Source of the DNA: Loigolactobacillus coryniformis subsp. coryniformis KCTC 3167 = DSM 20001
GTDB taxonomy: Bacteria; Bacillota; Bacilli; Lactobacillales; Lactobacillaceae
Assembly: GCF_002706425.1 (NCBI RefSeq)
Contig: NZ_CP017713.1
Coordinates: 744,001 to 808,000, forward strand
Reading direction: 5' to 3'
Length of the DNA stretch: 64,000 nucleotides
Below are positions 1-64,000 of the stretch, piece after piece. Position 1 is the stretch's first letter, and the number at the start of each line of letters is the position of its first letter. The position numbers were made by a program, and so were the translations under genes. A model generated the notes under the pieces. That model had not been told where the DNA came from. It saw only the letters and a list, made by a program, of their open reading frames with translations, and ran no database searches.

Positions 1-1
1 C

Positions 2-313
2 TTCCGCTTACGTGAGGGTATGGCAATCGGGACTAAAGTTACGCTACGTGGTGAACGTATGTATGACTTTTTAGATAAATTAATCAATGTTTCCTTGCCA
101 CGTGTCCGTGATTTCCACGGTGTTAGCACAAAGTCATTTGATGGCCGTGGTAACTATACATTAGGTGTTCGTGAACAATTGATTTTCCCAGAAATCGATT
201 ATGATCAGGTTGATAAAGTCCGCGGTATGGATATCGTCATTGTTACAACTGCTAACACTGATGAAGAATCACGCGAATTACTGACACAAATCGGAATGCC
301 ATTCACAAAATAA
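2..313 (+). CDS. rplE: Ribosomal protein L5, 3' part (5' end outside window)
   Basis: This is the C-terminal part of 50S protein L5, which binds 5S rRNA in the central protuberance. The reading frame is open from base 2 (Phe-Arg-Leu-Arg-Glu-Gly-Met-Ala), so the methionine at base 20 is internal and not a start. The visible residues include the conserved L5 segments [20 protein letters not shown] and [16 protein letters not shown]. It is followed after 17 nt by rpsN in the canonical spc operon order. Identification is secure; only the N-terminus is missing. Confidence 0.97.
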
Positions 314-330
314 TAGGGAGGTAATATATC

Positions 331-516
331 TTGGCTAAGAAATCAATGGTCGCTAAGCAGCAACGTCCTGCTAAATTTTCATCACAAGCTTATACTCGTT
401 GTGAGCGTTGTGGTCGTCCACATTCAGTTTATCGTAAATTCCATTTATGCCGGATCTGCCTTCGTGAATTAGCGCATGCTGGTCAAATTCCAGGCTTAAA
501 GAAAGCTAGCTGGTAA
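331..516 (+). CDS. rpsN: Ribosomal protein S14, zinc-binding type Z
   Basis: A 61-aa short S14 of the 30S head. It carries the two CxxC pairs (CERC near residue 24 and CRIC near 40) that bind one zinc ion, so this is the C+ form. The start is TTG at 331, set by a GGGAGG site at 315-320. A second, 89-aa S14 without cysteines is encoded at 52952-53221, so this genome holds both forms of the protein. In the operon it sits between rplE and rpsH as expected. Confidence 0.97.
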
Positions 517-543
517 ATCTAACTTAAAGGGAGGTTAAACTAA

Positions 544-942
544 ATGGTCATGACTGATCCAATCGCAGATTACTTGACTCGTATTCGTAACGCCAATATG
601 GTGCGTCACGAGTCCTTAGAAGTACCTGCATCTAATATGCTCCGCAGCATTTCAGAAATCTTGAAGCGTGAAGGTTTTATCCGCGACTTCGAATCCGTTG
701 AAGATGACAAACAAGGCATCATCCGCGTATTCTTGAAGTACGGTAAAGATAACGAACGCGTTATTTCCGGCCTCAAACGTATTTCAAAACCAGGTTTACG
801 TGCATACGTCAAAGCTGATGCTGTACCGAAGGTTTTAAACGGCTTAGGTATTGCAATCTTATCCACTTCTGAAGGTGTTCTCACTGATAAAGAAGCTCGG
901 GCTAAGAACATCGGTGGCGAAGTTCTCGCCTACATCTGGTAA
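544..942 (+). CDS. rpsH: Ribosomal protein S8
   Basis: 132-aa S8, a primary 16S rRNA-binding protein of the 30S platform. The N-terminus [17 protein letters not shown] is characteristic, and the C-terminus [17 protein letters not shown] is the family signature. The ATG at 544 is chosen over the one at 550 because the AAAGGGAGG site (526-534) is 9 nt from the first and 15 nt from the second. In other bacteria S8 is the translational repressor of the spc operon; nothing here shows the target site clearly. Confidence 0.97.
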
Positions 943-971
943 TTATTCTAAACAATAGGGAGGTGTAACAC

Positions 972-1508
972 GTGAGTCGTATCGGTTACAAAGTAATCAA
1001 TGTACCTGAAAAGGTAACAGTAACTAAAACTGGTGACAGCGTCACAGTTAAAGGTCCTAAAGGTGAATTGACCCGTGAATTCAATCCGTTGATCACAATC
1101 ACACAGAAAGATAATGTGATTAGTTTTGAACGTGCTGATCATGGTAAAAAGAGCCGTGAATTGCATGGTACAGCCCGGGCTAACTTGGCTAACATGGTCG
1201 AAGGTGTCTCCAATGGCTTCACTAAGAAGTTACAATTGGTTGGTGTCGGATATCGTGCCCAATTACAAGGTAAGAAATTGATTTTAAACGTTGGTTATTC
1301 CAACCCAGTTGAAATGGAAACTCCAGAAGGCTTGAGCCTTGAAGTTCCTTCAAATACTGAAATCAATGTTTCTGGTATCAGCAAACAAGCTGTTGGTGAA
1401 TTTGCCGCAGTTATCCGTAGTGTCCGTGCCCCAGAACCTTATAAAGGTAAAGGTATTCGCTACGTTGACGAATATGTTCGTCGTAAGGAAGGCAAGACTG
1501 GTAAATAG
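972..1508 (+). CDS. rplF: Ribosomal protein L6
   Basis: 178-aa L6, of normal family length, binding 23S rRNA near the factor-binding centre. It contains the typical two alpha/beta repeats and ends with the conserved segment [20 protein letters not shown]. Start is GTG at 972 with AGGGAGG nine bases upstream. It follows rpsH by 29 nt and precedes rplR by about 78 nt, the longest gap in this part of the operon; that gap shows no clear regulatory structure. Confidence 0.97.
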
Positions 1509-1586
1509 TTTTACCCAGTCATTCAAAGTTTTACAATACAATTCGCGGTTAAGTGCCGCATAATCTAACTATCAGAGGTGAACATT

Positions 1587-1943
1587 GTGATTTCTAAACC
1601 AGATAAGAATAAGACACGCCAAAAGCGCCATTTACGTGTCCGTGGTAAGATCTCTGGTACTGCTGAGCGCCCACGCTTGAACGTTTTCCGTTCTAATAAG
1701 AACATCTACGCGCAATTAATTGATGACGTAGCGGGTGTGACGCTAGCAAGTGCCTCTACATTGGACAAAGAAGTTGAAGCAAGTTCAAAGACTGAAGCTG
1801 CAAAAGCTGTTGGCGAATTGATCGCTAAACGTGCCGTTGCTGCTGGTCATGAAAATGTTGTCTTCGATCGTGGCGGCTATTTATATCATGGCCGTGTCCA
1901 AGCTTTAGCTGAAGCTGCACGCGAAAACGGATTAGATTTTTAG
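1587..1943 (+). CDS. rplR: Ribosomal protein L18
   Basis: 118-aa L18, which with L5 binds 5S rRNA. The basic N-terminus ([20 protein letters not shown]) and the C-terminal [20 protein letters not shown] motif are diagnostic. Two GTG codons compete, at 1578 and 1587. The first lies inside the AGAGGTG ribosome site, so the second, six bases after that site, is taken as the start and gives the usual L18 N-terminus. Confidence 0.95.
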
Positions 1944-1964
1944 GAAAAGGAGGAAAACCCATTT

Positions 1965-2471
1965 ATGGCTAAAGCGTTTATTGATCCAAACAAGTTAGAC
2001 TTGGAAGACAATGTTGTATCCATCAACCGTGTTACTAAGGTTGTCAAAGGTGGCCGTCGTTTGCGTTTTGCTGCGATCGTTATCGTTGGTGACCATAATG
2101 GACACGTTGGCTTTGGTACCGGTAAAGCTCAAGAAGTTCCTGAAGCTATCCGTAAAGCCGTTGAAGACGCAAAGAAGAACTTGATCGAAGTACCGATCGT
2201 CGGCACAACTGTACCGCATGAAATCATCGGTCGTTTCGGTGGTGCGCGTATCTTGATCAAACCTGCTATTGCTGGTTCTGGTGTTGCAGCTGGTGGTGCT
2301 GTACGTTCGATCATGGAACTTGCTGGTGTCCAAGATGTCACTAGTCAATTCTTAGGTTCACATACACCGATCAATGTGGTTCGTGCGACTATGGAAGGTC
2401 TTAAGGGCTTACGTCGTGCTGAAAAAGTGGCTGAACTTCGCGGCATTCCAGTCGATCAATTAGAAAACTAG
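1965..2471 (+). CDS. rpsE: Ribosomal protein S5
   Basis: 168-aa S5, a 30S protein involved in decoding accuracy. The N-terminal dsRNA-binding-like domain holds [18 protein letters not shown] and the C-terminal domain holds the [21 protein letters not shown] segment in two parts. ATG at 1965 is preceded by AAAAGGAGG. It is 21 nt downstream of rplR and 13 nt upstream of rpmD. Confidence 0.97.
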
Positions 2472-2484
2472 GAGGGCGAAATTC

Positions 2485-2667
2485 ATGGCACAATTAAAAA
2501 TCACGTTAAAGCGTAGTGCAGCACATCGGATTCCAAATCATCGTGCAATTGTTAAATCAATGGGCCTGTCTAAAGTTAATAGTTCAGTAACATTGCCTGA
2601 CAATGAAGCCGTTCGTGGCCAATTATTCAAGATTGGTTACTTGGTTAACGTTGAAGAAGTTAAGTAA
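2485..2667 (+). CDS. rpmD: Ribosomal protein L30
   Basis: 60-aa L30 of the 50S subunit, at the normal length. It starts [17 protein letters not shown] and keeps the family pattern of a short ferredoxin-like fold with the Gly-Leu-x-Lys-x-Asn motif (GLSKVN) in the middle. The ribosome site GGAGGG lies eight bases before the ATG. It sits between rpsE and rplO as in nearly all Bacillota. Confidence 0.96.
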
Positions 2668-2700
2668 CAATTATTTAGTTTAAGGAGGTGCTCCAACTCA

Positions 2701-3135
2701 ATGAAATTACACGAATTACAAGCAAGCGAAGGCTCGCGTCACGTTCGTAACCGAGTTGGCCGTGGGACTTCATCCGGTAATGGTAAAACAGCCGGTCGTG
2801 GTCAAAAGGGTCAAAAAGCTCGTGGTAAAGTACGTTTGGGCTTCGAAGGTGGCCAAATGCCATTATTCCGTCGTATGCCAAAACGTGGTTTCTCGAACAT
2901 TAACCGCAAAGAATATGCTATTGTAAGTTTGAATGACTTGAATCGTTTCGACGAAGGTACTGATATCACACCAGCATTGTTGGTTGAATCTGGTATCGTT
3001 AAAAACGAAAAAGCCGGTATCAAATTATTAGCAAACGGCGAAATCACTAAGAAAGTTACAGTTACGGTTAGCAAGGCTTCGGCTGCAGCTAAACAAGCTG
3101 TTGAAGCTGCTGGCGGTAAAATTGAGGTGATTTAA
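2701..3135 (+). CDS. rplO: Ribosomal protein L15
   Basis: 144-aa L15, a 23S rRNA-binding protein late in assembly. The glycine- and arginine-rich N-terminus ([20 protein letters not shown]) and the [17 protein letters not shown] segment are diagnostic. Its TAA stop overlaps the secY ATG by one base (TAATG), which suggests translational coupling of the last ribosomal gene to the translocon gene. Confidence 0.97.
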
Positions 3136-4432
3136 TGCTGTCGACCATCAAAAATGCTTGGCATGTGAAGGACATTCGAAATCGGATGTTCTTTACGTTA
3201 GGTATTTTGTTAATTTTCCGTTTAGGGACATTTATTACTGTTCCCGGTGTTGATGCAAAGGCATTAACATCGATTGCTTCTTCCGGATTAGTTAGCATGC
3301 TGAATATGTTCGGTGGTGGTGGATTAACCAATTATTCCATTTTTGCGATGGGGGTTTCTCCTTACATCACTGCACAAATTGTCATCCAACTTTTGCAGAT
3401 GGATATTGTGCCCAAATTTGTTGAGTGGAGCAAACAAGGGGAAGTTGGTCGACGTAAGTTAAATCAAATTACACGTTATCTGACGATTGTTCTTGCATTT
3501 TTGCAATCAATCGGTATTACTGCTGGCTTTAACGCTTTAAGCGGGCTAGGTTTGGTCAAGAATCCAAATTGGCAAACCTTTGTTATGATCGGTATTATCC
3601 TAACTGGTGGCACTATGTTGGTTACTTGGATGGGTGAACAGATCACGGATAAAGGCTTAGGTAATGGGATCTCAATGATCATCTTTGCCGGGATTATTGC
3701 GCGCTTACCAAGTGGGATTTATCAAGTTTACCAGCAATGGTTTGAGACAAATCCAAGTACCACACAATTCTGGTTGTACATTTTGTACGCTGTCTTGTTG
3801 GTGATCGCAATTTTCCTTGTCGTTGTCCTTGTTACTTACGTCCAACAAGCGGAACGGCGTATCCCGATTCGTTATACACGGCGGGTAACAGATGCTGGCG
3901 ATAATAGCTACCTACCATTAAAAGTCAACGTTGCGGGGGTTATTCCCGTTATCTTTGCAAGTTCATTTATTGCAACACCGGGTACGATTTTGCAGTATTT
4001 TAGTAACACACACTCTGAAGATCAGTGGTTCAAGATCATGACCGATATATTTAGTATGACAACCATTCCTGGTTCAATCTTATATACAGTTTTGATCATT
4101 GTCTTCACTTTCTTCTATGCGTTTGTTCAGGTCAATCCGGAAAAGGTTGCCGAAAATTTGCAGAAGCAAGGTAGTTATATTCCAAGTGTTTGGCCAGGAA
4201 AAACAACTCAAAAATATATTTCCGGCACGTTGATGCGTTTATCAACTGTTGGTTCTGTCTTCTTGGGTTTGGTAGCTTTGCTGCCGATCTTGGCGCAGAA
4301 TATTTGGAGTTTACCTGAATCAATCGGACTAGGTGGTACTAGTTTATTGATCGTGGTCGGGGTTGCTTTAGAAGCAGCTCGTCAGATCGAAGGATTGATG
4401 ATGAAACGACATTACGTTGGTTTTATCCGCTA

Positions 4433-4433
<1 letters not shown>
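3135..4433 (+). CDS. secY: Preprotein translocase channel subunit SecY
   Basis: 432-aa SecY, the channel of the general secretion system, with about ten predicted membrane segments. Conserved stretches visible are the plug/TM2 region ending MGVSPYITAQIVIQLLQ (near residues 70-90), the cytosolic loop QQAERRIPIRYTRR (near 235-250) used for SecA and ribosome contact, and the C-terminal EGLMMKRHYVGFIR. Its start overlaps the rplO stop by one base. The stop codon is the first arm of a stable hairpin separating it from adk. Confidence 0.98.
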
Positions 4434-5158
<725 letters not shown>

Positions 5159-5171
5159 ACCGCAAGGATGC

Positions 5172-5242
5172 TTGCGTGACTTATGACATTTTGCTATAAT
5201 TAGCAAGGTTATCTTTTCAAGCCGGTTAGATTATGGTATAAT
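5172..5242 (+). promoter_or_regulatory. Two candidate sigma-A promoters before infA
   Basis: TTGCGT (5172-5177), 17 nt, TATAAT (5195-5200) forms the first. TTTTCA (5214-5219), 17 nt, TATAAT (5237-5242) with an extended -10 TGG just before forms the second. They would let infA-rpmJ-rpsM-rpsK-rpoA-rplQ be transcribed apart from the spc operon. A short CGCAAG/CTTGCG hairpin (5161-5176) precedes them. Confidence 0.6.
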
Positions 5243-5263
5243 CTGCTGGTTAAAAATCGAAAA

Positions 5264-5308
5264 GGTGAGTGCAACGTGCTCTCACCATTTTTATATGGAA
5301 TTGAGCAC
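5264..5308 (+). promoter_or_regulatory. infA leader hairpin with alternative pairing
   Basis: GGTGAG (5264-5269) pairs with CTCACC (5281-5286) and is followed by ATTTTTAT, a weak terminator about 20 nt after the second promoter. GTGCTC (5276-5281), inside that hairpin, can instead pair with GAGCAC (5303-5308). The rest of the 298-nt gap up to infA shows only a small GGTTCG/CGAATC stem-loop near 5410-5425. Confidence 0.4.
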
Positions 5309-5456
5309 TTGTCTTAATCGTTTACGATTTGCGTGGTTTCGGCTGTGTAAATAGCGCTCGATTCAAGTAAGTATTGGTAGTCAGTTCAATTTTGGTTGTT
5401 GAAGCATAGCGGTTCGTTAGCGAATCAGCTGTAATCAGTTAAGGAGGTACTTCTGC

Positions 5457-5675
5457 GTGGCGAAAGATGATGTCATTGAGGTCGAAGGAAAAGTCACTGA
5501 TACATTGCCAAATGCAATGTTCAAGGTAGAACTTGAAAATGGGGCAACAATTCTAGCGACTGTTTCTGGTAAGATCAGAATGCACTATATTCGGATCCTG
5601 CCGGGTGATCGAGTTACTGTTGAGTTGTCACCATATGACTTAACACGTGGCCGCATTACCTATCGCTTTAAATAG
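5457..5675 (+). CDS. infA: Translation initiation factor IF-1
   Basis: 72-aa IF-1, a single OB-fold protein that binds the 30S A site with IF-2 and IF-3. It shows the family core [19 protein letters not shown] and the ending [12 protein letters not shown]. Start is GTG at 5457 after AAGGAGG. It opens the segment infA-rpmJ-rpsM-rpsK-rpoA-rplQ, and its own promoters lie in the preceding 298 nt. Confidence 0.97.
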
Positions 5676-5726
5676 CATTTTGTATAGGACCGGAAGTTTA
5701 GCCTTTTATCTTAGGAGGTATTAGTC

Positions 5727-5843
5727 ATGAAAGTAAGACCATCAGTAAAACGGATGTGTGAACATTGCCGCGTTATCAAACGTAAGGGCCGTGTCATGGT
5801 CATTTGTTCTGCTAATCCAAAGCATAAACAACGCCAAGGATAG
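5727..5843 (+). CDS. rpmJ: Ribosomal protein L36
   Basis: A 38-codon gene read directly from the sequence: [20 protein letters not shown]... ending QRQG and a TAG stop. The cysteines (CEHC, a third Cys near residue 27) and the late histidine are the zinc ligands of the C+ form of L36. TTAGGAGG ends eight bases before the ATG. Its place between infA and rpsM is invariant in Bacillota. Confidence 0.97.
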
Positions 5844-5876
5844 TAACTAATTCAATTTAATGGAGGTGTCATTTAA

Positions 5877-6242
5877 ATGGCTCGTTTTGAAGGTATTGAT
5901 TTACCCCGTGGCAAGCAGATTGTCATTGCGTTAACTTACATTTACGGTATTGGTAATACCACTGCTAAAAAAGTTTTAGCAGCTGCTGGTGTCGCTGAGA
6001 ATATTCGTCAAGATGATCTCACACCAGAACAAGAAGACAAGATCCGTGTTGAACTTGATAAGGTCAAAGTCGAAGGTGACTTACGCCGTGAAGTTAACAT
6101 GAACATCAAACGTCTTCAAGAAATCGGTTCTTATCGCGGTATGCGTCATCGTCGTGGCTTGCCAGTTCGTGGTCAAAATACCAAGAACAACGCTCGTACA
6201 CGTAAAGGCAAAAAAGCATCAATCGCCGGTAAGAAAAAATAA
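5877..6242 (+). CDS. rpsM: Ribosomal protein S13
   Basis: 121-aa S13, in the 30S head contacting the 50S and tRNA. It begins [20 protein letters not shown] and has the conserved [20 protein letters not shown]-binding motif, then a lysine-rich tail. TGGAGG precedes the ATG. It starts the alpha operon proper. Confidence 0.97.
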
Positions 6243-6266
6243 TCAGTAAAAGGAGGTAAGTAATTA

Positions 6267-6656
6267 ATGGCAAATAGAAAAACAACACGTCGTCGTCGGG
6301 TAAAGAAGAATATCGAATCTGGCGTGGCACATATTCATTCTACTTTTAACAACACCTTGATCATGATCACTGATCCCCAAGGGAATGCAATTGCATGGTC
6401 TTCAGCAGGTGCTTTAGGTTTTAAGGGTAGTCGTAAATCTACACCGTTTGCTGCACAAATGGCAGCTGAAACAGCTGCTAAAGCATCAATGGAATATGGT
6501 ATGAAATCCGTTGAAGTTGCAGTTAAAGGTCCTGGTTCAGGTCGTGAAGCAGCAATTCGTTCATTGCAAGCAACTGGTTTGGAAATTACCGCAATTCGCG
6601 ATGTAACGCCAGTTCCTCATAATGGGTCTCGTCCTCCGAAGCGCCGTCGTGTTTAG
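6267..6656 (+). CDS. rpsK: Ribosomal protein S11
   Basis: 129-aa S11 of the 30S platform. The segments [18 protein letters not shown] and, at the C-terminus, [18 protein letters not shown] are diagnostic. Its ATG is preceded by AAAGGAGG. It is separated from rpoA by 83 nt holding an inverted repeat. Confidence 0.97.
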
Positions 6657-6659
6657 TGA

Positions 6660-6696
6660 GTACGTTTTTCATTTTGAGTTATAAACTGAAACGTAC
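6660..6696 (+). repeat. 8-bp inverted repeat in the rpsK-rpoA gap
   Basis: GTACGTTT (6660-6667) and AAACGTAC (6689-6696) are perfect reverse complements with a 21-nt AT-rich loop. No T-run follows. It could be an mRNA processing or regulatory hairpin that uncouples rpoA expression from the ribosomal genes; this is inference. Confidence 0.4.
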
Positions 6697-6739
6697 AACA
6701 TCAAAGACACTTCTCGTTTTGAAAGGGGTAAGAAACTAA

Positions 6740-7678
6740 ATGATCGAATTTGAAAAACCAAATATTGCCAAGGTTGATGAAAGCACAAACTATGGTAAGT
6801 TTGTCATTGAGCCGTTAGAACGTGGCTATGGGACAACTTTAGGTAATTCATTGCGGCGTATCCTCTTGGCTTCATTGCCAGGTGCAGCCGTAACGAGTGT
6901 TCAAATCGATGGTGTTTTACATGAATTTTCGACCATTGATGGTGTAACCGAAGATGTCACACAAATCATCTTAAACATCAAAAAACTCGCTTTGAAGTTG
7001 GATTCTGACGATGATAAGACACTAGAAATCGACGTCAAAGGTCCGGCAACAGTCACTGCTGGTGACATTGAAGCTGATGGGGACGTTGAGATCTTAAATC
7101 CTGATCTGTATATTTGTACAGTCGCTGAAGGTGGTCGTTTCCACATTCGGATGACTGCACACAAAGGTCGTGGCTACGTTGCCGCTGATGGTAATAAGGT
7201 TGATGACATGCCGATCGGTGTTTTGCCAATCGATTCGATTTATACCCCAATCAGTCGTGTTAATTATCAAGTTGAAAGCACCCGTGTTGGTCGCCGTAAC
7301 GACTTTGATAAATTAACCTTGGATGTTTGGACGAATGGTTCTATTAGTCCACGAGAAGCAATTAGTTTGGCAGCTAAGATCTTGACTGAGCATTTGGATA
7401 TCTTCGTTAACTTAACTGATGAAGCTAAAAACGCTGAAATCATGGTAGAAAAAGAAGAAACCCATAAAGAAAAAATGCTTGAAATGACAATCGAAGAACT
7501 TGATTTATCTGTTCGTTCATACAACTGTTTGAAACGTGCTGGTATTAATACAGTTCAAGAATTGACTAACAAGACTGAAGCTGACATGATGAAAGTCCGT
7601 AACCTTGGACGTAAGTCTTTGGAAGAAGTTAAGGCTAAATTAACTGACTTAGGTCTTTCATTACGTAAAGAAGATTAA
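6740..7678 (+). CDS. rpoA: RNA polymerase alpha subunit
   Basis: 312-aa alpha subunit. The N-terminal dimerisation domain has [20 protein letters not shown] near residues 22-41 in the usual place; the C-terminal domain that binds UP elements and activators has [17 protein letters not shown] near residues 253-270 and the helix-hairpin-helix [15 protein letters not shown] glutamate-rich linker joins them. The site AAAGGGG precedes the ATG. Confidence 0.98.
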
Positions 7679-7711
7679 TCACTTAAATCCATCAAGGGAG
7701 GGAACACATTA

Positions 7712-8095
7712 ATGAGTTACCGCAAATTAGGTCGCACAAGTTCACAACGTAAAGCTTTGCTACGCGATTTGACGACTGATTTAATCATGAACGAATCGAT
7801 CACAACAACTGAAGCTCGTGCTAAAGAAGTACGTTCAACAACTGAAAAAATGATCACTTTAGGTAAAAAAGGCACTTTAGCTGCTCGTCGCCAAGCTGCT
7901 GCTTTTATCCGTGATGAAATTGCTGATGTACGTGAAGAAGACGAAAAAGTTGTCGTACAAACAGTTTTACAAAAATTATTTAGTGATGTTGCACCACGTT
8001 ATGCAGAACGTAACGGTGGTTACACACAAATCTACAAAACCATGCCTCGTCGCGGCGATGGCGCACCAATGGTTGTTTTAAAATTTGTTGACTAA
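7712..8095 (+). CDS. rplQ: Ribosomal protein L17
   Basis: 127-aa L17, at the peptide exit tunnel. It begins [20 protein letters not shown] and ends [24 protein letters not shown], both family hallmarks. It is the last gene of the alpha operon. The following 249 nt hold a terminator with a competing upstream segment before ecfA1. Confidence 0.97.
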
Positions 8096-8123
8096 TTGTC
8101 AATGATCAACCAGGATTAAAAAC

Positions 8124-8241
8124 GATCACTTCTAAAATGTTTGACTAGAGTGTTATGATGTTGGTTAGTTGTTTTTCCAAGTCTAGCTCGATGGTTGGCG
8201 AATCGTGTATTCGATCACATTTTAGAATGTGATTTTTTTTT
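8124..8241 (+). terminator. Terminator after rplQ with a competing upstream segment
   Basis: ATCACATT (8214-8221), loop TTAG, AATGTGAT (8226-8233) and a run of T form an intrinsic terminator. GATCACTTCTAAAATG (8124-8139) is complementary to 8218-8233 apart from one bulged T, so it could pair with the loop and 3' arm and prevent terminator folding. This gives an attenuator-like layout between rplQ and ecfA1. Confidence 0.6.
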
Positions 8242-8344
8242 ACGCAAAATTTTTGTCTTAGTGGAAAAAGACACACGAAAAGCGCTTAATATGCTATCAT
8301 GGAAACATTGAGAAAAAGTAAATTGAACGGTAAAGGTGACTGTT

Positions 8345-9190
8345 GTGACAAAAATTATTGAAGTCGAACATTTAAATTTCCGTTACCCGCAAACGGAAGG
8401 ACGACCAGCGCTAAGTGATGTTAATTTAACGATTGAGCAAGGCGAGTGGGTTGCTATCATCGGCCATAACGGTAGTGGTAAGTCGACTTTGGCGAAGTCA
8501 CTAGATGGGTTGCTACCATTGAACCCAGAAAGTGGTAAAATTCGCGTTGCTGGAATTGAATTAACTGAAGATAGTGTGTGGGATATTCGACGCCAAATTG
8601 GCATGGTTTTTCAGAATCCTGATAATCAATTTGTTGGGGCTACTGTTGAAGATGATGTCGCCTTTGGCTTGGAAAATATTGGCTTGCCACGTGATGAGAT
8701 GGTTACGCGTGTGCATGACGCTTTGGCACGCGTACGGATGACCGAGTTCGCTGATCGTGAACCAGCTCGTTTATCGGGTGGGCAAAAGCAACGGGTGGCG
8801 ATTGCTGGTGTAATCGCGTTGCAACCGCAGATCATTATTTTAGATGAATCGACGAGTATGCTTGATCCCAATGGGCGGATCGAAGTTCTAGATACAGTTC
8901 GTGAGCTAAAGGAACAGGAAAATTTGACAGTGATCTCGATCACCCATGATATCGATGAAGCAGCTAACGCTAACCGCATTGTTATTTTGGACGATGGTGA
9001 GATCAAGGAATCAGGCACGCCAGCGGAAATCTTTCAGTATGGCGAGCGTTTGATCGAATTAGGTCTTGATGTTCCTTATGCCGAGCGGTTAAAGGCGGCC
9101 TTGCATCGCCAAGGCTTAATTGTACCGCAACAATACTTAACTGAGGAAGGGTTGGTGGATTGGCTATGGACATTACATTCCAAGATGTAG
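8345..9190 (+). CDS. ecfA1: ECF transporter ATPase EcfA1
   Basis: 281-aa ABC ATPase of the energy-coupling factor vitamin transporter. Visible are Walker [14 protein letters not shown] (near residue 40), the Q-loop [21 protein letters not shown], the signature [14 protein letters not shown] and Walker [14 protein letters not shown], where the usual Glu-Pro-Thr is Glu-Ser-Thr as in EcfA1. GTG at 8336 lies inside the AAAGGTG site, so GTG at 8345 is preferred. It overlaps ecfA2. It serves interchangeable S components such as the one at 61907-62398. Confidence 0.95.
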
Positions 9191-10047
9191 CTTATACTTA
9201 CCAGGCCGGAACGCCCTTTGAAAGCCAGGCGCTACATGATATTAATTTAACGATCGCAGATCAGAGTTTCACGGCGATCATTGGCCATACCGGTAGTGGC
9301 AAATCAACCCTAGTCCAACACCTTAATGCATTGTTAAAACCTACTAGCGGCACAGTAACGATTGGTGACCGGCAAATTACGCCGGAGACCAACAATAAAA
9401 ATTTAAAACCCTTGCGGCAAAAAGTTGGAATGGTGTTCCAATTTCCAGAGAACCAGTTATTTGAGGAAACCGTTGCTAAAGATATTGCATTTGGTCCGAT
9501 GAATTTTGGCATGAGTGCAACTGATGCAGCGAAGAAGGCTGCTGAGATGCTTGATTTAGTAGGTCTACCGGCTGAATTACTGGAACGCTCACCATTTGAT
9601 CTATCTGGTGGTCAAATGCGGCGTGTGGCTATTGCTGGCGTTTTAGCGATGGCTCCTGAAGTTTTGATCCTGGATGAACCAACAGCGGGCTTAGATCCAG
9701 CCGGTCGTCGTGAGATTATGGGGATGGTCACACGATTACATGAGCAACAAAAATTAACCGTTGTTTTGATCACGCATCATATGGAAGATGTGGCTAATTA
9801 TGCTGATCACGTGATCGTGATGGAACATGGGACAGTAGCTAAGGTAGGCCAACCAAGCGAGATATTTCAGGATGTAGAGTGGCTGCAGAAACGGCAACTG
9901 GGTGTACCGGAAACCACTGAATTTGCGGCGCGGCTGCAAAAGCGAGGCTTTAAGTTTACCCGGTTACCACTAACTGAAGTTGAATTGGCAGCGGCGTTGT
10001 TGCCTCAATTACCTCGAGAGGCGGTGAGTCAGCCACATGATGAATAA
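9166..10047 (+). CDS. ecfA2: ECF transporter ATPase EcfA2
   Basis: Second ATPase of the ECF module, about 293 aa. It has Walker [15 protein letters not shown], the EcfA-type Q-loop [22 protein letters not shown], the signature [17 protein letters not shown] and Walker [13 protein letters not shown]. The ATG at 9166 matches the usual MDIxF start; a TTG at 9160 (two codons earlier) with GAGGAAGG nine bases before it is also possible. It overlaps ecfA1 by 25 nt and ecfT by 11 nt, indicating one operon. Confidence 0.95.
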
Positions 10048-10834
10048 ATTGCTGTTTGGCCGTTTTATTCCTGGTAACTCGGTGATCCATCGTTTGGATC
10101 CGCGGAATAAATTATTGCTTAGTTTCTATTATATTGGAATCATTTTTTTAGCCAACAACTGGTTGACCTATCTAGTCTTGTTCTTGTTTACCATTTTAGC
10201 TGTACGTTTATCGAATATTAAGATGAGTTTCTTTATTCGCGGTGTTCGACCGTTGATCTGGCTGATTCTCTTCACCGTACTACTACAAGTATTCTTTACG
10301 CGTGGGGGAACTACCTATTGGTCTTGGGGACCGATTGTTTTATCCCAATTTGGGATCGTTAACGGGGTTTATATCTTCATGCGCTTTGTACTGATTATTT
10401 TCATGTCGACTTTATTGACGCTGACGACACCCCCCTTATCATTGGCTGATGCAATCGAGGCAATTTTGAAACCGCTGCGGATCGTACATTTTCCAGTGTA
10501 TGAAGTTGCGTTAATGCTTTCAATTGCGCTACGGTTTGTGCCAACATTGATGGATGAAACTGAAAAAATCATGAACGCGCAACGAGCGCGCGGGGTTGAT
10601 TTTGGCGAAGGTAATATTTTTCAACAGATGCGTGCAGTTGTTCCTTTACTGATTCCGTTATTCGTTAGTTCGTTTAATCGTGCTGAAGATTTAGCGACAG
10701 CGATGGAAGCGCGTGGCTATCAAGGCGGTGAAGGTCGCAGTAAATACCGCATTCTAACTTGGCGCGCTGCTGACAATTGGGCAGTGATTGCTTTTGTGTT
10801 ACTGACAGGTATTTTAATTTGGTTACGTGCATAA
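10037..10834 (+). CDS. ecfT: ECF transporter transmembrane subunit EcfT
   Basis: 265-aa membrane scaffold that couples EcfA1A2 to vitamin-specific S components. It has the N-terminal membrane helices, the [20 protein letters not shown] segment and two cytosolic coupling motifs containing Ala-Arg-Gly ([11 protein letters not shown] and [12 protein letters not shown]) that contact the ATPases. The start overlaps the ecfA2 end. A terminator follows 8 nt after the stop. Confidence 0.95.
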
Positions 10835-10841
10835 ATAATAA

Positions 10842-10884
10842 CTGGTGGGTTTGAGGTGAGTAGTGCCTTTAACCCACCGTTTTT
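10842..10884 (+). terminator. Terminator of the ecf module
   Basis: GGTGGGTT (10844-10851) pairs with AACCCACC (10871-10878), with a further C-G pair at the base and TTTTT (10880-10884) after it. The loop is long (19 nt). Confidence 0.75.
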
Positions 10885-10902
10885 ATTGGCGTTACAACAG
10901 GT

Positions 10903-11172
10903 GTAACATCAAGGTTGATCAGCGTTTTTTGCTAATCAACTACCTTAAAAGTGAAGTAGAGCCATGTTTCTTGCGGGACGATTTTTACCACAAGAATGGC
11001 CATCGCCCGTAACATCAAGGTTGATTAGCGTTTTTTGCTGATCAACTACCTTAAAAGTGAAGTAGAGCCATGTTTCTTGCGGGACGATTTTTACCACAAG
11101 AATGGCCATCGCCCGTAACATCAAGGTTGATTAGCGTTTTTTGCTGATCAACTACCTTAAAAGTGAAGTAGA
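10903..11172 (+). repeat. 106-bp tandem repeat, about 2.5 copies, before truA
   Basis: Units start with GTAACATCAAGG at 10903, 11009 and 11115, exactly 106 bp apart; the third stops after 58 bp and runs into the truA ribosome site. Each unit opens with a stem-loop (GTTGATTAGC, loop GTTTTTT, GCTGATCAAC in units 2 and 3) and the full units also hold a TTCTTG...CAAGAA pairing. Units 2 and 3 are identical where they overlap; unit 1 differs at two bases of the stem. No open frame or promoter is obvious inside. Confidence 0.9.
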
Positions 11173-11186
11173 AAGGAGAGCTTGGT

Positions 11187-11972
11187 TTGTTACGTTATAA
11201 AGTTACGATTGCCTATGACGGTACTCAATTTGCAGGCTTTCAGCTCCAAGTGAAGCAACGGACTGTACAGGGGGTCATGGAGAAGGCTGTACGAACCATT
11301 GCTAAATCACCAACCCGGATCGTGGTCAACGGTTCTGGCCGTACCGATGCGGGTGTTCATGCATTAGGGCAGGTCGTGCATTTTGATTTTCCATTTGTCT
11401 TACCAGCCGCTGCGATGTTAAAAGCCTTAAATAGTTTGCTACCATTGGATGTAGTGGTCAAGGATTGCCAAGTTGCGGACCCGGGATTCCATGCGCGCTA
11501 TGACACAACAGGTAAACGGTATGTTTATCGCGTTAGCCGTGGTTATTATACGGATCCTTTTCGTCGTTTTTACACTGGTCATTGGAAGTACGCTTTAGAT
11601 GTGGATAAAATTGAACTAGCGCTGACTGATTTTATTGGTACGCATGATTTTAGTAGTTTTGCTGCATCTGGTGGCAGTATTAAAAATAAGGTACGCACAA
11701 TTTTTGCTGCCACTGTAACTGAGGATCCAGCGAGTGATGAATTAATTTTTGAATTCTATGGTAATGGCTTCTTATATAATATGGTACGTATTATGGTTGG
11801 GGTTGCTTTAGAAATTGGTAATGGTCGTCGGCCAGTGCACGATATTTTACGTTTATACGAAGTTAAAGACCGTACACAAGCACGTTACACGGCACCGGCT
11901 AGTGGACTTTACTTGAAAAAAGTCTATTATGGTGATGGTCCAGCTGATAAAGGTGATTTGGTTACGCTTTAA
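11187..11972 (+). CDS. truA: tRNA pseudouridine(38-40) synthase
   Basis: 261-aa TruA, which makes pseudouridine at positions 38-40 of the tRNA anticodon arm. The catalytic aspartate lies in [15 protein letters not shown] (near residue 55), and the [10 protein letters not shown] motif opens the fold. TTG at 11187 is the start, eight bases after AAAGGAG. It stands apart from the ecf operon behind a terminator and a tandem repeat, so its expression may depend on that unusual leader. Confidence 0.95.
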
Positions 11973-11994
11973 TGATAAATAATTGCGAAATTGA

Positions 11995-12023
11995 TTGACA
12001 GTTTGTAGTAAAATAGTTAAGAT
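11995..12023 (+). promoter_or_regulatory. Promoter of rplM-rpsI
   Basis: TTGACA (11995-12000) and TAAGAT (12018-12023) are 17 nt apart. The position, 83 nt upstream of the rplM start, fits a leader transcript. Confidence 0.55.
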
Positions 12024-12100
12024 TATAGCTGGTACTGTTTACCCCACGATAAGCCCCGGAAACTTACTGGTGTTTAAACAGACACAGAAAAATGGAGGAA
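12024..12100 (+). promoter_or_regulatory. Probable L13 leader of rplM
   Basis: The stretch between the promoter and the rplM ribosome site is in the place of the L13 autoregulatory leader known in Bacillota. It contains self-complementary pieces such as CTGTTTA (12036-12042) against TAAACAG (12074-12080). Assignment is by position and partial pairing, not by a covariance search. Confidence 0.45.
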
Positions 12101-12105
12101 TACAC

Positions 12106-12549
12106 GTGCGCTCAACATATTTAGCAAAACCAGGCGAAGTAGAACACAAATGGTACGTTGTCGATGCAACTGATATTGCATTAGGCCGTTTATCCACAGT
12201 TGTGGCTTCTATCTTACGCGGTAAAAACAAACCAACATTTACACCAAACGTTGATACTGGTGACCACGTCATCATCATCAATGCAGAAAAAGTACTCTTA
12301 ACTGGCCGTAAAGCGACTGATAAGATTTACTATCATCATACCCTTCATCCAGGCGGTTTGAAGCAGATTTCTGCAGGCGAATTGCGTGAAAAGAACCCAG
12401 TTCGTTTATTGGAATTATCCATCAAAGGGATGCTTCCAAAGAACACATTGGGTCATGCTCAATTTATGAAATTGCATGTTTACGCAGGTCCTGAACATAA
12501 GAATGCTGCACAACAACCAGAAACTTTGGATATTACAAACCTAATTTAA
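12106..12549 (+). CDS. rplM: Ribosomal protein L13
   Basis: 147-aa L13, an early-assembling 50S protein. It begins [20 protein letters not shown] and has [18 protein letters not shown], both conserved. The frame is open 111 nt further upstream, but GGAGG seven bases before the GTG at 12106 fixes the start and the upstream stretch is untranslated leader. rpsI follows after 13 nt. Confidence 0.96.
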
Positions 12550-12562
12550 GGAGGGAAATGAA

Positions 12563-12958
12563 TTGGCAGAAAAAGTTCAATATATTGGTACAGGCCGTCG
12601 TAAAAACTCAGTTGCCCGTGTACGTTTAGTACCAGGTACTGGTAAAATTACGATCAACGGTAAAGACCAAACAGATTATATTCCATTTGCAAATATTCGC
12701 GAAGATATGGTTCAACCATTTGGTATCACTGATACAAATGATAGTTACGATGTTTTCGTTAACGTTAACGGCGGTGGCTTCTCTGGCCAAGCCGGCGCAA
12801 TTCGTCATGGTATTTCACGGGCACTATTAAACGTAGACCCTGATTTCCGTGGACCTTTAAAACGCGCAGGTCTCTTAACTCGTGACCCACGTATGAAAGA
12901 ACGTAAGAAGCCAGGCTTGAAGAAAGCTCGTAAGGCTAGTCAGTTCTCAAAGCGTTAA
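12563..12958 (+). CDS. rpsI: Ribosomal protein S9; target gene of the ICE
   Basis: 131-aa S9, whose C-terminal arm reaches the P site. The TTG at 12563 follows AAGGAGGG. The [14 protein letters not shown] start and the ending [12 protein letters not shown] are typical. The last 48 bp of the gene form the left attachment site of the 34.8-kb ICE; insertion keeps the protein intact because the element carries a synonymous copy of this end, the other copy being at 47683-47732. Confidence 0.96.
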
Positions 12959-12960
12959 TC
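12911..12960 (+). other. Attachment site attL (3' end of rpsI)
   Basis: These 50 bp match 47683-47732 at 41 positions, including an uninterrupted 11-bp block CAGTTCTCAAA and the common ending CGTTAATC. Both copies encode the same last 15 residues of S9 and a TAA stop. Confidence 0.85.
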
Positions 12961-12997
12961 CGGCACGTTATAACAGGCCTGATTACGATTTTAATTT

Positions 12998-13056
12998 TTA
13001 CCCCAATCAACAAAATTCGCTCAGAAAATTGAACGTTGGGGTAAGATTTGGGGTAA
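12998..13056. repeat. Integrase arm-site-like repeats, left end
   Basis: TTGGGGTAA occurs at 13036-13044 and 13048-13056 and, inverted (TTACCCCAA), at 12998-13006. The same word, twice and inverted, is at 47558-47576 near the other end. Tyrosine integrases of this family bind arm sites near both ends, which fits. Confidence 0.55.
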
Positions 13057-13088
13057 TGGTTACCCTACAGAGAATGCTGAACGTCAGA

Positions 13089-14335
13089 TTATCTAATCTG
13101 GCGTTTTTTTGTGCGCTCTTTTTTTAAACGATTCACGAACATTTCGTGCACCTTGGTGGAAATGATATCCGGTGTATTAACGTAGATCTTTGTTGTTGCT
13201 AAGTCAGAATGGGTGAGTGCTTCGGAGATATCCTCAAGGGAAGCACCACCTTCACGGGCAAGTGTACCAAAAGTGTGGCGCAACTTGTGTGGGTGTAATT
13301 TAGCTAATTCTGGATGCCGATGATGGATCGACTTGATTCGGTAATTTAGGTAGTCAGAATGTAAGGGAACATTCATGTGACCACGAAAATCGGTATACGT
13401 GAATACAAATTGTTCAGATGTTTGTTCAATTCCAATCTGCGCTAACTCTTCAGCTTGTTGCGCTTTCCATTCTGCAATCTCACTAACCAGTTCTTCTGGA
13501 ATAGTTAGTTGAGTGAACTTATGGCCTTTAGTATCTTTGAGCTGTTTAGATTTGGAAAGACTCTGAATGATGAATAGTGAATTAGTCTTTAAATCGATGT
13601 GGCGCCATTGTAGACCATAAGTTTCACTTTTACGGTCACCTACATGTAAGGTCAGTAAGAAAAGTAAGTGCTGCATTAATGTGATTTTGCCAGCTTGATA
13701 GTCTTCTTCTAGTGCTTCGAGCCAATCTAGCAGTTCTTGCGCCGTGAGTGCTTCTCCTTTCGCTTGACGTTGCCTTTTCAGCTGATCATGATAAGGAGAC
13801 GCTATCATGTTTAATACCTTACCAACGCGATTATATTCAATGTAATCCATTGCTTCTGCAAGCTCAAAAAATTGTCGAGTATAGCTCTTAATGTTACGAA
13901 TATTGCTAAAAGTGGCAGATTTCATCGTTAGCTCGCTAATGATAACTTCTTTGTGATTATTTAAATAATTCAACGAGTAATTACCAAACATTGGTAGAGG
14001 ATATGAAGTCTGAAAAGTGATTTTTGGTAATCAACAGTTTCTCTGGTTGGTACGACGTGTGTTCGACCAGTTGCACCTTTAACGTAAACATCCATGAAAA
14101 CATTGTGGTAAAAGTCGCTGAAAGACATTTCTCCTTTGACTTGTAATGAACGGGGGCTATCATCCTTTCGTACTTGTTCAATTTGTAATAGTACATTCGC
14201 TTCTTGAACCTTGGCGGCCTTGAAGTTTGGCAGAGTTTTCCTATAGCGGCGTTTATTGTCGAAAAAAGGTCTGAGCGTTTTCGGGTATTGCACCTCTACA
14301 AGATAACTTCCTGATTTTGTTTTGCTAATAGTCAT
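13089..14335 (-). pseudogene. int: Tyrosine integrase of the ICE, frameshifted
   Basis: Two overlapping frames make up one phage-type integrase of about 410 aa. The first (14335 down to about 14000) holds the N-terminal SAM-like DNA-binding part and ends in ...SLFRLHIL; the second (about 13995 to 13089) continues PMFGNYSLNYLNNHK and holds the catalytic domain with R (HVGDRKSETYGLQW), HxxR (HKLRHTFGTLA), H (LTHSDLATTK) and the tyrosine in KIYVNTPD. The break lies at an AGAG dinucleotide repeat (13996-13999, CTCT on the coding strand): removing one CT restores His-Ile-Leu-Pro-x-Phe-Gly, the usual family motif. A sequencing error cannot be excluded. Confidence 0.85.
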
Positions 14336-14399
14336 AACTACATTCCTCCAAAAAATTAATTGAAATTAATCAGAGCGAACGTAAGGCTTCGAAATCATT

Positions 14400-14717
14400 T
14401 TACCTCGAATGATTTAATTCGTCAGCTCTATTCTTTAACCAGTCATCAACTGCTGGACGATCAAAGCGAACACAACCGCCAACAATAATTACCGGCAAGC
14501 CTTGAGCAATCCAATTATCTAATGTATTGTTAGCAATTTGTAAATAATCACATAAATCCTTTTTCTTTAGATAACGAGCACCGATTGCTGCATCTTCACG
14601 TACTTTTTTGACTTCACTCATAATTAGTTGGTAGATTTCTGAACGCAGCTTATTTTGTTGTTGGTCGCTAATAACGATTGTAAACTCTGAAGTAGCGATA
14701 ATATCATCTCCAATCAA
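14400..14717 (-). CDS. Excisionase-like helix-turn-helix protein
   Basis: Up to 105 aa. The C-terminal half (ARYLKKKDLCDYLQIANNTL, then DNWIAQGLPVIIVGGCVRFD) is a MerR/Xis-type winged helix as used by excisionases and recombination directionality factors. It lies 64 nt upstream of the integrase on the same strand, the xis position in Tn916. The TTG start at 14717 is uncertain; an internal start is possible. The N-terminal 30 residues are not recognised. Confidence 0.7.
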   Translation of the reverse strand: MIGDDIIATSEFTIVISDQQQNKLRSEIYQLIMSEVKKVREDAAIGARYLKKKDLCDYLQIANNTLDNWIAQGLPVIIVGGCVRFDRPAVDDWLKNRADELNHSR

Positions 14718-15125
14718 GTAAAAGGGGCTTTGGCTGCAGCGTTAAGAAAAACATCACTTCCTCTCGTAAGAAAAATACTGATTCTAGTTAATATTAGAAC
14801 TTGTTACCCTGTTCCGTCACTAACGGACATAGGAATTTCACCTCTCCTGCTTACGTGGGAGCCTCGCGGAAGTATCATTATCTACTTAAATTGTACGATC
14901 ACTAGTTAAAGATCATAATTGAGAAGTGGGTGGCGCTCGCGCTTGGGTCATGGCGTCCACCAATCAACAGTTCAAGAAAAGTAAGAAAGTTAGGGTAGCA
15001 ATATTCAATTGTCAAAGGGCACGCAGCTCATGTTATCTGCTCACTATATACATACAAATAAAAATAAAAGATGAAACCAAAAAAGCAAATTAATCAAAAA
15101 AAGATTAACTTGCTTCTTCGTCGTT
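14718..15125. other. 408-nt non-coding stretch between xis and the regulators
   Basis: No convincing gene. It contains several short self-complementary pieces (TCCGT/ACGGA near 14813-14827, GGTGG...CCACC near 14929-14962 with GC-rich GGCGCTCGCGC inside) and, at its right end, a terminator at 15083-15115. It may carry the xis-int promoter, the inner end of the element's regulation region, or a small RNA; none can be shown. Confidence 0.4.
15083..15115 (-). terminator. Terminator after the Orf8-like gene
   Basis: AAGCAAATTAATC (15083-15095) against GATTAACTTGCTT (15103-15115), with the minus strand continuing into TTTTTTGG. It would end the transcript of the two regulators 11 nt after the last stop. 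Confidence 0.7.
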
Positions 15126-15323
15126 CTATAAATACCGCTCTAAATCAAATTTATAGACGGTGCGAATGAAATGTTCACTCAATATTTGATAACGATCCTC
15201 GTCAAATTTAAATTGACCCCAACAAGTGATGCTAATAATTAGTGGCTGAAATTCTTCCAATATCCGTGCCATGGCAAGGGGATCACCATGCTGTGCGGCG
15301 TAAATCGTTTCGGTATAATTCAT
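15126..15323 (-). CDS. Small helix-turn-helix regulator, Tn916 Orf8-like
   Basis: 65 aa, beginning MNYTETIYAAQHGDPLAMAR and rich in charged residues (FKFDEDRYQILSEHFIRT). The pattern resembles the helix-turn-helix/sigma-region-2-like small proteins found next to Orf7 in Tn916-like elements: an amphipathic 'A.. GDP.A...IL..F.PLI' start followed by an 'D.DRYQ.L...' segment. It lies 80 nt downstream of the Orf7-like gene and likely works with it in controlling excision and transfer. Family assignment is from pattern and position. Confidence 0.55.
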   Translation of the reverse strand: MNYTETIYAAQHGDPLAMARILEEFQPLIISITCWGQFKFDEDRYQILSEHFIRTVYKFDLERYL

Positions 15324-15403
15324 CGCTGTTCGCTCTCCTAGAGTTAGATTTGGGTCGTCTAATTCTAGAGAGTGTGGGGGGAGATCGAATACTTATAGTT
15401 AAG

Positions 15404-15796
15404 CTAGTCGTAGAATTTTGCGCCGATTTTGCTTAACACCTTGCGATGTTGTTTGGAAATCGCTTGGCTACTAACATGAAAGATTTGGCCGATTGCCTTA
15501 TCTGACAGTTGCTCAACGTACTTATAATAAAGCAGCTTCTTTTGTAAATCAGTTAATCTGGCTACTGACATAATTAGGCGTTCATTAACAAAATACTCTT
15601 CAAGATGGACAGCCTGTTCTGCTGTAAGCAACTTAACAATCGGTGGTCTTTCCTCAATTGGATACTCGACTGTTTCTTCATTCAACGACATTTGGGGAAC
15701 CTGGTGTTGTTCTTGCGAATAGAGTGAGCGAGTTTTGTTTACGAGTGATAGCTTGGCGTAGTGTGAAAAAGCTTGTTTGACATCTTGATCAGACAT
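15404..15796 (-). CDS. Sigma-70 region 4-like regulator, Tn916 Orf7-like
   Basis: 130 aa. The C-terminal half reads LTDLQKKLLYYKYVEQLSDK then AIGQIFHVSSQAISKQHRKV, a sigma region 4-type helix-turn-helix (Orf7 of Tn916 is of this kind and drives int/xis expression). The ATG at 15796 is chosen because AGGAGG lies just upstream; the frame is open a further 12 codons. The ars operon lies directly upstream. Confidence 0.65.
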   Translation of the reverse strand: MSDQDVKQAFSHYAKLSLVNKTRSLYSQEQHQVPQMSLNEETVEYPIEERPPIVKLLTAEQAVHLEEYFVNERLIMSVARLTDLQKKLLYYKYVEQLSDKAIGQIFHVSSQAISKQHRKVLSKIGAKFYD

Positions 15797-15913
15797 GACG
15801 ATTCCTCCTTTTACCAAGCAAATACTTAACAAGTATTAAACATGAAACCGTATTGATAAATTTTTTAGATTTTGTTTGATTGATATACCGAAAAATGTAG
15901 TTGCTCTTTCAAA

Positions 15914-15952
15914 ATAGGGTAATTAACGAAATAACATCGTTAATTACCCTAT
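15914..15952. terminator. Perfect 16-bp hairpin at the ars/backbone border
   Basis: ATAGGGTAATTAACGA (15914-15929) and TCGTTAATTACCCTAT (15937-15952) are exact reverse complements around a 7-nt loop. On the minus strand TTTT follows, so it can end the ars operon transcript 127 nt after the oxidoreductase gene. The remaining bases of 15833-16078 are AT-rich and featureless. Confidence 0.55.
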
Positions 15953-16078
15953 AATTAAACAAGCCCTTTGATTATTTTGTTGCGACTGTTTTGAGAATCA
16001 AATAACATTTTCCAGTCCAAATTTTTAAATCACTCAAAATCAATTAAAAGCAAAGCGTACTGAAATATTGCATTCCAA

Positions 16079-17503
16079 TTAGACAGGTTTTCGATTTAAG
16101 GGTAATAAATATTTTGTGTTTTGTTGTTCCCAATTTTGTGCTGCAATTTGGACCGCATCCCAAGGTGATCCGACTGGTGGTGAATAGGATAAGTCCAGAT
16201 CGCTGATTTCAGCCACAGTCATATCATTAAAAATTGCTGTTGCAAAAATATCACTACGTTTAGCCACTTCACTACCATAATGACCAATTAGCTGTACACC
16301 TAAGAGCCGCCCAGTTTTCTTATCACCAGTAATTCTGATTCTAATTTTTTGAGAGCCGGGGAAATAGGCCTTATGATCATCAACAACGGTGGTTACCGTT
16401 AGAGGATCGAACCCTGCATGTATTGCCTCACTTGCTAATAACCCAGCTCGTGCAACCACTAAATCGAATACTTTTAAAACCTGTGTTCCGATACTACCTT
16501 TAAAGGCACGTTGAATACCTGCAATATTAAAGCCTGCAGTTCGTCCCTGTTTATGAGCAGTTGTACCTAATGGTAAATACGTTTCGCCTAGCAAATGGTG
16601 TTTTGTTTCTACTAAATCACCAGCCGCCCATATATCAGGTAATGAGGTATGCATATATTGATCAACCTTGATTGCACCTGCAATTCCCGTTGTTGCTCCA
16701 GCCTTAATAAGTAATTCGGCATTAGGTTGCACCCCAACTACAATTAACACTAAATCGAACTTATAAGCTTCTGACTTATGACGTTCATTTAAGCCAATAA
16801 CTTCCACATTTCGATTGTTTTCGTTTATTTCTGAAACGGTTAAGCCAGTAACAACATTAACTGAATTCATAGATAATTTTCGATGAACAATTTGGCCTAA
16901 ATCAGCATCTACAGTGGAAAGTATTTCTGTACTGCGCTGAAAAATAGTTACATCTAATTGGCGTTTTTTTAGGGCTTCTGCCATTTCAATCCCAATATAG
17001 CCCGAACCAACAATTGCCACTTCTTGAGTATCATTTGTAGCTAGATTTTTTTCGATTGCAAAGTAATCCGCCATTGTGTGCAGAACATGGACTTTGCGCG
17101 ACTGTTGTGTTCGTGATAGATCAACACCCTTAATATGCGATAGCTTGGGTTTTGCCCCGGTTGCCACAACCAAGTGATTATAGTGATATACTTTTAACTC
17201 ACCTGAAAGCGAATGTACCACAACTTCATGTTGCTGTGAGTCAATTTTTTCTGCAATCATGTTCATTTGAAACTTGACACCGGTCGCGGTCAATTCTTTC
17301 AAACCGCGATGAGCCAATGACCGCCAATTAGCTACCTCACCACTGATTGCATAAGGTAAACCACAAATTGACAAATTGGGATATTCATCTGCCAACAAAA
17401 CTTGAACTTCGAGTTCTGGTTTTAGTTCTTTGGCTTTTAGGGCAGCTGAAACCCCTGCATCACTACCACCAATAATCAATAATTTTTCCGCTTTATTTGC
17501 CAC
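16079..17503 (-). CDS. FAD-dependent pyridine nucleotide-disulfide oxidoreductase of the ars operon
   Basis: 474 aa with a Rossmann FAD site (LLIIGGSDAGVSAALKA, residues 8-24), an NAD(P)H site (EVAIVGSGYIGIEMAEAL, about 162-179) and a single redox cysteine in NLSICGLPYAISGEV (C47), as in CoA-disulfide reductase/NADH oxidase. The C-terminal dimerisation domain is complete. GTG start with GGAGG nine bases upstream. It lies 22 nt after the arsD2 remnant, so it belongs to the ars operon; oxidoreductases of this kind recur in lactobacillar ars clusters, but the exact substrate is not known. Confidence 0.8.
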   Translation of the reverse strand: MANKAEKLLIIGGSDAGVSAALKAKELKPELEVQVLLADEYPNLSICGLPYAISGEVANWRSLAHRGLKELTATGVKFQMNMIAEKIDSQQHEVVVHSLSGELKVYHYNHLVVATGAKPKLSHIKGVDLSRTQQSRKVHVLHTMADYFAIEKNLATNDTQEVAIVGSGYIGIEMAEALKKRQLDVTIFQRSTEILSTVDADLGQIVHRKLSMNSVNVVTGLTVSEINENNRNVEVIGLNERHKSEAYKFDLVLIVVGVQPNAELLIKAGATTGIAGAIKVDQYMHTSLPDIWAAGDLVETKHHLLGETYLPLGTTAHKQGRTAGFNIAGIQRAFKGSIGTQVLKVFDLVVARAGLLASEAIHAGFDPLTVTTVVDDHKAYFPGSQKIRIRITGDKKTGRLLGVQLIGHYGSEVAKRSDIFATAIFNDMTVAEISDLDLSYSPPVGSPWDAVQIAAQNWEQQNTKYLLPLNRKPV

Positions 17504-17525
17504 TTATTTATTTCCTCCACACTTG

Positions 17526-17853
17526 TTAATGGACGCGTGCACGACTTAAATCTTGATGTAAATAATTTGAAAATTCCTGGAAGGTTGGATATCCACCTTG
17601 TTTAGTAATTATCCCATCAACTATGGTTATGGGTAAAATCGCAATCCCATATTTTTCTAGCAACGCCTGTATCTGATGATTACGAGCAAAAGCATCTGGA
17701 TTTTGAGTGAGATTTCTACGGATAATCAGGTTCTTACCATCCGCATTAACATGTCGTTGAATCGCAGTTGTTTGAACGAATATTTTATTTACGCTAGGCC
17801 CACACACCGGTTGCACAACACATTGCTTCTTCAAATATTTTAATTTTAACCAT
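17526..17853 (-). pseudogene. arsD: Second arsD, frameshifted in a GT repeat
   Basis: From the ATG at 17853 (GAGG upstream) the frame reads MVKIKIFEEAMCCATGV, the ArsD N-terminus with its Cys-Cys pair, then runs into Trp-Ala-stop. The other frame continues CGPSVNKIFVQTTAI and on to the ArsD core ILPITIVDGIITKQGGYPTF and stop at 17526. The break lies in the GTGTGTG repeat between Val and Cys-Gly-Pro-Ser; two bases missing there would explain it. The intact copy at 22624-22986 reads CCSTGLCGPSVD across the same point. ArsD is the As(III) metallochaperone for ArsA. A shorter protein could start downstream but would lack two of the three metal-binding cysteines. Confidence 0.85.
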
Positions 17854-17971
17854 GCTTTACCTCGCCGATTAAACGATGAAAACGTTCAAGCTCTTCCTCT
17901 ACCTGTGTATAATCACGAAAATAACTGACTGCTAAATTGTTTAAAACTAATTGGTTTATTTTTATAAATGC

Positions 17972-19223
17972 GCGCGTTTTATAATTAAGTTAGCCACCCA
18001 GCCAAAATGGTAAAAAAAAGACACCAAGACGAAAAATTCAGGTATCATTGAAGTTCCTACAACAAACAATGAAAGAAGTTTTCGTCTTGATGCAAGAACA
18101 GTCTATCACACCACGCCCAAAAGGTCACCATTTATCGGAAATCGAACGCGGTCAAATCGCCGCTTGGCACATTGAAGGATGCTCAGCACGGCAAATAGCG
18201 ATTCGATTAGGCGTCTGCCACCAGACCGTCAATAATGAGCTCAAGCGTGGTCGAGTCACGCAAGTTAAACGCGTTAATAATCAGAAACACTACTTTGAAA
18301 TTTACAGCCCTGAAGCCGCTCAGAATCGCTATGAAATAAAGCGGCAAAACTGTGGACGTCCATTAAAATTTAGCCAAGTGACGGCCTTCTTAGCCTACTT
18401 TGATGATAAGTTCTGCCATGAGGGTTGGTCGCCGGACGCTGCTGTTGGTTATGCCCGTAAGCACCGGTTATTTAAGCCGGCCAAAATGGTCTGTACGAAG
18501 ACTTTGTACAACTATATCGATGCGCAACTATTGGAGATCCGTAACCTTGATCTGCTGGAAAAAACAAAACGCCGGACGACCCAGCACTACTCGCACCAAC
18601 ATCAGCGCCTACTCGGTCGTAGTATTGAAGAACGGCCAAAGCGAGTAGAAACGCGCCACGAGTTTGGTCATTTTGAGATCGATACTGTCATTGGCAAACG
18701 TGCTGGTAGCGAGAGTGTCCTATTAACGTTTACCGAACGTAAAACGCGCTATGAGATTGTCCGCTTGATCGAGGGTAAAGACGCTGAATCTGTGGCTTAT
18801 GCCATGCAAAATATTACGGCTGAATTCGGTGACGTTATGCGGACAGTTACGGCGGATAACGGAACAGAGTTCACCACGCTAACGGCTGCGCTTGAGGGTA
18901 TTGCCGAGACTTATTATGCCCACCCTTATAGCTCGGCCGAACGCGCCACTAATGAGGTCCACAATCGTATACTCAGACGTTACTTTCCTAAGGGGCAATC
19001 ACTCGATCTAGCTACACCCAGTCTGGTCCGTCAAGCTGAATCTCGGCTCAACCATCTCCCGCGCCGCTTACTTAAGTTCTGTACACCAGCTGAAGTATTT
19101 CGAAAGGAATTAGCACGTGCGCGCAAAGGCCGAGCCGCCTAATCCTGATCCACCTGGAACTCCCATGAGCCATTTCGTCTGTGTGCTTTATCGGTACTGG
19201 CTAACTTACTATTGCAATTTGCG
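17972..19223 (+). mobile_element. IS30-family insertion sequence (copy 1)
   Basis: About 1252 bp. Its ends are imperfect inverted repeats sharing AAGTTAGCCA near the left end and TGGCTAACTT near the right end, with CGC/GCG tips. It carries one transposase gene. A related but clearly diverged element lies at 50239-51433. Confidence 0.8.
18090..19142 (+). CDS. IS30-family transposase
   Basis: About 350 aa. The N-terminal helix-turn-helix (HLSEIERGQIAAWHIEGCSA then RQIAIRLGVCHQTVNNELKR) is of IS30 type, and the catalytic domain shows D in GHFEIDTVIGKR, D in TVTADNGTEF and E near ERATNEVHNRILRRYFPKG. The ATG at 18090 is preferred by comparison with the copy at 50318; the frame is open from 18048. 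It points against the ars operon that it interrupts. Confidence 0.88.
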   Translation: MQEQSITPRPKGHHLSEIERGQIAAWHIEGCSARQIAIRLGVCHQTVNNELKRGRVTQVKRVNNQKHYFEIYSPEAAQNRYEIKRQNCGRPLKFSQVTAFLAYFDDKFCHEGWSPDAAVGYARKHRLFKPAKMVCTKTLYNYIDAQLLEIRNLDLLEKTKRRTTQHYSHQHQRLLGRSIEERPKRVETRHEFGHFEIDTVIGKRAGSESVLLTFTERKTRYEIVRLIEGKDAESVAYAMQNITAEFGDVMRTVTADNGTEFTTLTAALEGIAETYYAHPYSSAERATNEVHNRILRRYFPKGQSLDLATPSLVRQAESRLNHLPRRLLKFCTPAEVFRKELARARKGRAA

Positions 19224-19457
19224 ATTTTTATAAATGCAATTTTCACACGATATAGCTGCTGTTGGATCGTTGATTCGCCACTATATTGCAATTCAAGTAA
19301 ATTGATTTCTTGATTGGCTTGAATCAAATAAGCAGCAGCAATTGATCCTATTTCCGTCTTTGCAGCTTGACTCACTAAAGTGTCAATTATGCTTAAACTA
19401 CTTTCCAACAAATTTTGCTGTTCATATTTAGTTTGTATCATAATAAACCAGCCTTTC

Positions 19458-20753
19458 TTAACCGAAAATACTTAATGATAACCATAAGCCGCATAAAGTA
19501 ATGAATAAAACTGGAATTGTGATCGTGATACCAATTTTAAAATAAGTTCCCCAAGCAATTTTGACGCCTTTTTGCGCCAAAACATGTAACCATACTAAGG
19601 TGGCTAGTGAACCGATTGGTGTGATCTTTGGTCCTAGATCGGAACCAATAATGTTTGCATAAACTAAGGTTTGGTGCATTAGTCCCGATACATTGGCGCC
19701 TTTGATCGACAAGGCATTGATCATGACTGTTGGCATATTATTCATCGCTGATGATAAGAACGCTGCTAAGTAACCCATGCCCATAGTTGCCACGAAGCGG
19801 CCGCCAGTGGCCATTTTAGCGATCACACCGGCAAGTAGCGCCGTTAAACCGACATTTTGCAATCCATAAACCACCACGTACATCCCCAGCGAAAAGAAGA
19901 CGATGTTCCATGGTGCGCCTTTAATGACTGCCCGCGTGTCCACTTGCGGGCTTTGTTGACCGACCAACAAGAAAATCAAGGCGATCGTCAAGGCAATAAA
20001 TGAGACCGGAATATTTAGAAAACTGCTACTAAAGTAGCCGATCAATAGCGCCGCCAAAACGACCCAAGAGAATTTAAATAACCGTTGATCCTTGATCGCC
20101 GATTTTGGTTCAGCGACTTGACTGACATCATAGCGCTTAGGTAGCGCTTTGCGGAAATATAAGTATAAAATGCTGATACTAGCAACTAAGGAGAACAGAT
20201 CCGGGAGCCACATTCTCAGTGCATACTCGGAAAACGTAATTCCGAAAAAGTCGGCAGAGACAATATTAACTAGATTACTGACGACTAAAGGTAACGAGGT
20301 GGCATCGGCAATAAAGCCACTGGCAATAATAAACGGGAAAACTTTTTTTTCATCAAAATGTAATGCACGGACCATGGCTAAAACGATCGGGGTCAAAATC
20401 AACGCGGCGCCATCATTGGCAAATAGTGCCGCCACGATCGCACCTAAAACGGCGATCAAAATGAACATCCGTACGCCATTGCCTTTAGCCAACCGCGCCA
20501 TATGCAACGCGGCCCACTCGAAAAAGCCGATCTCATCTAAAATCAATGAGATCAAAATAATCGCGACAAACGATAAAGTGGCGTTCCAAACGATTCCCGT
20601 AACAGTGCCCACATCTTGAAGCGTGACGACCCGAAATAATAGTGCCAGTAATGCGCCACCAATTGCGGTCCAGCCGATCGATAACCCTTTAGGCTGCCAG
20701 ATAACAAATAATAACGTGAGTAAAAATATAAAAACGGCTAAAAAAACTTGCAT
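19458..20753 (-). CDS. arsB: Arsenite efflux pump ArsB
   Basis: 431-aa membrane transporter with about 12 hydrophobic segments. The ArsB pattern includes [54 protein letters not shown] and [13 protein letters not shown]. The ATG at 20753 is chosen because GGAGG lies five bases upstream; a TTG four codons earlier lies inside the ribosome site. It extrudes As(III)/Sb(III), alone or energised by ArsA, whose gene ends 56 nt upstream. Confidence 0.93.
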
Positions 20754-20809
20754 AATTTCCTCCAACGACCAAAATCAGGGTACCACTACCCTGATCAACT
20801 GATTTTTAT

Positions 20810-22540
20810 TTAAATAGTTAATAACGTTTGTTCAAAATTAGGTTGCCATTGTTCCACCGCAAAATGATCGGCCGAAATGGCTTTGACTTTTTCGATCCAT
20901 TCAACTTCATTTTGGGCACGCGCCTGTAAACACGGATGCGTGGTTTGTGTGGCTAACATACTTTGATTGACCAGCCACCAGGTATGCGCGATCTTTGCGC
21001 GCTTCAAGTCTTCATTAAGCCGCATTGATTCGTAGACCGGCGTGGTTTCTGGTAAAGTCACCATCACGATCTCGGTCTGAGCGGGATCTTGCAACCTTGG
21101 TAATAGCTCAATAATGGCCTGTGGCACATCACCAGCTGTGCGTTGCACTTCCTTAGCATAGCTTTGCGTTGAATCCAGCAGCAACAAAGTGTGCCCAGTT
21201 GGTGCGGTATCGATCACCACCACATCGCTGTCATTTTGCGCCACAATATTGGCAAAAGCGCGGAAAACGGCAATTTCTTGCGTGCAGGGTGACCGCAGAT
21301 CTTCGGCGACGTAATCGACGTCAGCCGACTGCATCGTCTGCCGTGCCGCAGCTAACACTTCAGCTTGATAATCCTGCAACACTTGTTGTTCGTCAATATG
21401 ACTGATCGTAACTGCTGGATCATCTGTTTTGAAAAAATCAAGATGATCGGCGGGATCAGTGGTCGCTAAGTGCACCGTTTTATGTTGGGCGACCAGCTTT
21501 TGCGTAATTTGGACTGCAACCGTTGTTTTACCGACACCGCCTTTACCCATTGTAAAAATGATTTTTTTATTCGTTTTGATCAGATCAGCAACGATCCGAT
21601 CTAAGGTGGGATAATCATTGTTCAGCGGCGGATAAGCTGCCAATACCGGTTGTTCTGCTTGTAAAACTAAGCGCAATTTATCTAGGCCAGTCACATTATA
21701 GGCCCGCAATGGGACCTCATATTGGGTAAATTCCTTTAAAATCGCCGGCATCTGCTGCAAATCAGCTTGTTGTTGCGTATAAATAGCTTGCGAAGCCTGA
21801 TCCATTGGTGCCTTAAGCGTCCCATTAATGATCAATTGTTGATTTTGCATCCCGATTGCAGCTAGTTCCTGAGCCGCCCGGGCCGCCTCAAGTAACGCTG
21901 TCTTTTGTGGTCGTGTGACTAACATTAAGGTAGTCAACTCGCTATTACTCAGTGTTGCTACGGCCTTGGCGTAAACGGCTTTTTTATCACCCATGCCTGC
22001 TAATTGACCGAGACAAGAAGCACCGCGATCATTTTCAGCTAAATAATTATTCCACGCCGCGGGTAGTTGCAACATCCGTAAGGCATGGCCAGTCGGTGCC
22101 GTGTCAAAAATAATATAATCAAAACGCTGGTCGATCGTCGGATCAGTTAGGAAATTGGCAAACTCATTAAACGAAGCGATCTCGACGGTACAAGAGCCGG
22201 ATAGTTGTTCTTCCATGTTTTTAACTGCGGCATCAGGCAATACCCCGCGGTAAGGGCCAACAACACTTTCCCGGTACTCACCAGCAGCCGTCACCGGATC
22301 GAAATTAGCGGCAAATAGGCCGGGCACCCCGTTGATCGCCTGTGGTTTATTAGTTAATTCTGTATTGAAAACATCTTGTAAATTACTGGCTGGGTCGGTG
22401 GAAACCAACATAACTTGCTTACCAGCATCGGCTAAATTGATTGCCGTGGCGCTGGCCGTTGTCGTTTTACCCACGCCGCCTTTACCGGTAAAAAACAAGT
22501 AATGCGTTAAATGTGCTTTTTGTGGTTGATAGTCTTGCAT
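20810..22540 (-). CDS. arsA: Arsenite-stimulated ATPase ArsA
   Basis: 576 aa made of two homologous halves, each with a deviant Walker A (GKGGVGKTT at residues 19-27 and 332-340) and a DTAPTGH switch motif. Cysteines at C117 (GSCTVE), C176 (GASCLG) and one in RSPCTQE of the second half correspond to the metalloid-binding residues of the family. It receives As(III) from ArsD and drives ArsB. Its start follows a separate operator and terminator (22560-22610), so arsA-arsB can be transcribed apart from arsR-arsD. Confidence 0.95.
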   Translation of the reverse strand: MQDYQPQKAHLTHYLFFTGKGGVGKTTTASATAINLADAGKQVMLVSTDPASNLQDVFNTELTNKPQAINGVPGLFAANFDPVTAAGEYRESVVGPYRGVLPDAAVKNMEEQLSGSCTVEIASFNEFANFLTDPTIDQRFDYIIFDTAPTGHALRMLQLPAAWNNYLAENDRGASCLGQLAGMGDKKAVYAKAVATLSNSELTTLMLVTRPQKTALLEAARAAQELAAIGMQNQQLIINGTLKAPMDQASQAIYTQQQADLQQMPAILKEFTQYEVPLRAYNVTGLDKLRLVLQAEQPVLAAYPPLNNDYPTLDRIVADLIKTNKKIIFTMGKGGVGKTTVAVQITQKLVAQHKTVHLATTDPADHLDFFKTDDPAVTISHIDEQQVLQDYQAEVLAAARQTMQSADVDYVAEDLRSPCTQEIAVFRAFANIVAQNDSDVVVIDTAPTGHTLLLLDSTQSYAKEVQRTAGDVPQAIIELLPRLQDPAQTEIVMVTLPETTPVYESMRLNEDLKRAKIAHTWWLVNQSMLATQTTHPCLQARAQNEVEWIEKVKAISADHFAVEQWQPNFEQTLLTI

Positions 22541-22559
22541 CGATATCCTCCTCAGTTAT

Positions 22560-22575
22560 ATAGATGATTGTCTAT
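22560..22575. promoter_or_regulatory. Third ArsR operator candidate, before arsA
   Basis: ATAGATGATTGTCTAT has the same layout ATAGA-N6-TCTAT as the two sites before arsR. It lies 20 nt upstream of arsA, which suggests a second ArsR-controlled promoter inside the operon. Confidence 0.6.
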
Positions 22576-22579
22576 ATAT

Positions 22580-22610
22580 TATTTAAAAAGAAATGGCCGT
22601 GCCATCTCTT
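22580..22610 (-). terminator. Terminator between arsD and arsA
   Basis: On the minus strand AAGA-ATGGC, loop ACG, GCCAT-TCTT (22588-22610, one mismatch) is followed by TTTTTAAA. Some transcripts would end after arsD. Confidence 0.65.
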
Positions 22611-22623
22611 AAATTAAGTAAAA

Positions 22624-22986
22624 TCAACAACAGCCACTGGCACCGCCACAGCAACCACCTGACTGCTCAGCCGGCACAAAAACCAGCCCCGTATAGTCAG
22701 ATAACTCGTCAATAGTTGGATAAGCACCAGTTTTAACGATCTGCCCATCAACAACGGTGATCGGCAATACGGCATCGGGATCATCCTTGATTGCTGCTAA
22801 AATATCAGCCCGTTCGCTAAACACGTCAGGATTATTACTGAGATTGTAACGATCGGCTTCAATCGTTTTAACGCCTTGCAGCGCATCAAAAGCTGACGTG
22901 ATCATTAAAAGAGCAGGATCAACGGACGGACCACAAAGGCCAGTCGAGCAGCACATTGCTGGTTCAAATAATTCAATTTTTTTCAT
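22624..22986 (-). CDS. arsD: Arsenite metallochaperone and co-repressor ArsD
   Basis: 120 aa. It has the FEPAMCCSTGLCGPSVDP motif (C12, C13, C18) that binds As(III) for hand-over to ArsA, the VLPITVVDGQIVKTGAYPT core, and a C-terminal cysteine-rich tail (GGCCGGASGCC) with two vicinal pairs. It overlaps arsR by 14 nt. This is the intact copy; the second copy at 17526-17853 is frameshifted. Confidence 0.95.
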   Translation of the reverse strand: MKKIELFEPAMCCSTGLCGPSVDPALLMITSAFDALQGVKTIEADRYNLSNNPDVFSERADILAAIKDDPDAVLPITVVDGQIVKTGAYPTIDELSDYTGLVFVPAEQSGGCCGGASGCC

Positions 22987-23323
22987 TAGTTACAACAACC
23001 TTTCCGGAAGCACACGCTGTACAAGTCACATCATGACAGACACACTGATCATCACTGGACAATAATTGTGCCGTATCTTGTTTAAAGGTCGCCATGAATT
23101 CGGCCTGTAGCGTATAATGCTGCCATTTACCTTCTTTACGTGCGGCCACGATACCTGCATTTTGCAATACTTTCATATGGTGGGATAAGGTCGGCTGTGA
23201 AAAGTCAAAATGCTCTAAAATATCACAGGCGCACAAAGAGCCACAAGAAAGCAGATCAATAATTTTCAAACGATTGGGATCAGCCATTGCTTTAAGCATT
23301 TGAACATACTTTTGATAGTCCAT
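22973..23323 (-). CDS. arsR: Arsenic-responsive repressor ArsR
   Basis: 116-aa winged-helix repressor. The metalloid site is in CGSLCACDILEHF (two cysteines of the alpha-3 helix), next to the recognition helix QPTLSHHMKVLQNAGIVAAR. The C-terminus carries further cysteines (QCVCHDVTCTACASG), which may add metal binding. ATG at 23323 with GAGGT upstream. Two palindromes directly upstream overlap its promoter, as expected for autoregulation. Confidence 0.95.
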   Translation of the reverse strand: MDYQKYVQMLKAMADPNRLKIIDLLSCGSLCACDILEHFDFSQPTLSHHMKVLQNAGIVAARKEGKWQHYTLQAEFMATFKQDTAQLLSSDDQCVCHDVTCTACASGKVVVTNEKN

Positions 23324-23406
23324 TTGTAAACCTCGATTCCACGATTTAAGCTAATTTATTAGCCAAGTCCAACTCCTGGCAGTGACCAAGACCGTACATT
23401 ATAAAT

Positions 23407-23458
23407 ATAGACGCGCATCTATGTTTATAATATAGACCTATGTCTATGTAAACGTCAA
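23407..23458 (-). promoter_or_regulatory. ars promoter with two ArsR operators
   Basis: Minus-strand TTGACG (23453-23458) and TATATT (23429-23434) are 18 nt apart. ATAGACCTATGTCTAT (23432-23447) covers the spacer and -10; ATAGACGCGCATCTAT (23407-23422) lies just downstream. Both fit ATAGA-N6-TCTAT, as does the site before arsA. Confidence 0.7.
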
Positions 23459-23622
23459 GCATTATTTAAAATCAACATAGCATCTATTAACAAACCTTTG
23501 ATTTTAGTTTTAATTACATTAGGATAATTAAGACTATTTTACAATTCAAATAAGTATGTATACACGACTGCACTAGGCCCTGTCAAGTTGACAGATGAAA
23601 TAATATAAAATTGAATCTGTCT

Positions 23623-24516
23623 CTAAGCGGCTTCACTCCAGTACTCATCTGGAGTGAGGCCGTTTCTTTGTGCTGAACGGTTGTGGTGATTGAAGTATTC
23701 AATGCCTTCTTCAACCAGCTTCACGAGTTCTTCAAAGGTTTTAGGCATCGGATGGCGATCCATCCAGCGAAGCTTAAACTCATTCCACCAACGCTCCATC
23801 GGCGCGTTATCGTATGGTGTGCCTGGACGAGACATGCTACGAGTCACATCGTAACGTCCAAGAAAGTTGTTGAAGGCGCCAGATGTATAAGCTGACCCGC
23901 GATCTGTGTGGATCAGTGGATGAACATCTCCGACTCTTTCAAATGCACGTTGAAATACTTCTATTTCCGCAGCCGAGGTTTCGGTAATGCTGAGATGGTG
24001 TGACAAGAGAAGACGCCCATAGAGATCGAGAACACCACTCAGCCGAATCCTATATTCGCCATTTGGACCAAGTTTTAATTCAGTCGAGTCGGACAACCAA
24101 ACTTTGTTAGGCGCGTCTGTTTCAAAGTTCTGGTTTAAGACATTGTCTTGAACGTATTGATCAATAGCTTTTTGGCGACTGTGTTTCTTGACTCGAATCT
24201 GACACCTCAATCCGAGTTCTCGCATCACACGTCGAACCATTTTATAAGTAACTTCGAAGGCAATCAGCTCATCATGTTGAAGATTCACTAAGAGATTCCC
24301 AGCACCGATACCTTGATGATGAAAATCAAACCAGTATTGCGTCCGTTCCTTGAGTTGACGATCACGGGCTTCCCAAGCGGTTTCTTCTCGCTTTAACCCT
24401 TTATAGTATGCCTGCCGGCTTACGCCGACAACGGCTAATAGCTTAGTGAGTGCACCACGCTTACCTTGACTGACCTCTTTGATTGCGACATAGGCCAGCC
24501 GATGTTGTTTGTTCAC
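23623..24516 (-). CDS. IS3-family transposase OrfB
   Basis: 297 aa with the integrase core: first Asp in KVWLSDSTELKLG, second in PLIHTDRGSAYTSG, Glu in NAPMERWWNEFKLRW. The N-terminal HTH_21-like part (VGVSRQAYYKGLKREE) is present. It begins GTG at 24516, overlapping the end of OrfA by 4 nt near a GGGG run; a fused OrfAB by frameshifting is usual in this family. Confidence 0.92.
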   Translation of the reverse strand: MNKQHRLAYVAIKEVSQGKRGALTKLLAVVGVSRQAYYKGLKREETAWEARDRQLKERTQYWFDFHHQGIGAGNLLVNLQHDELIAFEVTYKMVRRVMRELGLRCQIRVKKHSRQKAIDQYVQDNVLNQNFETDAPNKVWLSDSTELKLGPNGEYRIRLSGVLDLYGRLLLSHHLSITETSAAEIEVFQRAFERVGDVHPLIHTDRGSAYTSGAFNNFLGRYDVTRSMSRPGTPYDNAPMERWWNEFKLRWMDRHPMPKTFEELVKLVEEGIEYFNHHNRSAQRNGLTPDEYWSEAA

Positions 24517-25187
24517 CCCTTGCGCTGAAGTTCCAGCAATTTTTTTGCGAATTGTTCCACCAATTCTTTGTCTTTAAGCTCGGCTTCTAGTTGGCGAATG
24601 CGAAGGTTCGCCTTATCGAGATCAGTCAGTTCAGATTCATCTTTGTGCTGACCACGATTATCAACGAGTGCCTCATAACCACTATTCTTGGCCTTAAGCA
24701 CCCAGGAACGTGCTTGTTGATACGAAACTTGAAAGTGCTCTGCGGCCTCAGTGTATGAATGCTTGTGTTTGACCACGTACTCAACTACTTCAATTCGTTC
24801 TTCGAAAGTCGTCTTCTTACGCATAGTGGGGACCTGCTTTCTGGACGGTGATGCCGTCAAAGGTTTGTCTCCATTATACTTATCGACCCAGACTTTTGCT
24901 TGCGTTGAGTTACGCAGACCATATTTATCGGCCACTTCCTCTAAAGTGCCTTCTCCATTCAGGTAGGCAAAGACAACGGTATGCTTCAACTCCTTGCTGT
25001 AGTGAATGTTCTTCTTGGCTTCTTCAAGACCTTCAATTCCATCTCTCTGGTAACGCATCAACCATCTTCTAAGTGTATCCTGACTGATTCCGTGCTGTCT
25101 TGCATACGTAGCTCTTGGCAGGTCTGACTGTTGGTAAACTTTAAGTAGATTGAACTTCTCCAGTGCCGTGAACTTAGATCTGGACAT
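24513..25187 (-). CDS. IS3-family transposase OrfA
   Basis: 224 aa with two helix-turn-helix units (KVYQQSDLPRATYARQHGIS and YVVKHKHSYTEAAEHFQVSY) and a C-terminal leucine-zipper-like coiled coil (LDKANLRIRQLEAELKDKEL), the arrangement of IS150 OrfA. It supplies DNA binding for the OrfAB transposase. AGGGAG precedes the ATG. Confidence 0.9.
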   Translation of the reverse strand: MSRSKFTALEKFNLLKVYQQSDLPRATYARQHGISQDTLRRWLMRYQRDGIEGLEEAKKNIHYSKELKHTVVFAYLNGEGTLEEVADKYGLRNSTQAKVWVDKYNGDKPLTASPSRKQVPTMRKKTTFEERIEVVEYVVKHKHSYTEAAEHFQVSYQQARSWVLKAKNSGYEALVDNRGQHKDESELTDLDKANLRIRQLEAELKDKELVEQFAKKLLELQRKG

Positions 25188-25289
25188 ACAAAAATCCCTC
25201 CATAATCATCAGATGAATTATTGTATTTCATCTGACAACCATAAAGGGATTATCGCAGACATTCAAATTGAGTGCCGCGTTTTTATTTT

Positions 25290-26561
25290 CTACAAACCGG
25301 ACTTGATTGTCCAGTTTGAACCTGACTTTTCTAAAACAAGTGTGTACTGCGAATACTGGATCATATCCGTCTCACTATCGAGAAACTTAACAGTTGCGTC
25401 AACTTGAATATTGTCACCTTGACGATGGAATGTGGGATTAACTAATTCCGCAAACCGATAGTCTTTATTTAACGGTTTCGTACCACCAGCAACGTAATAT
25501 TTTAGTTCATTGGCGGTGCCGCTTGGATAAAGAGTAAAGAAAGTTGTTAGAAACTTAGTGATGCTACCAGTGGTTTCAGCGTTAATTGTGCTATCCGTTT
25601 GAAGTTGCTTTTCGGCTATTTTGGCCTTAGTCGGAGCGGCCGCGATTGTTGGATTAGTGAAAATCACCATATCACCATCTTTATTCTTCATAACGTTCAA
25701 GGAGTAGGTGGACTCGATTGGTTTTGGGATATCTTCTTTTTGACTATTTTTGATCTGCTGATTAACCGTAAATAATACTTTATTGACCTGATTTTTCTTA
25801 GCTTCAACTTTCCAAATCCGAATATCAGACACGGTGGAAGTTGTCGGAATATCTGAACGTAGCGCATCAGCATTCAGGGTCACTAAACCATTTAACATGA
25901 ACTTACCAAGATCCTTTTGCCGTGTTTCTAATTTTTCTTGGTTAGGTTCCCATGTGTAATAAACTTTGGCGAAGTCAGTAACAAAAGCTTCTATCGCATT
26001 GGTATCAGTCAACTTAACTTTAACTATCTCGCGTTCATGCACCGTGTGTTTATTGATGGCCGTGAAGTTCTTATACACGCCAAAACTCACACTAGCGAGT
26101 AAGATCAGCCAGCATAACCAAGTGGTTTTTCGCCGAATACCGACACGCGGTTGTTTTAATTTACGAGGCTTTTTTTCTTTCACCGGTTTTGGTTGGCGTT
26201 TTGGTGATCGTTGCCGCTTAATTTTTTTACGTGGCCGTTTGGGACGAGTTTTCTTATGTGAAGCGACTTGGTGATTGATTGGACGTTCGTTGTATTCATA
26301 CCGTGGATCGTGTTCATCTTCTCGATTGTAGGGTGGCCGTGGTTCACGTTGCTCATACTCGTGAGGCGGATAACGTTCTTCGCGATAATCATTCGGTGAT
26401 CGGCGATAGTTACGGGCGTCCCGTTTCTGTATTTGCTGCGGTGGTTGACTGTCATAATCTTCATGATACCGTGGTCGCGGTCGTTTTGCATAATGATGAT
26501 TGCGGGAATCTTCGTAGTCATCGTAATCATAGTCATAGTCTTCATAATCTTGACGAGCCAT
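25290..26561 (-). CDS. tcpC: Conjugation channel protein TcpC (Tn916 Orf13-like, VirB8-like)
   Basis: 423 aa. Residues 1-150 are low-complexity, rich in Asp/Tyr then Arg/Pro/Lys, followed by one membrane segment (TTWLCWLILLASVSFGVY, near 155) and two NTF2-like extracellular domains as in TcpC. It is a membrane part of the mating channel. Compared with Tn916 Orf13 the cytoplasmic extension is long. AGGAGG precedes the ATG. The conjugation operon runs into it from the right; the IS3 element follows its stop. Confidence 0.82.
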   Translation of the reverse strand: MARQDYEDYDYDYDDYEDSRNHHYAKRPRPRYHEDYDSQPPQQIQKRDARNYRRSPNDYREERYPPHEYEQREPRPPYNREDEHDPRYEYNERPINHQVASHKKTRPKRPRKKIKRQRSPKRQPKPVKEKKPRKLKQPRVGIRRKTTWLCWLILLASVSFGVYKNFTAINKHTVHEREIVKVKLTDTNAIEAFVTDFAKVYYTWEPNQEKLETRQKDLGKFMLNGLVTLNADALRSDIPTTSTVSDIRIWKVEAKKNQVNKVLFTVNQQIKNSQKEDIPKPIESTYSLNVMKNKDGDMVIFTNPTIAAAPTKAKIAEKQLQTDSTINAETTGSITKFLTTFFTLYPSGTANELKYYVAGGTKPLNKDYRFAELVNPTFHRQGDNIQVDATVKFLDSETDMIQYSQYTLVLEKSGSNWTIKSGL

Positions 26562-26585
26562 GTTGTTCCTCCTTGTGGATCAGCC

Positions 26586-27194
26586 TTACCATCTGAGTTT
26601 GGTAGCGAGATTAGCAATATTATTTTGCTGTAAAATGGCAAGGTGATTATTTTTTTGATTGTTGTGGTCAAGTTCATAGCACTGATAAAATTCGGGATAG
26701 TCATTGCGAAAACGGTCAAATAGTTGGTGCAGTCGGATTTGGGTGTAACCGCGATAGTCTAGGTCGCTGTAAATATCATATTTATCATCAGTAGTGAAGA
26801 ATTGTTCGGCGAGGTGTAGTTCACGATCAAGGATGTATTGACGATCGGCTTCACGAAACTTAGTGTTGCCTAGCCAATCTTTGACATTTTATTCATGTTC
26901 TAAAGCCAAGCGAAACTCACGGCGTTTACCATATTCAAATTGCGGTAATTCGGCGACAAAGTAATCAATTGTTTTGATCAGATCATCAACGTTAGGTTCA
27001 TGCTGTTCAAAAAACTTAATGCGTTCCCATTCAGCTGAAGCGTGGTCAAGTTGTTGGTTGCGCAACAGGCGATTATCGCCATAGTTCAAATCAATCCGAC
27101 TTTCTACTAAAGTGTGGTCGCTGGCATTGGTCAACAGGTCCATCCAGTGATCGTAGCTAAAACCATCTTCATTTAAGTTAGTCAGGAAAATCAC
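26586..27194 (-). pseudogene. Conjugation-region gene broken by an in-frame TAA
   Basis: From GTG at 27194 (3 nt after the NlpC/P60 stop) the frame encodes MIFLTNLNEDGFSYDHWMDL... to RREFRLALEHE, then TAA at 26889-26891. In the same frame it resumes NVKDWLGNTKFREADRQYIL and ends ATKLRW-stop at 26586, just before the tcpC ribosome site. The two parts together make about 202 aa, charged and probably cytosolic. The gene is not recognised. The continuity of frame and composition argues for one ancestral gene with a nonsense mutation. Confidence 0.65.
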
Positions 27195-27195
27195 C

Positions 27196-28191
27196 TTATT
27201 TCTTGATCCGGCCAGCCCCGACAAGATGTGCTTGCCAGTAGGCGGTATTGAGATTCGCATAGCCAAGAGGATCACCAGCATTGTACATGCGCATATTACC
27301 GACATAGATGCCAACATGGGTAATGTAGTCGGAAGTGGCGTAAGTGCCTTTGAAAAATACTAGGTCACCAGCTTTTGCACTTTTAATACTGATGTGTTGC
27401 GTTGCGTCATATTGTGCTTGAGCGGTACGCGGAAGTTGAATGCCAGCTTTGGCATAGACCCAACTAGTTAGCCCAGAACAGTCAAATCCTGTAGTTGGTG
27501 TTGAGCCACCAAAAACGTAGGGTGTGCCTTGATATTTAAGGGCCTCGGTCATAATCGCTTTAACCGTTTTATCGCTAAAATTAGCTACAGTCGGGCTAAG
27601 ATACTGGCTGACTAAACTTACGTAGAACATATTGCCATAGGCGTAGCGCCAGCCTTCATCAGAGACTGGATTGGTGTAAGTGACTTTTTTACCACCAGCT
27701 TTTTCTTTAGCAAAATCACTGGCTATTTGGAGCGAATATTTCTTGCCATGAGTAGCCACGTAATTAATAAAGGCACCACCAAAGTTGTAGCTTTGAATGG
27801 CCGTATTTAAATCGGTTTTAGTTGCTTTCATCGACTTGATCAAACTGGCAAAGTATTTCACGCCTTGTTTGATCGAAGCATCTGGTGACAAGCTACCAGG
27901 TGCTTGACCCAGCGATTCGCTAGATTGCATCACATCGCTGCCTTTGCCGCCAGATTCAACCTGCATAATCGCAAGGATCACCGTTACTTGGTCAGGAATA
28001 CCAAACTCCTTACAATATTTTTCAACGGTGCTTTTGTACTTGAGCACTTCAGCGGAAAGATTCATTGAATCAACGACTAAAGCGGTCGTATCACCGCTAT
28101 CATCGTCATCAGCCGTCATTGCCACTGAAAAGAACAACAAGCTAATGAGTATGATCGGTAAGACGGCTAAGACTAACCATTTTTTAGTCAT
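27196..28191 (-). CDS. Cell-wall hydrolase, lysozyme-like plus NlpC/P60 (Tn916 Orf14-like)
   Basis: 331 aa. An N-terminal membrane anchor (residues 5-25) is followed by a lytic transglycosylase-like domain (VTVILAIMQVESGGKGSDVM with the catalytic Glu) and a C-terminal NlpC/P60 peptidase with Cys in GFDCSGLTSWVY and His in DYITHVGIYVGN. It opens the peptidoglycan for the mating channel. It overlaps the VirB6-like gene by 4 nt. Confidence 0.92.
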   Translation of the reverse strand: MTKKWLVLAVLPIILISLLFFSVAMTADDDDSGDTTALVVDSMNLSAEVLKYKSTVEKYCKEFGIPDQVTVILAIMQVESGGKGSDVMQSSESLGQAPGSLSPDASIKQGVKYFASLIKSMKATKTDLNTAIQSYNFGGAFINYVATHGKKYSLQIASDFAKEKAGGKKVTYTNPVSDEGWRYAYGNMFYVSLVSQYLSPTVANFSDKTVKAIMTEALKYQGTPYVFGGSTPTTGFDCSGLTSWVYAKAGIQLPRTAQAQYDATQHISIKSAKAGDLVFFKGTYATSDYITHVGIYVGNMRMYNAGDPLGYANLNTAYWQAHLVGAGRIKK

Positions 28192-30227
28192 TTGTGCTTT
28201 GGTCGCTGCTTAGTTGGCAATTTACGGCGCATGGCGTTTTGTTTAACAACGAGATTCAGTGGCTTGCCATTCGTCTGCTTAAGTTGCCGTTTTGTGCCTG
28301 CTTTGGGTGCTGTGGTGAATGATTGTTTTGTGTGCGGTGTCGGTGTTTTGATTGGATCTTTCGGATGGGCTAATTTAGTCGTACTTGGATCACGTGGCTT
28401 GAGTTGCGTGACAGATGAAGCTGTCGGCTTTTTCTTGATCGGATCAGAATTAGATGGTTGCCGTGGATTCTTAGGTGGATCAACCACTAGTTTACGTCGT
28501 TGCATTTCTTCACAACGTTTCTTTGCGGCCAGTTCGCGTTCTGATTGATTGTCTTGGCGTTGATTTTTCAAGCCATTTTTGAAATCATCGATTCCCTTTT
28601 TAGCCGTTGCTTTGCCTTGATGTAGGCCGTACTTAGTATTGGTTGGTAAGTCCTTTAACTGTTCCTTAGTCCGTTTGGCAGTTGCGGCCATTTTCTTTTT
28701 GGTGTCTAATGCGGCACCGACTTTTTTACCGGCACGGGTCATCTTGCTAGTGGTGGCATCGCGTTTATTTGGTTGGGGTCGTTTGGGCTTACCTTTACTG
28801 TTTGCGTCAGTACCAGTTTCAGGCTGTGGTTGCGATCGTGGTTTTAAACCGCGGGCGAGCATACCACCCATTGCGGCGTTACCCATGACTTGCCGGATCA
28901 AACGACTACCACTGCGGCGCAGACGACTGGCACCAGCTTGAGAGTCAGAACTTTTAAGTTGCATCATCCCCATTAAATCGCCCAGTTTCATCCAGATACC
29001 GGCAAAGATGACAATTTGGAGAAAGGCAACTAGGAAGAATGGGGTGGTGGTCGATAGTCCATAGATCATGGTGGAAAGGCAGAAGGTCAACGTTAAGACG
29101 ATGGTGATGCCAGCCCGCATCATGATCGTATTGAATAGACGTAAAACCGCCGTTTTCATTAGGCCGTTAAAGCCTGGGATCATAGCTAAGAGACAACTGA
29201 TCGGCAAGAAAATGGCGTAGATAATGAAGAGGATCTGACTAAATAACATCATTGCCATTAGAAAGAATACAAATATGGTGATCGCGATATCGAAGATACT
29301 GACAAAGGTGGTCACGCCTAAACGTTGAATCGTTTTGACCGCCGATAGATTGTCGTTTTCTTTATCCTCAATTTCAGCTTTGACGATCTCGGTGCGGTCT
29401 TTACCTTTGTTTTTGAATGGATCAGTTTTGACCAGCTTATTGACGCGGTCTTCACCAACTTCTTTAATATTGGAATCGCCAAACTGTAATAACGTCCACG
29501 GCTGTTTGACCTGAATGTTGAATAAGGTTTCACGAATCGCATCAACACCGTTTTTTGAGGTGGATTGCTTATTTTGCATGATCATTTTAGAACCTGTATT
29601 TAAAGCCGAAGTACTCATATCGGCGGAAAATTGATTGATCTTACCAATATAATCGGGTGAGTAGGCAATGAAGCTCGCTGATAGAATGAAAATCACCACA
29701 AAATTGACCACCGCTGAGATAGCTTTGGAAGATTCACGTTTGACCAGGCCGGTATAGGCGACATATACACCGAGCACTAACACCAGTAACAAAAGCATAC
29801 CGGGATAAAAGCCATCGTAACTAAACCCATTTTTAGAAACGCCAGCGAGTAGCTGCATATTTTTGCCAATGGCATCAGTCGTATCTTTGATGAAGTCTAA
29901 TGAATAAGCTTGTTGAATCAGGTAGCCAGTGGCGTAGGAAAGATAAACTGAGATCAACCACAGAAAGTTAGTGATGGCATAAACGGCGTACATCACCGAC
30001 TTACCAATACCATCACCCCAGTTCCACGGCAACCAATCCCATGATGAATCAACGAAATAATCTAATTGATAATTGTTGACCGGGTATTTAGAAAATTCGT
30101 GTTTATTATTGACGGTTTCATCGACTAAGCCGGCTGCGTGGACACTTTGGAGCGAAGTAGCACTCACTAACACCACGACTAGTACAAGGCCAATCAGTAA
30201 TAAAAGTCGTTTTTTACGGGGCGACAT
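28188..30227 (-). CDS. VirB6/TrbL-like conjugation membrane protein (Tn916 Orf15-like)
   Basis: 679 aa. A signal-like N-terminus (RLLLLIGLVLVVVLVSA) is followed by six to eight membrane segments up to about residue 420, then a long basic low-complexity tail rich in Lys, Pro and Thr (about 450-679). This is the layout of the polytopic channel subunit of Tn916-type systems. It directly follows the VirB4 gene (no gap) and overlaps the NlpC/P60 gene. Confidence 0.85.
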   Translation of the reverse strand: MSPRKKRLLLLIGLVLVVVLVSATSLQSVHAAGLVDETVNNKHEFSKYPVNNYQLDYFVDSSWDWLPWNWGDGIGKSVMYAVYAITNFLWLISVYLSYATGYLIQQAYSLDFIKDTTDAIGKNMQLLAGVSKNGFSYDGFYPGMLLLLVLVLGVYVAYTGLVKRESSKAISAVVNFVVIFILSASFIAYSPDYIGKINQFSADMSTSALNTGSKMIMQNKQSTSKNGVDAIRETLFNIQVKQPWTLLQFGDSNIKEVGEDRVNKLVKTDPFKNKGKDRTEIVKAEIEDKENDNLSAVKTIQRLGVTTFVSIFDIAITIFVFFLMAMMLFSQILFIIYAIFLPISCLLAMIPGFNGLMKTAVLRLFNTIMMRAGITIVLTLTFCLSTMIYGLSTTTPFFLVAFLQIVIFAGIWMKLGDLMGMMQLKSSDSQAGASRLRRSGSRLIRQVMGNAAMGGMLARGLKPRSQPQPETGTDANSKGKPKRPQPNKRDATTSKMTRAGKKVGAALDTKKKMAATAKRTKEQLKDLPTNTKYGLHQGKATAKKGIDDFKNGLKNQRQDNQSERELAAKKRCEEMQRRKLVVDPPKNPRQPSNSDPIKKKPTASSVTQLKPRDPSTTKLAHPKDPIKTPTPHTKQSFTTAPKAGTKRQLKQTNGKPLNLVVKQNAMRRKLPTKQRPKHK

Positions 30228-32681
30228 TTACTCACCTCCAGTTATCTGCGCTGGTGGGCGAGTATCGAAAGCCTTGTATAAGTGTTCAAAGATGTAATCA
30301 AAGTGCAGAACGCCGACATGACCCCAAATATCTTGGAATAAGCATTCACCATTATCTAGTGAACGTAAGCGGTGTTGATTGCTTTCATCTTCGGCGTCTA
30401 GGCCAAAGAAAGTGAGCGTGTTTTTGATTTCATTGATATCGGTCGAGCGAAAGGCAAATTTCATACCGATATTATTTTTCATCTTTTCGTCTAAGAGATC
30501 ATTGGCATTTTGGGTGACCAGATAAACGCCGGCGTTCATTGAGCGACCTTCACGGATCAATTTCATGGATAAGGCTTTACCTTGCGCCACGTTCAGAAAC
30601 GCCCAGGCTTCATCGAGATCCACAATTTTAAATTGCGAACGATCGGCATGGATAAAGTCGATGGCAAAAGTCGAGATGATCATCAACATGGCTACGGATA
30701 ACGTTTCCGCGGTGATGTATTCTTCTTGGGTTTTGTCGGCATCCGGTAAGACCAAATCGGCAATTTGAATGATATTGATTTTGCGGTCCAAGGCGATCGA
30801 ACGGCGAGTGGAGCCATTTGAAAAGAGTAAGGCAGCAAAATCATAGTCGGTGAACGATTCAATATGATCAGCGATATTGTTGGCAATCGGCGTCCCTTCG
30901 CGGCGCAGTTCAGTGATCACTTTCAATAATCCTGGTTGTGGATCAAGGGTGACGTTGCGAATTGCTTTACGTAAAGTAGGAAATCGTTCGGCATCACGAC
31001 TAGAGATCCCGGTCAAAAAGGTTAAAGTATCGACTGCCAAACTTTCAGAATCTTTTGGGTTGCTAAGAATGATGTAAGGATCAAGTAAACCACGATTAGC
31101 TTCTTCACTAGTTAAGTTAACGATATTGATATCGTCTTGCATGAAATCTAAATTTTTCGCCCAATCAGTTCGTTCCGATTTTGGATCAAGAATTAAAGCT
31201 TGCGCGCCATAGAGGACGGCGTAATAGACAAGTAAGTTATTAGAAAATGATTTACCACCACCTAGTGAACCTAAAAACGCGGCGGAAAGGGCATTCGTTA
31301 CGGTTCCTTTCAAACCTTGTGCGGCTAAGTCAGGTTTGATGAAAACATTACGACCGGTATCCACGTTGTAGCCCACATAAATGCCTTCACGTTCACCTAA
31401 AGCTTGGGTAGCACCGAAGCCTAATGAGGCAATGAAATCACTAGTCACATATTGAATGTAGTCGTTCATGTAGCGCTTTGATGCGGGCATAAACTCACTG
31501 TGTAAGCCCAGCATATCGCCGAAAGGGCGAACTAATTTGATGTTCAACGAATCATAGAAATCAAGCACTTGATCGGCACGCTTTTTCATTTCATCGTAGC
31601 TTTTGCCACTGACGCGAATAACATAGGAAATTTTGTACATCGCGTCTTTAGTTTGATCAAGTTCAGCTTCTAGGTCGTCAACGGAATCAAGGGCATCGGC
31701 GACACCGCGAGTGGTTTCATTATTAGATTCATAGGCGTGATTATCTAAATCTTTCAGCTCTTTCTTTTTGTTACGGACCTTAGTTAACGCCTTTTTGTTA
31801 GTCACAATTTCAACATTTAGTGAGGTATCAATGGGAAAGTCGAATTGTTGTTGCTGGAAATAGAAAACCTCACTACCAGGAAAATCTAATTCACCAACAA
31901 TATCGGACAAGGCCATATAGGTGACATAGGATTCAGTAAAGCCGTGGGTAATGATCAAGTAACGTTGCTTTTGTTCGATCAATGAGCGGGTTGGTTTGAT
32001 CAAGTCATATTTTTTGATCACTGTATCTTGATCATCTTTTTGTCGTGGCAGGTGGTATTGGTAGTCTTCATAATCTTGCCCTGACATACCGTAGAGATGT
32101 TCTAACAAGTAGCCAAAATCATCTTTGATCAGTGGTCGAATTTTAAAGCGACGACTGACTTTATCGGCCAGAAAACGGGCGACTTTACGAAATCGATCAA
32201 CTTCACTGTTGTTCATCACCATGAAGTCACCGGTATATTTTTCGTTGAATTCGTGGAGAAAGTCCTGAATGCCGAGCATAATATCATGCCAAACGCCTTT
32301 GGCGGATAGCTCGCGATCATTTAACAACAGTTTGAAACCAATAAAAAAACGATAATCAACTTGATTATCGCCAATATTGTCGATCAATGCGGCGGTTTGA
32401 CCGTCAATATGCGTATCGGCAATACTTTTTAAATTACCTTTGACCGTGGCTTTGGAACGGCGCATCGTGTCTTTGATACTGGATTCGGTGGCAAGCTGCA
32501 AGAGATGCAGTTTACCATCACGGTTTTGTGAGATCAACTGACGGAAATTTTCGTGGACTTCCGCTTTTTGATCAGGCGAGAGAAAGGAATAGTTGTAGGG
32601 GACAAGTTCGTAATAGGCGAAGCATTCGCCATCACGATTAAATACTAAATTGTCTTCGATATATTTTATGGGAAACTTCAC
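30228..32681 (-). CDS. VirB4-like conjugation ATPase (Tn916 Orf16-like)
   Basis: 817 aa. The C-terminal ATPase domain has Walker A GSLGGGKS at residues 471-478 and Walker B in FKIVDLDEAWAFLN; the conserved ALILDPKSERTDW follows Walker A. The N-terminal domain is the TraC/VirB4 type. It powers the mating channel. It overlaps tcpE by 4 nt and abuts the VirB6-like gene. Confidence 0.93.
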   Translation of the reverse strand: MKFPIKYIEDNLVFNRDGECFAYYELVPYNYSFLSPDQKAEVHENFRQLISQNRDGKLHLLQLATESSIKDTMRRSKATVKGNLKSIADTHIDGQTAALIDNIGDNQVDYRFFIGFKLLLNDRELSAKGVWHDIMLGIQDFLHEFNEKYTGDFMVMNNSEVDRFRKVARFLADKVSRRFKIRPLIKDDFGYLLEHLYGMSGQDYEDYQYHLPRQKDDQDTVIKKYDLIKPTRSLIEQKQRYLIITHGFTESYVTYMALSDIVGELDFPGSEVFYFQQQQFDFPIDTSLNVEIVTNKKALTKVRNKKKELKDLDNHAYESNNETTRGVADALDSVDDLEAELDQTKDAMYKISYVIRVSGKSYDEMKKRADQVLDFYDSLNIKLVRPFGDMLGLHSEFMPASKRYMNDYIQYVTSDFIASLGFGATQALGEREGIYVGYNVDTGRNVFIKPDLAAQGLKGTVTNALSAAFLGSLGGGKSFSNNLLVYYAVLYGAQALILDPKSERTDWAKNLDFMQDDINIVNLTSEEANRGLLDPYIILSNPKDSESLAVDTLTFLTGISSRDAERFPTLRKAIRNVTLDPQPGLLKVITELRREGTPIANNIADHIESFTDYDFAALLFSNGSTRRSIALDRKINIIQIADLVLPDADKTQEEYITAETLSVAMLMIISTFAIDFIHADRSQFKIVDLDEAWAFLNVAQGKALSMKLIREGRSMNAGVYLVTQNANDLLDEKMKNNIGMKFAFRSTDINEIKNTLTFFGLDAEDESNQHRLRSLDNGECLFQDIWGHVGVLHFDYIFEHLYKAFDTRPPAQITGGE

Positions 32682-33058
32682 TGGTCGAACCTCCTTACGT
32701 GAGTGATGTGGTCAAGGACATGGGCTTTAACAGGTTTGACTGACCGTCCGGCAAACGTGACTTTCTGGGCGGTAAAATAAGTGATCACCGAGCGCAGAAA
32801 ACCTAGTGGCCGTTTGTTATCAAAAGTCTTTTGACTCATGAACCAAGTAATGGCCGCCGGAATACCGAGATATTTCAGGAATGCGCCATCAATGAAACTA
32901 AGTGGTGGTACATCACCAAGCAACATGACCAAAAATAAGGCGACGATGAACCAAGTCATTTGCGTGAATGTGACGGGGAACGGTAGATTAACATCGTTGA
33001 TCGCGTAAAGCACTTTTTCCACGGACCAAATGCTGGTGTAACTACGAATCTTTTTCAT
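32678..33058 (-). CDS. tcpE: Conjugation membrane protein TcpE (Tn916 Orf17-like)
   Basis: 126 aa with two membrane segments (MTWFIVALFLVMLLGDVPPL and FLKYLGIPAAITWFMSQ), then a basic tail. The ATG at 33058 follows GGAGG; the frame is open 80 codons further up but that stretch runs over the ardA region in another frame. TcpE proteins bridge channel parts in Tn916 and pCW3-like systems. Confidence 0.85.
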   Translation of the reverse strand: MKKIRSYTSIWSVEKVLYAINDVNLPFPVTFTQMTWFIVALFLVMLLGDVPPLSFIDGAFLKYLGIPAAITWFMSQKTFDNKRPLGFLRSVITYFTAQKVTFAGRSVKPVKAHVLDHITHVRRFDQ

Positions 33059-33125
33059 AAGTGACCTCCTTTCTTTGGGGTAAAGAGGACTGATCCATTT
33101 GCTAGACCAGCCCCCGAGCAGAAAC

Positions 33126-33629
33126 TTAATTTGCGTATTCATAAATAGCGCTGTTAGTAACCAAGTAATTACCTTCAATTTCCATATCGCGACCCAGTGC
33201 TTCAAAGTCGAGGTAGGCAATGACTTGATCTGGCAGGTCACCGAAAACGGCACCAGATTCCACAGCATCTTGTGCCAGCTCGGCCATATCTGAAACACCT
33301 TTATAGATAATGATATCCTCAGCGTTTTCAGCTAGTTCTTCAATATCACGGAACCATTCGCCAATCAAGGCACTAACGTCAGCGCCAAAATCATATTCTT
33401 CAAGCCGTTCTAAAGCGGCATACTTACGATTGATCTCGTCTATTGAATCAAAGCGATCAATTTCAAATGGTGCTTCGTAATCATGGATCGCGTACTCTTC
33501 ACTGTCATTTTTCAATTCCAGTTGTTCGGCAATAGCGTCAGGGTATAACGGCGGTGTGAACCATTTGCCAGTGGGTTTGCCTTGATTGTAATAACCTAAG
33601 TTGACGATAAAAACGCGTACCGTTTCCAT
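33126..33629 (-). CDS. ardA: Antirestriction protein ArdA (Tn916 Orf18-like)
   Basis: 167-aa very acidic protein that mimics DNA and blocks type I restriction enzymes during entry into a new host. The family pattern VFIVNLGYYNQGKPTGKWF at the start and a high density of Asp/Glu throughout (EEYAIHDYEAPFEIDRFDS) support it. It lies between tcpD and tcpE as in Tn916-like elements. GAGGGAG precedes the ATG. Confidence 0.93.
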   Translation of the reverse strand: METVRVFIVNLGYYNQGKPTGKWFTPPLYPDAIAEQLELKNDSEEYAIHDYEAPFEIDRFDSIDEINRKYAALERLEEYDFGADVSALIGEWFRDIEELAENAEDIIIYKGVSDMAELAQDAVESGAVFGDLPDQVIAYLDFEALGRDMEIEGNYLVTNSAIYEYAN

Positions 33630-33654
33630 TTAGCTCCCTCTTTTCTTGCAGTAA

Positions 33655-33876
33655 TTAGGCACCAACAACACGATTGAATAAGTTCAATAGCACATCTTTG
33701 ACGCCGGCGGTATTAAATACCAGCCCCACGGCGATCAATGCAATGATCAGAAAGCCGATCAGTTTAGAAAATTCACGTTTAAAGCCTAAGAAAACACCGA
33801 TCACTGCAATTGCCATTAGCACTAAAGACTGGGCGTTGCTTGTAAACCAGTTGAAGAGATTTTGTCCAAAGTTCAT
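33655..33876 (-). CDS. tcpD: Small membrane protein TcpD
   Basis: 73 aa with two hydrophobic helices (LVLMAIAVIGVFLGF and LIGFLIIALIAVGLVF) separated by a short basic loop, as in TcpD of clostridial and Tn916-type transfer regions. GAAAGGAA precedes the ATG. Small size makes the name less certain than for neighbours. Confidence 0.7.
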   Translation of the reverse strand: MNFGQNLFNWFTSNAQSLVLMAIAVIGVFLGFKREFSKLIGFLIIALIAVGLVFNTAGVKDVLLNLFNRVVGA

Positions 33877-33899
33877 TTATTATCAATTCCTTTCTAAAT

Positions 33900-34622
33900 T
33901 TACCAAAGTGAGGTTTGCGACGAGTGATGTTGCTTGATCCGAGCTAAGGCCTTTTGATAATAATTTGGATCAAGTTCGTAACCAATGTAGTGCCGGTCAG
34001 TATTAATACAAGCAATAGCCGTTGTGGCGGAACCCATGCAATTATCTAAAACAACTTGTCCGGGTAACGTATAAGTTTTGATCAGGTATTCAAACAATGC
34101 GACTGGCTTCTGGGTTGGGTGCCAAATATTTTTATCAGCTTTAAACCGTAGAATATCATTCGGATAGTTCTGGTACTCTTGAACATATTGTTCTGGCGCT
34201 GCCCATGGGTGTACTTGGTTACCAAAGCCTTTAGTTTGCGCATTAGTGATGGTTTTGTTCATGGGCATCAGGTCCTGTGGGTAATAGAACATGGCATTAT
34301 CAGAATTAGCCACCGGCGCTTTTGAAAATACAAGTACTTCTTCATACCGTGACATTGGCCGATGGTGGGCGTTAATAAAATTAGTGACATTACTTTTGAC
34401 CCAGACCCACTTGTAACGGAATAGTTCAGGCTGGGAGTTGTAGAGCTGAAAACTAAAACGTTGATTACTGGTTAGAACAATTGCACTGCGAGGTTTGATC
34501 AAACGTAAATATTGTTGCCAAAGTTGTTCAAACGGAATGATCGAATCCCATGTGTTAGGAGTTGTGCCGTAAGGAAGATCACAAAGAATCAAGTCAACGG
34601 ATTGATCCGGTAGTTTCTTCAT
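33900..34622 (-). CDS. Orphan DNA methyltransferase (N6-adenine/N4-cytosine type)
   Basis: 240 aa from the ATG at 34622. The catalytic motif is DLPYGTTPNTWD (a D-L-P-Y form of DPPY) and the AdoMet motif is VVLDNCMGSATTAIA near the C-terminus, the beta-class order. HPTQKPVALFEYLIKTY is also typical. No restriction gene is nearby, so it may protect the element on entry. In-frame codons upstream (34623-34649) read Ile-Tyr-Asn-Glu-Asp-Cys-Leu-Leu-Gly, a normal methyltransferase N-terminus, yet no standard start codon precedes them; the N-terminus may be damaged. Confidence 0.82.
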   Translation of the reverse strand: MKKLPDQSVDLILCDLPYGTTPNTWDSIIPFEQLWQQYLRLIKPRSAIVLTSNQRFSFQLYNSQPELFRYKWVWVKSNVTNFINAHHRPMSRYEEVLVFSKAPVANSDNAMFYYPQDLMPMNKTITNAQTKGFGNQVHPWAAPEQYVQEYQNYPNDILRFKADKNIWHPTQKPVALFEYLIKTYTLPGQVVLDNCMGSATTAIACINTDRHYIGYELDPNYYQKALARIKQHHSSQTSLW

Positions 34623-34763
34623 TCCAAGTAAACAGTCTTCATTATAAATAGTGTCAAGTAAAATATTGGTTTCACCGCCACAGGTTTATTTCAGTACTTG
34701 CTCCTTTTAAATTGCATTATTTTTGTCAGGGTATAACGCGACCATTCAGTAGTAGTTGTTAAT

Positions 34764-35057
34764 CTAAAAACGTTGATTTAGTAAGGCTAAGCCAGTTTTG
34801 GCACTGACACTAAATAAGAAATTCAGATATTCATCGTTGTAACAGGGTTTACCGTAAACGTTAAGCATTGGCGTTGGCCGATGAATTGAAAAACGCCAAT
34901 CAAAGTAATCGACCGGTGTGGAGAAGTACTGGGTCATTTCGAAAAGTTGTAGATAGTTTGTATCTTCCACCAGGCCGATAATTTGACCATGATAGTCATA
35001 AGCATTGAAGATCCAATCCTTATGTTCAGTGATCAAGGTTGCTAGGGGACTATTCAT
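34764..35057 (-). CDS. Small paralogue B of a tandem pair, unknown function
   Basis: 97 aa, not recognised. It shares with the gene just upstream a core LQLFExTxF...PVxYxxWRFxxxxPxPxLxVxGxP, so the two are tandem duplicates. No signal peptide or membrane segment is seen. It overlaps paralogue A by 8 nt and lies where Tn916-like elements have the small Orf19 region. Confidence 0.65.
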   Translation of the reverse strand: MNSPLATLITEHKDWIFNAYDYHGQIIGLVEDTNYLQLFEMTQYFSTPVDYFDWRFSIHRPTPMLNVYGKPCYNDEYLNFLFSVSAKTGLALLNQRF

Positions 35058-35370
35058 GCTGATCTCGATTGTTTGTTTGATATTGACCGTAAATCGGAAT
35101 ATGATATTGGACGCTAATGGCGGTTATTTTTTTGAGTAAACATTTATCGTTTGACGGTATACCGTGAACATCCAATAAGGGTGACGGCCAATACAAACGA
35201 AAACGCCAAGCAATATAATTAACAGGTTTAACAAATTCGGTGAGTTCAAAGAGTTGTAATAAATTAGTGCGTTCGATCACGCCAACAATATGGTTACGAT
35301 AGCGATAAATATTTAACACATATTCTTTTTGGTCAGTAGATAGACTAACAAGGGGTAAGTTGGTATTCAA
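35050..35370 (-). CDS. Small paralogue A of a tandem pair, unknown function
   Basis: 106 aa, not recognised; homologous to the 97-aa gene downstream (LLQLFELTEFVKPVNYIAWR against the corresponding LQLFEMTQYFSTPVDYFDWR). The start overlaps the relaxase stop by 4 nt, so it is translated with the relaxase. The aromatic-rich core suggests a small folded domain, perhaps an accessory of relaxase or a regulator. Confidence 0.65.
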   Translation of the reverse strand: MNTNLPLVSLSTDQKEYVLNIYRYRNHIVGVIERTNLLQLFELTEFVKPVNYIAWRFRLYWPSPLLDVHGIPSNDKCLLKKITAISVQYHIPIYGQYQTNNRDQHE

Positions 35371-36566
35371 TCAGTTTCCTCCTTTGTAAAATAATCACCG
35401 ATTACGTTATCTTTAGTGACGGTGTGTTGTTCAAGCAGTTTTAGATGTTTCTGTTGGAGTTCAACACTTTTGATCATGGTCATCGTTTGATTGTTGCCTT
35501 CATAGCCATCAATTTTTAGCAGTACTTTTAACATTGGAGCGACTTGCTTTTTGATCCAACCGCGGGTTTTGCGTAGGTCGAATGGTTCAGGTTTTAGCGT
35601 AAGCCGCAAGGGCGGCCGTCCCTTACCACAAAAGGCCGCCCAAGTTTGATTAGTCGGCCAATTGGAACGTTCTTCACCTTTACCGGGATCTACGAAGCGA
35701 ACGTAGCGGGTGATAATGCCAAAGGCAGTACGTTCAACATTGCGATAACTGAGTAAATCTTCAATCGCAACGGTAGCCCGATCATTTTTCAAGCGAATTT
35801 CAAAACGATTCTTGATGCTAGTATCTGCGAATTCTTCACCATAGCGAAAAATTTGTTCGGCGGCCTTTTCATAAACACAAAAGTAGATATCACTTTTCAT
35901 AGAACCAATATATAGTGTGGCGCCTTCACCGTTGATGCCATCATCAGTCATGGCACCGGAGTTCAGACCTTGAAAGCGGCGCATAACAGAGACACATTCA
36001 TTGTGTTGACATTTAACAATTAATTCTGGAATATTTAACATGCCAACACGATCGTTGACGGCTAAGTCAATTCTTTTAAAGATGGCCTTAGCTTCGTAAC
36101 ATTTGCGGAAGAAATCAAACCATGTCTGGTTATGAGCTAGTAAAATACCTTCAAATTCACGGCAGCCTTGTCCTTTCAATTCGAGTAGAACACCTAACTT
36201 GTCGTTTGTCGGGGCAATCATGACCTGAATGTTGGAGAAGGTGTAGTGTGCTTCATAACCGTAGAAACCCCAGTCATCAAAGAGCATGTAATCTTTATTC
36301 AAATAAAGAAAATTCTGTAGTACCCAATCTACGTCATGTGTGGGGAAACGAATCCGGACATAGTCGATATTAAGATCCAATTCCGTTTCGTTGATCCAGT
36401 TATCAAGGGTCAAATCAATTTCTTCCTGTAGGGAAACACTGGCGTTTTGTTTGCCTGATTCCACGCGTTGCAAATGTTGGCGCGTAATACCAATTTTTTC
36501 GGCTAACTGAGCTTGAGTAAGTTCCAGCGCTTTGCGCTTAGCCTTAACGTTATCAGCCCATGTCAT
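35367..36566 (-). CDS. MobT-family relaxase (Tn916 Orf20-like)
   Basis: 399 aa. Residues 1-50 are a Cro/C1-type helix-turn-helix (LTQAQLAEKIGITRQHLQRV), the rest is a Rep_trans fold related to rolling-circle initiators (IFKRIDLAVNDRVGMLNIPE, NRFEIRLKNDRATVAIEDLL). It nicks oriT and stays bound to the transferred strand. Its gene is 131 nt from the oriT palindrome, the Tn916/ICEBs1 arrangement. Confidence 0.9.
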   Translation of the reverse strand: MTWADNVKAKRKALELTQAQLAEKIGITRQHLQRVESGKQNASVSLQEEIDLTLDNWINETELDLNIDYVRIRFPTHDVDWVLQNFLYLNKDYMLFDDWGFYGYEAHYTFSNIQVMIAPTNDKLGVLLELKGQGCREFEGILLAHNQTWFDFFRKCYEAKAIFKRIDLAVNDRVGMLNIPELIVKCQHNECVSVMRRFQGLNSGAMTDDGINGEGATLYIGSMKSDIYFCVYEKAAEQIFRYGEEFADTSIKNRFEIRLKNDRATVAIEDLLSYRNVERTAFGIITRYVRFVDPGKGEERSNWPTNQTWAAFCGKGRPPLRLTLKPEPFDLRKTRGWIKKQVAPMLKVLLKIDGYEGNNQTMTMIKSVELQQKHLKLLEQHTVTKDNVIGDYFTKEETD

Positions 36567-36593
36567 TGATCCACTTCCTTTTTAGGCAAAATA

Positions 36594-36625
36594 AAAAGCA
36601 ACTTTTTTAGGTCAAAGTTGCTTTT
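36594..36625 (-). terminator. Terminator-like hairpin before the relaxase
   Basis: AAAAGCAACTTT (36594-36605) and AAAGTTGCTTTT (36614-36625) pair perfectly; T-rich tails exist on both strands. It stands in the leader of the relaxase gene, 28 nt before its start. Confidence 0.65.
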
Positions 36626-36697
36626 GCAAGATCGTATTTAATTGTTGATATATCACGGTTGATACATGTTTTTGCGATGTTGAATTGTCTATTTCTA

Positions 36698-36796
36698 CCC
36701 CCCTGTTAGATACTGGGGGTTGAGCGACCGGCTAAAGCCGGCCGCAGCCCGCTCGCGCTTTTCGCGTTGCCACGCGGCGGGCTGGTACTTGTTGCC
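36698..36796. other. Origin of transfer oriT with adjacent structured GC-rich DNA
   Basis: CCCCCC (36698-36703), TGTTAGATACT, GGGGG (36715-36719): read on the minus strand this contains TATCTAACAGGGGGG, the form of the Tn916/ICEBs1 nick region as I recall it. Next come CCGGC-TAAA-GCCGG (36728-36741) and a long arm AGCCCGC (36747-36753) against GCGGGCT (36777-36783) enclosing CGCG-CTTTT-CGCG. This GC-rich block stands out from the AT-rich DNA on either side. Confidence 0.8.
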
Positions 36797-36877
36797 AAGT
36801 TTCTAATTAATAGTATTAGTATCGCTAATTTTGCTGTAGTATTACCTTAAGACTGGTCATAAAGGAGTTTTGGGGTA

Positions 36878-38707
36878 ATGTCTATTAAATCAGATAATAT
36901 TAATGCCATATTTAACCAATTTTCTTCTACCAATTTACCTTCGTTTGTTAATGATTTTTTTATTCATAGCGATGTTGTTTTAAGGGCTATTGATGATGGA
37001 AAAATGGATGAAATATACAAATTTGATGATCAACATCAGTATATTATTAACTTGAATTATAGAGTACTTGAAAAGCCAAAATATATATACAGTAATGGAG
37101 CAGAGTCAATAAAATATTATGCTTTTAAAAATGATTTGACCTTACGACCTATGGGAATTGCCAATCCTCTTTGGTATTTTGCATTTGCACACAATATTCT
37201 TCTGGCCCATGATGACTGGCTAATGCCTTTTTATGCTGATGGGGACGGGTACAAAACTGTTACTAACCATTCTGATTCGCCAATATTAGGTCAGGACTTA
37301 ACAGTTTTTTCAAGAATGGATTATGATTTAAAGAAAACTGTAAACTTGAATATACTTCACGGATTTAGAAATGAAGTTCAGACAAAATCGAATGATGTCT
37401 ATAAATATAATCAGATTAGAAATATTACTGATGAGGGAGAACATCCTTTCTATATGAAGCTAGATGTTGAAAGCTATTATCAGAATATCTATACTCATCA
37501 GCTTGATAAATTAGCTGATTTACCACCGTTTACAGGTAATGTAACAGTTGGAATGTGTAGGCCGCTTCTTACATTTTTAGATGTTTTCAATATGCGAATC
37601 AGTGATAATCAAACTAAAGGTATTCTACAAGGACCATTTTCTTCGCAATTTAGTGCTGAATTACTTGGTTTAGCACTAGATTCCGCAATTCAAACTATAC
37701 TTAACAGTCGACCAGAATTGAAAGAAATAACTTTTAAGAGATTTGTGGATGATTTTACTTTTTATGGAGATAATCAGGCTGCACTCAGCTTAGCACTTGT
37801 TCAAATTGATCGTATTTTTCGTTCTTTTGGTTTAAATAGGAAAGTAGAGAAGACCAAGATTGGACGCGGATTTCCAGCGATAAAGGGTGGTAATTTTGAT
37901 GATCCAATTTTCAATGAAAAAAAAGGGTCAATTTTTGGTGAAGCCGCTGTTCTGACAATGAATAACGTCGTTGACTTGCGAAAGAAGATTGGTACGCTTA
38001 TTGACGAAAATAATATTTCTCAAATTCGTACGATTTTGACAAGTTTTAAGAATAAGGTCGTTTCAAAAAAAGTTAAGAAAACACATGTATCCGTGTTACA
38101 GAGTTTGTGCCTAGTAATTTTAAAAACGGCTATTGCTTATCCAGTTGTTTCAGTACACTGTTACCGACTTGTGGATGCGATACTCTTGATGATTGGTAGG
38201 TCTGAACGTCAAAATATTGTTTTGAATACATTAATGAATGTGACCCAATTTGTAAATGAAAATTACCCAGAAACAGAATTACAGATCTGGCACTATAATT
38301 TATTAGGTAGTTATCTTTCGAGTAAGCCTCGAAAAAAGGTTCTCGGCGAATTATTGTTAATGATTCAAAGCGCAAATACTTTGAGCAATGATGTACTATT
38401 ATTGTGTCCTTTTGTAAAAAAAGATTTTGCTCAAAACAAGCGTATTTGGAATGTTGTTAAGTCGCAGTATTGTATTCAGGCCAAGGTCAGTTTAAGTGAT
38501 AAGCCTATTGGAATTGAAAATTCACGTTGGTTTCCCATTTTACTTGAACTTTATCAATATGCTAGAAAAATGCAGGTTAAGAAACATCAAAAGGATAGAC
38601 ATGCCTTTAAAAAAGAAATTATGAATTTCTTTCAAGATAGAAAAACTGGTAAGATTTCGTACAATAAGCTTGGAGTTTTTAAGTTAATGTTTAAAGTGGA
38701 CGACTAA
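36878..38707 (+). CDS. Abi-type reverse transcriptase (AbiA/AbiK-like), probable phage defence
   Basis: 609 aa. Reverse transcriptase motifs: Asp in FYMKLDVESYYQNIY (D196), QGPFSSQFSAELLGL (251-265) and RFVDDFTFYG (288-297, the YxDD position as F-V-D-D). The spacing and the FVDDF box resemble the lactococcal abortive-infection enzymes AbiK and AbiA. The last 250 residues have no nuclease motif and look helical, like the HEAT-repeat-like parts of those proteins. It is the only backbone-region gene on the plus strand, is strongly A+T-rich, and separates oriT from tcpA, all signs of a late cargo insertion. AAAGGAG lies ten bases before the ATG. Confidence 0.8.
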   Translation: MSIKSDNINAIFNQFSSTNLPSFVNDFFIHSDVVLRAIDDGKMDEIYKFDDQHQYIINLNYRVLEKPKYIYSNGAESIKYYAFKNDLTLRPMGIANPLWYFAFAHNILLAHDDWLMPFYADGDGYKTVTNHSDSPILGQDLTVFSRMDYDLKKTVNLNILHGFRNEVQTKSNDVYKYNQIRNITDEGEHPFYMKLDVESYYQNIYTHQLDKLADLPPFTGNVTVGMCRPLLTFLDVFNMRISDNQTKGILQGPFSSQFSAELLGLALDSAIQTILNSRPELKEITFKRFVDDFTFYGDNQAALSLALVQIDRIFRSFGLNRKVEKTKIGRGFPAIKGGNFDDPIFNEKKGSIFGEAAVLTMNNVVDLRKKIGTLIDENNISQIRTILTSFKNKVVSKKVKKTHVSVLQSLCLVILKTAIAYPVVSVHCYRLVDAILLMIGRSERQNIVLNTLMNVTQFVNENYPETELQIWHYNLLGSYLSSKPRKKVLGELLLMIQSANTLSNDVLLLCPFVKKDFAQNKRIWNVVKSQYCIQAKVSLSDKPIGIENSRWFPILLELYQYARKMQVKKHQKDRHAFKKEIMNFFQDRKTGKISYNKLGVFKLMFKVDD

Positions 38708-38758
38708 ACTAATAACTCTTCAATATTGTCGATAGGCCTTTATAAATTTTGTGCATTT

Positions 38759-39019
38759 TTACTTATCGTCGTGGTATCCTGTATACGTCATAGTCAAGCC
38801 ATTTTTTTGTGTGCCGACTGAAAAATCAAAAATTTTGCTAATACCGTTCTTCGTAGCTTGTGAAGGACACTGAAGAAATAAGTTACTATCAGGGCTTTCA
38901 CGTGCTTTACCACACATGTATTCAAGATAGTCCTCGGCATCACGAGTTGTTAAGTTGGTGGTGACTTTAGAAAAATCTTCGATAAAATCGATATCATTGA
39001 TCAATTGAATATTTTGCAT
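38759..39019 (-). CDS. 86-aa paralogue downstream of tcpA
   Basis: 86 aa from the ATG at 39019 (GAAGGTG upstream; an earlier start exists). It is not recognised, but it is homologous to the 86-aa gene on the other side of tcpA: both have a DF motif, AEDxLE, ESPDSN/ECPDSN, TKxGIxKxFxFS and end in MTYxG. Acidic and probably cytosolic. Confidence 0.65.
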   Translation of the reverse strand: MQNIQLINDIDFIEDFSKVTTNLTTRDAEDYLEYMCGKARESPDSNLFLQCPSQATKNGISKIFDFSVGTQKNGLTMTYTGYHDDK

Positions 39020-39058
39020 GGTGGCACCTTCTTTCATTTTTAATGTAGAAGAAATACT

Positions 39059-40435
39059 TCAACTAGATTGATGTGATTCTTGGTAGGCATGACCAATTGT
39101 TTCGATAAAATCGTAATGCTTTGGAACTAATGGTGTGTAAAATTCGCTAATGACACTTAAACCGGTATCAACATAGCCACGGCCTTTAATTGGCTTTAGA
39201 AAGAAGTCCTTATTGGTTTGACCGTACATCATGGTGTAGCCGATCTCTGACATACGACCAAGCGCAACACGGAACATAAACTGGTCACGAATGCCATCAC
39301 CAAGGTATTTAGCATCTGGGCGCTGGCAAGCTAAAATTAGAAAGAAACCTGATTGACGGCCAAGTAGGGCGATTTGTTTAAGCTTGTTAATGGCAGTCAT
39401 GGCATCACGGCCAATCATATCCATAAAGGCAACGTATTCGTCAAAAATTAGAAAATGGGCAGGTAAACCAAGTGCGGCATAGTTTTGACCGGTTTGGTAG
39501 CCGTCCATTTTTTTCATTTCCGTGTTGCGTTGCCGCATTTCATCATAGAAGCGGCTTAGTGCAGCTAACATATTATCGGGATCGTAATAAACATCAGGAA
39601 GTACTTCCTCTAAGTCAGCCAAATCAGCATTTTTAGGATCGAGAATAGTTAGTTTGGCATTGGTTTTACTCAAGGCTTCAATCAAAGTTAGAATGAAATA
39701 AGTTTTACCACCACCGGTACCGCCAGCGATTAGCATATGCGGTAAAGCATCATATTCCCAGTAGACATTTTCCATCAATTTGACGGCGCCGTCTTTACAG
39801 ACAACCTGGTCAATCGAAAGCCGATGAGCGATTGTGTCATAGAGTAGCGTGTATTCAACGTAAGAATCATGCAGAATTTTATCGACCATTTCGCAATAAA
39901 GGCCAGATTCTAATTTTGGTTCAAGGTGGAGTAATTGTTCTTGGTATGATGACATCATGATTTCAACTTGAACATGAATTAGGCCATCCTTTAAACGATA
40001 ATAGATGCGGGGAAAGTGAGCAATTCGTTCTTTAGTTTTACCTGTATCTAAATCTTTGAAGAAACCACCTGACTGTTGCGTATTCTTTTCGTACCAGTTG
40101 TTAGTCATAAACATTCTGGCAATCTTTTGGCGATGGACTAATTTACGATAATAATCGGGAAACTTGTACATGACTAAAAGCACAACAAGAATTAAGCAAA
40201 ATAATGTTACGGCTAAGCTAATGATCAGTCCTTGATACGACCAAGGCAGTTGTCGAATTAGCGGCCATGAAATAGTCTTAATATTAATATGACTGAGCAC
40301 CGGACAGTAAAATAGAATGGTCAGTGGAAACCAAAGTAGTAGGGCCGAGCCTAAAACAGTCTGTAAAATTAAGTTTTGATCACGCGGACGAATTTTAGTT
40401 CCGCGATATTGAAAAAGTTCACGCAATTTTTTCAC
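39059..40435 (-). CDS. tcpA: Coupling protein TcpA (FtsK/SpoIIIE type, Tn916 Orf21-like)
   Basis: 458 aa. Two membrane segments (about 27-45 and 68-90), Walker A GGTGGGKT at 238-245, the LTILDPKNADLADLE strand and Walker B in FLIFDEYVAFMDM; QSGFFLILACQRPDAKYL is the FtsK-type segment. It brings the relaxase-DNA complex to the channel. The GTG start at 40435 has AAAAGG close by, so the exact start is uncertain. Confidence 0.93.
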   Translation of the reverse strand: MKKLRELFQYRGTKIRPRDQNLILQTVLGSALLLWFPLTILFYCPVLSHINIKTISWPLIRQLPWSYQGLIISLAVTLFCLILVVLLVMYKFPDYYRKLVHRQKIARMFMTNNWYEKNTQQSGGFFKDLDTGKTKERIAHFPRIYYRLKDGLIHVQVEIMMSSYQEQLLHLEPKLESGLYCEMVDKILHDSYVEYTLLYDTIAHRLSIDQVVCKDGAVKLMENVYWEYDALPHMLIAGGTGGGKTYFILTLIEALSKTNAKLTILDPKNADLADLEEVLPDVYYDPDNMLAALSRFYDEMRQRNTEMKKMDGYQTGQNYAALGLPAHFLIFDEYVAFMDMIGRDAMTAINKLKQIALLGRQSGFFLILACQRPDAKYLGDGIRDQFMFRVALGRMSEIGYTMMYGQTNKDFFLKPIKGRGYVDTGLSVISEFYTPLVPKHYDFIETIGHAYQESHQSS

Positions 40436-40454
40436 CTACCTTTTGTTGATTGAA

Positions 40455-40715
40455 TCAGGCACCATCAGTCATACCCAGATAGGTCATGATGGCACCCTCA
40501 TCTGATTGTGCGGTGCTAAAAGTAAATTCTTTTGCGATACCATCTTTGGTCATTTCAGGTAAAGCAGTCAAGCCAAAGTTGGAATCAGGACACTCGATAG
40601 CAATAGTTCGCGCTGTTTCTAATTTATCTTCGGCGTTGCTAGGTGTGCCGTCCTTAATGACAGCGACAAAGTCATCCATAAAGCCGATTTCGTTAAAGAC
40701 TGTCAGTGCTTTCAT
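40455..40715 (-). CDS. 86-aa paralogue upstream of tcpA
   Basis: 86 aa from the ATG at 40715 (AGAGGT upstream). Unrecognised, but equal in length and clearly related to the 86-aa gene on the other side of tcpA (shared AEDKLE/AEDYLE, PDSN, TKDGIAKEF/TKNGISKIF). A terminator-like hairpin stands directly upstream at 40738-40764. Confidence 0.65.
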   Translation of the reverse strand: MKALTVFNEIGFMDDFVAVIKDGTPSNAEDKLETARTIAIECPDSNFGLTALPEMTKDGIAKEFTFSTAQSDEGAIMTYLGMTDGA

Positions 40716-40737
40716 AAATAACCTCTGTCCATAATAA

Positions 40738-40764
40738 AAAGCCAAGACTTTTTGTCTTGACTTT
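40738..40764 (-). terminator. Terminator-like hairpin before the 86-aa gene
   Basis: On the minus strand AAAGTCAAGAC, loop AAAAA, GTCTTGGCTTT (40738-40764, one G-T pair) is followed by TTATTATG, with a T-run from the stem end. It is in a leader position, like those at 36594 and 47361. Confidence 0.65.
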
Positions 40765-40801
40765 GATATTACGATAAATTTGAAATGTCGATTTTAGCGT
40801 A

Positions 40802-41644
40802 TTAATTTTTAATTTCTTTCATGAGATTGAAAAGTGCTTCTAGTGCGGCTGTGTAGCTAATTGATTGTGCGTAGTCATATTGTTGCTGGTACTGTTGCCA
40901 CGAAGTGTGTAAGCTTTCAGAATCGGATAGGGCACTGATTTCAGTTAAACGATTTTCAATCGTTTTGTCTGGGATATGATCAAACGCCGTACTTTTGAAA
41001 AATTCTTTTTTTAAAAGCACAAGATCAATGTCAGTTCGATAGAGAATGGACAATGAATAAACATCAAATAAATCCTTAGCACGAGTGTTTAACATGCCGT
41101 GATTAAGAAATGCTGATAATTTATCTGCCAAGATTTTTTCAATGGGGATGCCATAAATTGAAAACTTTTCATCCGCGTTTAAAATGCTCTGATGATCAAT
41201 CATGATTGGAATCGTCTCATGGGAATTACCTTTTGAAATATCCAGCTTGACACTAACTTTACTTTTTCCCATTTGTGCCAGCAGGTTGACACGAATTCCG
41301 GGATAATCATCATCAAGTTGTTTTTGTTCAATCGACTTGATTGTAAAATTGACATAATCGGTGGATTGCTCGAAGACTTCATGCAAAACGGTTGCTAATT
41401 TATCTGGTTGTAAAGCCGGCCCAATATAGATTGCGTCAAGATCCTGGGTCATTCTGTTTTCAATTCCGACAAGGCTTTGGATTTCAAAACCACCTTTGAG
41501 AACAAAGTAACGGCGATAATTAGATTCAGAGATCTGCTTTAAAAAGTGTTCTAGAAAAAAAAGTTTCTGAAAATGTTGAATATTGTAGCCAAGCTCACGG
41601 GCACGTTTTCTGATCATTGGTAGAATTTTATCAACTTCACTCAT
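40802..41644 (-). CDS. abiEii: AbiEii toxin, nucleotidyltransferase
   Basis: 280 aa. The nucleotidyltransferase motifs are FVLKGGFEIQSL and RMTQDLDAIYIG, and KLSAFLNHGMLNTRAKDLFD is the later conserved box of the AbiEii/AbiGii family. The toxin of a type IV system, it transfers nucleotides to tRNA in studied relatives and aborts phage infection. The start overlaps the antitoxin gene by 4 nt. Confidence 0.92.
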   Translation of the reverse strand: MSEVDKILPMIRKRARELGYNIQHFQKLFFLEHFLKQISESNYRRYFVLKGGFEIQSLVGIENRMTQDLDAIYIGPALQPDKLATVLHEVFEQSTDYVNFTIKSIEQKQLDDDYPGIRVNLLAQMGKSKVSVKLDISKGNSHETIPIMIDHQSILNADEKFSIYGIPIEKILADKLSAFLNHGMLNTRAKDLFDVYSLSILYRTDIDLVLLKKEFFKSTAFDHIPDKTIENRLTEISALSDSESLHTSWQQYQQQYDYAQSISYTAALEALFNLMKEIKN

Positions 41645-42234
41645 TGCATGTAGACCTCCATTACTTTTAGTAGAGTACTGTTTGGGTATAATTTGTCCTT
41701 GATTTCAGTTAGATCTTTGAGCTTATTTGCAGCAGGTGAGTTGGCTAAATATTTTTTAAGCGCATCATTTTTGATGTAGGGTTGGATTTGTTTTGATTCC
41801 CAAACATCTAATAAGGTTCGTTCCTTAGAATAAACTTGAACCGTGCCACCATTTTCGGTTTGGCCGGTTTCGATACCAAGTAAATAGCGCTTTTTCGATA
41901 GATAGCGCGCCTTAATAGAGTACTTTTTCAATGATGCGGCGCTTGGATGATATCCTTGGGGAAAGGTCAGATCGTAATGAAGCGGCATTTCATCAGTCAA
42001 ATCATGAATGATTAGGGCGCTAACTAACGAGAAGACGCTACGCGAGAACTTTTGACTGATCAAGCTAAATTCATCGAGTAGGTAGCCTGGAAAAATATAG
42101 ATACCACGTTCAAGCTTTTCAATGGTGCCATCAGTTGATAATTCACGAATCTCATCCTTGGATAAACCGTATTCTTGTGCGGTTTTGTAAATGAACGTTG
42201 GGTAGTCGTGTTCTAGTTGGGCTAAAGTATCCAT
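41641..42234 (-). CDS. abiEi: AbiEi antitoxin and autorepressor
   Basis: 197 aa. The N-terminal winged helix (YGLSKDEIRELSTDGTIEKL then ERGIYIFP) is of the AbiEi_4 type and the C-terminal part is the antitoxin domain. Such proteins repress their own promoter through inverted repeats, and an 8-bp inverted repeat overlapping the promoter is present upstream (42253-42286). The pair may stabilise the ICE and defend against phage. Confidence 0.9.
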   Translation of the reverse strand: MDTLAQLEHDYPTFIYKTAQEYGLSKDEIRELSTDGTIEKLERGIYIFPGYLLDEFSLISQKFSRSVFSLVSALIIHDLTDEMPLHYDLTFPQGYHPSAASLKKYSIKARYLSKKRYLLGIETGQTENGGTVQVYSKERTLLDVWESKQIQPYIKNDALKKYLANSPAANKLKDLTEIKDKLYPNSTLLKVMEVYMQ

Positions 42235-42252
42235 TGTTATTAAACACCACCT

Positions 42253-42307
42253 TATATACTGTAATTTATCATATTTATAGTATATAGGTTAGAGAAGTGA
42301 TTCGCAA
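42253..42307 (-). promoter_or_regulatory. abiE promoter and operator
   Basis: Minus-strand TTGCGA (42302-42307), 17 nt, TATACT (42279-42284). TATATACT (42253-42260) and AGTATATA (42279-42286) form an inverted repeat whose right arm covers the -10. Confidence 0.7.
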
Positions 42308-42394
42308 CTCTCAATATGACTTTACTATGTTTCGGTTGGATTTATTAATACCTGCCGATAGTTGGTAGGAGAACGAATTTTCCGTTTCATTGAG

Positions 42395-42763
42395 TTATTT
42401 CTTTTCATTAGTTGGTTTTTCCTGAATTTTGTTGTGGTTTACTGGAATAAGATCGTCGGCTTTGAGATACCATGAAACTGACATACCAACACCAAACTCA
42501 TAAGAAGAAACAGTATCGATAACTGGGTTGATCATTTCGACCAGCTGATTATAATCAAACCTCTTTTCACCAGCCGCCACTGGAATCGAAACTTGAATCA
42601 TTTTTCCTTTCTCAAAGCTCTTTAAATCAAAAGTACGTTCAGAAATCTCAGTGGTCTGGTTACCTTCATCATCGTTGATAAAACGTTCACGACGCATTGC
42701 CGAGAATTTTAAGGCTCCAAATGTTTTGATTGAATCGAGTGCAATACCTTCTGCTAAGCGCAT
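42395..42763 (-). CDS. DUF961/YdcP-family ICE protein (Tn916 Orf22-like)
   Basis: 122 aa. The pattern KTFGALKFSAMRRERF and the MIQVSIPVAAGEKRFDYNQL segment are those of the YdcP family encoded at the start of Tn916-type transfer operons. Function is not known. It forms a pair with the next gene upstream. Confidence 0.8.
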   Translation of the reverse strand: MRLAEGIALDSIKTFGALKFSAMRRERFINDDEGNQTTEISERTFDLKSFEKGKMIQVSIPVAAGEKRFDYNQLVEMINPVIDTVSSYEFGVGMSVSWYLKADDLIPVNHNKIQEKPTNEKK

Positions 42764-42781
42764 ATTAATTCCTACCCTTCA

Positions 42782-43114
42782 TTATTTAGTTAAATCCTTT
42801 TTGACAATATCATCGGCATAACATTCATATTTGACGAATGACTGATTCTCCACACGATAGCCGACTGCAATCACGCGCGGGTTGACTAAATCAATCGGTG
42901 AATCTTGTTTGATACTGGCCTTCACTCCGGCAGCAGCTGGTAGAATGATTTCAATGTTATCAGCCTTTTGGATATCTGAAAAAACGCTAAATCTTCGTGA
43001 TGCAACGCGGCCGTTATTGTTACGAGATGGTTCACGAATTTCTTCGATCATTTTGCCAAATTCAAGCCGACCAAATGTTTCGCGTACTTTGGGGATAATG
43101 TAATCTAATTCCAT
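42782..43114 (-). CDS. DUF961/YdcP-family ICE protein (Tn916 Orf23-like)
   Basis: 110 aa. ETFGRLEFGKMIEE and IEIILPAAAGVKASIKQDSP match the same family as the downstream gene (both have the TFG..LxF start and a PxAAG motif), so the two are paralogues 18 nt apart. They open the transfer module in this family of elements. Confidence 0.8.
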   Translation of the reverse strand: MELDYIIPKVRETFGRLEFGKMIEEIREPSRNNNGRVASRRFSVFSDIQKADNIEIILPAAAGVKASIKQDSPIDLVNPRVIAVGYRVENQSFVKYECYADDIVKKDLTK

Positions 43115-43146
43115 GGAGAATTCCTCGCTTTCAAATTTTGCATATT

Positions 43147-43413
43147 TTAAAAGTCAGAATTGTTTTTGAGTTCTGACTTATAGTGGTTGTAGTATTCGAT
43201 TGTTTGTTGAAGTAAATATTGATAAAGTTCAGCGGATAGGGGATATACGACACGGCCTTGAGTAGTTTCAGGAAATTTTAGAAACAGACGCTGGTTACCG
43301 CGAATCAATTTAACATTGTTAATGATCATAGCGTGATTGATTACAATCGTACCGGTCATTAAAACACTGGGTTCTTTTGAAAGATACATATTAATAGATG
43401 AAATAAAGATCAT
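43147..43413 (-). CDS. Small SpoVG-like protein
   Basis: 88 aa. IVINHAMIINNVKLIRGNQR followed by LFLKFPETTQGRVVYPLSAE resembles the SpoVG fold pattern (short strands, then a P...YPL..E helix start). SpoVG-like genes occur in several Gram-positive ICEs. Its start overlaps the stop of the large surface protein by 4 nt. Confidence 0.5.
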   Translation of the reverse strand: MIFISSINMYLSKEPSVLMTGTIVINHAMIINNVKLIRGNQRLFLKFPETTQGRVVYPLSAELYQYLLQQTIEYYNHYKSELKNNSDF

Positions 43414-46400
43414 TCACTGTCATCCTCGTCATTATACAAGTCATCACTAGCTTTTCTTGAATGATGCATCCACCACACAATTAAGCCAGTAATTAATAGT
43501 AGAATCACGCCAATAACGCTTAACAATTGATTACGTTCTTCACCGGTTTGTGGTAGGCGAAGTAGTGGCGTATCAACGGCTTCATCTTTCATTTGCGCTT
43601 TGACGATTTCACCATCTTTAGTAATTTCAAAATCAACTGGCGTTTCGTTGATTTTATAGCCTTTTGGTGCGTCATACTCCACAAACTGATATTTGCCAGC
43701 AGGTAGGTTGGCAAAACTGAAAACTCCTTTATCATTGGTCCGACCGGACACAACGGTTTTACCGTCTTGATTAAGGATCTTGATACCAGTGTTTGGCAAG
43801 ACTTTACCATCGCTGACATTGGTCTTGGTTAGTTCACCAGTCCCCTTGATCAAACTATTTTGCAACGTGAAACTAATTTCTGGTGTTTCGGTGGTTTCCT
43901 TAGTTTCAGTTGCTGCTTTTTCGTCTGCCTGTTTTTTATCCTGACTAATTAATTGACCTTTAGCATTGTAGGCAGTGATACCAGTTTTTGTTGAAACGAT
44001 TTTAGTTAAATCCTTAGTTAAAACTAGGTTAGTCGCGGAAGGCGTCTTTTCCCGTAAATAGAAGGTGCCGACTGGTACGTTCTTAAAGGCACCAATCGAC
44101 TTGTCATCAATTGTAGTGGTTTGAATGACCTTCTTATCCTTATCCAGTAATTCAAACACTGCACCTTTGGCGTTGCCATCAAAAGTGAATTGATAACCTT
44201 TATCTTCAACTAGCTTGGCGGTTTCATTGATTTTCTTAAAGGTAAATTCGTTGAAGTGTAATTTATTTAGAATTGGGGTGTCTTTATCACCGTTGATCGT
44301 TAAATTCTTAGTCGTGGTGTTGTCAGTTGCCTTAAATTCAAAATCATAAGTTTGGTCATCAAGCTGATAAGCTTCACCGGCATCTAGTTCTTGCACATAA
44401 TAGCTACCTTCAGGCAATTGAATGTCGGCAAAAGTTGCTTTACCATCTTTGACGGTCGCAGTTGCGACTAATGCTTTTGCCGGAACATTGATGTCACCTT
44501 TGTTGTAGCCGGCTTTACTGAACAGTCCGAAGACTTGACCATTAGCAGCTTTATTTTCAATCGTGGGTTTGTTCTTATCCCAATTCTTGATTTGTTCTGC
44601 TTGTTTGTTAACAGTCACGTTCAACTTCTGAAAATCGTTAGTCGCTTTGAGTGAAGTGGAGGTCACTTCAACATTTTGACCAGCATATTTCAATTCAAAA
44701 TCAATTGGCTTGTCATTAAGAACAAAACCATTTGGTGCAGCAACTTCTTTAACTGAATATTTGCCGAGATAAAGTTGTGGCGTTTTGATTTGTCCATTAG
44801 CGTCAGTCGTAGCAGTGGCGACAATTTCACCCTTTTTGGCATGGACGGTACCATCAGCGGTGGTGATGTTTTCGCTGGCAGTAAATTCAAACTTGGCACC
44901 GGCCAGTGGGGTGTAGTCATAGTTAAAACCGTATTGTTCGCCGTACTTGGTTGACTGTTTAGTCACTTCAACCGGCGTGGCGCCAGTCTTATTCAAAGTG
45001 ACAATGCCTTTTTGCGACTTATCCGTGAACTTGACGGTCACAATACCATCACTATCTTTGCCAGTGATCGAAAATTTAGCTGGGTCTTTGGCAAGAACAT
45101 AGCCTAATGGTGCTTGTGTTTCGACTAATTCATATTGACCATAGGGGAGCGCCTCAGTTGTGGTCAAGTAGCCCTCTTCATTAGTCATAAAAGTATCAGT
45201 TGTTCCATCGTGATTGAGGTTAGGCATGGAAACATATTTACCAGTTTGCAGTGATTTGATTTTAAAACCGGCGTTGGCGCGCGAAATTGTTTTCCCGGAT
45301 TCAGCGTCAGCCTTGACCACTTTCAAACGTTCTTCCAATACATTATTGACGACTGAATAATGATGGGTCTCGTTTTGTTGATGAATCGTGACTTTGAATG
45401 GATCGGCGGTTTTGTAGCCCTCTGGTGTTTTTGTTTCCGTCACGGTATAAGTGTCATAGGGAAGATCAGTAAACTTGAGATAACCTTCTTTATCGGTTGT
45501 CCCTGTTGTGACGACCTTGTTTGTTGTGTTGCTAGTGACTGTAAATTCAACGTTAGCCAGTGGGTTAGACTTATTTTCTTTACCGGTTAAATGACTAGAA
45601 AGTGCGGTGTGCCAATCATAGTTACCAATTTTGATTAAATCGAAACCACCCGTAATAACTTGTTCCTTAACCGTTGTTGATGCGGTGGCCGTTTTCGCAT
45701 TTTGACCAGCATAGGCTAGTTTGAACGCGTGTTTTTCAGTATCTTTAATATAGCCAGTTGGTGCCGTCTTTTCGATCCAGTAGTAGTCATCCAATTTTAA
45801 ATTGGCGACACTCGCTTGATTGTTTTTAATTGTAACGGTATCAACCAGCTCATCATTGGAAGTTCGATGTAATTCATAAACGGCACCATCAAGTGAAGCA
45901 GAGCCTTGTGGGGCTTTACCAGTTTTAGCATCTTCCTTGATCAAAGTGGCAGTGCCGAATTGTTCATCATCGGTCGCTTTAACCGAGGTAGCAGTGACAG
46001 CAACGTTTTGACCAGCATATTTCAATTCAAAAGGTATTTTCTCGTTATTAAGGATATAACCGGCTGGTGCCTTTTCTTCAACGGCGTAGTAGTTGCCGAG
46101 CTTCAGATTTTGTAGTGTACCTTTGCCGGTGCTATCGGTAGTGATCGTCCCAACTTTTTTACCATCAGTTGAATAAACACCGTACATGGCACCATTTAAT
46201 GAATAGTACCTGTTAAACATATTGGTGCCGAACTGACGGCCAATCTTCGTTAGATTTACATTGCCAAGTTGTTCTTTATTGCCAAGAACGACTTCGATTG
46301 TTTGGTTAGGTGTGATTGTTGCCGTTTTGATTTCACCTTTATTAACGTAGCCATTAGGTGCGGTTACTTCTGAAACTTTGACTTGCGTACCCGCCTTGAT

Positions 46401-47318
46401 GTCGTTTAAAGCGGCGTAACCATCAGTGCCGGTGGTGACCTCTTTGGTTTGACCATTGTACTCAAATTTGAGTTTCGCACCTGGCAAAGCTTTATTGGTA
46501 TCCGCGTCAACTTTCTTAGCTTTCAAATTACCATTGAGATTGACTTTGATATTGAGATCGAAGTTGTTACCATTTGGCAGTTTGAAATAGGCGAGTTTTT
46601 GTTGATTGCCTTTGCCATAGAGTAATGAGGTCCCAATGTTAGCTGCTTTAGCTTTAGCAAAGGAAATTTTACCAGATTCTTTGGAGTTAGCTGTAGCGGC
46701 TAAAGTTAATTTGTCACCAGATTTTGTGATATTTAAGTTGGCAGTATTAGCGGTTTGTTCAATGTATGAAGCTAAAGTACCGTTATTGTCGGTTAAAGTG
46801 ATTGAATCACCAACGTTTAAAGTAATGTTTTGACCATTGAATGACGGCTTAGTGTTGAATGTAGTCACTTTTTTCAACACAGCCGCTTTTTTTGCCTGAT
46901 AATCTGGGTAATTGGTGGTCAATAGCTCACTATTTAGTTCTTCCCAAATCATGATTTGTGCAAGCCCATAATTAGCGTCAGTTGGGTTTTGTTGGTAAGC
47001 AAAGTAGGCTATTGAGGCTAATTTATCTTTTTCTGCTGCTGAATAGTTAGTGGGTGTCCAACCTGAACCAGAATTTTCAATATCGATTCCATGTTCGACA
47101 CAAAAGGCAACCTGACCATCAACCACCTTTTTGTAAATACCATTGTCTGTCCAATGGAGACCATTCAACAGATTTAGTTGCCAAGAGGATATCCAATCAC
47201 CTGCTTTAATGTTGGTCATGTCAGCGGCAAAAGCACTTGTGATCGGGGTCATAAAAATTGAAGTGAACAAGGTCAGCAAGGCTAACCAGACAGAAACTTT
47301 ACGGGTTGCTGTTTGCAA
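43410..47318 (-). CDS. Giant thioester and SpaA-repeat surface protein, LPxTG-anchored
   Basis: About 1302 aa. Signal peptide (WLALLTLFTSIFMTPITSAF), then a thioester domain whose Cys (VAFCVEHG) and Gln (YGLAQIMIWEE) would form the covalent trap for host or cell ligands, then about nine SpaA/Cna-B repeats (each with a K at the start and an E in the EKxAPxGY or VETQAPLGY motif for isopeptide bonds), and a sorting signal LPQTGEE plus membrane segment and charged tail. Probably a surface adhesin helping mating contact. The TTG at 47318, nine bases after AAGGAGG, is preferred to the GTG inside that site. It is the first gene of the transfer operon. Confidence 0.88.
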   Translation of the reverse strand: MQTATRKVSVWLALLTLFTSIFMTPITSAFAADMTNIKAGDWISSWQLNLLNGLHWTDNGIYKKVVDGQVAFCVEHGIDIENSGSGWTPTNYSAAEKDKLASIAYFAYQQNPTDANYGLAQIMIWEELNSELLTTNYPDYQAKKAAVLKKVTTFNTKPSFNGQNITLNVGDSITLTDNNGTLASYIEQTANTANLNITKSGDKLTLAATANSKESGKISFAKAKAANIGTSLLYGKGNQQKLAYFKLPNGNNFDLNIKVNLNGNLKAKKVDADTNKALPGAKLKFEYNGQTKEVTTGTDGYAALNDIKAGTQVKVSEVTAPNGYVNKGEIKTATITPNQTIEVVLGNKEQLGNVNLTKIGRQFGTNMFNRYYSLNGAMYGVYSTDGKKVGTITTDSTGKGTLQNLKLGNYYAVEEKAPAGYILNNEKIPFELKYAGQNVAVTATSVKATDDEQFGTATLIKEDAKTGKAPQGSASLDGAVYELHRTSNDELVDTVTIKNNQASVANLKLDDYYWIEKTAPTGYIKDTEKHAFKLAYAGQNAKTATASTTVKEQVITGGFDLIKIGNYDWHTALSSHLTGKENKSNPLANVEFTVTSNTTNKVVTTGTTDKEGYLKFTDLPYDTYTVTETKTPEGYKTADPFKVTIHQQNETHHYSVVNNVLEERLKVVKADAESGKTISRANAGFKIKSLQTGKYVSMPNLNHDGTTDTFMTNEEGYLTTTEALPYGQYELVETQAPLGYVLAKDPAKFSITGKDSDGIVTVKFTDKSQKGIVTLNKTGATPVEVTKQSTKYGEQYGFNYDYTPLAGAKFEFTASENITTADGTVHAKKGEIVATATTDANGQIKTPQLYLGKYSVKEVAAPNGFVLNDKPIDFELKYAGQNVEVTSTSLKATNDFQKLNVTVNKQAEQIKNWDKNKPTIENKAANGQVFGLFSKAGYNKGDINVPAKALVATATVKDGKATFADIQLPEGSYYVQELDAGEAYQLDDQTYDFEFKATDNTTTKNLTINGDKDTPILNKLHFNEFTFKKINETAKLVEDKGYQFTFDGNAKGAVFELLDKDKKVIQTTTIDDKSIGAFKNVPVGTFYLREKTPSATNLVLTKDLTKIVSTKTGITAYNAKGQLISQDKKQADEKAATETKETTETPEISFTLQNSLIKGTGELTKTNVSDGKVLPNTGIKILNQDGKTVVSGRTNDKGVFSFANLPAGKYQFVEYDAPKGYKINETPVDFEITKDGEIVKAQMKDEAVDTPLLRLPQTGEERNQLLSVIGVILLLITGLIVWWMHHSRKASDDLYNDEDDSE

Positions 47319-47360
47319 TGACAGCACCTCCTTAAATATTTGTTGAAGAATTTCAGTGCA

Positions 47361-47395
47361 AATAAAAAGTAGACCAATTTTAATATTGATCTACT
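47361..47395 (-). terminator. Terminator in the leader of the surface-protein operon
   Basis: Minus strand AGTAGATCAAT, loop ATTAAA, ATTGGTCTACT (47368-47395, one G-T pair), then TTTTTATTT. It lies 42 nt upstream of the start, so readthrough may be controlled. Confidence 0.75.
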
Positions 47396-47682
47396 GAACA
47401 GGAGGTTATGAACGTGTATGTGGAATTGAAACCCGAGTTGATAAGCAGTTGTTGGTTGTGTTTCTACCATTAAATAGTAGTTGAACGAACAATCGCAATT
47501 AATGTTAATAATTCGTGAATTGATTTCTAGGTTTGAAGCCTTACGTTCCTCCGAAGTGTACCCCAATTTGGGGTAAAACGGTTGAAACAATAAGAAAGAC
47601 CTAGAATTCTGAAATTCATAAACGTTAATTTAACGGGTTTTTTGAACGCTATGTAAACTTATTAACCTACGAGTATTTAAAG
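47396..47682. other. Non-coding right end of the ICE
   Basis: No gene is supported. It holds the presumed operon leader, the inverted TTGGGGTAA word at 47558-47576, and AT-rich DNA up to the att site. A minus-strand frame through 47282-47590 lacks a ribosome site and coding look. Confidence 0.5.
47558..47576. repeat. Integrase arm-site-like palindrome, right end
   Basis: TACCCCAATTTGGGGTA is a 17-bp perfect palindrome made of two inverted copies of the word repeated near the left end of the element. Confidence 0.55.
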
Positions 47683-47732
47683 CCAGGTTTGAAAAAAGCC
47701 CGCAAAGCTTCACAGTTCTCAAAACGTTAATC
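47683..47732 (+). other. Attachment site attR (displaced rpsI 3' end)
   Basis: Encodes the last 15 codons of S9 and TAA, with nine base differences from the rpsI copy, all but one set of three adjacent changes at third codon positions. The AGT/TCA difference changes one Ser codon to another. It has no start and is not expressed as a gene. Confidence 0.85.
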
Positions 47733-47860
47733 AGAACCGCTTTGTATCAACGTTTGTGGCTGTTTCTGGTGCAATCTTGGTGCAATTTGGCTCGTTGAGC
47801 CAGTTATATCAAGGAGTTCCAGACACACAAATTATTCTGATAAAGAATTCAAAAAATCTA
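47733..47860. other. Short non-coding stretch between attR and ISL3
   Basis: 128 nt with a tandem word GGTGCAATCTTGGTGCAATT (47769-47788) and a GGCTC-GTT-GAGCC hairpin (47791-47803). Its look, just outside the attachment site, recalls the integrase-end sequence of the ICE and could be a remnant of another element at the same site. Confidence 0.4.
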
Positions 47861-47895
47861 GGCTCTTTGTCAAATCCTGTTGATGAATAGCTTTT

Positions 47896-47935
47896 ACAGA
47901 GTTGAAAGTCATGCGACTTTCAACTCTGTTTTTTT
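47896..47935. terminator. Perfect 15-bp hairpin at the ISL3 transposase end
   Basis: ACAGAGTTGAAAGTC (47896-47910), loop ATGC, GACTTTCAACTCTGT (47915-47929), then a T-run on the plus strand. The transposase stop lies within it; it can insulate the IS from outside transcription. Confidence 0.8.
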
Positions 47936-49189
47936 CATTGGTTTTGTTCTCATTTGCCGTAACTTAATACGTGAAATCATATGATGGTAATTACGGAATC
48001 CAAATGCTGTGCGTTGAATTTGTTTAATCATTCGATTCATGCCTTCGACTGGGCCATTCGTATAGTCCGATTCACTGGCGTTGAGTACAACCACTAAGTT
48101 CTTTTTGAACGTTTGAAACACTGCTTTCATGTAGGGACTTATATTTTGATTTGTATATAGATCTTCCACAAGCTTGTCTTTGTCTTGATTCTTAAGGTTT
48201 TCCATGATGCTTTGCATCGACTCGTACGATGCTTTAAGTTCTTCGTTAATTGTCAGTCCTTGTTCTACACGTTCTAGTTGTGTGAGTTGTTTTCGCAGGT
48301 GTCGGTCATAAAAGACATGTTCCTCATCTAGATTTCCGGCATACTTCAAATAAAGCCGCCAGGCGAACTTTAACGTGCGATATTCATAGGATCTTTTATT
48401 GTACTTTTTCATGGCTTGCACCCGAGTTTGATTAAAAGCTCGAGTCATCATTGCAACGATGTGAAAGCGGTCGATCACAATTTTTGCCTGCGGAAACATT
48501 GCCTTGGCAATGTCTTGATAGTAACTATTTAGATCTACGGTAACTGTTTTGACACGTGCTCGAACACTTGCTGGAAATTGTTTAAAATAATCAGTAATAC
48601 TTTGCTTGAATCGGTCTGGCAGAATTTGTTGAATTTCATGCTCACCAGCGCCATTAATACAGATGAAATGGAGCCGACCACCAATTCCTCTAAATTCATC
48701 CATGGCGAGATGAACCGGTAGATAGTTAAGATTTCTGCGAAATAAGTCATCATAGTTGTCTAAGTAACGACAGACAGTGCTAGCTGATATGCCGGCATCG
48801 ATCGCAATGCTAGCTTGAGTGCGGTCGTCTTGTAGACTCATAAACACTTTCTGACGCGTGGCTCGGGAGATACAACAGTACTTGTCTACCACATCAGAAG
48901 TAGCCATAAACGACGCTTTACAATTACGACAAATGACGCGTTCTTTATGGAGTTCTAAATAAACTGGTTCACTCGCATTCGCTGCCAGATAGGTCACGCG
49001 TGATACGTAGTGTCCATTATGACTTAGCTCGCAAAAGCCACAGTTAGCGCAATGTTTCTGGTCGAACTTAACCGTGGCTATATATACTTTTGCGCGCTTA
49101 GCTTTAATCACTTGATAGTTATATTTGTAAAAAACTACATTTGGGTCTTTAATACTGAGCGCAAATTTTATATTATTATCTACAAAGGT
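47909..49189 (-). pseudogene. ISL3-family transposase, N-terminus lost
   Basis: About 400 aa start at an internal codon (49111), but the frame continues upstream to the IS30 border as FVDNNIKFALSIKDPNVVFY then KYNYQV, which is the normal ISL3 transposase N-terminus without its first residues. The zinc-finger pairs (CANCGFC, CRNC), DEFRG, DRFHIV and the catalytic NGPVEGMNRMIK box are present. Insertion of IS30 removed the start codon and the left promoter. Confidence 0.82.
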
Positions 49190-50238
49190 AGATTGTAAAA
49201 TTTAAGTTGAACATATTAGTGGACAGAAAAACCCATAAAGGTCTTTAATGGTGTCACCACAACATTCCACTAGAAAGAAGGACCTTTATGGGCACCACTA
49301 TTTTATCATTTGAAGACCGCGTTGTCATCGAAACACTTCATCATGAAAAGCACTCACTTCAATGTATTGCCGATTATTTAGGCTTTAGTAAAACCACTAT
49401 CTTTAATGAGGTTCATCGCTTAGCTGGTGAGTATCACGCAGTTAAGGCTCAAACTGACCATGAAGTTAAACTTAGTCATCGTGGTCGTAAAACCATCTTA
49501 ACGACTAACCTAAAGCGATTGATTGAAGAAAAAATCAAGATCCAAAAATGGTCAATTGAACAAGTGGCTCATGTAGTTAGAATTGCCTACAAAACCATCT
49601 ATAACTGGATTGATCAGGGACTACTGGATATTAATGTGACTGATTTACCTGACCATGGTATTCGTCGCAAACGATCTAAAGAAACCCGTGGTAGTTTTAG
49701 TCATGGACGTTCCATCGAAGATCGTCCAGCTGAAATTTCTGATCGTAATACTTCAGGTCACTTCGAAGCTGATACAGTTTTATCTGGAAAACGTAAAGGT
49801 CAAGCAGTAGCTACGTTTGTCGAGCGTAAGAGTCGGCTTACCATCGTTAAACGGCTTAATGGACGAGATAGTACTTCAATGACCAAGGCTATTTTAGAAT
49901 TGGCTAACCAGTTAGGAGATAATCTCAAGACCCTTACTGTTGACCATGGGAAAGAATTCGCCAACTACAATTTGATTGAAGAACAGACCGGTGTTCCGCT
50001 GTACTTTGCGCACGCTTATTCGCCACATGAACGAGGCAGTAATGAAAATCGCAACCGAGTACTACGCCGCTTCATTCCCAAAGGTCAACCGATTGATGAG
50101 ATTACCGATGATGAATTGATTCAAATTAACTGGTATTTGAATTCCCGACCACTCAAATGTTTAAATTGGCGAACACCGATTGAGATCTTTTTGCGTAATC
50201 TGCGTTACTAAATTTGTTCAAGTTATTTCTTGCAATCT
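49190..50238 (+). mobile_element. IS30-family insertion sequence inside ISL3
   Basis: 1049 bp bounded by imperfect inverted repeats that start AGATTG at each end (AGATTGTAAAATTTAAGTTG left; AGATTGCAAGAAATAACTTG read inward from the right). It carries one complete transposase and looks potentially active. It belongs to a different IS30 subgroup from the elements at 17972 and 50239. Confidence 0.85.
49288..50211 (+). CDS. IS30-family transposase (ISLpl1-like group)
   Basis: 307 aa. N-terminal HTH (HSLQCIADYLGFSKTTIFNE), a second HTH (WSIEQVAHVVRIAYKTIYNW) and the DDE core with D in GHFEADTVLSGK, D in LTVDHGKEFA and E in ERGSNENRNRVLRRFIPKG. AGAAAGAAGG precedes the ATG. Complete. Confidence 0.93.
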   Translation: MGTTILSFEDRVVIETLHHEKHSLQCIADYLGFSKTTIFNEVHRLAGEYHAVKAQTDHEVKLSHRGRKTILTTNLKRLIEEKIKIQKWSIEQVAHVVRIAYKTIYNWIDQGLLDINVTDLPDHGIRRKRSKETRGSFSHGRSIEDRPAEISDRNTSGHFEADTVLSGKRKGQAVATFVERKSRLTIVKRLNGRDSTSMTKAILELANQLGDNLKTLTVDHGKEFANYNLIEEQTGVPLYFAHAYSPHERGSNENRNRVLRRFIPKGQPIDEITDDELIQINWYLNSRPLKCLNWRTPIEIFLRNLRY

Positions 50239-51433
50239 GCCAAAATAAAAAACACCAAGACAAATCTCTGTTATCATTGATGTTCCTACACAAACAATGA
50301 AAGAGGTTATTGTCTTGATGCAAGAACAGAATACCACAGTCAGAAAAAAAGGTCAGCACCTAACTTCGTTTGAACGAGGCAGAATTGCTACGCTGCACAG
50401 CCAAGGCTATTCCAATCGTGCAATTGCCAGAGCGCTTAATGTTTGTCATCAAACAATCAATAATGAATTGTGCCGCGGCGAGATCGACCAAGTAAAAAAA
50501 GTGAATGGTCAACGCCAATATTACGCTGTATACTCACCAGAAACAGCACAAGCTAAGTACGAAGCTAATCGAGCCCACTGTCATCGACCTTTGAAACTCG
50601 TCGGTGTCGCTGATTTTATCGACTATTTTACGACTCATTTGCGTCAAGATGGTTGGTCGCCTGATGCAGCAGTAGGACGGGCCAAACTTGAAGGCTTATA
50701 TCAACCTGAGGAGATGGTCTCGACCAAGACGCTATACCACTATATTGATGCCCAGTTACTTGAAGTCCGTAATCTTGATCTACTCGAAAAAACGCGCCAC
50801 CGTGCTAAACATCATCACTCGATCAAGCACAAGCGTCTGGCCGGACGGAGTATTGATGAACGGCCTAAAAGTATCGACCAGCGCCAAGAGTTCGGCCATT
50901 TCGAATTGGACACCGTGGTGGGCAAGCGCAACGGTCAAGAGAGTGTGATCTTAACGCTGATCGAGCGTCAATCCCGCTGCCAAATTCTACGTTTGATCGA
51001 TGGTCGTGATGCCGATTCAGTCAACTATGAGCTGGCCAAGATCTGTCAAGAATACGGATCAATCATGAAGTCAGTTACTGCCGATAATGGCGCTGAGTTC
51101 TCGGAAGTTGGCGCTGTACTTACCGGTGTCGCTGACCTTTATTATGCCCATCCATATCGTTCCTCTGAGCGTGGGACTAACGAAGCGCATAATCGAATGA
51201 TCCGCCGCGATGTACCCAAGGGTCTATCCATGGATATTTTGGGTCCTCATGATATCCAAGCAGTTGAGTCAAAGCTAAACAATTTACCGCGCCGGCAAAC
51301 TGGCTATCAAACACCCAAAGCGCTTTTCTCCGCTGCTTCCGCCGGTTAAGTTAAGTCCATAAAATATGAATATTAATGAAAATACTGATTTAATAGGATT
51401 TATCGTGTGGCTAATTTGTTCTTGCAATTTGGG
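50239..51433 (+). mobile_element. IS30-family insertion sequence lacking its left end
   Basis: Homologous to the element at 17972-19223 from GCCAAAATAAAAAACACCAAG onwards in outline, and its right end (GGCTAATTTGTTCTTGCAAT, 51410-51429) matches that of the first copy at most positions. The left terminal repeat is absent because the other IS30 element directly abuts it, so it is probably immobile. Confidence 0.75.
50318..51349 (+). CDS. IS30-family transposase (second copy)
   Basis: 343 aa from the ATG at 50318 (MQEQNTTVRKKGQHLTSFER); the frame is open from 50297. HTH SNRAIARALNVCHQTINNEL, catalytic D in GHFELDTVVGKR and SVTADNGAEF, E in ERGTNEAHNRMIRRDVPKG. It is related to, but clearly diverged from, the transposase at 18090-19142 (for example the shared KTLY-YIDAQLLE-RNLDLLEKT stretch), so the two copies did not arise by recent transposition. 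Confidence 0.88.
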   Translation: MQEQNTTVRKKGQHLTSFERGRIATLHSQGYSNRAIARALNVCHQTINNELCRGEIDQVKKVNGQRQYYAVYSPETAQAKYEANRAHCHRPLKLVGVADFIDYFTTHLRQDGWSPDAAVGRAKLEGLYQPEEMVSTKTLYHYIDAQLLEVRNLDLLEKTRHRAKHHHSIKHKRLAGRSIDERPKSIDQRQEFGHFELDTVVGKRNGQESVILTLIERQSRCQILRLIDGRDADSVNYELAKICQEYGSIMKSVTADNGAEFSEVGAVLTGVADLYYAHPYRSSERGTNEAHNRMIRRDVPKGLSMDILGPHDIQAVESKLNNLPRRQTGYQTPKALFSAASAG

Positions 51434-51440
51434 ATAAAAT

Positions 51441-51482
51441 AAAAAAAGCTAACAACTCATCGTTTTAGATAAGTTATTAGCT
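51441..51482 (-). terminator. Terminator of the 51.5-kb membrane protein gene
   Basis: AGCTAACAACT (51447-51457) pairs with AGTTATTAGCT (51472-51482); the minus strand continues into a T-run (51441-51446). Confidence 0.75.
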
Positions 51483-51500
51483 GGAACAAGCATGAAATTA

Positions 51501-51965
51501 TTATCTAACTTCAACTGCCACGTCGTTAGGCATGACTTTGCGTAATTGGGTCAGCAAGGTTTCCATTGTTTGGGTGAACACTAAACTGATGCGGCGATTG
51601 CGTTTAGTTCTGAAGACGGCGATCACGCGGCTACGATTACCCGGCATGGGTTGCTGGATCAAAGTGATCGTTTCTAGATCCGTAAAGCGGACCGCAGTGG
51701 CGTAGAAAATACCGTTAGTGATCACACGCTCAGGGGTCAGCCCACCAATACCAGAGATGATATTGATCAGGATAAAGGCCGCAGTAAAGACAATATATGA
51801 CCAGTCATTGACCATGCTGGTTGTGAGCAAGATTCCGAAGACAACGCCGTAGCCTAAAGACCAGTAATTATATTTTGCACGCAAAGTGATTTGTGATTGC
51901 CAATAGATCGATACGGCCGCACTGGCCAGCACCATTAAATCTAATATCCACCAAAAAATAGTCAT
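51501..51965 (-). CDS. Small membrane protein of unknown function
   Basis: 154 aa with four hydrophobic segments (IFWWILDLMVLASAAVSIYW; YWSLGYGVVFGILLTTSMV; YIVFTAAFILINIISGIGGL) and a C-terminal cytosolic domain of about 70 residues (TNGIFYATAVRFTDLETITL then IAVFRTKRNRRISLVF) that resembles small PH-like regulators of unknown role. AAGGAG precedes the ATG. No pathway link is visible. Confidence 0.6.
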   Translation of the reverse strand: MTIFWWILDLMVLASAAVSIYWQSQITLRAKYNYWSLGYGVVFGILLTTSMVNDWSYIVFTAAFILINIISGIGGLTPERVITNGIFYATAVRFTDLETITLIQQPMPGNRSRVIAVFRTKRNRRISLVFTQTMETLLTQLRKVMPNDVAVEVR

Positions 51966-52054
51966 TGAGTTGACTCCTTAAATTAGAATGTTTAAACTCA
52001 TTATAACGTAGTTCTTGCGTTCACTGGTGAAAAAAGTGTGCGGAATTTAAGAAG

Positions 52055-52390
52055 GTGACGATTATCGCAATCGAATTGAATGAAAGTAATTTTATAGCGT
52101 TCGTCAAATCAGGCGATGTACTGGTCGACTTTTGGGCAGCCTGGTGCGTTCCTTGTCAAAAAATGACCCCGATCTTATTGGCCTGTGAGCAGGCCTTGCC
52201 CCAGTTAAGCGTCGGTCGTTTAAATGTGGACGATTACCCGCAATTGACCAAAAAGTTGCAAGTTCAAGGTTTGCCAACGCTATTATTGTTTCAAAATGGT
52301 GAGCCGGTGGCGCGGGTCAGTGGCTTTCAACCTAAGTCGCGCTTACTTGATTATTTACAACGTAGATTGGGGCGTGAACAGCATGCTTAG
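52055..52390 (+). CDS. Thioredoxin-like protein
   Basis: About 111 aa with the thioredoxin fold and active site FWAAWCVPCQKMTPIL; LNVDDYPQLTKKLQVQGLPT carries the cis-proline. The active site WCVPC differs from WCGPC of the main thioredoxin, so this may be an accessory one. The GTG at 52055 overlaps the GAAGG site, so the exact start is doubtful. The stop overlaps the niaR start by 8 nt. Confidence 0.82.
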   Translation: MTIIAIELNESNFIAFVKSGDVLVDFWAAWCVPCQKMTPILLACEQALPQLSVGRLNVDDYPQLTKKLQVQGLPTLLLFQNGEPVARVSGFQPKSRLLDYLQRRLGREQHA

Positions 52391-52901
52391 TGGGGTTGAA
52401 CGGCGAACACAGATCAAGGAACAGTTGCTGGCGGCACAAAAACCGCTTAGCGCCAATTTTTTTGCCGGTCAATTTAAGGTCAGTCGCCAGACGATCGTTG
52501 GTGATATTGCGCTATTACGTGCTAGTGGCGAGGCCATCACTGCTGCTTTCAACGGTTATCTGTACCGGAATGAGCAGGCAGTATTTACCGGAAAAATCGT
52601 TTGTAAGCACACACCGTCAGAAGCAGAGACCGAATTGCGTTTGGTTGTTGCCAATGGTGGGCAGGTACTAGATGTGACGGTTGCGCATGAGCTTTACGGT
52701 GAACTAACTGGACAGTTGAATTTAACTAATAATCAGGAGATCACGCGGTTTATGCACAATTACCGAACTAAGCAGGCACATTTGCTATCAGAATTGACTG
52801 CCGGCGTCCATCTACATACGATCAGTTGTGCCGATGCAGCGCAGTTTAATGTGATCAAAGCAAAACTGGCGGATGCGGGAATTTTGTATTCAGCGGATTA
52901 A
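52383..52901 (+). CDS. niaR: Niacin-responsive repressor NiaR (HTH plus 3H domain)
   Basis: 172 aa. N-terminal HTH_11 (RRTQIKEQLLAAQKPLSANF then FAGQFKVSRQTIVGDIALLR) and a C-terminal 3H domain with the conserved histidines in VCKHTPSEAETEL, VTVAHELYGEL and VHLHTISC. This is the NiaR/YrxA architecture: nicotinic acid bound, it represses niacin uptake and NAD genes. The ATG at 52383 overlaps the thioredoxin stop; no independent ribosome site is strong, so coupling is likely. The niacin transporter 0.5 kb downstream has matching palindromes. Confidence 0.82.
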   Translation: MLSGVERRTQIKEQLLAAQKPLSANFFAGQFKVSRQTIVGDIALLRASGEAITAAFNGYLYRNEQAVFTGKIVCKHTPSEAETELRLVVANGGQVLDVTVAHELYGELTGQLNLTNNQEITRFMHNYRTKQAHLLSELTAGVHLHTISCADAAQFNVIKAKLADAGILYSAD

Positions 52902-52928
52902 AAAACTCACGACTGAATTTGCCGTGAG
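52899..52928 (-). terminator. Terminator of the second rpsN
   Basis: CTCACG (52906-52911) and CGTGAG (52923-52928) with an 11-nt loop; on the minus strand TTTTTTA follows. It partly covers the niaR stop. Confidence 0.65.
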
Positions 52929-52951
52929 CTTAGTTGTCTATTTAAGTCAGC

Positions 52952-53221
52952 TTACCAGCTGGCTTTTTTAATACCCGGAATCTGGCCACGATGTGCGTAT
53001 TCACGAAAATTAATTCGTGATAAACCGAATTTACGCATATAACCGTGGGGGCGACCGTCGAGGACATCGCGGTTATGCATGCGGGTCGGTGAAGCGTTGC
53101 GCGGGAGACGGCTCAGCGCAGTGTAATCATGCGCTGCCTTTAATTCAGCGCGTTGTGCCGCGTAACGTTCAACGGTAGCCGCAATTTTTGCTGCCTTGGC
53201 GATTTTTGATTTTTTTGCCAT
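52952..53221 (-). CDS. rpsN: Ribosomal protein S14, zinc-independent form
   Basis: 89 aa, long-form S14 without cysteines ([20 protein letters not shown] takes the place of the zinc ribbon). It ends [12 protein letters not shown] like the type Z copy at 331-516. In Bacillota such copies are usually made in zinc shortage and replace the zinc form. It stands alone with its own promoter and terminator. GGAGGG precedes the ATG. Confidence 0.95.
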
Positions 53222-53246
53222 TGGTACCCTCCGTAAAAAGATTTAT

Positions 53247-53275
53247 ATTAAACGATTTGAATTATTCTCACTCAA
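53247..53275 (-). promoter_or_regulatory. Promoter of the second rpsN
   Basis: Minus-strand TTGAGT (53270-53275), 17 nt, TTTAAT (53247-53252). The spacer AGAATAATTCAAATCGTTTAA recalls Fur/Zur-type AT-rich boxes, but I see no clean Zur palindrome. Confidence 0.5.
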
Positions 53276-53346
53276 TTAAGCCCAGTTAGTGTACCATTTT
53301 TGCCGGTAGTGACCAACTGATTTGTTGTCGAAATTTTAAGTTGACT

Positions 53347-53402
53347 AGGTTGACAAGACACCTGAGTATGCTATTCTATTTCCATTAGGTGACAAGACAC
53401 CT
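53347..53402 (+). promoter_or_regulatory. Promoter with two palindromic operators (probable NiaR boxes)
   Basis: AGGTTGACAAGACACCT (53347-53363) and AGGTGACAAGACACCT (53387-53402) are 40 bp apart and each is a near-palindrome (AGGTG...CACCT). The first overlaps the -35 TTGACA (53350-53355); the -10 is TATTCT (53372-53377) after 16 nt. The second lies downstream of the -10, so a bound repressor would block initiation and elongation. Confidence 0.65.
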
Positions 53403-53428
53403 AAAATAGTATACAAGTAGGCGGAAAA

Positions 53429-54616
53429 ATGCAAAAAGTTAGTGAAGGTAAACTGTTGACGGTGGCTGGGTTTGCGTGGTTGTTTGATGCGTTAGATGTG
53501 GGTTTGTTATCGTTTATTATTGCGGCGTTAAAAAGTGAATGGCAACTGAATACTGTACAAATGGGTTGGCTGGGCAGTATCAGTTCGATCGGGATGGCAG
53601 TTGGTGCCTTATTTTTTGGTATTTTAGCTGATCGCATTGGTCGGCGCGATGTTTTAGTATTAACGTTGTTATTATTTTCTATCGGTAGTGGGATTTCTGT
53701 TTTGGCGACTAGTTTCACCATTTTTGCAATTATTCGTTTTTTTGTTGGTGCTGGCCTTGGCGGTGAACTGCCGGTGGCGTCAACGTTGGTTTCCGAAAGC
53801 GTTGCGCCAGAAAAGCGCGGGCGCATCGTGGTTTTATTGGAGAGTTTTTGGGCCGGTGGTTGGATCTGTGCGGCGTTGATCGCTTATTTTATAATTCCGC
53901 GTTTCGGCTGGCGTGTTGCCGCTTTAGGCACTGCCTTGACGGCGGTTTATGCGCTATACATTCGCTGGCAAATTCATGAGCCAGTGACGGTTGCTAAAAG
54001 TGAGCGGCCAACTTTATTGCAAAATATTCGTGCGGTTTGGTCAGCGCCATACGCTAAGGCTACATTAATGTTGTGGTTATTATGGTTTGCGGTGGTCTTT
54101 TCATATTATGGGATGTTTCTCTGGTTACCTAGTGTTTTAGTGCTGAAAGGGTACAGTCTGTTAAATAGTTTCGGTTATGTACTGGCGATGACGTTGGCGC
54201 AATTACCGGGTTATTTCACCGCGGCATGGTTGATCGAAAAGTGGGGCCGTAAATGGGTACTGATCGTGTATTTGTTAGGGACGGCGTTAAGCGCCTATTA
54301 TTTTGGTCATGCCGCCAGTTTAGGAAATTTGTTAGTTTCCGGCGCTTTGCTGTCGTTTTTTGATTTAGGTGCTTGGGGTGCGTTGTACGCTTATTCACCA
54401 GAGCAGTATCCCACTGCCATTCGTGGAACTGGAACCGGGATGGCCGCAGCCTTTGGTCGGATCGGCGGTATTGTGGGGCCGCTGTTAGTGGGTTACTTAT
54501 TAACCGCGCAGGTCAGCGTTAATGCAATCTTCGCTATTTTTACTGGGGCGATCATTATCGGTATTTTAGCGGTGGCGTTATTAGGTGAGGAAACGCGCGG
54601 TCGTGTTTTGGCGTAG
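53429..54616 (+). CDS. MFS transporter, probable niacin permease NiaP
   Basis: 395 aa, 12 membrane segments. MFS motifs include the loop 2-3 FGILADRIGRRDVLVLTLLL and the LGGELPVASTLVSESVAPEKRGR segment of the sugar-porter/organic cation subgroup to which NiaP belongs. The name rests on the NiaR gene nearby and the two palindromes covering its promoter. An aromatic acid or other organic anion substrate is the main alternative. AGGCGG precedes the ATG. Confidence 0.72.
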   Translation: MQKVSEGKLLTVAGFAWLFDALDVGLLSFIIAALKSEWQLNTVQMGWLGSISSIGMAVGALFFGILADRIGRRDVLVLTLLLFSIGSGISVLATSFTIFAIIRFFVGAGLGGELPVASTLVSESVAPEKRGRIVVLLESFWAGGWICAALIAYFIIPRFGWRVAALGTALTAVYALYIRWQIHEPVTVAKSERPTLLQNIRAVWSAPYAKATLMLWLLWFAVVFSYYGMFLWLPSVLVLKGYSLLNSFGYVLAMTLAQLPGYFTAAWLIEKWGRKWVLIVYLLGTALSAYYFGHAASLGNLLVSGALLSFFDLGAWGALYAYSPEQYPTAIRGTGTGMAAAFGRIGGIVGPLLVGYLLTAQVSVNAIFAIFTGAIIIGILAVALLGEETRGRVLA

Positions 54617-54628
54617 TGCTTTAAAAGG

Positions 54629-54661
54629 AAAGCGTGGCTAAAAATAGTCACGCTTTTTATT
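54629..54661 (+). terminator. Terminator of the MFS gene
   Basis: AAAGCGTG (54629-54636) and CACGCTTT (54649-54656), T-run after it. Confidence 0.8.
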
Positions 54662-54716
54662 GTACTGTTTGTTATATATGATATAATACAACTGAAATAA
54701 AGAAACGGGTGAGCAA

Positions 54717-55097
54717 ATGCGGTTACGAATTGATGTGGCCAGTGAAGTGCCGCTTTATCAGCAGATCCATGATCAAATTATTTTAGGCTTAGCGGCTGGG
54801 GCGTTGCGGCCAGGTGAAGCCTTACCGGCGGTGCGCCAGTTGGCCGATGAATTAAACGTAAATATGCTAACGGTGGCAAAGGGATACAACTTGTTGAAGT
54901 CTGAGGGCTACTTGATCAGTGATCGTAGCCAAGGGACACGAGTGGCGGCTGATTTTCAAGCCGATACGATATTTATGCAGGCACTACAAACACAGTTACA
55001 CTTACTGACGGCGGCGGCCAAGATTCGCGGCTTATCAGTCCAAGATGTGCAGCAGTTAGTAACTGAACAGTATCGTGGGTTTACGAAGGGGGAATGA
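54717..55097 (+). CDS. GntR-family regulator, YtrA type
   Basis: 126 aa. N-terminal winged helix VPLYQQIHDQIILGLAAGAL then RPGEALPAVRQLADELNVN with the short C-terminal dimer helices of the YtrA group (no large ligand domain). Such regulators control the membrane proteins or transporters encoded next to them, here the broken DUF5808-type gene whose start overlaps its stop by 3-4 nt. Confidence 0.85.
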   Translation: MRLRIDVASEVPLYQQIHDQIILGLAAGALRPGEALPAVRQLADELNVNMLTVAKGYNLLKSEGYLISDRSQGTRVAADFQADTIFMQALQTQLHLLTAAAKIRGLSVQDVQQLVTEQYRGFTKGE

Positions 55098-56455
55098 CTA
55101 TGCTGAATTGGATCTTTGTTGGTTTAAATATTTTTGTGGCGGTGGTGATGGCGGCCACAGCTATGCTGCCAGCTAAACCGCATAAAAATGTGATCTTGGA
55201 AACGACATTGCCTGGGGCACAGTTAAAGCACCCTGCAGTGCGCCAACTAACGCAACAGTACACTAAGCAATTATGGTGGTTAGCATTATTTTTTAGTTTA
55301 GTTGGTCTGCCGTTGATCTTTGTTCACTTTGATTCATTAGCGTTACTTTATTTTGTTTTATTATTATTCGGTTTGATCGGTGCTTTTTATGGAACCGAAG
55401 TTCATTTTATTCATAAAATGAATCGACTTAAACGGCAGCAAGGCTGGGCGTTGCCGGCTACCACGGAAAAGGTGGTCGATACGCAGTTAGTTTTGACTAA
55501 AAATCGGCGCTTGCTGTCGCTCAACTGGTTTGGCGGTAGTGGGTCACTGTTATTGATTGGTTTAGTCAGTAACTATTTTACGCTGGGCTGGGCAACTAGT
55601 TGGCCTTTGATGTTAGCTTTGCTCCTTTGCTGGGGGCTGTTTCTACTATTATATTGGGTCGTTGCTGCTTTACCAGTGCGTGCATTGACGACGCAACCGG
55701 AACATGACCGAGCACTTAATGATGCTTATCGGCAAACCTGGTCGCGCCAAATGGTTATTGGCAGTTATATGCTAGGGGTGTTGCCGCTGGTGGTCACTTT
55801 AACGACGATCACTTTCAGCATTATTTACGTCTATTTAGTTCTGGTCATTATTTTTTGCGTGTACTTGGTCTATGATTTGATTCGTGAACGTAATTTTGAA
55901 GATCGGCTGCTAGGTGAATTTGCGCTGAAGACAACGACTGATGAAGATCGTTTCTGGCGTTACGCGATGTATAATAATCCCAGCGACCGCCGTCTATTTG
56001 TACCAGATCGGGTCGGCACTAATATTTCGTTAAATTTAGGTCGGCCAGCCGGCAAAATCATAGGCGGTGTGACGCTAGTTTTGGTGCTAGGTTTACTTTT
56101 TGGCGTTGTTGGTAATTTATTGGCGTTGGATTTTGGTGGTGGTGGTATTCGCGCCAGTGCAACCACTGAGCAAGTCACATTAAAAGCGCCAGGTACGGCT
56201 ACCAGTCAGATCAAGCGGCAACAGATCAAGTAGGTACGTTTATTGCAACAATTACCGGTCGGTGCGGTACGGATGAATGGGATCGGCACGACTCATTTTG
56301 CTTTAGGTAACTTTCGCGTGGAGAAACGGGCGGCAAAATTATATGTGGCTCAAGATACTGGAGCGGTTTTGCTGATCCGCACAAAACAGCGTGATTATTA
56401 TTTTGCCGCGAAACAACCACAAGAAACGCGCCGTTTATATCGGGCACTGCAATAA
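55094..56455 (+). pseudogene. DUF5808/PH-type membrane protein gene broken by an in-frame TAG
   Basis: The frame from 55094 encodes 379 aa with about seven membrane segments (MLNWIFVGLNIFVAVVMAAT, a DUF1648-like start) and runs to QIKRQQIK, then TAG at 56231-56233. In the same frame it continues VRLLQQLPVGAVRMNGIGTT and ends RRLYRALQ-stop at 56455, a PH-like segment (FALGNFRVEKRAAKLYVAQD) that is the usual C-terminus in this family. A single base change to TAG explains it. Both parts could be read by suppression, but that is not expected here. Confidence 0.7.
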
Positions 56456-56456
56456 T

Positions 56457-56486
56457 AAAAGGCCGGGACTTTTGTCCTAGCCTTTT
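56457..56486. terminator. Bidirectional terminator between the membrane gene and pgi
   Basis: AAAAGGCCGGGAC (56457-56469), loop TTTT, GTCCTAGCCTTTT (56474-56486), one mismatch; T- or A-tails at both ends serve convergent genes. Confidence 0.75.
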
Positions 56487-56491
56487 ATCAA

Positions 56492-57752
56492 TTATTTACC
56501 GAGACCGGCGAACATTAATTGTTTGTAAGCCTCAACGCCAGGCTGATCGAACGGATTGATCTGCGCCAGCGTTGCCGAGATAAAGACGGCGTATTCGAAA
56601 AAATAGAATAAACTACCGATACTAGTAACGTCTAACTCGGCCAAATGCAACTTGATAATGGGTACGCCGCTTTCCTGATGCGCGGTGATCGTCGCATCTT
56701 CAGCGATTTTGTTGATCTGCCAAAGGCCTAAGCCGTTTAAATAATCAAGATCATCGTTGACACCACTAAGCTGGATCGTTAAATCAGTTTGCGGTTGATC
56801 AATGATCACCATGGTTTCCAATAATTGCCGTTGACCTTGTTGAATATACTGGCCAACGGAATGAAGATCTTCAGAATAGGTCAGCGCAACGGGGAACAGG
56901 CCGCTACATTGTTTACCTTCACTTTCGGCAAAAAGTTGTGTCCACCAACGACCAAAGTAATCTAATTGCGGTTCAAAATGGGCCAATACTTCGATATTCT
57001 TGCCATGGTGTAATAGAAAATTACGCAGTGTGGCGTATTGAAAAGCGGGATTATTGATGGTGATATCGGTTTGCAGCGCGGTCCGCATTTGCATGGCCCC
57101 GTGAACCAATGTGGTGATGTCGATCCCAGCGACGGCCATTGGAAACAGGCCAACGTTGCTAAAGGCGGAGAACCGGCTACCGGTATCGGTGGGAAAAGTG
57201 AGAAAAGCGTAGCCTTCAGCTTGTGCTAATTTTTCCAAATTACTGCCGTGCGTGCCGGTGACGATTAGATGTTTGGCATAAGCAGCACCGTATTTTTGTT
57301 GTAGGAATGGTTTGAAGATTCGGTAGCCGATTCCCGGTTCCAGCGTGGTGAAATTTTTGGCGATCACATCGACATAGACCTCTTTATCCGCTAGATCCGC
57401 GAGTAAGCGCCGATAAATAATCAGGTGAAAGGTTAGTGCCGGCATAAATGATCTGCACCTGATCGTGCTTTTGACCAAAGGCTTCAATAACGGCACGTGC
57501 GGCCTGATTGGCGCCACCAACACCAATGATCACAAGAACATCGGCGTAGGCTTGTACTTTAGCTGCCAGTTCTTTCAGGTGTTCCTGCTCCATTGAATCA
57601 GCCCACTCAGTGACGGTCAACCAGCCGAGATCCGCACTATTAGTTGGATCAGCGGCTTGAACGTGGTGCAAACTATCCAGATTTGTTTGTTGATAAGTAT
57701 TAAATTTAGTGTCAGCGAATTGCGAATCGGTTTTTAAGTTAACGGTGAGCAT
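56492..57752 (-). pseudogene. Divergent glucose-6-phosphate isomerase, frameshifted
   Basis: The first frame (57752 to about 57410) reads MLTVNLKTDSQFADTKF... VLVIIGVGGANQAARAVIEA ... GTNLSPDY, then goes out of phase. The second frame continues YRRLLADLADKEVYVDVIAK and holds DTGSRFSAFSNVGLFPMAVA, the Pgi signature, to the stop at 56492. One extra T in TATTTATCGG (near 57410-57420) causes the break. The protein is about 420 aa, and where housekeeping Pgi has GGSYLGARAAIE it has GGANQAARAVIE, so it is a divergent member, perhaps a paralogue rather than the housekeeping Pgi. Confidence 0.8.
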
Positions 57753-57872
57753 AAGATAACTTCCTTTTGCGCGGCCGTGATGGTTTATCGCGCCGCCTTA
57801 TTTTGATCAGCCAAAGAGTACCGGCAATCGATTATCACCTATCATATAATCACTAACTTAAATGGAACTAAA

Positions 57873-57988
57873 GAGTGTGACATAAGGCGCCCAGCTTTTG
57901 AGCATTAGCCTAGAGCGGCGAATAATTCACGTAGTGGATTATTTGACGATCGTAGCTAAGCGGAAAAAATTGCCTTATGTCACAACTC
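57873..57988. repeat. 116-bp palindromic element
   Basis: GAGTGTGACATAAGGC (57873-57888) and GCCTTATGTCACAACTC (57972-57988) are inverted copies with one extra base. Inside, further pairings are visible (AATAATTCAC with GTGGATTATT; TTAGC with GCTAA). It looks like a MITE-like or structured RNA repeat. The rest of the 264-nt gap shows nothing else. Confidence 0.65.
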
Positions 57989-58016
57989 CTGTTAACACGT
58001 GCCCTTAATTCACGGG

Positions 58017-58550
58017 CTAATTGTGTGCAAGTTGAACGATTTTTGCAGGGTGCTGTGGCTGCGCTTGCGCTGGGATACCAACCGCCGTGTGACCAGCCGC
58101 AACGTCATCAAGGACCACCGCGCCAGCACCAATTTTAGCATTGTCATGGATCGTGATCGGACCGAGAATTTGCGCGTGGGCACCAATCAGTACGTTGTTA
58201 CCCACTTGGGGATGACGGCGGCCATTGGTGGCGTGGCGCGAACCCAGGGTGACACCGTGTAAGATCGTCACGTTATCACCCACGATAGCAGTTTCGCCGA
58301 TCACAACGCCGGCACCATGATCAATAAAAAGCTGCCGGCCGATCTGGGCGCCGGGATGAATTTCGATCCCGGTAATTTTTTTGGCCCAATGCGCACTGAG
58401 ACTAGCGGCTAAATAAAAATGATGTTGGTAAAGCCAGTGTGAAAAACGATGCCACGTCAGCGCATGCAATCCAGAGTATGTCAGTAAAACTTCCAGTAAA
58501 CTGTGCGCCGCTGGATCACGTCGTTGAATGGCCTTCGCGGTGGCAAACAT
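58017..58550 (-). CDS. cysE: Serine O-acetyltransferase
   Basis: 177 aa, the short bacillar type. Left-handed beta-helix with hexapeptide repeats: GIEIHPGAQIGRQLFIDHGA, GVVIGETAIVGDNVTILHGV, GNNVLIGAHAQILGPITI. The catalytic His-Asp lie in FIDHGAGVVIGE and LHGVTLG. It makes O-acetylserine for CysK. It is the third gene of the cysteine operon; 35 nt separate it from the gene upstream. Confidence 0.94.
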   Translation of the reverse strand: MFATAKAIQRRDPAAHSLLEVLLTYSGLHALTWHRFSHWLYQHHFYLAASLSAHWAKKITGIEIHPGAQIGRQLFIDHGAGVVIGETAIVGDNVTILHGVTLGSRHATNGRRHPQVGNNVLIGAHAQILGPITIHDNAKIGAGAVVLDDVAAGHTAVGIPAQAQPQHPAKIVQLAHN

Positions 58551-58585
58551 GATGGGTTCCTCCTTTATTAGAATCGATTTATTGC

Positions 58586-59743
<1,158 letters not shown>

Positions 59744-60652
59744 CTATTGATAAATATTTTCGCTAAGATAACGTTCGCTGCTGTCTGGAAAAATAGTGAT
59801 GATGTTGCTGCCAGCTGGTAGTGTAGCAGCTACTTGTAGACTGGCGGCCAATGCAGCGCCACTAGAGCTACCAACGAGTAAGCCATGTTCCTGTGCCAAT
59901 AATTTAACGTTGGTAAAGGCATCATCATCGCTGATCGTGTAGATTTGATCGATTTTGACGTCTTGGAAAAAAGGTGGTACAAATTCAACGCCAATCCCTT
60001 CGGTGCGGTGACTATGCTCGGGGCCACCATTAAGGATCGAGCCTTCAGGTTCAACGGTATAAGCCTTAACTTGCGGCAGGCGATCCTGTAAATATTTTGC
60101 AATACCTGCAAAGGTACCACCACTACCAGCACCAGCGACAAAGGCATCGATCTTGGTGCCTAGGTCAGCAGTCAATTCAGGGCCTAAAGTATCGTAATAA
60201 GCCTGCGGATTCGCTGGATTCTTAAACTGCATCGGGACGAAACTGCTCGGTGTTGCCGCCGCCAATTCTTCCGCTTTAGCGATAGCGCCTTTGATACCAG
60301 CAGCAGTTGGCGTATTGATCAACTTAGCGCCAAGTGCTTTCATCAACGTTTGTTTTTCAAAGCTGAATTTTTCCGGTACTACCAGAATGACTGGTAAGTG
60401 ATGTTGTTGGGCTGCCAGTGCCACACCAATGCCAGTATTGCCGGCAGTTGGTTCGATGATCGTTGTACCAGTAGTGATCTTACCTTGTTTAATGCCGGCT
60501 TCAATCATGGCCACACCGAGGCGATCTTTAATGCTACCACCAGGGTTAAACATTTCTAATTTGGCATAAATATGGCTGTCGTTTGGAACCGGTAAATCCA
60601 ATTCTAACAAGGGTGTGTCGCCGATCAATTGGTTGACGTTTTGATAGATCAT
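59744..60652 (-). CDS. cysK: Cysteine synthase (or cystathionine beta-synthase type) CysK
   Basis: 302 aa, fold-type II PLP enzyme. PLP lysine in [14 protein letters not shown], phosphate loop [13 protein letters not shown] and [10 protein letters not shown], and SSGAALA near the end are diagnostic. It makes cysteine from O-acetylserine and sulfide, or, in the MccA type, cystathionine from homocysteine. First gene of the operon; the leader (60653-61025) holds a Cys-rich peptide and a terminator. Confidence 0.92.
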
Positions 60653-60689
60653 AGTACTTCCTCTTTTCTTGGGCGCAAGTTTAGGATAG

Positions 60690-60726
60690 AAAAAAGGCGC
60701 GGATTTGTTTTAAACAAATCTGCGCC
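60690..60726 (-). terminator. Leader terminator of the cysteine operon
   Basis: GGCGCGGATTTG (60696-60707) with CAAATCTGCGCC (60715-60726), extendable by three T-A pairs into the loop, followed on the minus strand by six T. It lies 38 nt before cysK and 40 nt after the leader peptide stop, so cysK transcription must read through it. Confidence 0.9.
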
Positions 60727-60765
60727 TTTCACAATTCAACTGATTAAGATAAGCTGCTAACCGAA

Positions 60766-60852
60766 TTATTTTTGGGTAGCACAATCAGTGTATCGCGAAA
60801 GACGCGGTACACAACAACATACGCTAGCATTGACAAACGTTAAGTTGAACAT
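60766..60852 (-). CDS. Cysteine-rich leader peptide of the cys operon (28 codons)
   Basis: ATG at 60852 is eight bases after a perfect AAGGAGG (60861-60867). The peptide is MFNLTFVNASVCCCVPRLSR followed by YTDCATQK: three consecutive TGT codons (12-14, 60811-60819) plus a fourth Cys at codon 24, then TAA. Bases around the start (GCACAATCAATG) can pair with CACTGATTGTGC within codons 21-25; GCGTCTTT after the Cys run (60798-60805) can pair with AAAGGCGC (60722-60729), the 5' arm of the terminator. This is the layout of an amino-acid attenuator responding to charged tRNA-Cys. No similar peptide is known to me by name. Confidence 0.8.
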   Translation of the reverse strand: MFNLTFVNASVCCCVPRLSRYTDCATQK

Positions 60853-60879
60853 TGATTGTGCCTCCTTAATTCAAGAATG

Positions 60880-60927
60880 GGTTGAAAAATCTGCTTTTTC
60901 AACCAGGTTTACGCTAATTAGCGTAAA
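60880..60927. repeat. Two hairpins in the cys leader
   Basis: GGTTGAAAAA (60880-60889) pairs with TTTTTCAACC (60895-60904). TTTACGCTAATTAGCGTAAA (60908-60927) is a perfect 20-bp palindrome, either an RNA hairpin or a protein-binding site between promoter and leader peptide. Confidence 0.7.
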
Positions 60928-60996
60928 ATTAACCTTGCAATATTTCCCAGACAAAATTTTAAGTTGCGCTCATTCGTCCGGATTGATTACTCTTTC

Positions 60997-61025
60997 AGAA
61001 TACGGGCTGACCGAATGATTGTCAA
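60997..61025 (-). promoter_or_regulatory. Promoter of the cysteine operon
   Basis: Minus-strand TTGACA (61020-61025), 17 nt, TATTCT (60997-61002). Transcription would start near 60990 and make a leader of about 340 nt. Confidence 0.75.
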
Positions 61026-61034
61026 GTGAAAAAT

Positions 61035-61910
61035 TTATTTTGTTAAAAATTGGCCGCCACGTAAATACTGACCAGTGGCAAACAATAAGTCGCTTAAAAT
61101 AATGCCATAACGGCGCTCGCGTTGGCTATGCGCCGTTTGTTGCAACGCCAAAAAAGTGCCGTTGACCGCATATTTGATTGCGGTAGGCAACCCTTCACCA
61201 TGCTGTAAAAAGCCCGTTAGTAGGGCAGTTAACACATCGCCACTGCCATAAAAGTGACCGGGTAAGCGTGGGTAACCGGAGAATTGCAACCGGCCATGAG
61301 TCAACCAAATACAACCAATTTGTTGCTGCTGAACAACACTGGTGATCACCGCATGACCGTGCGCCGATAATTTTTGTTCCAGCGCCTTTAGCAATTGATA
61401 CTGTTCATTTTGGGTTGGCGTTGTGCCAACGGTGATACCAGTTAGTAGCTGAGCTTCGGTTAGATTCGGTGTGATCACTGTGGCGTAGGGCAATAGTTTG
61501 GCTAGGTGGTAGGGGTAATCGGCTGGTAGATCAGGATAAAGTGCGTTTTGGTCGGCCATTACAGGATCAAAAATAATCGTCGGTAGCGACTGGCGTGCGA
61601 CCAACTGTTGTATGATCGCGACTAAGTCGTTAGTGCCCAAATAGCCTAATAAAAGTCCAGAAAAAGTTAGCTTTTGTTGCTGCCAGTGATGAAAGGTTGC
61701 TAAAAGCCATGGCGCGATTTTTGCGGCGGCCGGTGGGTTAAAGCCTTCAGTTTGAGTCGAAAAAAGGTTAGTCGGTAAGGCCGCTAGTGGTAGATCAAAC
61801 GCACTTAATATGGGCAGCGCCACTTGTAACGATAGGCTGCCAATGGCGGAGAGATCTTGTGCCACTAGCAACGGGGCCACCGGTAAACTATTTTTATTCT
61901 GCCGCATCAT
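61035..61910 (-). CDS. Pyridoxal kinase-like protein
   Basis: 291 aa, ribokinase-like fold of the PdxK/PdxY group: N-terminal VAQDLSAIGSLSLQVALPIL, TIIFDPVMADQNALYPDLP, TPNLTEAQLLTG and the catalytic HFYGSGDVLTALLTGFL with the base Asp. It phosphorylates vitamin B6 forms. It is coupled (4-nt overlap) to an ECF S component, which gives uptake followed by trapping. Confidence 0.85.
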   Translation of the reverse strand: MMRQNKNSLPVAPLLVAQDLSAIGSLSLQVALPILSAFDLPLAALPTNLFSTQTEGFNPPAAAKIAPWLLATFHHWQQQKLTFSGLLLGYLGTNDLVAIIQQLVARQSLPTIIFDPVMADQNALYPDLPADYPYHLAKLLPYATVITPNLTEAQLLTGITVGTTPTQNEQYQLLKALEQKLSAHGHAVITSVVQQQQIGCIWLTHGRLQFSGYPRLPGHFYGSGDVLTALLTGFLQHGEGLPTAIKYAVNGTFLALQQTAHSQRERRYGIILSDLLFATGQYLRGGQFLTK

Positions 61911-62398
61911 AATTTCAGTGGTTGGCGCAATTTGATCACCAGTGGTAAGGCGACTACAGCGCCGGCAATGACTTGTACAGCGTTGGTTGGAATGCCAACT
62001 AATCCTGGTGTTAGTGAGTACAATAATGTATCAGTGACAAAGTAGCCAGCAATCACGATCAAACCGCCAACTAAAAGCGCGAATAATTGGACCTTGCGCA
62101 CTGCTTGGTAGCCGATCCACCCAACAATAAAGCCTTCTAGGCCATGAACCACTAATGAAAAGACCATGTATTGTGAGTAACCGGAAATCAGATCCAGTAA
62201 AAAGCCACTTAAACCGCCCACAAGTAAGCCAGTTCGGCGACCATAAAGTAGTGCCGCAATAAAGATCCCAGCGTCACAAAGATTGATATTCCCATGTGTC
62301 ATCGGCACCGGAATAATAAAAATACGCGCGATCACAACATTTAATGCGATCAGTAGCGCCGGCAATACCAAGCGCTTAGCTAATTGATTTGTTTGCAT
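61907..62398 (-). CDS. ECF transporter substrate-binding subunit, probably for vitamin B6
   Basis: 163-aa membrane protein with six hydrophobic segments, an S component (LVLPALLIALNVVIARIFII, then HGNINLCDAGIFIAALLYGR and GGLSGFLLDLISGYSQYMVF). The A-x-x-x-A helix motif that contacts EcfT can be placed in the first segment. Its partner gene for pyridoxal kinase suggests pyridoxine or pyridoxal as substrate (PdxU type). It has no ATPase of its own and would use EcfA1A2T from 8345-10834. Confidence 0.8.
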   Translation of the reverse strand: MQTNQLAKRLVLPALLIALNVVIARIFIIPVPMTHGNINLCDAGIFIAALLYGRRTGLLVGGLSGFLLDLISGYSQYMVFSLVVHGLEGFIVGWIGYQAVRKVQLFALLVGGLIVIAGYFVTDTLLYSLTPGLVGIPTNAVQVIAGAVVALPLVIKLRQPLKL

Positions 62399-62450
62399 AA
62401 AATAACCTCCCCAAGTAAATAAATTTTAGTATTTCTTAATTGCACTTATT

Positions 62451-62479
62451 TTGACAAGTAAAAAAAGTTTAGGTATGCT
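62451..62479 (+). promoter_or_regulatory. Promoter before the GNAT gene
   Basis: TTGACA (62451-62456), 17 nt, TATGCT (62474-62479). It would give a leader of about 120 nt, AT-rich and without clear structure. Confidence 0.6.
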
Positions 62480-62608
62480 TAAACTAGCGTTAAGAAAAAA
62501 GCTAAATTGTTTTTTTATATTAATGCTAATTTGCTTAAATAAATTAGATTATTTTTAATAATATGATTCATTTAGGTAACTATAAAAATTTAAGAAAGTA
62601 GTGTTACT

Positions 62609-63199
62609 GTGATAATACGAGAAGCAACACCTGATGATGCGGGCCAGATAGCCCCCTTGATCAACCTGATCTACGATGAAATGCAATTAGACGAACTTGA
62701 AGACGTTCCTGAAGGTGACTTACTGAAGGTCATCAGGGCAGCTTACCAGTTACCGACTTATTTGTCGGGGATGGCAACTACCGTGGTGGCCGAAATCAAC
62801 CAACGGATCGTGGGTGTGGCTTTCGGCTATCCTGACAAAAATGAGGATCATGTCGACGCCATACTGACGAAGATCTCCCAGCGCGTCAAAAGTTTTCAAA
62901 CTCAACCCCTGATTCCTGATTCCGAAGCATTCAATAATGAATGGTATCTTGATTCGATCGCCGTTGACCCTAATTATCAGGGCAAAGGGATCGGTAGTCA
63001 ACTGCTTAAAGCCTTGCCGCGCCTTGTTAAAAATAGCGGCCTGTCTACGATCGGCTTGAACGTTGACTTTGCTAATCCTGGTGCAAAGCGTTTGTATCAG
63101 GGCCATGACTTTGAAACTGTCGGAACGATGATGATCGGGGATCATCATTATTATCACATGCAACTTGACTTAGACGATGCACCGGCAATTGCCAGCTAG
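62609..63199 (+). CDS. GNAT-family N-acetyltransferase
   Basis: 196 aa. The acetyl-CoA site is SIAVDPNYQGKGIGSQLLKA (motif A, Q/R-x-x-G-x-G), followed by LNVDFANPGAKRLYQGHDFE (motif B). The substrate cannot be told. Start is GTG at 62609 with a weak AAGAAAG upstream. It is a single gene between a promoter and a terminator. Confidence 0.85.
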   Translation: MIIREATPDDAGQIAPLINLIYDEMQLDELEDVPEGDLLKVIRAAYQLPTYLSGMATTVVAEINQRIVGVAFGYPDKNEDHVDAILTKISQRVKSFQTQPLIPDSEAFNNEWYLDSIAVDPNYQGKGIGSQLLKALPRLVKNSGLSTIGLNVDFANPGAKRLYQGHDFETVGTMMIGDHHYYHMQLDLDDAPAIAS

Positions 63200-63209
63200 T
63201 CGTGTCATG

Positions 63210-63245
63210 GCCAACTATTCGCAACCGAGTAGTTGGCTTTTTTTA
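63210..63245 (+). terminator. Terminator of the GNAT gene
   Basis: GCCAACTA (63210-63217), 12-nt loop, TAGTTGGC (63230-63237), then seven or eight T. Confidence 0.85.
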
Positions 63246-63349
63246 ATGCGTTTAAGCTTGAGTGGACTTACAACCTAGAAAAATAATTTATACTAAGAAT
63301 AAATAATAGTGATATCATTTTTTTCGGGTAATTTAAAGGGGCGCTGGTA

Positions 63350-64000
63350 ATGGTTCTGCATTTGTTTAATACGTTTTTCTGGTCGTTTTTCTTTGCGATC
63401 GGCTATATTTCAATTTATCGGCGAATTGAAGAGGGCACGATTCGCTGGTACCGTTCAAAACAAGTGATGCTAAGATTTGGTGAATTGGCTTTAGTCGTCT
63501 ATGCGAGTTCAGTTGAAATTAGTTTGCGGATCCTACATCATTTTTTAACGACCAATCTGTGGACGATGGTCAATTTACAAACGGTGGTTGCGTTGTATAC
63601 TTGTTTGACGCTGCGTAACAAAGGTGCCAACCTACTTTTCTTGTTAGTGACACTGGCAACATTTGGCTCCTACGGTACGTTAACTTGGGGGCTATGGTTG
63701 GCCTTGATCGGTTTGTTGATCATTTTATTTGTGGTCAACCTGCAAAGTGCGTGGTTAGTTGGCAGTCTTAGCCGCTACTTGGCATTTGTCCTGCCATTTG
63801 GCACGTTTACTTGGCTGCTATTCAAGGCCTTTTATGCGTTTAGCTGGCAATCACTGTTGGTGCAGTTGTTTTGTTACGTTTGCGTTGAGACAATCGTTTT
63901 TCAATACAGTATCTTGCTAAAGAATCGCGGTGCGGCCAGCGCCAAGTTGATCTACGAAACGATGCATGATCGGTTGACCGGCGTGCCTAATTGGGCGAAG
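63350..64000 (+). CDS. Membrane-bound GGDEF protein, 5' part
   Basis: 217 codons read from the ATG at 63350 (AAAGGGG upstream) to the window end. Five or six membrane segments (FWSFFFAIGYISIY, LLFLLVTLATFGSYGTLTWG, LWLALIGLLIILFVV and others) are followed by LIYETMHDRLTGVPNWAK, the H-D-x-L-T-G-x-x-N opening of a GGDEF (diguanylate cyclase) domain. Whether the catalytic GGDEF loop is intact lies outside the window. Confidence 0.82.
   Translation, partial: MVLHLFNTFFWSFFFAIGYISIYRRIEEGTIRWYRSKQVMLRFGELALVVYASSVEISLRILHHFLTTNLWTMVNLQTVVALYTCLTLRNKGANLLFLLVTLATFGSYGTLTWGLWLALIGLLIILFVVNLQSAWLVGSLSRYLAFVLPFGTFTWLLFKAFYAFSWQSLLVQLFCYVCVETIVFQYSILLKNRGAASAKLIYETMHDRLTGVPNWAK

Follow-up and report, generated by a model that had tools for sequence, protein, structure and literature searches.

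What governs transcription of the cysK-ctl-cysE operon of Loigolactobacillus coryniformis, and does the short frame with consecutive Cys codons upstream of it take part in that control? We addressed these questions in a 64,000-nt stretch of DNA from this organism (the window). All coordinates of leader parts are positions in the window, and the leader and the operon both lie on its minus strand. An earlier note on the same DNA had described the leader as a candidate ribosome-mediated attenuator. That proposal is now supported by conservation, spacing and covariation, from which we infer leader translation and antitermination. We estimate a probability of roughly 0.93 that a ribosome-mediated transcription attenuator sensing the charging of tRNA-Cys, by translation of the leader, stalling and a consequent RNA switch, controls cysK-ctl-cysE. 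Leader-peptide attenuation is a classic class of mechanism. The anatomy of the leader, its conservation, its spacing and the covariation of three helices were computed in this analysis.

The gene order after the leader is cysK, ctl, cysE, each gene being assigned by family scan. The first regulated gene, cysK (60652-59744), encodes a PLP-dependent protein of the cysteine synthase type that scored 322 bits against a cut-off of 351 for the cysK equivalog; MccA-like is the label that we give it. It is followed by ctl (59740-58586), for a Cys/Met metabolism PLP enzyme of the cystathionine lyase/synthase group, and cysE (58550-58017), for a serine O-acetyltransferase. Two frames lie 5' of the promoter on the same strand: by eye, the one at 61035-61910 resembles a pyridoxal-kinase-type protein, and the one at 61907-62398 a small membrane protein akin to a transporter substrate subunit. 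Further away in the window, a long frame resembling a VirB4-type ATPase and its neighbours (30228-34622) hint, again by eye, at an integrative or conjugative element. Rfam families above threshold elsewhere in the window are an L13 leader (12031-12084), a pemK RNA (14827-14881) and an L17 downstream element (8147-8218).

The window leader contains a promoter, a Shine-Dalgarno (SD) sequence, a short frame and an intrinsic terminator before the first gene, as a leader-peptide attenuator should, and the parts named in the earlier note (the promoter, an SD-led frame of 28 codons with three TGT codons, and a T-tailed terminator before cysK) were all confirmed. The sigma-A-type promoter, TTGACA-17-TATTCT (61025-60997), matches 10 of 12 consensus positions, and aligned loci of three other Loigolactobacillus (L001-L003) likewise have this promoter. 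The SD sequence AAGGAGG (60867-60861) lies 8 nt 5' of the ATG at 60852, which opens the 28-codon leader peptide frame, MFNLTFVNASVCCCVPRLSRYTDCATQK (60852-60766), with homologues in relatives. The putative control codons, TGT TGT TGT, specify Cys 12-14 (60819-60811), and a fourth Cys is codon 24. Hairpin A (strands 1:2), GTGTACCGCGTCTTTCGCGATACAC (60812-60788), has its 5' end in the third Cys codon, a predicted stability of -10.7 kcal/mol and pairs that covary. Within the frame, strand 2, GCGTCTTTC (60805-60797), provides the 5' half of the antiterminator; strand 3, GAAAGGCGC (60730-60722), is common to antiterminator and terminator. The terminator, which was missed by a simple terminator scan and detected by folding, consists of a stem of -21.3 kcal/mol (60730-60692) and a T run extending to 60690, and ends about 40 nt 5' of the cysK start codon. 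Folding of the 313-nt leader gave z = -7.06, with 0 of 100 shuffles equally good. Between the promoter and the leader frame, the window has about 90 additional bases with two hairpins (60870-60960); these bases are absent from Loigolactobacillus jiayinensis and binensis (L001, L002).

We propose that these parts would work as follows. With ample cysteine the ribosome would pass through the Cys codons, after which hairpin A would hold strand 2, strand 3 would pair with strand 4 and transcription would end before cysK. A shortage of charged tRNA-Cys would arrest the ribosome once the first Cys codon occupies the A site; the ribosome body would then mask the 5' arm of hairpin A, and the leading edge would lie about at the start of strand 2. 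Since strand 2 would thus be left free, it could pair with strand 3 once the latter is made, and the polymerase would continue into cysK-ctl-cysE.

The distribution of the leader was determined from the genes that it precedes. A CysK search of 301 Lactobacillaceae genomes at E <= 1e-80 returned 82 matches in 81 genomes, representing 15 of 38 genera, and every one of the 82 has an upstream short frame with 2 or 3 consecutive Cys codons. By an automatic rule that a purine match as small as 3 nt satisfies, 80 of the 82 leaders have a start codon whose ribosome site is weak or better; in G028 and G062 (O. kitaharae type) the CCC frame is present and the ribosome site is not clear. The Cys-run frame was likewise seen at 36 of 36 named Lactobacillales loci with upstream DNA, a count from which L031, with 88 nt upstream only, was left out; the genera concerned include Loigolactobacillus, Lentilactobacillus, Ligilactobacillus, Paucilactobacillus, Limosilactobacillus, Oenococcus and Tetragenococcus. 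Elsewhere in the order there were 62 matches, all examined: 46 reached E <= 1e-100, and the other 16 fell between 1e-86 and 1e-80. A Cys-run leader precedes 43 of the 46 close matches (42 by the automatic rule, and G525 by eye) and none of the 16 divergent paralogues; close matches without it are L159, L162 and L164, from one genus outside the family. In E. faecalis the leader frame carries a hypothetical-protein annotation, WP_002355203.1. No comparable leader was seen in nine relatives from outside the order (L035-L040, L042, L045, L046), and the CC-containing frames in three of these nine were judged to be chance. Homologous leaders, in the family and beyond it, have thus kept the frame and its Cys run. 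The earlier note had regarded the Cys leader as the unusual solution of one lactobacillus; instead it occurs across the sampled order, and before other sulfur genes as well.

It had also held the Cys content of the frame to be above chance, and this proved correct. The window has 99 frames of 10-60 codons that follow an SD sequence, of which only 2 contain CCC, and among 689 such start sites in L001-L034 there are 31 with CCC, every one of them the start of a cysK leader. The second CCC frame of the window, near 31830, was rejected: it has 10 codons and runs antisense inside the long frame at 30228-32681 that is VirB4-like by eye. Among 81 family leaders the run comprises 3 Cys in 52 and 2 in 29. 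Codons within these runs are TGT (162) and TGC (52), and the use of both is what would be expected if the amino acid itself is conserved.

We reasoned about the RNA from two alignments. Alignment A1 comprises 26 of 32 leaders, six near-duplicates being omitted. In A1 hairpin A is paired in 89.6% of cells, with 11 both-sided changes (2.9 in shuffled alignments), the antiterminator, formed by the post-Cys codons and the 5' arm of the terminator, in 91.7%, with 17 (4.1 shuffled), and the terminator in 94.2%, with 32 (10.4 shuffled); the helix structures derive from the very sequences tested, and kinship of the rows inflates these both-sided counts. For each of the three helices, none of 500 shuffles reached the observed proportion of cells paired, number of both-sided cells or covariation score. 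Other measures discriminated unevenly: pairs that change on both sides were at least as numerous in 17, 102 and 9 of 500 shuffles for hairpin A, antiterminator and terminator respectively, and pair types in 49, 67 and 378. When the partner was shifted by 1-3 columns, at most 55% of cells were paired. A second group of leaders has different letters in hairpin A; in alignment A2 (21 distinct 42-nt segments from 29 group-2 leaders) this hairpin is paired in 91.0% of cells, with 6 both-sided cells against 1.6 in shuffles (0 of 500 as high), its pair count being reached by 120 and its pair types by 436 of 500 shuffles. In four leaders (G289, G123, G235, G003), A/U/A replaces G/C/G at a single position of strands 2, 3 and 4, a swap that preserves both of the mutually exclusive helices. 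The terminator, the antiterminator and the competing hairpin therefore all covary. This includes the pairing, already suspected, of the segment just after the Cys run with the 5' arm of the terminator: in the window GCGTCTTTC and GAAAGGCGC, with neighbouring bases, pair at -17.9 kcal/mol.

The position of strand 2 relative to the Cys codons was analyzed in a larger set of 96 leaders, made up of 81 of the 82 family matches (G028 left out) and 15 other loci, some from the same species. After removal of 2 duplicates, 94 distinct leaders were used for the position, duplex and folding tests; in the position test, leaders that we labelled, as a guess, Leuconostoc-like were anchored on their first CC run. 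In 87 of the 94 leaders the terminator foot finds its best partner in a segment that begins +6 to +20 nt from the first Cys codon, where about 8.6% would be expected for this interval; in 74 the segment begins at +12 to +17 nt. Judged by toeprint distances, this segment starts where a ribosome whose A site is occupied by the first Cys codon has its leading edge. The cognate duplex of strands 2 and 3 averaged -13.00 kcal/mol, compared with -9.74 kcal/mol for permuted arms (none of 2000 permutations reached so low a value), a difference to which lineage composition may contribute. A segment of equal length 5' of the Cys run gave -4.07 kcal/mol with strand 3 and was worse than strand 2 in 91 of 94 leaders. 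In 61 of the 94 leaders strand 2 outperformed 95% of shuffled versions of itself; in the other 33 it did not. In other families the partner of strand 3 lies at about +22 or +28 where the Cys cluster is longer. In enterococci the pairing of strands 2 and 3 was weak or not found, and at one locus no terminator was detected.

A further pairing, between the start region of the frame and codons 21-25, had been suggested for the window, and its complementarity is indeed there: GCACAATCA (60861-60853) matches TGATTGTGC (60787-60779). Sequestration of the SD sequence as a general feature was rejected, since across all 96 leaders it beats the shuffled mean in 66, and its strength is clear only for the Loigolactobacillus rows shown. 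Because of this restriction to Loigolactobacillus we place it outside the general mechanism.

We modelled the stalled state by masking the RNA up to the predicted edge of the ribosome and folding the remainder at equilibrium. Before strand 4 is made, the mean predicted share of strand 3 paired with strand 2 rises from 0.36 to 0.83 when the ribosome is present; stalling raises the antiterminator share by at least 0.2 in 60 of 94 leaders and lowers it by that amount in none. At this stage, 39 of the 94 already have an antiterminator share of at least 0.5 with no ribosome. The window leader has a share of 0.999 both with and without the ribosome, the antiterminator beating hairpin A, which argues against a simple equilibrium switch. 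Where the antiterminator is favored in this way without a ribosome, termination by default would need kinetic trapping or a moving ribosome. For the full window leader, the model gives 0.95 terminator and 0.00 antiterminator without a ribosome, and 0.47 and 0.52 with it. In full-length RNA generally, the antiterminator gains at least 0.2 in only 19 of 94 leaders and becomes dominant in only 12, with the opposite shift in none; in one close relative (G118) it reaches 0.76 even without a ribosome. Equilibrium folding thus predicts the switch only in part, and these mixed results suggest that the order of events during transcription matters.

Three other explanations of the leader were weighed against attenuation. 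The peptide itself might act, either as a small thiol- or metal-binding protein or as an arrest peptide that senses something other than tRNA charging. Its composition would suit such a role, since Cys accounts for 325 of 2149 residues of the leader peptides (15.1%, a count that takes in one wrongly assigned 12-residue peptide for G062), as would the Arg that follows the Cys run in many leaders. However, the first-group Arg codons lie in strand 2 and hairpin A, so that RNA pairing explains the Arg, and peptides from different families vary in length and share little besides the Cys run. We consider action of the peptide very unlikely. Somewhat less likely still is that the terminator palindrome serves as the operator of a DNA-binding regulator, the frame being incidental. 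According to PMC6004538, which cites Liu et al. 2012, a near-identical palindrome in lactobacilli has been put forward as a possible regulatory motif, but an operator does not account for a T run on only one side of the palindrome, for covariation of strand 3 with the post-Cys coding segment as well as with strand 4, for spacing tied to the Cys codons or for a Cys run retained at every family locus.

The explanation to which we give least credence is that a T-box or a metabolite riboswitch governs the terminator. T-boxes are common in Lactobacillales, and L. paracasei FAM18149 has one Cys T-box, located before a transporter (PMC6004538). Nevertheless, a search with covariance models found neither a T-box (RF00230) nor any other Rfam family at threshold at the window leader, nor at the leaders of 34 leader-bearing relatives (12 of 12, 8 of 13 and 14 of 14 loci in three scans, the remaining 5 of the 13 being Bacillus-type relatives without a Cys leader). 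The best sub-threshold match at the window leader scored 23.9 bits, where the gathering score is 369, and we take such matches as chance. Those to the icaR 3' UTR (whose alignment was viewed), rliH, STnc40, the L20 leader and EF3314_EF3315, all far below their gathering scores, were judged in the same way. The sole T-box in the 12-locus scan (L006, 6691-6925) lies beyond cysK (4001-4903). At a locus without a Cys leader, in Rummeliibacillus (L038), a Bacillaceae-1 RNA was seen about 440 nt 5' of cysK.

The same module also precedes other genes. A pattern combining the Cys run with strand 2 occurs at 27 places in 24 of the 301 genomes, and the reversed pattern at none. By coordinates, 18 of the 27 are cysK leaders. 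Of the nine others, five precede ctl; at one locus (L184) ctl is apparently broken and a permease comes next, and at another (L185, in G043) an IS-like frame, recognized by eye, lies between the Cys leader and ctl. The module precedes a permease at L176 and L177, that of L176 having as its best NCBIfam match a cystine ABC permease (221.6 bits, under the cut-off of 300), and an OppA-like binding protein (SBP_bac_5) at L198. Family scans covered L176, L177, L198 and L181, identifying the last as a Cys/Met PLP enzyme, and the remaining ctl loci were identified by eye through resemblance to L181. One place (L174) was judged to be chance, there being no start codon with a ribosome site. A second pattern occurred at 21 places in 18 of 201 genomes, several of them plainly due to chance, with 1 match for the reversed control; one place examined (L258) is a ctl leader with a Cys-Phe-Cys run. 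Four genomes (G043, G251, G264, G132) have both a cysK copy and a ctl copy of the module. We consider it probable that there is an order-wide cysteine attenuation regulon in Lactobacillales, in which a portable leader module with its antiterminator strand in the post-Cys codons serves transsulfuration (cysK-ctl-cysE, or ctl alone) and cystine or peptide uptake, replacing the T-boxes and CymR of other Bacillota.

Published expression data exist for the orthologous operon of another species. In L. paracasei FAM18149, log2 values for cysE2, ctl1 and cysK2 were -2.9, -3.2 and -3.1 in methionine-deficient versus cysteine-deficient medium, so that cysK2-ctl1-cysE2 is 7 to 9 times higher when cysteine is deficient; its authors observed high read coverage of the 5' UTR, noted a Rho-independent terminator, proposed premature termination, did not find a T-box and described the mechanism as "yet to be discovered" (PMC6004538). 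On plasmid pFAM18149.25 we found that this operon, whose CysK is 70.9% identical to that of the window, is preceded by a leader frame with a GGAGG site and ending MSQSMFNAINCCCRTTRFWRCSAC, and the terminator motif printed in PMC6004538 is identical in its letters to L144 3383-3422 on the same plasmid. Leader-peptide attenuation can explain the published cysteine response, and it offers a concrete answer to the question that the study posed. It would also suggest that cysteine genes are to a large part controlled through leader peptides, as a main route, in an order for which one would expect T-boxes, and the module gives a means of predicting further cysteine genes; the sulfur amino-acid metabolism of such bacteria is relevant to cheese flavour (PMC6004538).

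Several known systems resemble the one proposed here. One is uORFC-8-2, before cysS in Rhodobacterales (PMC8632094), a short frame that likewise has Cys codons in tandem, an intrinsic terminator and predicted ribosome-mediated attenuation, but it belongs to Alphaproteobacteria and controls cysteinyl-tRNA synthetase. Runs of Cys codons also precede cysteine genes in Actinobacteria; there, no conserved terminator was reported and Rho was suggested (PMC1262725), in contrast to the intrinsic terminator and covarying antiterminator of the leaders described here, and in mycobacteria the attenuation is reported to be translational (Canestrari et al. 2020, as cited in PMC13236596). Within Bacillota, leader-peptide attenuation has been described for other amino acids, in the His attenuators of the Bacillus cereus group and others (PMC9413887, PMC2965389), which were reported in 17 genomes (PMC9413887), and in the Leu attenuator of S. 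aureus ilv (PMC5794164). Among the papers listed in searches of open-licence literature, a scope outside which most subscription journals fall, none was seen to report a Cys leader peptide for Lactobacillales or other Bacillota; the mechanism class is known, and its Cys specificity is apparently unreported for Bacillota. The logic of strands 1:2, 2:3 and 3:4 in the Cys leader is that of the E. coli trp attenuator. Unlike in trp, strands 1 and 2 of the Cys leader lie in the frame directly past the control codons, and the stop codon is farther on.
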